Shown here in pieces: positions 1 to 33,758 of a stretch of 33,758 nt of DNA. The stretch is from Chitinophagales bacterium (GTDB lineage Bacteria; Bacteroidota; Bacteroidia; Chitinophagales; UBA2359). The DNA lies in contig JAHDDV010000016.1 of the NCBI GenBank assembly GCA_020629205.1, positions 1-33,758 of the forward strand, read 5' to 3'. Below the pieces are notes generated by a model. That model did not search any database, was not told the origin of the DNA, and was given only the letters and a program-made list of their open reading frames with translations. Position numbers and translations under genes: made by a program. Numbering within the stretch: the first letter of the stretch is position 1; every line of letters starts with the position of its first letter.

Positions 1-150
1 GGCTGCGACTGAATGCGCTGCTAGAGCTGGCTGCGAGGAACGAGTAGACGGCTATAGCAGCAGCATGAAGCGCTGCACAGGTGCTGACATTATAACGGAC
101 AGCCGGTAGGTCATTGCCATAAGTGGATCTGCTGGGCTCCAAAAAATTAA
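1..150 (+). repeat. Dispersed structured intergenic repeat, copy A (left end may be cut by window)
   Basis: This is non-coding and richer in G+C than its flanks. ATGC plus GCTGCTA (13-23) pairs with TAGCAGC plus GCAT (55-66, one bulged base), and weaker pairing continues inward (AGC/GCT). A tail follows at about 94-148. It matches copy B almost base for base at AACGGA.AGC.GGTA and GGATCTGCTG.GCTCCAAAAAA, and matches reverse-strand copy C at AGGTC.TTGCCA and GGCTCCAAA. The element lies about 107 bases upstream of the methyltransferase start. No ORF here looks real. Its function is unknown; it could be a small RNA, a leader element, a REP-like repeat or a relic of a mobile element. Confidence 0.7.
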
Positions 151-256
151 TCAAGCGAAAAAGCCCTATTTTGTGCCATCATGAGATGGCGAGAGAGACG
201 AAATTGCTGACTCATACCGGAGAATATTTTCCAATTACAGCTGCAAAAATTACCCC

Positions 257-1414
257 TTGCAAAGATTCGAAATAGTTGTGAAGACCTTATACGGTCTCGA
301 AGAAGTGCTGGCTCATGAACTCGCCGCGCTGGGTGTGGAAGAAATGGAAAAACTAACACGGGCGGTGAGCTTTATGGGCGACAAGGAATTGCTTTATCGC
401 TGCAATCTGGAGCTTCGAACGGCCATGAAAGTACTAAAGCCGATAGCGCAATTCTACTGTCGAAACGAGAAGCAGCTCTACAACAAGATCAGGTCGATCG
501 ACTGGTCGGAGCATATGCGGGTCAATCAGACTTTGGCTTGTGAGGGCGTGACGAGCGGCCATATATTTAGGCATAGCAAGTACGTTGCGCTGAAATCCAA
601 GGATGCTATTGTCGATCAGTTTAGAGAGGGAACAGGGCGTCGCCCTAGTGTAGACTTAGAGGATCCTGATCTGCGGGTCAATGTGCATATTCGGGATACG
701 ACCTGCACGGTATCACTCAATAGCTCCGGAGAAATCCTGAGCAAGCGAGGTTATCGTCGACAGACTACTTTGGCTCCGATCATGGAGACGCTAGCTGCCG
801 GAATCATTCTGATGACCGGATGGGATGGACGTACGACCTTTATTGATCCTATGTGTGGATCTGGAACCTTCCCGGTGGAAGCAGCAATGATTTCGAGTGG
901 TATGGCTCCTGGAAGAAGGAGAGCCTTTGGTTTTGAAAAGTGGCGGGATTTTGACCCGGATCTTTGGGATAAACTGAAACGTGCTGCTGATAATCGAAAG
1001 TCAAATGTGCTGGCTCGAATTATAGCTTGCGATCAGAGTGCCGATGCCTTGAAAGCGGCAGAAGGAAATGCCCGACGGATGGGCATGGGTGCTTCGATAG
1101 ATTTTCGTCAGGAGAATTTTTTGGAGTCTGAACCCCTGGATGCAGATGGGCTCATTGTCATGAACCCTCCATATGGGGAGCGGCTTCAGGATGAGCAGGG
1201 TGACATCGTGCAATTGTACAATGACATCGGTGCCAGACTAAAGCATCATTATGAAAATCACGATGCCTGGATAATCAGCTCCAATGTTGCGGCCTTGAAG
1301 CGTGTAGGGCTAAAACCGAGTAAGAAGGTGAAACTGATGAACGGTTCACTGGAATGTATGTTGTATCATTTTGAGCTGTATCGGGGGAGCAAGAAAGCAA
1401 AAGCGCAAAGCTAG
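257..1414 (+). CDS. THUMP-domain class I SAM-dependent RNA methyltransferase (RlmL/TrmN-like)
   Basis: This is predicted to methylate a base in structured RNA (rRNA or tRNA) using S-adenosylmethionine in the cytoplasm. The 385 residues show an N-terminal region and THUMP-like RNA-binding part (about 1-155), then a Rossmann methyltransferase with the SAM loop FIDPMCGSGTF (195-205). The catalytic motif NPPYGERL (303-310) is the NPPY type used for exocyclic amino groups of guanine or adenine. The size fits the COG0116 family, which corresponds to the N-terminal half of E. coli RlmL. The start is a TTG (257); no in-frame ATG was found just upstream, and the translation from here reads like the usual family N-terminus (FEIVVKTLYGLEEVL). 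The exact target nucleotide (for example a 23S m2G) cannot be read from sequence, so no symbol is given. Confidence 0.92.
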   Translation: MQRFEIVVKTLYGLEEVLAHELAALGVEEMEKLTRAVSFMGDKELLYRCNLELRTAMKVLKPIAQFYCRNEKQLYNKIRSIDWSEHMRVNQTLACEGVTSGHIFRHSKYVALKSKDAIVDQFREGTGRRPSVDLEDPDLRVNVHIRDTTCTVSLNSSGEILSKRGYRRQTTLAPIMETLAAGIILMTGWDGRTTFIDPMCGSGTFPVEAAMISSGMAPGRRRAFGFEKWRDFDPDLWDKLKRAADNRKSNVLARIIACDQSADALKAAEGNARRMGMGASIDFRQENFLESEPLDADGLIVMNPPYGERLQDEQGDIVQLYNDIGARLKHHYENHDAWIISSNVAALKRVGLKPSKKVKLMNGSLECMLYHFELYRGSKKAKAQS

Positions 1415-1427
1415 TGCACAGCACTAG
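1411..1427 (+). other. Small perfect hairpin over the methyltransferase stop codon
   Basis: CTAGTGC-aca-GCACTAG is a perfect 7-bp stem with a 3-base loop, and the TAG stop codon lies inside its left arm. No T-run follows, so it is not a convincing intrinsic terminator. It could protect the 3' end of an mRNA or be chance. The same heptamer CTAGTGC recurs after the gene ending at 29951. Confidence 0.4.
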
Positions 1428-1476
1428 ACTTCGCTGATAAATTGAATGGGATAAGTAAATAGACTTGGATAATATC

Positions 1477-2004
1477 ATGGATCTAAAGGACTTATGGATT
1501 GGAGATCGTCTATGGGTAGAAGGCGAAACAGGTACCTTTGAAGGCATAGATAGACCGACGGGTATGGCGAAGGTGAAAGTCGGTAAGGAAATTCGGCTTG
1601 CACGAGCCACTGAGTTAAGCCTGAAAGAACCAGAAGTTATAGATCCAGTAATGGAGCGGCTAAATGCCAAACTTGGCATCCGGGAACAAGAAAACAAGAA
1701 ATTCAGCCTCAAAAGGTCCGCAGAATTTGAAACAAGGTTAGACCTGCATATGGTCAATTTTCCTGAATACAAGCGGAGTACAGCTGGAGAGCCAGAGCTT
1801 GCTTTTCAACTGCGGAAAGCCGAAGCCTTTCTGGCTCAGGCTATCGATCTGAAAGTACATCGCGTTGTGCTGGTGCATGGTTACGGAGATGGGAAACTAC
1901 GGGACGCATTGATTGGTCTCTTGAAAGGATATGAGCAGATCGATCGCTGCGACGTACATCAGGATGGGGCGGCATTGGAGCTCTGGTTTGATTTTACTAC
2001 ATAG
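1477..2004 (+). CDS. Smr-domain protein (MutS2 C-terminus-like)
   Basis: This 175-residue protein carries a C-terminal Smr domain with the LDLH motif (about 88-91) and the glycine-rich motif HGYGDGKLR (about 134-142). The Smr domain is a nucleic-acid-binding and often endonucleolytic domain. The first ~50 residues (IGDRLWVEG...VKVGKEIRLA) resemble the small KOW-like segment just before Smr in MutS2, so this looks like a free-standing version of the MutS2 tail without its ATPase. Known family roles range from DNA recombination control to ribosome rescue; none can be fixed here. The ORF track starts at a TTG (1465); I prefer the in-frame ATG at 1477 because it removes only four residues and leaves the domain intact. 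It follows the methyltransferase by 62 bases and may be cotranscribed. Confidence 0.85.
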   Translation: MDLKDLWIGDRLWVEGETGTFEGIDRPTGMAKVKVGKEIRLARATELSLKEPEVIDPVMERLNAKLGIREQENKKFSLKRSAEFETRLDLHMVNFPEYKRSTAGEPELAFQLRKAEAFLAQAIDLKVHRVVLVHGYGDGKLRDALIGLLKGYEQIDRCDVHQDGAALELWFDFTT

Positions 2005-2149
2005 TTGGCGTTAATCTGGCCGACGTTTATACCTACTTCTGATCTTTTGCTCGAAAGATAGGTGCTAAAACCATAACTTAGTGCTGTTTATTGCCTGTAG
2101 CTTGTCTGCCTGCAGGATTGAGGATTGTCTAAACTCCACAGCCAAAAGT

Positions 2150-5100
2150 ATGTTGCGTCTCTCCCGATATTTTGTATTCATTTGCGTCTTTCTCTTTTTG
2201 CTGTCCGATTCCTTGAATGGGCAGGTAAGCGTTCAAGGACGAGTGACAGATGATACGGATGAGCCTTTGATAGGCGTCAATATTGTGGTCAAGGATTTGG
2301 GGACAGGAACAGTAACGGATTTTGATGGCAAATATGAACTGGAAGTTCCTTCCAGAGCGTCCATTCTGGTGTTTAGCTATATAGGATTTGAAACGCAAGA
2401 ATTAGTTGCTTCCAATGAGCAGCTAGACTTGGTGATGGGAATGGATGGCAAGCAGCTGAACGAGGTTGTTGTGACCGCCTTTGGCATAGAAAGGCAGAAG
2501 CGCTCGCTCGGATACGCGACAGAGAATGTGGGAGGAGAGGAGTTGGCAAAGTCAAATGCGCCGGATGTGATCAATGCCCTGGCGGGTAAGATGGCCGGTG
2601 TGAACATTGTACAGTCAAATGGGGTAGAAGGGGGAACCAGCCGCGTCGTCATACGTGGAAACAACAACATCACAGGCAATAATCAACCACTAATTATAGT
2701 GGACGGTGTTCCTTTCGAAAATGATCCCGGCTTTGGTGAAACACAGGACAATAAGGACATTACCGGAGGAACTGACTGGGGCTCGGCTATCAACAATATT
2801 AATCCGGCAGACATCGAAAGCATGGATGTCTTGAAGGGTGCAAATGCAGCAGCCCTTTATGGTGCCCGTGGAATGAACGGCGTCATCCTGATCACTTTGA
2901 AGAAAGGAGCTAAGCGAAAGGGTTTTGGCGTTGATTATTCCACTACTTATCGCAGTATAGAGGCGACAAGGTTTCGGGACACGCAAAATGTCTTTGGTGC
3001 TGGAGGTCCGATATCAACCAGTGAACCCAGATTTGAGGAGGATGCCGACGGACAGCTAATCTATCCCAGCTCGATTGTATCCGACAATGGTCCGGGAGGG
3101 GTAAATACCAATCAGTCCTTTGGGTTCTACGGAGGCTCACAGTCCTGGGGGCCGAGAATGGATGGGACTATGATTCGTTGGTGGGACGGAGAGCTGCGTG
3201 CTTTCAATCCACAACCCGATAATCAGAAGTTATTTTACGATAAGGGATCGACTCTGATCCACAATATTGCTTTTTCAGGTGGAGGAGAGGATGGTACGAT
3301 AAGGGTCAGTTTTACAAGAGCGGATCATGATGCGATCACGCCTAAGTCCGAATACCAACAGAATACTGTGTCACTCGGAGGAAATCTCAATGTGACAGAT
3401 CGGCTTAAGACGGAAATGACGATCAACTATATTGATTATGAGCGATTGAATGCGCCAGCCTTGTCAAATGATGCCAATAACAGCTTTGAAAGCGGAATGC
3501 TATATAGCTTTCCCCGAAGCTACAAGGGTTTGAATTTTGATTTTGAAAATGGAGATGGGACAAGACGTTCTTTTGAAGGTTGGCCATTCCTTTATGTGAG
3601 TCCCTATTTGGTTTGGAATGCCCATCGACATAACACTCGACTGGACAGAGACAAGTGGTTGGGTTCTATTGGACTCAACTATGCCCTTAACGATTGGATT
3701 TCCCTAAGTGGTCGAATAGGAGTGGACAATACCAATGATATCATGGAGACGAGAAGAACACCTATTGATGTCACTGGAACGGTGATCGATGATGGTAGTG
3801 GTGGCTTTTACAATATTCCGGTAGCCTATGAAAAGAGTTACAGCAAGGAGAAAGTGATAAATAATGAGGTGATGCTTTCTTTGAAGCGGGAAGCCCTGTT
3901 TGGTTCTGCATTCAATGCAACACTGCGACTTGGAGGGAATCAATGGAGACGAGATCGGGATTATCTGATGGCGGTAGGAGCTCCGAGCTTAAGAGATCCC
4001 TTCTTATACAATTTTGATAATTATCAGTATGAGCTGCCATTGACGGAAAACGATCTTCCTGAGCTGCAGGAACAATTCTATGCCAAGAGGATTAATTCTC
4101 TCTTCGCTTTTGTTGATCTTTCCTGGCAAAATATGCTCTTTGTGCAGTTGACGGGGCGAAATGATTGGTCTTCGACCTTGCCTCTGGACAATAATTCCTA
4201 CTTCTATCCTTCTGCCAATCTGAGCTTTGTATTGACAGAGGCATGGAGGTCTGGGATTCCAGCCATCTTTAGTCATATCAAGTTCCGTACGGCACTATCG
4301 CAGACAGCGACCGATGATGATCCCTATCAGTTAAATGCAGTATTCGAAACGGGAACATTTAATGGCAACAGCACGAGTACGCAGCCATCAACTATTCCTC
4401 CTGTGGCCTTGAAACCGCAACGTGCGGTTTCCTGGGAAGCCGGTATTGAAACGGGGATTTGGGATGATCGGATCAGGCTCGATCTTACCTATTATTCGAT
4501 TAATAGTTATGACCAGTTGCTACGTTCACCAGTACCCAGCTCCTCTGGATTCAACACAGTGAAGATTAATACCGGCGAATTGTCGAATCGCGGTATCGAA
4601 GCGATTCTGAGTGCTCGGCTTGTTCAGGCAAGAGATTTTTCCTGGACAACCGGACTCACTTATGCAAGAAATACGAGCAGATTAGAAAAACTGGAGGAAG
4701 GTGCAGATATCCTGGAACTTGCTGGCATCTGGGGGGACAATGGTCCGAGCATTTCGGTAAAGGCTGGTCAGCCCTACGGAATCATTGTGGGCTATGACTA
4801 TGTGCGTCATCCCGACAGTGGACTGCCAATAGTAAGTGATGACGGCCGGTTTTTCGAAGTCACAGAAACTCAGGTGCCAATCGAAATCTATGATGACAAT
4901 GGAAATTTTCAGCGCTTTGCCAATGCTACTCCAAAGTTTACAGGAGCCTGGACGAATACTTTGAAGTTTAAAAACTTTGCATTGAACACCCTGATTGATG
5001 TTAAGTATGGAGGCGATATGTGGTTTGGTTCCTATGCCCTTGGTTTACAATCAGGTCAGAGTCCCGAGACCCTGTTGGAGAGAGAAGGTGGAGGATTACC

Positions 5101-5506
5101 TTATACTGACGATTCGGGTGAGCAGCGAAATGTGGGTGTTGTTTTGGAAGGTGTGCATGAAGACGGTAGCCCCAATACCCAAGTTGTTCATTACTACTAC
5201 AAATACTTGAACAGTGGAGGATGGGGACGAGCTTTGACCGCACCTGCTGTAATGGAAAACACCTGGGTAAAGCTGCGAGAGATCTCTCTTAGTTATCGGG
5301 TACCTGCAGGTCTAATTTCATCTGCGAGGATCTTTCAAAATTTGTCGCTAGCTGTTACCGGAAGAGATTTGCTGTATCTGTATCAGTCAGCACCTGACAA
5401 TATCAATCCAGAAGGAGGCATTGGCGCGGGAAATGCTCAAGGTTTGGAGTTTGCTTCCATGCCCGGAACACGTTCAATTGGATTTACTTTAAAAGCCTCA
5501 TTCTAA
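2150..5506 (+). CDS. SusC/RagA-like TonB-dependent outer-membrane transporter
   Basis: This is the outer-membrane channel of a SusCD nutrient-uptake pair, powered by TonB. From the ATG at 2150 it has 1118 residues: a signal peptide (hydrophobic YFVFICVFLFLLS, probable cleavage near the G-Q of LNGQ), a carboxypeptidase-regulatory-like domain (about 26-100, GRVTDDTDEPLIGVNI), the plug beginning around NEVVVTAFG (104), and a long beta-barrel ending in an aromatic residue (TLKASF). The length is typical of the family. The ORF track begins at a GTG (2081), but that adds 23 residues in front of a good signal peptide, so the ATG is preferred. The SusD-like gene starts 10 bases downstream. The substrate cannot be read from sequence; the PNGase F-like third gene suggests glycoprotein-derived material, which is an inference. 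Confidence 0.95.
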   Translation: MLRLSRYFVFICVFLFLLSDSLNGQVSVQGRVTDDTDEPLIGVNIVVKDLGTGTVTDFDGKYELEVPSRASILVFSYIGFETQELVASNEQLDLVMGMDGKQLNEVVVTAFGIERQKRSLGYATENVGGEELAKSNAPDVINALAGKMAGVNIVQSNGVEGGTSRVVIRGNNNITGNNQPLIIVDGVPFENDPGFGETQDNKDITGGTDWGSAINNINPADIESMDVLKGANAAALYGARGMNGVILITLKKGAKRKGFGVDYSTTYRSIEATRFRDTQNVFGAGGPISTSEPRFEEDADGQLIYPSSIVSDNGPGGVNTNQSFGFYGGSQSWGPRMDGTMIRWWDGELRAFNPQPDNQKLFYDKGSTLIHNIAFSGGGEDGTIRVSFTRADHDAITPKSEYQQNTVSLGGNLNVTDRLKTEMTINYIDYERLNAPALSNDANNSFESGMLYSFPRSYKGLNFDFENGDGTRRSFEGWPFLYVSPYLVWNAHRHNTRLDRDKWLGSIGLNYALNDWISLSGRIGVDNTNDIMETRRTPIDVTGTVIDDGSGGFYNIPVAYEKSYSKEKVINNEVMLSLKREALFGSAFNATLRLGGNQWRRDRDYLMAVGAPSLRDPFLYNFDNYQYELPLTENDLPELQEQFYAKRINSLFAFVDLSWQNMLFVQLTGRNDWSSTLPLDNNSYFYPSANLSFVLTEAWRSGIPAIFSHIKFRTALSQTATDDDPYQLNAVFETGTFNGNSTSTQPSTIPPVALKPQRAVSWEAGIETGIWDDRIRLDLTYYSINSYDQLLRSPVPSSSGFNTVKINTGELSNRGIEAILSARLVQARDFSWTTGLTYARNTSRLEKLEEGADILELAGIWGDNGPSISVKAGQPYGIIVGYDYVRHPDSGLPIVSDDGRFFEVTETQVPIEIYDDNGNFQRFANATPKFTGAWTNTLKFKNFALNTLIDVKYGGDMWFGSYALGLQSGQSPETLLEREGGGLPYTDDSGEQRNVGVVLEGVHEDGSPNTQVVHYYYKYLNSGGWGRALTAPAVMENTWVKLREISLSYRVPAGLISSARIFQNLSLAVTGRDLLYLYQSAPDNINPEGGIGAGNAQGLEFASMPGTRSIGFTLKASF

Positions 5507-5516
5507 GCGGTCAATT

Positions 5517-7121
5517 ATGCAAAGTACAACGAATAAAATCTGGACTTTCATTGCCTGTTTGGCTTTCTTTTTAAGCGGCTGTGAAAAGGATTTTGAGAGT
5601 ATTAATCAAAATCCATACAACCCAACTGAAACTTCCATGGAGGCCCTGTTTAATGGCGTGGTTTCGAGTCTACAACTCACCTGGGACGGTCAGTTCTATG
5701 TAGACAACGAGATTTTGTATGATGTAACGCAGCTAGGAGCCTTGAAGTCGAAGTCCTGGCAAAACACAGCCAAGGGGGCCAAGGCGATTTGGGATAATTA
5801 CTATGAAGCCTTACGTAATATTCGAGAGTTGGAGCGTAGAATGGACAATTATGCTGGTGAACAGGAGGAGTTGGTAAATGTGCGATCAATGCTCAAGGTT
5901 GTTACGGCCTATAAGACTTTCTTTCTAACAGATCTTTTTGGGGATATCCCATTTTCAGAGGCTGGGCGGGGCTTGGATGGCTCGGCTGCTCTACGACCAG
6001 CATACGATGCTCAGGAAGACATATATCGTTTCCTCTTGGAAGAACTTACCTGGGCTTCAGAGAATATTGAAGTCAACCCAACCGAACAAACGGCCTCTGG
6101 CAAGGACTACTATAGTTTTGGCGGTTTTGATCCACTTTTCGATTCCAATATGATCATGTGGCAACGCTTTGCAAATTCTCTGCTATTGCGTTATGCAATG
6201 AGAATAGTGGAGGTTGATCGGCCTTTAGCCGAGCAGATAACTGGACGAATTCTGACGGAAGATTTGCCGCTGATTCGAGATGGGGAAGATGTAGTTATGC
6301 GCCCCTCAGCGATGGGCTTTACGCGCCTAAGTAGTCATTGGTCTTTCAGAGAGCACAATAACCTTCGAATGGGTTCAACGGTCTGGAAAGCACTTGCTCC
6401 ATTGGATCAGTCGCCATCTGGAGCTGGGATTTTGGACCCTAGGGCCCGTATTTTTTTCGATACAAATAACGATGATGCGTGGGTGCCATTTCCCAATGAG
6501 ATTCCCGCAGGAGAAACACCGCCAGTAGAAGGAGGAATACCCTATGGCGGGCAACGAGACAGCAATTTCGGTATCAAGGGCAATGATAACTACTTCTCTT
6601 CCTTTCACTACTATTTGATCCGTGATGAGAATGACATTCCAGAGGTGTTGCTATCTGCTGCAGAGGTCCACTTTCACAAGGCTGAGGCTATGCTACGAGG
6701 AATTGGTGTACCGCAGGATGACTATGGTGCAGAAAACGAATATGCACAGGGAATTAGCTCCTCCATGGTTTTTTGGAGTAATGAGGCACAGAACTCAAGT
6801 ATTTGGGAGAATGCTCCTGTGATTTCTTCAGGAGATGCTTATCAGTTTGCTTTTGACCCTGCGGTGAGCTTATCTGGGAACGGATTTGATTTGAGTCTGA
6901 TTTACAAGCAAGAGTGGATTTGTTATTTTCGACAACCCTGGGAAGCATTTAGCCTATGGCGTAGGACCAAAGCTACACCTCGGGAGGGGGAGGAGCCACA
7001 GTATTATCGATTGCAATACCCAGCAGACGAGGCCAATCTAAATGCGTCAAATTATCAAGCTGCAACATCCGCTATGGGAGGAGATGAAAATAATGTGAAA
7101 GTCTGGTGGATGGCCGATTAG
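5517..7121 (+). CDS. SusD/RagB-like surface lipoprotein
   Basis: This is the substrate-binding lid partner of the preceding SusC-like transporter. The 534-residue protein has a lipoprotein signal peptide ending in the lipobox LSGC (Cys22). The residues after the Cys (EKDF) are acidic and lysine-containing, like the lipoprotein export signals that send Bacteroidota lipoproteins to the cell surface. The body is helix-rich and TPR-like, with typical SusD wording such as ADL-like segments replaced by TDLFGDIPFSEA (about 138-149) and HKAEAMLRG. It is closest in feel to the SusD-like_2 subgroup. It starts 10 bases after susC, and no terminator separates it from the next gene, so all three genes probably form one operon. 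Confidence 0.92.
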   Translation: MQSTTNKIWTFIACLAFFLSGCEKDFESINQNPYNPTETSMEALFNGVVSSLQLTWDGQFYVDNEILYDVTQLGALKSKSWQNTAKGAKAIWDNYYEALRNIRELERRMDNYAGEQEELVNVRSMLKVVTAYKTFFLTDLFGDIPFSEAGRGLDGSAALRPAYDAQEDIYRFLLEELTWASENIEVNPTEQTASGKDYYSFGGFDPLFDSNMIMWQRFANSLLLRYAMRIVEVDRPLAEQITGRILTEDLPLIRDGEDVVMRPSAMGFTRLSSHWSFREHNNLRMGSTVWKALAPLDQSPSGAGILDPRARIFFDTNNDDAWVPFPNEIPAGETPPVEGGIPYGGQRDSNFGIKGNDNYFSSFHYYLIRDENDIPEVLLSAAEVHFHKAEAMLRGIGVPQDDYGAENEYAQGISSSMVFWSNEAQNSSIWENAPVISSGDAYQFAFDPAVSLSGNGFDLSLIYKQEWICYFRQPWEAFSLWRRTKATPREGEEPQYYRLQYPADEANLNASNYQAATSAMGGDENNVKVWWMAD

Positions 7122-7173
7122 TCCGAATAAGCGATCTAGACCAATACAATAGAACAACAAAACATCATAATAT

Positions 7174-9678
7174 ATGAAATCAATTTTACGAATCTTACTC
7201 TTGTTTGTCTGCTTGAGTTTCAGCTCGCAGATAATTGCGCAGAGCAATCAATATCTACACTTTGATCGAGTAGATGATCATGTGCTGATGGAAAATGGAT
7301 CTTCTTACATCGCAGGAAGCGACGCTTTTTCCATGACTGGTTGGTTTTGGACGGATGAAATAGCTTATGGTCAGGGCATGGTTGGCTTGCGTGGTGCAGA
7401 TCAAGGTTTTTATCTCATTCAATTGGACAATGGGATCATTGAATGTAGATTCCAGAATTCTAACGGGACGCTGTACGAGTATGTGACACCCTCCTTTACA
7501 ATTGTTCCGCAGACCTGGCAGCATTTCGCCTGGGTATATACGGGCTCTGCAGTGGAGCTGTATCTTGATGGCGATTTGATTGGTTCTGCAAATGCAACTG
7601 GTACCTTCAACAATGAGACAATTCCATTTGCTATCGGAAGATCGATTTTGGCAAATCTGGACTTTTACTATGGGGGACGTATTGATGAGGTGACCCTGTG
7701 GAGTAAGGCCTTGAATGAAGACGATCTGCAAGCAATGATGTCAAATGAACTGGACGGAGACGAAGCAAATCTGGAAGCCTACTTCAAGTTCAATCAGGGC
7801 GTTCCGGAAGGTGATAATACCAGTATTCAGTCTTTGGACAATGAAGTTGGGGACGGTGATCGGCCGGGAGAGCTGATCAACTTTGCGTTGACTGGCGCAG
7901 ATTCCAATTTTGGTGGTGAGTTTGATGCTAGCTTTCAAGCCATCAGCTTTCCGCTGATACCGCATAAACTCATTTCAGCGGAGCCATTTGAAATTGCGGC
8001 CGAGGCTAGTTCTGCCTTGCCGGTAGAATTTGAGATAGATTCTGGACCAGCATCCATCAGCGGCAATACTATTACGCTGGATGGTACTGCGGGTACCGTC
8101 CGAGTTGTAGCATCACAAGCCGGCAACGCGGTCTTTGATCCAGCAGAGCCAATAACGGTCGAGTTTGACGTGTTGGATCCTCAAACGACTACCCCGGCAG
8201 TTGACCCAAGAGCACCCTATGATGGAGCTGTTGTGATGTCGCCTGGTCTTAATGCCATCAGATTAGTTGCCCAATCGTCTATCGGCTACCCAGATCTATT
8301 TTCCGTCTCCAATGTTGATTTTGTGATCGAGGGAGAAACCATCCCAGCCATGGATTGGGGCGATGGATTTTACAGTGCCTGGTATACTCCGGTAGCAGGT
8401 GGCGATCAGACCTTAGAGATTCACTCCTACAACAATTACGGTGCAGCAAATGTGAGAACAGTGGACTTCAATATTGCACAACTGGCCGGCTCTGAATCGG
8501 TGAATGTGATGGATGGAATTTGGATGACTACCTCGACCCCAGTTGTGGAAGTGGAAGTTGATCTACCGGTTCAGGTGGGTGCTCACGATCACATCCTGGC
8601 CAATCTTGAATTGACTTGTCCGCCTACAGGAGGATGTGGAGAATGGGATCGAATAGCCAATATTGAAGCGCAGAATTACAATGGCGAGTGGATCAATATT
8701 ATCCGCTATATCACTCCATACGGAACAGCTTGCAGCCATCAGATTGACTTGACCGACTATGCCTCTGTGCTGTATGGAAAGACAAAGTTCAGATTGAGCT
8801 ATGGTACTTTCGACAATGGTTATGAGTTTCATCTAGATCTTGACTATGAATTTGGAACTCCCGAGTTCACCTATAGCGAAGTAGTTCCTGTCTGGCAAGA
8901 TATCTATCCATTTGGGGATATGGCCGATCTACAACCAGTACCAAGCAGAAATCAGCAGATTTTGCCGAACACTCAGGCCGCAAAGCTCAAGTTGTTGGCC
9001 ACCGGTCACGGTTGGGGTGATAATAATACGGGCAATGCTGCGGAGTTTCACGAGGACACACACAACATTTGGGTAAATGGCTCTTCAAGGTTTGAACATA
9101 ATAACTGGTACACCTGTAATCCCCATCCAGATGATTGTTCTCCGCAAGCTGGGACCTGGACATTCGCTAGAGCTGGTTGGTGTCCTGGTGCGATCTCGCA
9201 GTTCTTTGAATACGACATGACGGAATACACTACCGGCGAAACAGTGGAGCTACAATACCGCTTTGATGAGGATTACGTAGACCTATGTCACGATAGTAAT
9301 CCGGATTGCGTTTCAGGTGTAACCTGTCCGGATTGTAGTGATGGTTTTAATCCGGAATTGCACGTGTCCTCCCATATGATCTTCTACGGAAACAACCCAC
9401 CGATGCTGAGTACTGCCATTGAGAACAGCTTGGATGTAGAACTAAGTGTCTACCCAAATCCTGCTAAAGATCAAATCAATCTGATCATTGGCGATCGATT
9501 GGACAAGGCTACAATTACCATTGTTAATGCCTTGGGACAGGAGGTGCAGACAAGAACAGCTCAGAACTACGATGCTGGACAGGTCAGCTTTGATGTGAGC
9601 AAGCAGAGCTCTGGTGTCTATATGCTTGTTGTGCGTACAGACAAAGGTTTCGTGAATAAGCAGTTTGTCATTCAATAG
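7174..9678 (+). CDS. Secreted LamG + peptide-N-glycosidase F-like protein with T9SS sorting domain
   Basis: This 834-residue protein is predicted to be exported by T9SS. Parts in order: signal peptide (1-22); LamG/concanavalin-like domain (about 24-215); an Ig-like linker domain (about 262-338); a PNGase F-like two-domain region (about 345-740) with GCGEWDRIANI, RYITPYGT, VVPVWQDI, AAEFHEDTHNIW and RAGWCPG, all in the order found in Elizabethkingia PNGase F; and a type A sorting domain beginning at LSVYPNPAKDQ. PNGase F removes N-glycans from asparagine. Asp492 and Glu624 align with its catalytic Asp60 and Glu206, but the position of Glu118 appears to be Gly544 (LSYGTF), so activity or specificity may differ. 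It is the third gene of the SusCD operon and is followed by a strong terminator. Confidence 0.88.
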   Translation: MKSILRILLLFVCLSFSSQIIAQSNQYLHFDRVDDHVLMENGSSYIAGSDAFSMTGWFWTDEIAYGQGMVGLRGADQGFYLIQLDNGIIECRFQNSNGTLYEYVTPSFTIVPQTWQHFAWVYTGSAVELYLDGDLIGSANATGTFNNETIPFAIGRSILANLDFYYGGRIDEVTLWSKALNEDDLQAMMSNELDGDEANLEAYFKFNQGVPEGDNTSIQSLDNEVGDGDRPGELINFALTGADSNFGGEFDASFQAISFPLIPHKLISAEPFEIAAEASSALPVEFEIDSGPASISGNTITLDGTAGTVRVVASQAGNAVFDPAEPITVEFDVLDPQTTTPAVDPRAPYDGAVVMSPGLNAIRLVAQSSIGYPDLFSVSNVDFVIEGETIPAMDWGDGFYSAWYTPVAGGDQTLEIHSYNNYGAANVRTVDFNIAQLAGSESVNVMDGIWMTTSTPVVEVEVDLPVQVGAHDHILANLELTCPPTGGCGEWDRIANIEAQNYNGEWINIIRYITPYGTACSHQIDLTDYASVLYGKTKFRLSYGTFDNGYEFHLDLDYEFGTPEFTYSEVVPVWQDIYPFGDMADLQPVPSRNQQILPNTQAAKLKLLATGHGWGDNNTGNAAEFHEDTHNIWVNGSSRFEHNNWYTCNPHPDDCSPQAGTWTFARAGWCPGAISQFFEYDMTEYTTGETVELQYRFDEDYVDLCHDSNPDCVSGVTCPDCSDGFNPELHVSSHMIFYGNNPPMLSTAIENSLDVELSVYPNPAKDQINLIIGDRLDKATITIVNALGQEVQTRTAQNYDAGQVSFDVSKQSSGVYMLVVRTDKGFVNKQFVIQ

Positions 9679-9724
9679 CATTGTGCTCAATACTATGGAG
9701 TGAAAGTTCGATGAAATTAAAAAG

Positions 9725-9766
9725 ACGCTCACTAGTGAACAACACTAGTGAGCGTTTTCATTTTTG
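9725..9766 (+). terminator. Bidirectional intrinsic terminator
   Basis: A perfect 13-bp stem ACGCTCACTAGTG / CACTAGTGAGCGT (9725-9737 and 9743-9755, loop aacaa) is followed by ttttcattttt on the plus strand and preceded by an A-run that serves the minus strand. It sits between two convergent genes and should end both the SusCD operon and the cytochrome operon. Confidence 0.93.
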
Positions 9767-9770
9767 GGAA

Positions 9771-10850
9771 TTAGGAGTCCTCAGCCGCTTGCAGAGAATC
9801 AATCCAATCCCTCACCAATTGGACTCCTTCCTTGTGCACAGTGCTGCGACCAAGTTCAGGCATCATAACACCTGGGCGAGTGGACTCCATTCTGTAGACA
9901 AAGATCGAGGAATCTGCCTTACCCGGAAGGATATCGAATTTATGAGGCCCAGCACCAAGTCCTGCAGCAATGGGCGGTTTGTTTAGCCCAATCTTAGTCT
10001 GATTAGTTTCATTGTAGTTTAGCAACAGACCACTGGAACTGGCGGAACCTACAGATGAATGGCAATGAGCGCAGTTCATGTCCAAATAGGCTCGGGCTCT
10101 TAGATCCAGATTCTGCGTATCATCTCTGTAGTCGACCATGCAATCGTATTTGGTCTCTGGAATGTAGTTGCTCAGGTAGCCCATCTCCGTCCACATTTGC
10201 AGTTGATTCTTGATGTTCGCATTTGCGTATTTGAAATCGAAATTCAAATGCTGCACTTTAGGGCCGATTGGCCGTAGTTGTTCATCAACATTGTGGCAGG
10301 TTTTGCACTGATTCTTGTTTGGTTGAATGTAGTCAATCGAGTGCTGTTGCATATCTGGTCCTGTGAAATCCACAGGAATACTTGCGCCTACGATTTCGTA
10401 CTGGGCTTCCGTTTGTTGCTCATTCCAGACATAGGCATATGCTTGCCATTCTTGATTATGCTTTACAAGTAGCCTGGTCTCGATGATGCGCTGCTTGTCT
10501 CCATCGGCTTTGGAATAGTAGAAGTTTTTTATCAAGATGGACTTATCGGGAAAGACAATCCGTCCATTCTCTTGAGCTTCTATGCTTGCCGAAGTCCCCT
10601 TTGGCATCCACACAAATCGCTTCTTCTCCGCATAGTCGCTGAACAATTCGGAATTAGGTCTGTAGGCCAATACACTTTCGGCAGGCTGCATGTCTTTCAT
10701 TGCTCCTGCAAAAAATCCGTATTCAGAAAGCTTCTCGTAAGGCAGTTGATCAAAGTCAATTTGTTCTGGACTCATGCCTTCCTTACTGCAGGAGTGCAAA
10801 CAGATGATCAATGAAATCAGGACGATGGTCAGGGTAATGGCCTTGTTCAT
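9771..10850 (-). CDS. Diheme c-type cytochrome-like lipoprotein (HNE_0200/SO2930 family)
   Basis: This 359-residue protein has a lipoprotein signal peptide ending in CLHSC (Cys21) and two heme c attachment motifs, CKTCH (182-186) and CAHCH (260-264). It should therefore be exported, lipidated and loaded with two hemes in the periplasm or on the outer membrane. The pattern (a long N-terminal domain without heme, then two well-separated CxxCH sites and a C-terminal MMPELGRS-type segment that may give a methionine ligand) fits the family described as TIGR03806, recalled as often encoded next to a parallel beta-helix protein, exactly as here. The start codon directly follows the stop of the upstream beta-helix gene. 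The electron partner and substrate are unknown. Confidence 0.85.
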   Translation of the reverse strand: MNKAITLTIVLISLIICLHSCSKEGMSPEQIDFDQLPYEKLSEYGFFAGAMKDMQPAESVLAYRPNSELFSDYAEKKRFVWMPKGTSASIEAQENGRIVFPDKSILIKNFYYSKADGDKQRIIETRLLVKHNQEWQAYAYVWNEQQTEAQYEIVGASIPVDFTGPDMQQHSIDYIQPNKNQCKTCHNVDEQLRPIGPKVQHLNFDFKYANANIKNQLQMWTEMGYLSNYIPETKYDCMVDYRDDTQNLDLRARAYLDMNCAHCHSSVGSASSSGLLLNYNETNQTKIGLNKPPIAAGLGAGPHKFDILPGKADSSIFVYRMESTRPGVMMPELGRSTVHKEGVQLVRDWIDSLQAAEDS

Positions 10851-12143
10851 TTATAGTCGTTTTACAGCTTCCAAATCTGTGCTCACACTGCCAGTGCAGA
10901 CAAAAGGCTTAAAGTCATCAGAAGCCTTAATATTGTCGGTGCCTCCATGAAGGTCGAAAAGTGTAAAATGCATCTCATCCAGCTTTTCTTCTTTAATACA
11001 GATGTTCATAGGATTTTCCTTGACATCCTTGCCTTTTGATTTGTCAAAAAAGCCATCGTAAATAATGTCTTGTGACTTTCCAATTCCATGAGCATTCTTG
11101 GCGGCTATTAGCTTGCCTAGATCTTTGGTCAGGTCCGGTGGTGATAGAGGGCGGGCATATTCATTGTTGTGGATGGATATATCGCTTGAGTAGGGAGACC
11201 AATTGGGCGCTTCTGCCGGAAAGCCGGTAATCTGATAATTGGCTATGGCTACTCCGGTCGTCTTGTTGTTGAGGATCTTGTTATTGTAAATCTCTACGTT
11301 TTTTGCAGCCAATAAGATGACACCACTTCCTGGAGGAATCAATGTTACCGTATTCCCATTTGGCGTCTCGTTGATCGGCACAGCAAAATTGACATGATTG
11401 TTCTCTATGATTTCGTTGTCATAAACCTTGGTATTGAAGCCATCGGCCATCGGTAGGTTCGGGAGGTTGAATACCAGCAGTCCGCCAGCATTATCATAGA
11501 CTTTGTTTTTGAAGACTTCTACGTTGCTGCAGTTTTCGATTTCAATGCCTGCGACATTTCCAAAGGCGGTACAATTCTTTACGATCACATTTTCCGATTG
11601 TCCTACATAGATGCCAGCATCTCTGGAATGAGAGGCCGAACATTCATCTATCATCACATTTTTGCACTGGACCGGATACAAGGCATAGGTCCCGTTTTTA
11701 GATTTGTCTCCATTGGTCCAGGTGGCATTTACCCTTCGGAAAACAATTTGGTCACAGTGCTGAGTCTTGATACCATCACCCGGAGCATCCAAAACAGAGA
11801 AGTCTTGCAGAGTGATGTTTTTCCCCACTACTTTCACTCCTTCCCCTCCTGATTTCAAATTCTTGAAGGATAGAAAGGTTTTGTCCATACCTGCCCCAAT
11901 AATCTTGAGATCTTTAAGATTGTCTATGATCAGCTGAGTTTCAAACTCAAAGTGACCTGCGGGTATCTTGATAGTAGACCCGTCTTCAGCTAAAATGAAA
12001 GACTCAATCACCTTCTTCACGGCTGCTGCCCCAGCGACTTTTGCATTTGCAGAAATGTCTTGATCGACTTCTACCGAGTTATTACAAGCAATCGTTGAGA
12101 TTAGAAATAACAAAAGCGGCAGTTTCAGAATGGCTTGCTTCAT
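10851..12143 (-). CDS. Parallel beta-helix repeat lipoprotein (partner of diheme cytochrome)
   Basis: This 430-residue exported lipoprotein has its lipobox cysteine at Cys20 (STIAC) followed by NNS. The body is a right-handed parallel beta-helix: repeated rungs such as NVIVKNCTAFGNVAGIEIEN, NVEVFKNKVYDNAGG and NVEIYNNKILNNKTTG stack about every 22 residues, as in pectate-lyase-like and NosD-like folds. An N-terminal segment (IKIPAGHFEFETQLIID) is the usual first coil. It belongs with the TIGR03805-type proteins that pair with TIGR03806 cytochromes. The next gene starts immediately after its stop codon (TAA then ATG), so translation is probably coupled. Polysaccharide binding or cleavage is possible, but no catalytic residues can be assigned. 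Confidence 0.87.
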   Translation of the reverse strand: MKQAILKLPLLLFLISTIACNNSVEVDQDISANAKVAGAAAVKKVIESFILAEDGSTIKIPAGHFEFETQLIIDNLKDLKIIGAGMDKTFLSFKNLKSGGEGVKVVGKNITLQDFSVLDAPGDGIKTQHCDQIVFRRVNATWTNGDKSKNGTYALYPVQCKNVMIDECSASHSRDAGIYVGQSENVIVKNCTAFGNVAGIEIENCSNVEVFKNKVYDNAGGLLVFNLPNLPMADGFNTKVYDNEIIENNHVNFAVPINETPNGNTVTLIPPGSGVILLAAKNVEIYNNKILNNKTTGVAIANYQITGFPAEAPNWSPYSSDISIHNNEYARPLSPPDLTKDLGKLIAAKNAHGIGKSQDIIYDGFFDKSKGKDVKENPMNICIKEEKLDEMHFTLFDLHGGTDNIKASDDFKPFVCTGSVSTDLEAVKRL

Positions 12144-12373
12144 TGCGTGTAGTTTTATTGATGCTTCAAATTAGACCTTTTGAGTCAAATCCCCTAGCGA
12201 TCACTTGATAATCCTTCCTCTTCTCAAATCGGTAATTGCTCAATAATTGTGCCTTGGGCACTTCATGGCTTTGAGTTGAACAGTGGTTCGTATTGACAAA
12301 GTCATGACTTGCTGATATTAGTTCATTTGCACTTTTGATCTTATATTACGACTCAATCAAATTGTAGCCTATT

Positions 12374-14710
12374 ATGACCCTAAGTACAAATCGCAACATC
12401 CAGTGCATTCTGTTAGTTTTAGTGCTAAGCCTACTTGCTCCAAACGGACTATTGGCAGATGGAATTTGCGCTAGCATTTCCGCTGAATCAGTATTCTTTT
12501 CTGAGAATATTGTGATGCTATCTGGACAAATGCCGGATGGGGTGCCTTTGGGTGCGGAGGTTTATCTGGCCCCAGAGGAAGAAAACCCTGGAGATATTAG
12601 TTTGCACGTGGAGGTGGACTTCTTCCCACAAGATGGACCGACGCAGGATATGGTCTACGAAGCGGCCTTGACTTTTTCATTTCTGGAAGGCGACAGCCTC
12701 CAAAGGATAGTTTTCGATGAATTGCTGGACCATCAAACCTTCGGTCTGGGTGATTTTATTCTGCGGTACTATCTCAGCAGGGAAGTTGATGGTAGTCTGG
12801 AAATCTCAGAAGAAGTCTTGGCGTACTTTACTGTAAAGGACAACTTCCTGTCGAAGACACCGCAAAACATAGAAGGCGACGCCCTGTTCAACCAGTCCTT
12901 TGGACCTTCTGTTGGAGGCGACTTTAAATACGGCTATCACTTCTATTTGCCAGAGGATACAGAATACCGAGTGGACTCTGTGCAATTTGGATACAGTAAA
13001 GGTGGTGGGGAGAGTCTAGAAGGTACAGAAGTTAAGATTTCACTGTACAAATGGGAAGATGATGGCAATGGAGCAGTTGCTGATTCAGAAATTACTGAAG
13101 TGGCTTTCTATAGACATACCTACACCGATGAAGAAAACAACCAGCAATTGTGGGGCAGCCTTACTGATGCCACTTCTGGTGCGAGTGGCTTGGATCTACC
13201 AGGAGACTCACATTACTTACTGATGGGAGAGTATGAAGGAGAAGAGCCACTTTATTTGAATGTTCTGACGGAGATCAACTACGATGCCTACACCAACTAT
13301 GCCCGTGAACTCTCGTTGTCCGATAACAATCTGCGAAGGTTTGCAGATGTTTTAAGCATCGGGGGAGATTGGTACATGTATGGCTTTAATACGCCCTCGG
13401 TACCCGCTATGCTGCTTGCGATTAGTCCGGCTACAGGGGAGCCACCACAGCAAAATGTAAACGCAGCATTTGGAGAAGATGATTTGTTCTTTGGTTCGAA
13501 TTACATTCAGCCTGCCGGGCAGGCTGGCTCAGGCATGGCACTGGGAAGTCTTGTGTACAATATCGGAGGAGAAACTCCAGAGTCTGCAAACCTAACAAGT
13601 ACTATTGACTTCCTTGCTGATCAAGGGTCAGCGGTTGAGACTATCTACTCAGGCAGCATTCTTGTTGATTTCAATATTGCAGATACGCTGATCGTCTATA
13701 GTGATGATGATCAGTTTTTTGTCTATGATGATTATGGCCCGGGGTCTTATCTGATCAACTATTCACTAGAAACCGAGCCTCTTGATGTGTTGCCTTTTAA
13801 CAATACAGCCAGTAGCCAATTTGAAGTTCGGGAAGGGTTCTTGTCAAAGGTGCCATTAGATGAGCTGGGCTTGCCGGTTTCGGATGGATCCTTTGGTCCT
13901 GTTGACGGTGGAGAATTTGAATATGGAATTCACTTCTATTTAGCGCAAGGAGCCTCAGTGCAACTGGATTCGGTAAACTTTGGCTGGCTTGCTGGAGAAG
14001 GAACGGATATCTCTTCAGAAACAGTGGGGCTGAAATTGTATGAGTGGCAAGACTCGGGTGATGCGGTGATTGACCCACTGGAATTGAATACCATTGGATA
14101 CAGTGAGTACTCTTTCTCTACAGGTGATGAGAATAGTGAAAGGCACTGGGGGCAGATGAGAGACCTGGATGAAAATCCTGGTGTGCGTCTATCGGATAAT
14201 GCTCACTACGTACTGATGGCAGTCTATGAGGGTTCCGGTGATATGTTCTTGAATTGTTCCACCGAGCTAAATTATGATCCATTTTCAACAATGAGCCTTT
14301 TTCTAGTGGAAAGCACGGGCAATCCAAACTTGATTCGTTTGTCTGACGTGCTTTATTTGAATGAACAAATTTACAATCGAGGTTTCTCAGGTAATATCTG
14401 TCCTTCATTGCTGCTAGCTTTAGGTCCTGCACAATCTGCAATCGGTGTGGAGAACCCTAAATTGGTGCAGCCCGTTTTGAAAATACTTGCAAATCCGGTA
14501 GAGCGTTATTTATACTTTGAATTGGAAACAGACAATTGGCAGGGCTGGTCACTACAAGTCTCTTCGATCAGTGGGCAAGCTATTTATCAGACTAAGCTGA
14601 AGGGGAAGACAGATGCTTTAGATTGTAATTCACTGAGTCCAGGGCAGTACATCCTGACCTTATTGAAGGATTCCTATCAGGTATCGCAGACATTCATTAA
14701 GCAACTGTAG
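12374..14710 (+). CDS. T9SS-secreted protein made of a duplicated ~320-residue module
   Basis: The function is not recognised. The 778 residues have a signal peptide (1-28, ending LLADG) and a C-terminal sorting-like domain (about 695-778: LKILANPVERYLYFEL...GQYILTLL). Between them the same large module appears twice. Each copy has an Ig-like part (residues about 32-150 and 358-485, sharing LFF..N and LG..VY) followed by a ~190-residue part beginning FLSK.P (158 and 489). Shared blocks in the latter are SFGP..GG.F.YG.HFYL, DSV.FG, Y.W.D, DE.....WG, LMG/A.YEG and E.NYD. It is probably cell-surface or released. It is transcribed divergently from the beta-helix/cytochrome pair and lies upstream of another T9SS cargo gene. 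Confidence 0.85.
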   Translation: MTLSTNRNIQCILLVLVLSLLAPNGLLADGICASISAESVFFSENIVMLSGQMPDGVPLGAEVYLAPEEENPGDISLHVEVDFFPQDGPTQDMVYEAALTFSFLEGDSLQRIVFDELLDHQTFGLGDFILRYYLSREVDGSLEISEEVLAYFTVKDNFLSKTPQNIEGDALFNQSFGPSVGGDFKYGYHFYLPEDTEYRVDSVQFGYSKGGGESLEGTEVKISLYKWEDDGNGAVADSEITEVAFYRHTYTDEENNQQLWGSLTDATSGASGLDLPGDSHYLLMGEYEGEEPLYLNVLTEINYDAYTNYARELSLSDNNLRRFADVLSIGGDWYMYGFNTPSVPAMLLAISPATGEPPQQNVNAAFGEDDLFFGSNYIQPAGQAGSGMALGSLVYNIGGETPESANLTSTIDFLADQGSAVETIYSGSILVDFNIADTLIVYSDDDQFFVYDDYGPGSYLINYSLETEPLDVLPFNNTASSQFEVREGFLSKVPLDELGLPVSDGSFGPVDGGEFEYGIHFYLAQGASVQLDSVNFGWLAGEGTDISSETVGLKLYEWQDSGDAVIDPLELNTIGYSEYSFSTGDENSERHWGQMRDLDENPGVRLSDNAHYVLMAVYEGSGDMFLNCSTELNYDPFSTMSLFLVESTGNPNLIRLSDVLYLNEQIYNRGFSGNICPSLLLALGPAQSAIGVENPKLVQPVLKILANPVERYLYFELETDNWQGWSLQVSSISGQAIYQTKLKGKTDALDCNSLSPGQYILTLLKDSYQVSQTFIKQL

Positions 14711-14836
14711 TACTATTTGAGCTGTCAATAAATCAGGGTTAAGACAATTTTAGAACAGGAGCAAGGCAAATGACTGCTTCAATGAAGAAGTTTATGGTCA
14801 AAAAGACTATCTTATTGCTCCCTAAAAACCTCAAGA

Positions 14837-17302
14837 ATGAAAATGTCTTTACCCTCATTCTGTATCGTATTGCTTACGATACAGCTCTCTCTTTCAGCCC
14901 AATCTCTGGAGAAGCAAATACTGCGCACCAATCAGGAAACGGCTTTTGAAATCATAGCCTCCGCCGACCTGAATCAAGACGGTATCACCGATCTGTTCTT
15001 TCGAGATCAATGGGGTAGTATGGGTTGGTATCCTGGTCTGGGAGATCTGAATTTTGATGAGCCAAAATTTTTGGATTCCTCCTACCGAGCTAAACACGGG
15101 CTCTTTGTGCAGGATTTTGATGAAGACGGGGATCTGGATATTCTACCCATTACAGATGACCAGATCATTATCTTTTTCAACGATGGTTCTGGCACCTTTT
15201 CTGTTAACTTCATTTCTGATGGACGCTTGTTAGAAGTGTCGGATTTTACAGGCGATAATCGTCCGGATCTAGTCTACCGCGAGCCCTTTGGAAGTGAACT
15301 ACTGTATGATCCCAGTACAGAGGATACAGTTGATTTTCTGGTGGCCGGTGAATACGGCGGTACGGTTGTCGGACAGATCCGATTACCAGATGAGAAACAA
15401 GCAGTATTGATCAGACCATCCTCAGGCAGCTATCAGGTGGTTGAGTACCATTGGGAAGATTTTGAACTGGTCTACTCTCTTGCAGTGAACCTTGATATCT
15501 CTGTCCCTTTTAGTGGCTCCACGGATGAGCAGATCGCTGATCTAAACAATGACGGTCTTAGCGACATTGTACATTCTGCAGATGGTACCTTGTATTTGAT
15601 GCTTCAAAATGCAAGTGGAAATTTTGGTTCACCCGAAGTACTTTATAATGGTCAGGGTTACGAGAGAATTGACTTACTGGACTATGATCAGGATGGCGAC
15701 CTCGATATACTATGGAGTAAGCAGAGTATTGGGCATCGCCTGGCATTAAATGATGGGCTAGGAAATTTTAGCGCTTCCCAATGGTTGTTCATCGAGCTGC
15801 CATGGACGGATGTATTGGGATATACGCTTTGTTCTCACATAGCTATGATTCCTGAGTCAGGTGAGCTTTTTCTTTCCTACTACAGCCTAAACACCCTGAA
15901 GACATTCCTGATAGTAGAAGATGATACCGGGAGCTTTGAACAGCTGGTGTTACGTAATCGGATACTGAGTAATATCGACGAGATTATCATACAAGACTTG
16001 AACAATGATTCGTATCCAGAGATTCTAGTGACTGCACAGATCGCCCCTACAGCAGGGGTATGGTGGAATGAGAGTGGACAGTTCGCCGATATGGCTCCCT
16101 GGTCTACTGTTTTCGCTGCAAGAGGAATGGGCTTCTATCAAGAAGGAGATAATACTATTGTACACAGTAGTCGCAATGTGGAAGATGGGATTACAAGAGT
16201 GATGGAGTCGGTCGTCAATAGTTTGGGTGAGACGGAAGGCTGGCAGGACTTGGAAATGGGAGAATTCTATCAGCAAGAGTGGCTAGCCACGGATCTCAAT
16301 CAGGATGGATTGCAGGATATCTGCTATCTGGTATCGGAACCATTCTCCAGCAATCCGGAGTATCATCAGATTGCCTTTCAACTGAGGCTAAATGAAGAGG
16401 AGTTTGGCCCAATTCAGATCATCTCTGAGGTGGTCCAGGATTATCCTCCTCAGCACCTTCAGGCAAGGGACATCAATGGGGACGGTTTCCCGGATTTGAT
16501 TTGTCGCTATGGTTCCTACATTGTCCAACACCCAAAGCTATACTATCACCTCAACCTCGAAGGTCAAGGTTTTGCCCAGCCAGTACAATTGTTGCCAGAT
16601 TTGGACAGCGCACATTATGACTTTTCTTTCTCTGATGAGCCTTTATTTGAGGATCATGTTCTAGTGTATGATGGGAATGATTTATATGCAAGACATCTTT
16701 CTGATGCAACTATGGATGAGCTAATTGCTAGCGATCTGCCTCCTCATGGATCTCTACCTTACAGTAGCTTCAGCCATTATTTTGTAGACATTGATCTGGA
16801 TGATGAGATGGACCTGCTTTTTCTAAGTGAATCCAAGTTTTATGGAGGAGGATTGAATGATGTTGTGTTTCATCCAGTTCTGGGCAACGAGAATTCGAAC
16901 TTTGACTTCTTGGATTTAGAGAACTTTGCGGCGGTACGTACTATGAAGCTTGCTGATCTGGATGTAGATGGAGATCAGGATCTTGTTGTCTTGACTAAGG
17001 ATCGGACTGTAAGCGTTTACTGGAACCTCAGCAACAGTCCTGCTCCAAGTAAAGTAATGACCCAGTGGGATTCAGCGTCTATTCAGTTGTTTCCAAATCC
17101 AGTGCGGAATCAGCTCGTGATACAAACAGAGGACGATTATAAGCAATATCGGATTCTCAATATGAAAGGACAGCTGCAGCTTCAGGGTTCCTTCGATAAG
17201 ATGCTATCAATGCAAGCGCTGAAACCAGGAACCTATGTTCTGGAACTAGAAGCCAAAGATGGTAATAAGGCGACCACAAGCATCCGCTTTGTAAAGCAAT
17301 GA
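14837..17302 (+). CDS. FG-GAP/VCBS repeat protein with T9SS sorting domain
   Basis: This 821-residue exported protein has a signal peptide ending near LSLSAQS and a C-terminal sorting domain (IQLFPNPVRNQLVIQ...). About ten calcium-loop motifs of the DxDxDGxxDL kind run through the body (DLNQDGITDLFF, DFDEDGDLDIL, DLNNDGLSDIVH, DYDQDGDLDILW, DINGDGFPDLIC, DLDVDGDQDLVV), typical of integrin-like beta-propeller FG-GAP/VCBS repeats. Such proteins are usually calcium-stabilised surface or released adhesins or scaffolds; no catalytic domain is visible. The start at 14837 gives a good signal peptide (a second Met lies at residue 3). The 126-base gap upstream shows no terminator, so it may share a transcript with the preceding secreted-protein gene. 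Confidence 0.9.
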   Translation: MKMSLPSFCIVLLTIQLSLSAQSLEKQILRTNQETAFEIIASADLNQDGITDLFFRDQWGSMGWYPGLGDLNFDEPKFLDSSYRAKHGLFVQDFDEDGDLDILPITDDQIIIFFNDGSGTFSVNFISDGRLLEVSDFTGDNRPDLVYREPFGSELLYDPSTEDTVDFLVAGEYGGTVVGQIRLPDEKQAVLIRPSSGSYQVVEYHWEDFELVYSLAVNLDISVPFSGSTDEQIADLNNDGLSDIVHSADGTLYLMLQNASGNFGSPEVLYNGQGYERIDLLDYDQDGDLDILWSKQSIGHRLALNDGLGNFSASQWLFIELPWTDVLGYTLCSHIAMIPESGELFLSYYSLNTLKTFLIVEDDTGSFEQLVLRNRILSNIDEIIIQDLNNDSYPEILVTAQIAPTAGVWWNESGQFADMAPWSTVFAARGMGFYQEGDNTIVHSSRNVEDGITRVMESVVNSLGETEGWQDLEMGEFYQQEWLATDLNQDGLQDICYLVSEPFSSNPEYHQIAFQLRLNEEEFGPIQIISEVVQDYPPQHLQARDINGDGFPDLICRYGSYIVQHPKLYYHLNLEGQGFAQPVQLLPDLDSAHYDFSFSDEPLFEDHVLVYDGNDLYARHLSDATMDELIASDLPPHGSLPYSSFSHYFVDIDLDDEMDLLFLSESKFYGGGLNDVVFHPVLGNENSNFDFLDLENFAAVRTMKLADLDVDGDQDLVVLTKDRTVSVYWNLSNSPAPSKVMTQWDSASIQLFPNPVRNQLVIQTEDDYKQYRILNMKGQLQLQGSFDKMLSMQALKPGTYVLELEAKDGNKATTSIRFVKQ

Positions 17303-17319
17303 GCTCTCGGTTTGCATAG

Positions 17320-17351
17320 CTGAATATTCAGACATCCTTTTGCTATCTTGC
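17320..17351 (+). promoter_or_regulatory. Candidate promoter with a palindrome ahead of the SDR gene
   Basis: TATCTTGC (17344-17351) is close to the Bacteroidota -7 consensus TAnnTTTG and lies 27 bases before the start codon. A perfect 12-base palindrome CTGAATATTCAG (17320-17331) sits just upstream, where a regulator could bind. No TTG is found at the right -33 distance, so this is tentative. Confidence 0.25.
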
Positions 17352-17378
17352 ACGCATTATTAAGCAAAAGAAGAGATT

Positions 17379-18359
17379 ATGTCAAATCAAGTAGAGACCC
17401 TACATCTAGCTAAAGTGCTGGAAGATCATGGGCAGGATATGAGTGGGAAGCTAGTTGCGATTACAGGCACCACAAGTGGTACAGGTTTTGTCTGTGCACG
17501 CGAAGTAGCCAGAAAAGGGGCAAAAGTGATCTTGCTCAATCGAGCTAGTGCAAGAGCGGAGAAATCTCTGGAGCAACTACAAGAGGCGGTGCCCGAAGCA
17601 AGCTTTGATGCCATAGAGTGTGACTTGCAGAATTTTGCAAGCGTGAAAGCCGCCATAGAAACAATCAAATCAAAGTATGAGGTGCTCGATGTGCTTGTCA
17701 ACAATGCCGGTGTAATGGCTTTGAGAGATACGGCCACAGTGGACGGATACGGTATACAGATGCAAACCAATGTAATTTCCCATTTTCTAATCACCAAAGA
17801 ACTATTTCCGCTACTGCAAAAAAGCAAGCAGGCCAGAATTGTCAATCACAGTTCAATGGCTCGTTTGGGTCCGCCCCTGGAAGCGAAGTATTTCGAAGCT
17901 AAGGGCGGGCAACTTGGTGGAGATGGTACTGATGAGCAGAATGCAGCTTTTCAAGGACCGAGATGGATGCGCTATCATCAGACGAAGCTTGCGAATTGTG
18001 CCTTCACTTATGGCCTTAAGCAGAAATTGGAAGCAGCCGGAATCGACAATGTAATGCCATTGCTCGCTCATCCTGGTTTGGCTTTGACACAGCTGCAGGT
18101 GACCACAACTGAACATGGAGGCATGGATAAGGAAAGCAATCTGATGGAACGTGCTCAATCAGCTGAAGATGGGGCAACTGGTATCATCAGATGCTGCCTT
18201 GACCCGGAAGCAAAGTCAGGTGATTTTTATGGTCCCACTGCCGGATGGAAAGGCTATCCAGAGCTACTGAGTCCAGAAGATTACCTATACTCGGATTCCA
18301 CCATACAGATCAATTGGGAGGGTTGCGAAAAGGCAGTGGGGGCTTTTGAGATTGCTTAA
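17379..18359 (+). CDS. Short-chain dehydrogenase/reductase (retinol dehydrogenase-like SDR)
   Basis: This 326-residue cytoplasmic NAD(P)-dependent oxidoreductase has a Rossmann fold. It shows the cofactor loop TGTTSGTG (29-36), NNAG (108-111), the catalytic serine in NHSS (158-159) and Tyr199/Lys203 in YHQTK, so the classical catalytic set is complete. An Arg after beta-2 (LLNRA, Arg55) favours NADP(H). A longer-than-average region between the Ser and Tyr (about 160-198, with GGDGTDEQNAAFQGPRW) and the overall length resemble the SDR group annotated as retinol or WW-domain oxidoreductases, where the true substrate is usually unknown. It is probably a single-gene transcript: repeat copy B and a small A/T hairpin (AAAGTC-aata-GACTTT, 18373-18388) follow. 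Confidence 0.93.
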   Translation: MSNQVETLHLAKVLEDHGQDMSGKLVAITGTTSGTGFVCAREVARKGAKVILLNRASARAEKSLEQLQEAVPEASFDAIECDLQNFASVKAAIETIKSKYEVLDVLVNNAGVMALRDTATVDGYGIQMQTNVISHFLITKELFPLLQKSKQARIVNHSSMARLGPPLEAKYFEAKGGQLGGDGTDEQNAAFQGPRWMRYHQTKLANCAFTYGLKQKLEAAGIDNVMPLLAHPGLALTQLQVTTTEHGGMDKESNLMERAQSAEDGATGIIRCCLDPEAKSGDFYGPTAGWKGYPELLSPEDYLYSDSTIQINWEGCEKAVGAFEIA

Positions 18360-18394
18360 TAGCACAGCGAAAAAAGTCAATAGACTTTCTTGCC

Positions 18395-18590
18395 AGGAGC
18401 TTTGCAGGTGCTCATAGCCCCGATAGAAGTGGAAATGCGGGCAGCTGACAGGGGACTGAACGCCCAGCGATCGAGGCTGCATTAGCAAGACTCGAGCGCT
18501 GGTGCAGTGAAGCCCCTGGCTGCTGCCCGCATTGGAACGGATAGCGGGTAATCCATCGACAGGAGCGGATCTGCTGCGCTCCAAAAAAAT
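18395..18590 (+). repeat. Dispersed structured intergenic repeat, copy B
   Basis: This is the best-folded copy. AATGCGGGCAGC (18434-18445) pairs perfectly with GCTGCCCGCATT (18522-18533). Inside it, in nested order, CAGGGG/CCCCTG, ACTG/CAGT, CCAGCG/CGCTGG and CGAG/CTCG also pair, giving one hairpin of about 100 nt. The tail (18536-18589) matches copy A and carries a 6-bp hairpin GGAGCG/CGCTCC directly followed by seven A residues. Because A rather than T follows, it is not an intrinsic terminator on the plus strand. It occupies most of the 355-base gap between the SDR gene and the PerR-like gene. Minus-strand ORF 18285-18584 only reflects this element. Confidence 0.8.
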
Positions 18591-18661
18591 GAGATCCTTT
18601 CCAGACCCATTACCAACAACAAGCGCTCTTTCGAATAGTGGGAAATCCAGACTTTGTTTAG

Positions 18662-18697
18662 TATATTCGCATGATTCTTACTTGAGAATGATTATTA
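18662..18697 (+). promoter_or_regulatory. Candidate PerR/Fur operator and promoter of the perR-like/katG unit
   Basis: TGAGAAT-G-ATTATTA (18683-18697) has the 7-1-7 inverted-repeat form of Fur-family operators (TGATAATnATTATCA), with one mismatch in each half. It lies 17 bases before the PerR-like start codon. A TATATTCG stretch (18662-18669), similar to the TAnnTTTG -7 element, sits just upstream, so the operator would overlap the start of transcription. This predicts autoregulation and peroxide induction of both genes. Confidence 0.6.
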
Positions 18698-18714
18698 CCT
18701 AGCAATTATTAGCA

Positions 18715-21325
<2,611 letters not shown>

Positions 21326-21334
21326 CTTGTAAAA

Positions 21335-21374
21335 TATAAAAGGGAGATAGGTACTTGTCTGTCTCCCTTTTATA
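21335..21374 (+). terminator. Intrinsic terminator after katG
   Basis: A 13-bp perfect stem TATAAAAGGGAGA / TCTCCCTTTTATA (21335-21347 and 21362-21374) has a 14-base loop, and its right arm itself contains the T-run. It lies just after the katG stop and only 16 bases before the potassium channel start, so it could also act as an attenuator-like element for that gene. Confidence 0.75.
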
Positions 21375-21389
21375 CCAAAATTGGAGTCC

Positions 21390-22055
21390 ATGCTTGAAGA
21401 GATCAAGAAGTATTTAAATTATCACTTCCACCGTCCCAACTACTTCTACTTCATGCTGAGCTTGATCTTGCTCATTATGGTCCCTCCTCTTTCAGAACTC
21501 TCCTCCATCGGTCATTTGTTTCTCGATTTTTCTTTTGGATTGGTCATCTTGATGGGCATCTACTATACCACGGAAAATGTGTCCCAGTTTATGGGGATGG
21601 CCATCTTCGGGACTGCATTATTCTTAGTTTATGTATTGGGAGATCATGGTCGGGCCTTTTCCTTTTTGACCCCCTTGATGGTCCTTTTATTTTTCCTGAT
21701 TATCTTTCGAAATCTGATGCGCCATATCCTTTATATTGATCGGATTGGTTTGAATGAAGTCTACGCGAGTGTAGCCGGCTACTTGGTGCTTGGCATCATG
21801 GTCGCCCCTTTCTTCTATCTCATTGCAGAGACGATTCCCGAGGCCTTTACCATTGGAGCAGAGGCGAAATTTTACGATTTCATCTACTTCAGTTACATTA
21901 CACTCACGACCATCGGTTTTGGCGATATTTCACCCGTACATCAGATCGCTCGATCATTTACGGTATTGGTTGGCTTGTTTGGTCAGTTGTATCTCACTAT
22001 TTTGGTGGCCATCATCATAGGCAAATATTTGGCCTTCGAAAATCAAGGACGGTAG
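21390..22055 (+). CDS. Two-TM-type potassium channel family membrane protein
   Basis: This 221-residue inner-membrane protein has the K+ selectivity filter TIGFGD (174-179) between two helices, the pattern of the Ion_trans_2 (two-pore/KcsA-like) family. Ahead of the pore are about four further hydrophobic helices (roughly residues 22-110), so the topology is six-helix-like without an obvious charged voltage sensor. There is no cytoplasmic RCK/TrkA_N domain after the last helix: the protein ends at KYLAFENQGR. The ORF track starts at TTG 21381; the ATG at 21390 is preferred. The AraC-type regulator starts 23 bases downstream, so the two may be cotranscribed. Confidence 0.88.
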   Translation: MLEEIKKYLNYHFHRPNYFYFMLSLILLIMVPPLSELSSIGHLFLDFSFGLVILMGIYYTTENVSQFMGMAIFGTALFLVYVLGDHGRAFSFLTPLMVLLFFLIIFRNLMRHILYIDRIGLNEVYASVAGYLVLGIMVAPFFYLIAETIPEAFTIGAEAKFYDFIYFSYITLTTIGFGDISPVHQIARSFTVLVGLFGQLYLTILVAIIIGKYLAFENQGR

Positions 22056-22078
22056 TCCGCGAAATTTGCCATTCAACT

Positions 22079-22957
22079 ATGCCCAAGGAACCAAAGCAAA
22101 TTAAGTTTCAAAACAAACAGAACCCCAAAGCGAGCTTTGATTTGATTACTTTGGAGGATCTTTTTCGAAGGGAAGGGCTGGACCATAAACCCTGGGAACT
22201 GCATCGTGTAAACTTCTATGCGATCATCCTGATTACCAAAGGCTCTGGAAGACATACCATCGACTTTCAAGACCATCAATACAAGAAAGGGACAGTAATT
22301 ACAATCCGTAAGGATCAATTGCACAGGTTTCATAGGAATAAGTCTGTGATGGGTTTTCTAATGCTCTTTATGGATGAGTTTCTCCTAAGTTATCTGGAGC
22401 AACTGGAAGCGCTAAAAACCTTGCAACTATTTAATGAGATTCTCGGAGATCCGGTCGTGCAGCTCTCACATAAGCAATTGCAAACTGCGCTGCTTCAAGT
22501 GGAACGAATCAAAGAAGAATATCTCGTTATAAACGATGAACAATCCCTTGGCATCATTCGTAGCGAATTGCATATCCTAATCGCTCGCCTGTTTAGACTT
22601 AAAGCGGCAAAGACCGCCGGTATCAAGGAAAGGCAATATCTAAGAGAGTTCATCAACTTTCAAAACTATGTCGAAACCCATGCGAGCGAAAAGCACAAAG
22701 TGAAAGATTATGCCAAATTGATGGGGCTGAGCTCAAAGACGCTAAACAAAGTGGTTCGTTCGATAGTGAATCAATCAGCCAAGAACTTCATCGATGAGAT
22801 TCGCATTAAGCAGATGAAACGTCTCCTGATCCAAACGGATCTCAGAGTTCAGGAGATTGCCTATGCCTCAGGTTTTGAAGAAACCAGTAACTTTTTTAAG
22901 TTTTTCAAGCGCATCACGATGCTCACTCCAGAGCAGTTTAGAAATTCCCAGAAGTAG
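22079..22957 (+). CDS. AraC/XylS-family transcriptional regulator with cupin-like sensor
   Basis: This 292-residue DNA-binding regulator has an N-terminal cupin-like half (about 40-95; ILITKGSGRHTIDF and KKGTVITIRKDQLHRF, the usual AraC ligand-pocket wording) and a C-terminal double helix-turn-helix (about 190-290). The latter contains VKDYAKLMGLSSKTLNKV and the family signature near EIAYASGFEETSNFFKFFKR. The ligand is unknown. It lies just after the channel gene, and the double NTF2-like protein follows 177 bases downstream on the same strand, so that gene is the most natural regulated target (inference). Confidence 0.92.
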   Translation: MPKEPKQIKFQNKQNPKASFDLITLEDLFRREGLDHKPWELHRVNFYAIILITKGSGRHTIDFQDHQYKKGTVITIRKDQLHRFHRNKSVMGFLMLFMDEFLLSYLEQLEALKTLQLFNEILGDPVVQLSHKQLQTALLQVERIKEEYLVINDEQSLGIIRSELHILIARLFRLKAAKTAGIKERQYLREFINFQNYVETHASEKHKVKDYAKLMGLSSKTLNKVVRSIVNQSAKNFIDEIRIKQMKRLLIQTDLRVQEIAYASGFEETSNFFKFFKRITMLTPEQFRNSQK

Positions 22958-23021
22958 GCGCCGTTCCCATTTCTACAGTTATCATTCCCAATTATACACT
23001 GCCAGAAGGTGAAGACTCGCT

Positions 23022-23029
23022 TACCTTTG
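23022..23029 (+). promoter_or_regulatory. Candidate Bacteroidota -7 element
   Basis: TACCTTTG is an exact match to the TAnnTTTG -7 consensus, about 105 bases ahead of the NTF2-like start in a non-coding gap. No TTG is seen at the expected -33 spacing, which lowers confidence. Confidence 0.35.
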
Positions 23030-23134
23030 CTAATAGATTTTATAACGAGCTAGTCTGTGTGAATTCGAAATATTGCTGATGTTTACTGTGTCAATGATCA
23101 GCTCATTAGCGTCTTTTCGCAGGCGAGTGCAAAA

Positions 23135-23914
23135 ATGATTAGAAAGATGGGATTATCTAAAAAGGAAAAGGTAGTAGCAGTTTTGAATAGTCTGAATACA
23201 GGAGATAAAACAGCTATCAGCTACATAAATCCTGAAAAATACATTCAACACAATCTGGCAGTAGGTGATGGCCTTTCGGGTTTTGGAGAAGTATTGCAGC
23301 ATGCTCCTCCAGGTGGATTCAAGGCAAATGTTATCCGTGCTTTTGAAGATGGAGACTACGTGTTTACGCATACAGAATACGATTTTTTCGGCCCAAAAGC
23401 AGGCTTTGATGTATTTCGTTTTGAGAATGATTTGATAGTCGAGCATTGGGACAATCTAGCAGAGATTACACCGCCAAATGCAAGTGGCAGAACACAGTTA
23501 GATGGTCACACCGAGATTGTTGATAGCGATAAGACGGAGGCAAACAAGACGCTTGTGAAGGGATTTGTGGAAGATGTATTGATGAATGGCAAATCTGAAA
23601 AGATAACCGACTATGTAAATGCGGAAAAGTACCTGCAACACAATTCGGCGGTGGCGGATGGCCTTGATGGTTTAGGCGCAGCACTCAAGTATTTTGCAGA
23701 CAATGGCCTGGTGATGGAATACGACAAATTACATATGGTATTGGGTGAAGGCAATTTTGTGCTGACTGTGAGTGAGGGAAAATTTGGCAAAGGCGATCAT
23801 GTTTCTTATTACGATTTGTTCCGTATCGAAAATGGCAAGATTGTCGAACATTGGGACGTGATCGAAAACATTCCCGCCCGTGATACATGGAAGAATGACA
23901 ATGGAAAGTTCTAG
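23135..23914 (+). CDS. Tandem NTF2-like (SnoaL-type) protein
   Basis: This 259-residue protein is made of two related NTF2/SnoaL-like units. Unit 1 (about 10-112) and unit 2 (about 140-247) share EKY.QHN.AV.DGL.G.G near the start and FR.EN..IVEHWD..... at the end, the usual closing strand of SnoaL-like polyketide-cyclase folds. Such domains are small cone-shaped barrels that bind or isomerise hydrophobic molecules, and many are of unknown function. There is no signal peptide, so it is cytoplasmic. A second possible start is Met5 (23147). It follows an AraC-type regulator that may control it. Confidence 0.88.
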   Translation: MIRKMGLSKKEKVVAVLNSLNTGDKTAISYINPEKYIQHNLAVGDGLSGFGEVLQHAPPGGFKANVIRAFEDGDYVFTHTEYDFFGPKAGFDVFRFENDLIVEHWDNLAEITPPNASGRTQLDGHTEIVDSDKTEANKTLVKGFVEDVLMNGKSEKITDYVNAEKYLQHNSAVADGLDGLGAALKYFADNGLVMEYDKLHMVLGEGNFVLTVSEGKFGKGDHVSYYDLFRIENGKIVEHWDVIENIPARDTWKNDNGKF

Positions 23915-23984
23915 GCATTACTAAGGAGAAAAACTGTAAAGAGGCTGCTCAGGATAGAGCAGAGGGAAAGGTCAAAGTTTTTCT

Positions 23985-24205
23985 TTTATTTGGAGCCGGA
24001 CAGATAGGCACGTGGCAAGGACCTTCCCGCTCTACTCTCCAATTCGCCACCTGCCTACCTGCTTCAGCTCACCCTATACTGTCTCTCCGCCTTCGCTACG
24101 AGCCAGTATAGGGCGGCTTTCGCCACGGCATACAGGCGGCTCATTTCCGTTTCGATCGGGGCTGGTTTTCGCCGTCTTTGGCTCGCTCTACTAGGCTACG
24201 GGGTA
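23985..24205 (-). repeat. Dispersed structured intergenic repeat, copy C (reverse orientation)
   Basis: Read on the minus strand, its tail (24027 to 23987) is GGAAGGTCCTTGCCA...ATCTG...GGCTCCAAATAAA. This aligns with copy A at AGGTC.TTGCCA, ATCTG and GGCTCCAAA. A perfect 10-bp stem CCCTATACTG / CAGTATAGGG (24072-24081 and 24104-24113) forms its main hairpin, with a sequence different from copies A and B. It lies directly after the S41 protease stop codon on the same strand, filling the gap to the convergent NTF2-like gene. A further small hairpin CTGCTC/GAGCAG (23945-23962) lies beyond its A-rich end. The 60-codon ORF 24012-24194 is judged spurious. Confidence 0.72.
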
Positions 24206-24209
24206 CTAG

Positions 24210-26237
24210 CTACATCATGTCATTTAGTATGAAAACACACTCCTGAATGTAAGGGTCTTTCAAAAGTTCTTCACGCAAGCGCTCCCTTTGAAGTTTTAGG
24301 ATTTCCTTGTCTCCTCGATTGTTTGGTACGATGACCTCGGCTTGCATACTGGCAATGGTCCCATTGTCCCTGGCGATCCGCAGTGCTTCTTCTTGTCGTT
24401 TCTTTTGTTCAGCCACGAATGTTGAGAAATCCAGAGATCGACTGCTCTCGCTCAGCTCCGCGGCAAGCATTTTTCCTCTTTCTCTTGCCTTTTGAAAGGC
24501 CGGGCTTTTGCCAGTCCGAGTTTCACTGTGATCCCGTAATCTTGCGATGTTTCTAACCGTGTTGACTGATTGTGTTAGATCTTGACGCTCTAGACTCACT
24601 GCTTGGAGAGCATATTTTCCGGCACGCTCACCGCTGGGGACATAGTTGAAGTTATCTGGCAGTACTAGATCTGGGACAATGCCATTGTACTGCGGAGATC
24701 TCCCACTTGCAGTGAAGAAATTCCCCACCGTAAGTTTCACCTGTCCAATGGCTTGTTCGCTGCTGTCAGAAGACATCACGTCAAAGAAACGTTGTATGCT
24801 ACCCTTTCCATAAGTCTGCTGACTACCAACGAGCAGTGCCCTTCTGTAATCTCTCAAAGTCCCCGCGGTCAATTCTGATGCGGAGCTGCTACGTCCATTC
24901 GTCATGATGAGCAAGTGCCCATTGTAAATAACTTGTCCGTCTTCATTCCAAATTTTGCTGACTTCTCCATCTCTGTATCTGCTCTGCATTGCAAGGGCAT
25001 CTTCAAGGAAGTAGCCGATGATTTCCGCTGCTTCACGTGCCGAGCCTCCCTGATTGTTGCGCAAATCGAGAATCAGCCCCTCGATGCCTTTTTCATTGAT
25101 GGCTCGAAGTTCTTGCAACACATGCATGGCAGCTCCTTCATTGCCCATATAGAATCTCGGTAATCGAAGATAAGCAACTGGCAAATCTGCAGCTTTATCA
25201 GAAAGTACAAATGAGCTGGCTGTTTCCAATTGTACCGCTCCTCGCTCAAGCCCTAGATTGAGGATTGTCTGATTGTCTCGCAATACTTTTACCGCGACTT
25301 CGCTTCCCTTTTCTCCCTTCAGCATCGCGATAGTCTCATCAAGTGTTTGACCACCAACATCCCGAAGCTCGCCATTGCTATCTGCTATGCGCATTATTAC
25401 ATCACCGGCTTGGAGCAGTCCGGCCTTCCAGGCCGGCCCTCCGATAATTAGTTCGCTTATTTTTGGATAGTCTTTCTCCAATTCAATCCGGGCACCGATT
25501 CCAACGAATTCTCTGGTGTAAGCTGCCGTCCAATCAGACTTGCTCTCTAAAGACATATAGTAGGACTGATGATCCTGCACCTGCAAATAAGAGCTTGCCA
25601 GTAATTCGAGAAAATTAGGGATGGAATTGAGCTTTGTATTTGTCTGTTGGATCAGTCTTGCTTTGACTTTTTCAAATGAGGACTTCTTTAGCTCATCAAA
25701 ATCGAGATGGTCCGCTATTAGTTGTTCCTTGAATAGCTGATCTTGCCATCTGCGGCGCAGTTCTTGTTCCCAGACCAGAAGCAAGTCCGATCGCTTTTCG
25801 GGGCGCTTTCTCTTTTCGGCCATTGTTTCCAATTGCTCTTTCTTGCTAAAGGCAATTTCCTTATGGGCAGCGGTTTCGTAATAGTTGAGCAGATTGTTCA
25901 GGGCACTTTTATAGTCCTCAGCAGCCAGATCTACAAGCAGACGCTCTCCTTCAGAAGGGGCTTTTTGCAAAGTGGGCAAAATCTCTTCCCACTCTGTTAA
26001 GTCCTTCCTACTAAAGAGCATTTTTTCCTGATCAATTTCAGCAATGAATTCTTGTAGGAATTCCATGCAAAGGTCCTTGTTCCATTCTTTGGGGTTCAAG
26101 TGGTTTTCTTCACATAGCTCTTTAGCTTGCAAAAGAACTTGGAGTCCTTCCTGGCTTGGTTTATCAGGCTGTCCATGGCAGGAATAAGCAAATAGCAAAA
26201 GACTCAGAATTGAAAGTTGGCGAAACAGAGGCATCAT
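24210..26237 (-). CDS. prc: Carboxy-terminal processing protease (Prc/Tsp-type, S41), lipoprotein
   Basis: This periplasmic serine protease degrades or trims proteins from their C-termini. The 675 residues match the long Prc/Tsp form. Parts in order: lipoprotein signal peptide (FAYSC, Cys20), a helical N-terminal domain, a PDZ domain (about 235-330; FVGIGARIEL, GPAWKAGLLQAGDVIM), the S41 core with LRLPRFYMG and LDLRNNQGG, the catalytic Ser452 in RSSSASE and Lys478 in TYGKGS, and a C-terminal tail (DUF3340-like). The dyad spacing (26) is close to the 25 of E. coli Prc Ser452/Lys477. It is transcribed divergently from the Kazal-containing secreted protein. Direct inhibition by that neighbour is not expected, because Kazal domains target S1/S8 proteases. 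Confidence 0.93.
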   Translation of the reverse strand: MMPLFRQLSILSLLLFAYSCHGQPDKPSQEGLQVLLQAKELCEENHLNPKEWNKDLCMEFLQEFIAEIDQEKMLFSRKDLTEWEEILPTLQKAPSEGERLLVDLAAEDYKSALNNLLNYYETAAHKEIAFSKKEQLETMAEKRKRPEKRSDLLLVWEQELRRRWQDQLFKEQLIADHLDFDELKKSSFEKVKARLIQQTNTKLNSIPNFLELLASSYLQVQDHQSYYMSLESKSDWTAAYTREFVGIGARIELEKDYPKISELIIGGPAWKAGLLQAGDVIMRIADSNGELRDVGGQTLDETIAMLKGEKGSEVAVKVLRDNQTILNLGLERGAVQLETASSFVLSDKAADLPVAYLRLPRFYMGNEGAAMHVLQELRAINEKGIEGLILDLRNNQGGSAREAAEIIGYFLEDALAMQSRYRDGEVSKIWNEDGQVIYNGHLLIMTNGRSSSASELTAGTLRDYRRALLVGSQQTYGKGSIQRFFDVMSSDSSEQAIGQVKLTVGNFFTASGRSPQYNGIVPDLVLPDNFNYVPSGERAGKYALQAVSLERQDLTQSVNTVRNIARLRDHSETRTGKSPAFQKARERGKMLAAELSESSRSLDFSTFVAEQKKRQEEALRIARDNGTIASMQAEVIVPNNRGDKEILKLQRERLREELLKDPYIQECVFILNDMM

Positions 26238-26328
26238 GTTCTTGTTCTTAATGAGCCGATCAAGTTAAAGGAAAAGTAAGTCACTTTTCTGGATTTATGT
26301 TTTTTTGGCATTTGTGTCTTTTAGTCCA

Positions 26329-26349
26329 ATATTTTTTTTGCAAAAATAT
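26329..26349. other. AT-rich inverted repeat in a divergent intergenic region
   Basis: ATATTTTT-tttgc-AAAAATAT is a perfect 8-bp inverted repeat in the 180-base gap between the divergent protease and Kazal-protein genes. Its minus strand contains TATTTTTG (26348-26341), a match to the -7 consensus TAnnTTTG, though without a well-spaced TTG. It may be a shared promoter/operator or just AT-rich spacer. Confidence 0.3.
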
Positions 26350-26417
26350 CTTAATTCTTTCCCAGAGGCTAGTGGGCAATCGTCATTGGGTTTATTGAAA
26401 TCACGAAAATGCAATAA

Positions 26418-29400
26418 ATGAACAGTAGAATTTTATGCTTATTACTGGCCTCATTGGCTTTTGGTCAGAGCACTTATGCTATCGATTTTTTTCTCAACAC
26501 GGTCATTGACGTCACAGATGATGCGGGGAAGATTTACATGAACAACGAAGGTACTTTGATTGGCTCAAGTCATAAGGGACTAATCAACTACGATGAGTAT
26601 GAACTTGGTTGGTACGGCAACCTTGACGATTCGGCTGGTAACTACCACAGGCCATTGTACACAGATCAAACCGAGTTTGGATTGCGAAGGGCAATTTATC
26701 ATGTTTCTACTGGATCAGAAGGTGGAACAAAGCTTATCAAATGGGACCCCAATGGTCAGCTTCACTCAGAGTTTTCAACTTTGAATTTTGACCTTCATGC
26801 CCGATGGGGCATTCAGAAGATTGACGAGGACACCTTTGTTGGTCTACATAGCTGGACCAGCAATTTGATCATTTTTGATTCGGAACTCAATGTCCTCAGC
26901 ATTACGGAATTGCCGAAAATTCACGCTGCCTACTCACGAAACGGAATTCTTCTGGATAGTGCAGGAAACATTCAGATTTTTGGAACGGATGTAGATGCCT
27001 CTGCTGATCCCGAGTTTACTGGAGATGTTTATCGCTATGTGGTAAACACAGATGGTGAAATTCTTAGCGAAAGTCTGGTAGGGAATCATCCACATGTGGT
27101 GAGCCCAGTACTTTTTGATGATCAGTCATTTTGGTTGATAGGTGGCGATTTTGAAGATGAGACCCCAGTGATCAAGGTTCATAGCTACGATGCAAATAGC
27201 AACTTCCTGGACAGCTCTTCAGTCCTTCCTCCATTCTCAGTGGCAAATCCAGGAGGCGCAGAAGTGCTTCCTCAGAATGTCAGTGTCGATAAGATTTTGC
27301 TGTCTTCAGACGGTTCGATCAATCTGCTGATCACCGCCAATGGCGAGGTATATCCACCTTCTCCAAGCCTACCTCCTGCAGTTGAGCAGCAAATGTTTGT
27401 GCAACTTGATCAGGATGTTGAAATTACGTTTGTTGACAATATGACCGCTAACCACCTTGTTCAGGTGAATGACATGATAGAAGATATTTATGGCACTATA
27501 GTTATGTTTGGTAACACAGGTAGCCCATTCTACGATTTGAATCCTAAGATCACAATTTTGCAGTATGGGGATATGGATTCCACTCCAAACCCGAATACGC
27601 TCTATGCGTGTGAGGGGCAAACTGTGGGAATACCTTACCCTGTATTGCCTACAGCCTTAGCGACTTGCTATAATTCTCCTCAAGAGGTTGTCGTGAATCC
27701 GGGAGGTCTTGTATTTGCAGAAGGCGAGGAGTTTGTGCTTGTAGCTCCAACGACAACGACGACGTATACGGTTACTATGAACATTGATTCATCGCTTGAT
27801 CCCGATTGCGATGAAGGAGTTTTTGAATACACAGTGGAGGTAGAAGTCAACGATTGTACGCCAAACCAAATTACTACCTGTCCTGGTGTAGCAGTTCCCC
27901 TTCCTGCTCCTCCTGTAGCGGAAGCCCCGGGACCGGGAAATCAATGTTTGTTTCAAAATCCAGAGATCACCGTAGAGCCAAATGTCGCAGTGATTTCGGC
28001 CAATGATGAAGATGGCTATTGGTTTGCTCCGCTGGAAACAACGACTTATACGATCACCAGAACCTATCCGGGTACACCTACTTGTCCGCCAGTAACTAGT
28101 TCCCTAACGAACACAATATATGTGGAGTTTGGGCCAGATTGTCCAGACCCTAACGGTCAACAAATTGTAGTGCCTGGCTATCCCTGGATCTCTGATGTGC
28201 TGAGTGGCGCAGGCTGTGAATCTTATTCGGAAGTATGGAAATATACTAGTGCGGGATACGACTATATCTACCTCAAGGCTGTTGCAGGCACGGGAGTGAG
28301 TTCAAAGCTTTATAATGAATCTGGTCAACTTTATTGTACTGAAACGGGCTCCTATGATTGCATTGCCGCCTATGGTTTTGCTTCAGGTACGAAGCTGTTT
28401 TCTTGTACTGATCCTCAGGAATGCAATTGTGAAGCAGGTGGAACTGTTGTCTGCGGGGCAGACGGTCAGGAGTACGAGAATGCTTGTTTTGCAGACTGCT
28501 TTGGTGTTGCCTATGTTAGCGGACCCTGCGGTGTAGTCGAGCCTCCAAGCGATGGATTGGAAGATTATCCATGGGTCGGTGATATCTTTAACCTCTCAAA
28601 TTGCTTCTCCATCAATGAAGTAACCCTCTACACTAGTGGTAGCTACGAGTATCTATACTTTGAGGTTCCGAATGGAAACAATGTCCTGTACAATGCAAGC
28701 GGACAACTCTACTGCACCGAATCAGGTACTTATGACTGTGTCGCCGCCTATGGATTCACTCAAGGGGAAAGCATTTGGACTTGTGTACAACCACCAATCT
28801 GTGATTGCGGATCGGTTTATGTTCCGGTATGCGCCAATGGAATCGAATACTTTAATTCTTGTGAAGCGGAATGTGATGGCTACTTTGATTGGACTCCTGG
28901 AACTTGTCCGGATGGACCTGGTCCGACAGAAGAATACCCTTGGCTTACAGATATATTGTCAGGTTCTAGTTGTTGTGAAGTACAAAACATTGTGCTGTAC
29001 GAAAGCAATGGATTTGAATACATTTACGTGATCCCGCAACTTGCTTGTGGCGAAGGAACTTTGTACAATGCTCAAGGCCAGTATTACTGTGAAACTGTTG
29101 GTACTTACAATTGCCTGGATCTATATGGCTTCACGCAAGGTGTGGAATTGTACTCTTGTGATGGCAGTGGACCAGATCCAGTGGACTGTGACAACGGGAC
29201 ATTTGGTACGGCTACAATCGGAGGCTGTGGTATAGCGGCAACTTTGGCCATTCAGTTGCCAACAGGTGAATACTTGTACCCAACCGATGGTTTCCCAGAC
29301 GGTTTTACTTTAGATGAACCCACGGATGTCTTCTTTACTTTTGAATACACGGGAGACGATTTTTGCGATGGTGTACTGATTGATTTGATTTGCATGATTC

Positions 29401-29951
29401 CTGCCAATATCGATCCTCCTGATGAGTGGTTTGGAGCTTATACTTGGTTGCCTTCCGTTTTGGGTGGAGAACCTGACTGCTGCACTGTCTCATCTGTATG
29501 GGAATATACGAATGGAAGCACTTCCTACATTGTCTTAAATCCAGATGGTGAATGCGGAGGAGATCCGGTACTGTACAACAGCAGCGGTCAGCTCTACTGT
29601 AGCTCCCAACCTGGATATGATTGCATCAGTCTTTATGGATTGAACAGCTGGACAACGAATGTTCTTTGGTCCTGCTCAGGAAAGGAGGGCTTGATCGCTA
29701 TCGACGAAGACAGCTATCTGTACGACCTGGCAGTCTACCCGAATCCTAGCAATGGTCAAGTAAACGTGACGGTGCAAGGAGAATTAGATGAGGCCCAACT
29801 ACAGGTTATAGACCTTAGTGGCAAGCTAGTGTATCAGGACCAAGTGCAAGCGACAAACTACCTGAGTCTAGAACATCTCAATCCCGGAATGTACTTGCTG
29901 CAAGTCATTCACCAGAAGCAGGTTTTGGTGGAAAAGATTTTGATTGAGTAG
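26418..29951 (+). CDS. Large T9SS-secreted protein with Kazal-like domains and a novel Cys-containing repeat
   Basis: This 1177-residue exported protein has a signal peptide (1-21). Residues about 22-395 are of unrecognised, possibly propeller-like nature. Two Ig/PKD-like segments follow (about 396-580, each beginning with a CEG/CPG turn and containing TTTYT.T). A ~75-residue repeat then occurs four times (starting about 588, 717, 840 and 1008), with the pattern YPW..DIL, a Cys, Y.YIY, LYN..GQLYC, TYDC...YGF and a closing SC. Two Kazal-like domains (about 667-702 and 794-829; VCGADGQEYENAC and VCANGIEYFNSC) separate repeats 1/2 and 2/3, and a further ~85-residue Cys-containing segment separates 3/4. 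A type A sorting domain closes the protein (LAVYPNPSNGQVNV). Kazal domains inhibit serine proteases of the trypsin/subtilisin type, so a protective or anti-predator role is possible but unproven. Confidence 0.87.
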   Translation: MNSRILCLLLASLAFGQSTYAIDFFLNTVIDVTDDAGKIYMNNEGTLIGSSHKGLINYDEYELGWYGNLDDSAGNYHRPLYTDQTEFGLRRAIYHVSTGSEGGTKLIKWDPNGQLHSEFSTLNFDLHARWGIQKIDEDTFVGLHSWTSNLIIFDSELNVLSITELPKIHAAYSRNGILLDSAGNIQIFGTDVDASADPEFTGDVYRYVVNTDGEILSESLVGNHPHVVSPVLFDDQSFWLIGGDFEDETPVIKVHSYDANSNFLDSSSVLPPFSVANPGGAEVLPQNVSVDKILLSSDGSINLLITANGEVYPPSPSLPPAVEQQMFVQLDQDVEITFVDNMTANHLVQVNDMIEDIYGTIVMFGNTGSPFYDLNPKITILQYGDMDSTPNPNTLYACEGQTVGIPYPVLPTALATCYNSPQEVVVNPGGLVFAEGEEFVLVAPTTTTTYTVTMNIDSSLDPDCDEGVFEYTVEVEVNDCTPNQITTCPGVAVPLPAPPVAEAPGPGNQCLFQNPEITVEPNVAVISANDEDGYWFAPLETTTYTITRTYPGTPTCPPVTSSLTNTIYVEFGPDCPDPNGQQIVVPGYPWISDVLSGAGCESYSEVWKYTSAGYDYIYLKAVAGTGVSSKLYNESGQLYCTETGSYDCIAAYGFASGTKLFSCTDPQECNCEAGGTVVCGADGQEYENACFADCFGVAYVSGPCGVVEPPSDGLEDYPWVGDIFNLSNCFSINEVTLYTSGSYEYLYFEVPNGNNVLYNASGQLYCTESGTYDCVAAYGFTQGESIWTCVQPPICDCGSVYVPVCANGIEYFNSCEAECDGYFDWTPGTCPDGPGPTEEYPWLTDILSGSSCCEVQNIVLYESNGFEYIYVIPQLACGEGTLYNAQGQYYCETVGTYNCLDLYGFTQGVELYSCDGSGPDPVDCDNGTFGTATIGGCGIAATLAIQLPTGEYLYPTDGFPDGFTLDEPTDVFFTFEYTGDDFCDGVLIDLICMIPANIDPPDEWFGAYTWLPSVLGGEPDCCTVSSVWEYTNGSTSYIVLNPDGECGGDPVLYNSSGQLYCSSQPGYDCISLYGLNSWTTNVLWSCSGKEGLIAIDEDSYLYDLAVYPNPSNGQVNVTVQGELDEAQLQVIDLSGKLVYQDQVQATNYLSLEHLNPGMYLLQVIHQKQVLVEKILIE

Positions 29952-30026
29952 TTTTTTTGGTGCTTACTGTCTAGTGCCTAGTGCCTAGGTATCTTGCATA
30001 AGTAGACTTTCGGGAAATATCAGAGC

Positions 30027-30078
30027 AAAGTCCCAAGCCCCTGGTGTTGTTCAATGCAACACCAGGGACTTTTTCTTT
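30027..30078 (+). terminator. Bidirectional intrinsic terminator
   Basis: An 11-bp stem CCCTGGTGTTG / CAACACCAGGG (30039-30049 and 30057-30067) is followed by actttttcttt. Outer bases AAAGTC/GACTTT can extend it across an internal bulge and supply an A-run for the minus strand. It lies between the Kazal-protein gene and the convergent ABC genes. Confidence 0.88.
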
Positions 30079-30120
30079 GACAGCTACAATCAACAATATA
30101 CTTGCTTGAACATCAAGACC

Positions 30121-30801
30121 TTATTCAATCCGAATCCGTTTCAAACCCTCTCCGAAGACATTCGCTTTCATCCGAGATTCCAATGCCTGGTAATCCGGAC
30201 GATGAACGATCTCTTGTACCTTGCCTTTAGATAAAAGCACCATTTCGTCACAAGACTCTCGCAGCGTTGAAAAAATATGGGAAGAAATTAAAACCGTTTT
30301 GTTCAAGCTTTTCAACTCCTCGATAATCTCCGTAATAATCATATTGCTCTGTATGTCCACCCCATTGAAGGGTTCATCCAAGATAAAGATGTCATTTTTG
30401 CGTAGTAACAAGCCCATTAATGCCAATTTCTTTTTCATCCCGGTAGAATAGCTCTCAGCATACTGCTGTAGAGGTAGACCAAAGGTGTTTTGTTCCTCGA
30501 AATCTTCGGTGTCAATCTTGCGAGCGGCGCACATAAGCTTTAAATACTCCCATCCGGTCATATAGGACATGAATATCGGATTCGTCTCCAGATAGCCTAG
30601 ATGATTTTTCAGTACCTCATATGGGGAGGAGATAGCTCCTTGATGAGATTCCAATCCTGCGATACACTTAAATAAGGTCGTTTTGCCAGCCCCATTTTCA
30701 CCTACAATCCCATATACACGACCCGCGGCGAAGCTCAGGTCAATCTTCTCCAAAGCTAACTTTCTACCGTAGTATTTGCTGACATTCTTGAGCACAATCA
30801 T
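30121..30801 (-). CDS. ABC transporter ATP-binding protein
   Basis: This 226-residue ATPase energises the membrane protein encoded just upstream. It has Walker A GENGAGKTT (34-42), a signature loop YSTGMKKKLALM in place of the canonical LSGGQ (common in ABC-2-type exporters), Walker B IFILDEPFNGVD and the H-loop LISSHIF. The ORF track begins at 31050, but the first 83 residues of that ORF overlap the permease in another frame and are not ABC-like. The ATG at 30801 gives the standard start MIVLKNVSKYYG and overlaps the permease stop as ATGA, a sign of coupled translation. The substrate is unknown; efflux is more likely than import since no binding protein is present. Confidence 0.93.
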   Translation of the reverse strand: MIVLKNVSKYYGRKLALEKIDLSFAAGRVYGIVGENGAGKTTLFKCIAGLESHQGAISSPYEVLKNHLGYLETNPIFMSYMTGWEYLKLMCAARKIDTEDFEEQNTFGLPLQQYAESYSTGMKKKLALMGLLLRKNDIFILDEPFNGVDIQSNMIITEIIEELKSLNKTVLISSHIFSTLRESCDEMVLLSKGKVQEIVHRPDYQALESRMKANVFGEGLKRIRIE

Positions 30802-31715
30802 TGCAGAAAGGATTTTAGAGACTTCTTCGATTTGGAATAGAAAACCATCATAGCAATCAAGAGCAGAGGAGGAAAAAGCAGACTCACTGAATAGAAGATC
30901 CCTTGAGCAATACTGATCTCGAATGGAAAAGCCGCATATTTGGCGAGTATCATTGAGCCCACGAGCATGTGACCACCAAAGTACACCAATAGTGTCACAA
31001 GCCACTGACTTGGGAATGCTAGTAGGAGCGCTAGCAAAACAGGCAGGCACAGGAAGCTCAGGCAGATGACTGAAAGCAGGAGCTTATGCTTTAAGAAGGC
31101 TTTTGGTTTATGGGCGTATATCCAGACATAATACTCGTACTCAGGTTTTTGATAATAAAACATGCTCGTGATCATAATCATCGCAATAGCGAATAGACCT
31201 AGGTTGTAGTTCTCAACCTGAGTGCTGGTAAAGACGAGGAAGTAGGCCAGCAAGATGATCCAAAAGGTTTTTCTAAAACCAACAATAAACTCAAAGGAAA
31301 GCTTTTTGAACGGAGTCGGAATGGATTTAGACCAAGGCCACTTTGCCTTGAAAAATGCAAATACAAAGAGCAATGGTATTGTGATCAGGGCCGGAATAAA
31401 TGCTTGTTCATACCAGAGAAAGCATTGAAATGGCAGGCAAACCGCAGCATTTTCCAGCATTCTAAGCACGAAGTGTTGTTTTTTGGAAAAAGTGTTTTGC
31501 AGATTTCCGATTCTTCTGGATTCTCCAAGTTGGATTAGTAATGCCATCAGTATCAATAGGTAAATCCACCCTGCATAAGCAAGCTTGAGGAACAAGACTT
31601 TTGAAAAAGCAACAAAGAGGATCAGCCCAAGCGTGATCCCGATCAAAGGCGGGATCTTCATGGATCTAAAATACCTGCAGAGTCGGCTTGCCTGTAGTTG
31701 GAAGTAGTATTTCAT
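30798..31715 (-). CDS. Polytopic membrane protein, likely ABC exporter permease
   Basis: This 305-residue inner-membrane protein has about eight hydrophobic segments (for example IGITLGLILFVAFS, WIYLLILMALLIQL, FWIILLAYFLVF, LLLALLLAFP, LLFPPLLLIAMMVFY) separated by basic loops. I do not recognise the family by motif. Its place, directly upstream of and overlapping by 4 bases with an ABC ATPase, makes it the probable membrane-spanning half of the transporter. No signal peptide or large periplasmic domain is seen. The gene begins a two-gene operon; its upstream region holds repeat copy D. Confidence 0.82.
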   Translation of the reverse strand: MKYYFQLQASRLCRYFRSMKIPPLIGITLGLILFVAFSKVLFLKLAYAGWIYLLILMALLIQLGESRRIGNLQNTFSKKQHFVLRMLENAAVCLPFQCFLWYEQAFIPALITIPLLFVFAFFKAKWPWSKSIPTPFKKLSFEFIVGFRKTFWIILLAYFLVFTSTQVENYNLGLFAIAMIMITSMFYYQKPEYEYYVWIYAHKPKAFLKHKLLLSVICLSFLCLPVLLALLLAFPSQWLVTLLVYFGGHMLVGSMILAKYAAFPFEISIAQGIFYSVSLLFPPLLLIAMMVFYSKSKKSLKSFLQ

Positions 31716-31794
31716 GGTATAATGAAGACTGCAAAGTAAGGGATTTTTACAGTTTTTCTATAAGCTCCACCAGTCGATTGCTTTCCACCTACGA

Positions 31795-32007
31795 TGCGTG
31801 AGCGATCGCAGCGGAACGAGCCGCCGGGCAGAACGTCTGAGGCATGCGCTGTGGGGGCTCGACGATAGGAGAGACCTCACAGCGCATTAGCCGAAGCGGA
31901 CTGCACAAGGTGAGTATTAGCGTAGAGCGCGACCTGCACAGCGCTCTTGTATATCCTTCAATTTATACCAATTCTTGGCAGCGCTGTGTAGGGCACGCCC
32001 AAAAAAA
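31795..32007 (+). repeat. Dispersed structured intergenic repeat, copy D (diverged)
   Basis: This is a GC-rich non-coding block with a perfect 10-bp stem ATGCGCTGTG / CACAGCGCAT (31844-31853 and 31878-31887, extendable inward by GG/CC) and a second stem GAGCGC / GCGCTC (31925-31930 and 31941-31946). It ends in GGGCACGCCCAAAAAAATT, which has the same layout as the other copies: a small GC hairpin then an A-run. Tail sequence similarity is weaker than among A-C, so membership is likely but not certain. The A-run touches the stop codon of the minus-strand gene at 32008. It fills most of the 292-base gap between two minus-strand genes. Confidence 0.55.
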
Positions 32008-33381
32008 TTAGGCCTTAACTAATAGATTTGATTCAGCAGTTTCTCCAAGTTGATCAACGCTTTGCTCTTTGATTGCCACTTTATCCTGGGCCTTTGAAAA
32101 CCGCACATTATACAGGATGGGAATGGACAGAAAGAGCGGTACTTGAAACAAATAGCTAAAGGGAATAAAAACAAAACTGTAGAAGATTAGGAGATAGCAT
32201 TTGAGTGCGATCAGGAAGTAGATCTTGACATTGAGCTCCCGTTTTCTGTAGTACAGATATCCAAGTAAGATGAAGATTGCGGTCAGCAAGCAAATGGATA
32301 GATGAAAGGCTTTGGCGAACTTCAAGCGCTCTGGAATGGACCTTTCCTCCGCTTTGTAATCGAAGAAATGCAGGGCCATGCCCAGTCCCTGCTCCAGGTG
32401 AAAGGGCTTGCTGTCAGCCTGACTGGGGAATGCTGGCCTCCAGGCATGCGCACTATGGTTCTCATAGTAGGCAAGTCCCTTGCTAAAGGTGCTGAAGTCC
32501 TTGGATAGGAAAGGGGCAACATACAGCAAAGCAATTCCCAGTGCCAGGATGATGGAGGTTTTGAAGATCTTGGGAAAGCCGAATTCTATCCATATGGTAA
32601 TCAAATATACTGGCAACCAAAAGGTAAAACTGTAGCGGGACAGAAGACAGACGAGGATGCCTATTGAGATGATCCATATGTTTCGACGGAAAAGACTCAG
32701 GGAGAGCAGGAAGTAGAAAGCTACAGGAAGCAGCTCTACCGTCATGCCTAGAACGGCAGCATCAAATTGGGTATAGAGATAGACAAACAGAAAAGGAATG
32801 AACAGTTTGATACCAATCTCGATGGGATGAAAATTTGACTTTAGTAGTAATCTAAGATAGAGAAAGATGGCCAGCATAAAGAAAATGTAAGGAGTCCATC
32901 TATAGTCGATATTTGCTGTCTCGGAAACGAGGTAGGGCGACCATAACAGCGGAAGATAGGTCGGGTACATTTCGTATTTCTCAAAATGCATCACAGCGTA
33001 TACGGGCTCATAATTGAGAAAGCGAGCAACATACAATTGTAAAGAAGGGATGATATCGGAAATAGCGGGATCTATGGGGATCTTAGTAAACACCTTGTTC
33101 ATGAAATTGCCGCACCAGTAGCCAAAAATGACGAATAGCAAGCAGAAAATTAATAACTTAGGGATCTTGATTTTCGATGGGAAGCTGGTCATATCTTCCT
33201 TTTGAAAGCCGGAAATCACGAAAGCTACAAGACAAAACAGCAGTCCTGATACTAGTGCGAGAACTGGGGAAACATAGGGGCCAAAATAGTTTTTCCAATA
33301 GCTGTGCATTCCAAGTTCAAGGGCGAGAATCAAGATTAGAAAAATCTTGAGAAGCAGGGTAGTCTTCTTGCTTAGGGGCAT
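32008..33381 (-). CDS. Polytopic membrane protein, possibly GT-C-type glycosyltransferase
   Basis: This is a 457-residue inner-membrane protein with roughly 10-12 hydrophobic helices. After the first helices an extracytoplasmic loop carries an acidic Ser-Asp (PAISDIIPSL) followed by YEPVYAVMHFEKYEMYPTYLPLLWSPY. The order (an Asp, then a P-Y turn, then Y-P-x-L-x-L before the next helix) resembles GT-C enzymes of the GT87/DUF2029 kind that use polyprenyl-linked sugars. This is only a resemblance. The ORF track starts at 33483; the first 34 residues are polar and unlike a membrane protein start, and the Met at 33381 (MPLSKKTTLLLKIFLIL) is a better start. No linked glycan-synthesis genes are in the window. 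Confidence 0.72.
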   Translation of the reverse strand: MPLSKKTTLLLKIFLILILALELGMHSYWKNYFGPYVSPVLALVSGLLFCLVAFVISGFQKEDMTSFPSKIKIPKLLIFCLLFVIFGYWCGNFMNKVFTKIPIDPAISDIIPSLQLYVARFLNYEPVYAVMHFEKYEMYPTYLPLLWSPYLVSETANIDYRWTPYIFFMLAIFLYLRLLLKSNFHPIEIGIKLFIPFLFVYLYTQFDAAVLGMTVELLPVAFYFLLSLSLFRRNIWIISIGILVCLLSRYSFTFWLPVYLITIWIEFGFPKIFKTSIILALGIALLYVAPFLSKDFSTFSKGLAYYENHSAHAWRPAFPSQADSKPFHLEQGLGMALHFFDYKAEERSIPERLKFAKAFHLSICLLTAIFILLGYLYYRKRELNVKIYFLIALKCYLLIFYSFVFIPFSYLFQVPLFLSIPILYNVRFSKAQDKVAIKEQSVDQLGETAESNLLVKA

Positions 33382-33573
33382 TGCAATTAGGTATGAATGT
33401 AAATATTTGATTAAATTCGATTGATTCGGGTTGAATGTGGAGCACCTTAGGTTCCTGTAAGTATTAGCAGGAATTCTGCTCACATAGATTACGGATTTGC
33501 TTTTGATTCAGTTGCCTTGATATCAGGAGAAAAAACTCAATTTGAGCTGCGGCTCTTTCATCCGAGAATAATT

Positions 33574-33758
33574 ATGAAGTACTTGTTCCTAACAATATCA
33601 GTGGCTCTTCTTTTGGGGGCGCAAGATAAGCAAGTGTTTGTCAAGATGCCAATTCTAGACCTATTTAGGAGTCTGCCTCTGGATAGGACTGTGACCTACT
33701 CTGGCGAACATTTGGATGGAGAAACGAGCTACTACATTAGTGCCGATAGTGTGCAGAC
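33574..33758 (+). CDS. Start of an exported protein, cut by the window edge
   Basis: This ORF is open from the ATG at 33574 to the window end (61 codons and two bases, no stop) and is absent from the supplied ORF track. It begins with a signal-peptide-like MKYLFLTISVALLLGAQDKQ and continues VFVKMPILDLFRSLPLDRTV. It is divergent from the membrane-protein gene, with a 192-base gap in which I see no clear promoter motif. Family not recognised from this fragment. Confidence 0.65.
   Translation, partial: MKYLFLTISVALLLGAQDKQVFVKMPILDLFRSLPLDRTVTYSGEHLDGETSYYISADSVQ

Follow-up and report, generated by a model that had tools for sequence, protein, structure and literature searches.

DUF6970 (PF22311) is a widespread domain of unknown function in the Bacteroidota, for which no solved structure of a similar protein was found. 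Kazal domains are familiar from animal multi-domain proteins such as agrin, follistatin, rhodniin and infestin, in which several Kazal units are present and in some cases alternate with other cysteine-rich modules. A third point of comparison is offered by the gingipains and related C25 peptidases exported by the type IX secretion system (T9SS). The locus described here lies in a stretch of 33,758 nucleotides (the window) from an uncultured Saprospiraceae-type bacterium and encodes a 1177-aa mosaic protein that can be set beside all three. Like the animal proteins it contains Kazal domains in alternation with another cysteine-containing module, but the partner module is a different one and the protein is bacterial and T9SS-exported. 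Unlike the gingipains it has no C25 domain, and no match to their adhesin domains was found, although some related arrays do lie between a C25 catalytic domain and a T9SS tail.

Architecture and export of the mosaic protein

The gene and its parts are as follows, all on the forward strand.

26418..29951, +: whole gene (P0001), 1177 aa, ATG start, T9SS-exported mosaic protein (open reading frame and Por_Secre_tail match)
26418..26483, +: probable signal peptide, aa 1-22, judged by eye from the sequence
26484..28157, +: N-terminal half, aa 23-580, with no Pfam match
28179..28406, +: repeat 1, aa 588-663, probable divergent DUF6970-like module (PF22311 E 0.049)
28422..28529, +: Kazal domain 1, aa 669-704, predicted P1 Ala (C-E-A-G)
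28566..28784, +: repeat 2, aa 717-789, by repeat profile
28800..28907, +: Kazal domain 2, aa 795-830, predicted P1 Ser (C-G-S-V)
28935..29159, +: repeat 3, aa 840-914, carrying the optional additional pair of cysteines (AF2 pLDDT 93.5)
29175..29408, +: insert, aa 920-997, recurrent all-beta domain with no Pfam match
29439..29675, +: repeat 4, aa 1008-1086, by repeat profile
29733..29945, +: T9SS type-A C-terminal sorting domain, aa 1106-1176 (Por_Secre_tail / TIGR04183)

The C-terminal order is thus repeat-Kazal-repeat-Kazal-repeat-insert-repeat followed by the T9SS type-A tail, in agreement with the alternation given in the preliminary description. Export by the T9SS, which had also been proposed, is borne out: the C terminus matches Por_Secre_tail with 51.9 bits (curated cut-off 27) and TIGR04183 with 53 bits, again above the cut-off, and the T9SS translocon protein SprA is encoded in the same genome (SprA_N, 449 bits). 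On these grounds the protein counts as type-A cargo. No recognised enzyme domain was found in it by Pfam. PDB matches of the full protein to Ras were rejected as low-scoring chance matches. By eye, the last ~190 aa of the N-terminal half resemble two Ig/PKD-like Cys-containing segments.

A four-fold repeat related to DUF6970

A Y[PT]W motif occurs at residues 588, 717, 840 and 1008, exactly where the four Cys-containing repeats had been said to start, and each occurrence opens a repeat of 73-79 aa that closes in SC or TC. When profiles built from three repeats were used to score the fourth, the left-out copies obtained 93, 83, 81 and 59 bits, against a maximum of 9-13 bits among 1000 shuffles of each, so the four-fold repeat is not due to chance. 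No Pfam family matched repeats 2-4. Repeat 1 scored 13.9 bits (E 0.049) against PF22311, below the curated cut-off of 27 bits, so that no repeat of this protein is a DUF6970 member by that cut-off and the repeat is, as had been supposed, claimed by no curated model. The repeat had been called unfamiliar; it indeed has no Pfam name of its own, but intermediate sequences tie it to DUF6970.

An iterated search started from the four repeats collected over 200 copies across the fetched loci and, in its second round, reached single-domain DUF6970 proteins with E ~2e-5. Two sequences proved significant to both models: one (G000:C239:4139-4375) scored 45.4 bits against PF22311, above the cut-off, and 27.7 bits (E 1.5e-5) against the repeat-only profile A3, and the other (G003:C8:10780-11025) scored 29.5 bits against PF22311, likewise above the cut-off, and 24.4 bits against a repeat-only profile. 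DUF6970 was matched by eight of 75 repeat-family members, a set that deliberately includes one classical DUF6970 protein, and every other Pfam family by at most one. Alignment of the repeat and DUF6970 profiles with hhalign gave E 1.6e-5 (a single comparison) and a probability of 79% when the two members L080 and L081 were included, and was weak (probability 25%, E 7.6e-4) with classical DUF6970 alone; the kinship consequently rests on the intermediates.

The two families share a length of about 78-80 residues, a collinear series of motifs (W..I helix, Y.Y strand, VYYI strand, LYD..G..IC, C, LIW) and two cysteines, that of IC and the next one. The repeats differ in carrying two more universal cysteines, the first and the last, in lacking the CCDQ and PDGG..G.GDG.C signatures, and in being multi-copy and T9SS-exported where classical DUF6970 is single-domain. 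It could be that the repeat represents a new domain of separate origin, whose likeness to DUF6970 stems from short Cys/Tyr/Gly-rich motifs, in keeping with the scores of all four repeats below the PF22311 cut-off and with the weak direct alignment to classical members. We regard this as very improbable, given intermediates that are significant to two independent models, DUF6970 as the sole Pfam family matched by more than one of the 75 members, and motifs that are collinear from the W..I helix through to LIW. Since the intermediates match both the repeat-only profile and PF22311, we conclude from these sequence comparisons that the repeat is most probably a divergent, disulfide-armoured relative of DUF6970, though it does not reach the curated score required for membership.

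Predicted fold and cysteine pattern

An AF2 model of the repeat (82 aa, 75-row alignment) was obtained with pLDDT 93.5 and pTM 0.84 and shows an alpha/beta fold of alpha-beta4-alpha-beta topology, with helix 6-12, strands 21-27, 30-36, 45-48 and 53-56, helix 63-67 and strand 73-77. Foldseek returned neither a PDB match nor a match among viral models at E 0.001; as E-values are weak for models this short, the lack of a match is no proof of a new fold. A profile match of the motif C-L-D-x-Y-G...W-x-C to Ricin-type beta-trefoil/CBM13 structures (3a21/1knl) covered 24 residues only (E 0.002) and was rejected, since the model has an alpha/beta fold and no trefoil came up in Foldseek.

Four cysteines are universal, being present in 141 of 142 distinct repeat copies. 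An additional pair, consisting of a Cys next to the first universal one and another in the loop that precedes LY, is complete in 48 copies, absent from 88 and represented by a single member in four (Fisher p 1e-32, with related copies that are not independent). The universal four and the co-occurrence of the extra two argue for a pair of conserved disulfides, with the extra cysteines bearing the signature of an optional third. DUF6970 retains just the middle pair of the four, which makes C55-C63 (ancestral) and C16-C78 (a new staple; alignment A1 positions) the likely pairing.

Distribution and protein contexts of the repeat

The repeat was found in eight of 20 genomes of the family, with ~45 copies in genome G001, 40 in G017, 22 in G013 and 21 in the genome of the present protein. 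Outside the family it was present in two of ~229 other sampled genomes of the order (G020 and G444), and it was not found elsewhere in the sampled class; in these large samples a limited number of candidates was scored per genome, so that copy counts from them are lower bounds. The named relatives are Saprospiraceae and Chitinophagales MAGs.

The fetched loci contain at least 142 distinct strong repeat copies. Kazal domains accompany them in 30 of 45 ORFs with strong repeats and are absent from the other 15, some ORFs being cut by contig ends. Among close pairs, 37 were repeat-repeat, 37 repeat-Kazal and 44 Kazal-repeat. The N termini of repeat proteins include C25 peptidases (L032, in the present genome, L049 and L066), an M12B-like peptidase (L060), VIT-VWA (L046) and DUF11 (L030). 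The Kazal-free proteins, together with the fusions to C25, M12B and VIT/VWA, mark the repeat as a portable module and not as a spacer specific to inhibitors.

One interpretation of the peptidase fusions is that the repeats are targeting modules of secreted enzymes that bind a substrate or cell-surface ligand, as carbohydrate-binding modules or gingipain adhesins do, with the Kazal domains secondary. The repeats do lie between catalytic domain and T9SS tail in the three C25 proteins and in the M12B-like one, and they have many conserved aromatic positions (W6, Y25, Y47, Y54 and Y67). The C25 fusion is exceptional, however: C25 matches number more than 100 across the family, and three of them lie in proteins with the array. 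The 1177-aa protein has no recognised enzyme domain, and the conserved aromatics may be core residues. A targeting role is accordingly judged unlikely.

In a tree in which several forks are poorly supported, the order of R1/R2-type, R3-type and R4-type repeats is largely kept among same-genus relatives, so that the layout of the array predates the paralogues. Against its four closest relatives in G001 the array shows 47-49% identity. The N-terminal half is less conserved, with 31% and 22% identity to the two G001 relatives that allowed the comparison. The neighbouring S41 Tsp-type protease and ABC transporter genes were not found in the relatives' fetched loci, most of which end near the array. 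The insert of ~80 aa is itself a recurrent domain, with ~30 relatives in the fetched loci; neither its own copy nor seven relatives gave a Pfam match, and it may resemble small OB-like lipoprotein domains.

Kazal domains and their predicted reactive loops

The Kazal-like domains described as interleaved with the repeats are genuine. Both segments, one between repeats 1 and 2 and the other between repeats 2 and 3, have six cysteines spaced C-x-C-x7-C-x9/10-C-x3-C-x9/10-C, and both match the leech-derived tryptase inhibitor (LDTI), with E 8e-5 for Kazal 1 and 4e-4 for Kazal 2; all six cysteines are aligned in Kazal 2 and the first five in Kazal 1. They resemble Kazal domains (PF07648/PF00050) of the LDTI type (1ldt, 2kmo) in the six cysteines, the spacing and a Y/F-x-N-x-C-x-A-x-C core, and differ from LDTI in a predicted P1 of Ala or Ser instead of Lys. 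Sequence matches to rhodniin and infestin were also obtained. The Pfam Kazal score was 15.4 bits in the full protein (cut-off 22.8), and the segments alone scored 19.1 and 13.7 bits, again below the cut-off; Kazal copies in similarly built arrays of sister proteins do exceed the Pfam cut-offs. In the AF2 model of the 508-aa array the Kazal order of strands and helix is reproduced, with a helix spanning Cys 4-Cys 5 (strand 95-97, helix 106-111, strand 116-118), at modest confidence (block pLDDT ~67-78).

A survey of 106 distinct Kazals with a seven-residue loop revealed that the loop nearly always ends in P and V, while P2, P1 and P1' are variable, with entropies of 2.6-3.2 bits versus 0.1-0.7 at the loop end. 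The predicted P1 residues are Ala, Asp, Glu, Thr, Leu, Ser and others, and Lys or Arg occupies the position in none of the 106. Trypsin, which had been proposed for inhibition assays, is for this reason an unlikely target; these Kazals contain 0.3% Lys+Arg overall, so the missing basic P1 is not independent evidence. The P1 spectrum would be that expected of inhibitors of elastase-, subtilisin- or Glu-specific proteases, and protease inhibition by these domains is plausible. Kunitz domains, an unrelated inhibitor fold, were found in four genomes, for the most part within mosaics of this type, where their P1 is predicted by position as Glu, Asp, Gln or Leu.

These data raise the possibility that the protein is a multi-headed secreted serine-protease inhibitor, in which the Kazals (and Kunitz domains in sister proteins) do the work, the repeats act as spacers at the cell surface and the cell is shielded from foreign proteases or its own. 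The six retained cysteines, the canonical CxC-x7-C loop with its P-V-C end, the variable P2, P1 and P1' positions, the match to LDTI, the Kunitz domains in the same mosaics and the 8 to 15 Kazals in some relatives (L034, L035 and L062) are all consistent with it. The one-third of repeat proteins that carry no Kazal at all speak against it, as do repeat-repeat tandems as common as repeat-Kazal pairs and the Ala and Ser at P1 of the present protein, the Ala in an atypical E-A-G context. In addition, Kazal-like modules in proteins of the follistatin type are structural and not inhibitory. Taken together, inhibition as the main role is a possible but rather unlikely explanation. A further, more speculative idea, to which we give little credence, is that the repeat is a third, unrecognised protease-inhibitor or antiproteolytic module, and that Kazal, Kunitz, repeat and insert together form surface 'inhibitor mosaics'.

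Composition and arrangement of the array

The array is poor in basic residues, with 1.0% Lys+Arg (5 Lys and 0 Arg in 510 aa). The value is 0.9% across the 142 repeats, as against 10.8% in single-domain DUF6970, and 2.8% in the N-terminal parts; three secreted-looking ORFs of the window have 4-5% and the remaining sampled ORFs 8-13%. The simplest reading of this scarcity would be resistance to trypsin-like or gingipain-like proteases. It may instead be a compositional habit of the lineage's exported proteins and not the result of selection for protease resistance. If the mosaics were inhibitory in the wider sense above, their near lack of Lys and Arg would let them both resist and block proteases, including the organism's own gingipain-type enzymes.

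The AF2 model of the 508-aa array (9-row alignment) predicts the repeats well locally, with an overall pTM of 0.25, which does not support a rigid scaffold; in this model the arrangement looks flexible. Of the rigid extracellular protease-inhibitor scaffold envisaged in the preliminary description, then, the alternation, the genuine Kazals and the T9SS export stand, and the rigidity is not supported. Foldseek matches of the array model to LGI1/ADAM22 (TM <=0.12) were dismissed as meaningless alignments of a multi-domain model of uncertain arrangement.

Proposed role of the array

The explanation that we favour, and hold to be moderately probable as a whole, joins a stapled building block related to DUF6970, a flexible protease-resistant stalk or recognition array, and Kazals directed against serine proteases other than trypsin. 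Saprospiraceae-type bacteria have multiplied a small, probably disulfide-stapled alpha/beta module as a portable C-terminal block of T9SS-exported proteins, and in the 1177-aa protein this module alternates with LDTI-type Kazals and one more beta domain. Once exported, the array may form a flexible extracellular stalk on which the N-terminal domains are displayed; its resistance to proteases would derive from the two or three disulfides of each module and from the near absence of Lys and Arg. The faces of the repeats may also act as recognition units, or the repeats as spacers, and intact Kazal loops would block serine proteases of the elastase, subtilisin or Glu-specific type, not trypsin-like ones.

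Little work appears to have been done on the Kazal and Kunitz domains of bacteria. Within the library searched, no paper on DUF6970 was found, and nothing came up for Saprospiraceae Kazal domains, for the phrase bacterial Kazals or for Kunitz domains in this bacterial group. The repeat constitutes a definable domain family, structurally confident and missed by current Pfam, that is linked to DUF6970, and it offers direct tests of the roles of a DUF6970-type module and of bacterial Kazals. For the organisms themselves, the finding means that one bacterial family builds animal-like Kazal/Kunitz/Cys-stapled mosaics on T9SS cargo.

Insert domain and composition of the Kazal protein

The third and fourth Cys-stapled repeats of the 1177-residue Kazal protein are separated by an insert:
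29175-29408 (residues 920-997), all-beta Cys-containing domain

The insert was found to be a recurrent domain, with about 30 occurrences among related repeat proteins and the rough consensus C..Y..TG.V.F..C.G..Y.I.L.DG.I.DPY...F...G..V.F.Y......C......D..CI, and no Pfam match was returned for the window copy or the seven relatives checked.

A strong Lys/Arg shortage was observed in the repeat/Kazal region of this protein (26418-29951) and its relatives: the region holds 5 Lys and no Arg in 510 residues, and Lys/Arg make up 0.3% across 106 related Kazals.

Neighbouring genes

24210-26237, (-), Tsp/Prc-type S41 protease (TSP_NTD, PDZ, Peptidase_S41 and DUF3340 matches)
18715-21325, (+), FUR-family regulator and heme peroxidase genes
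30798-31715 and 32008-33483, (-), two ORFs with no family match

The S41 protease gene neighbours the Kazal-protein gene and is transcribed divergently from it. The heme peroxidase (726 residues, catalase-peroxidase size) lies directly downstream of the FUR-family regulator, and the two are an ordinary oxidative-stress pair. Neither of the remaining ORFs matched Pfam or NCBIfam; the first overlaps an ABC-transporter ATPase ORF (30121-31050) and may encode its permease partner.

Related Kazal and Kunitz proteins

The same genome encodes two further Kazal-rich proteins, one of 2054 residues with a dozen Kazals and three above-threshold DUF6970 stretches (L034, G000:C239) and one of 1332 residues with 8 Kazals (L035, G000:C355).

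Bacterial mosaics with Kunitz/BPTI domains (~66-80 bits) were also detected, at these loci:
L042 (G013:C356)
L045 (G020:C24)
G017:C226
G017:C301
G020:C62
G020:C173

Several of them also contain Kazal domains, DUF6970 and the Cys-stapled repeat. The predicted P1 residue of the mosaic Kunitz domains is acidic, Gln or Leu, whereas a Kunitz copy standing alone (L116, 89 residues) has Lys at this position.
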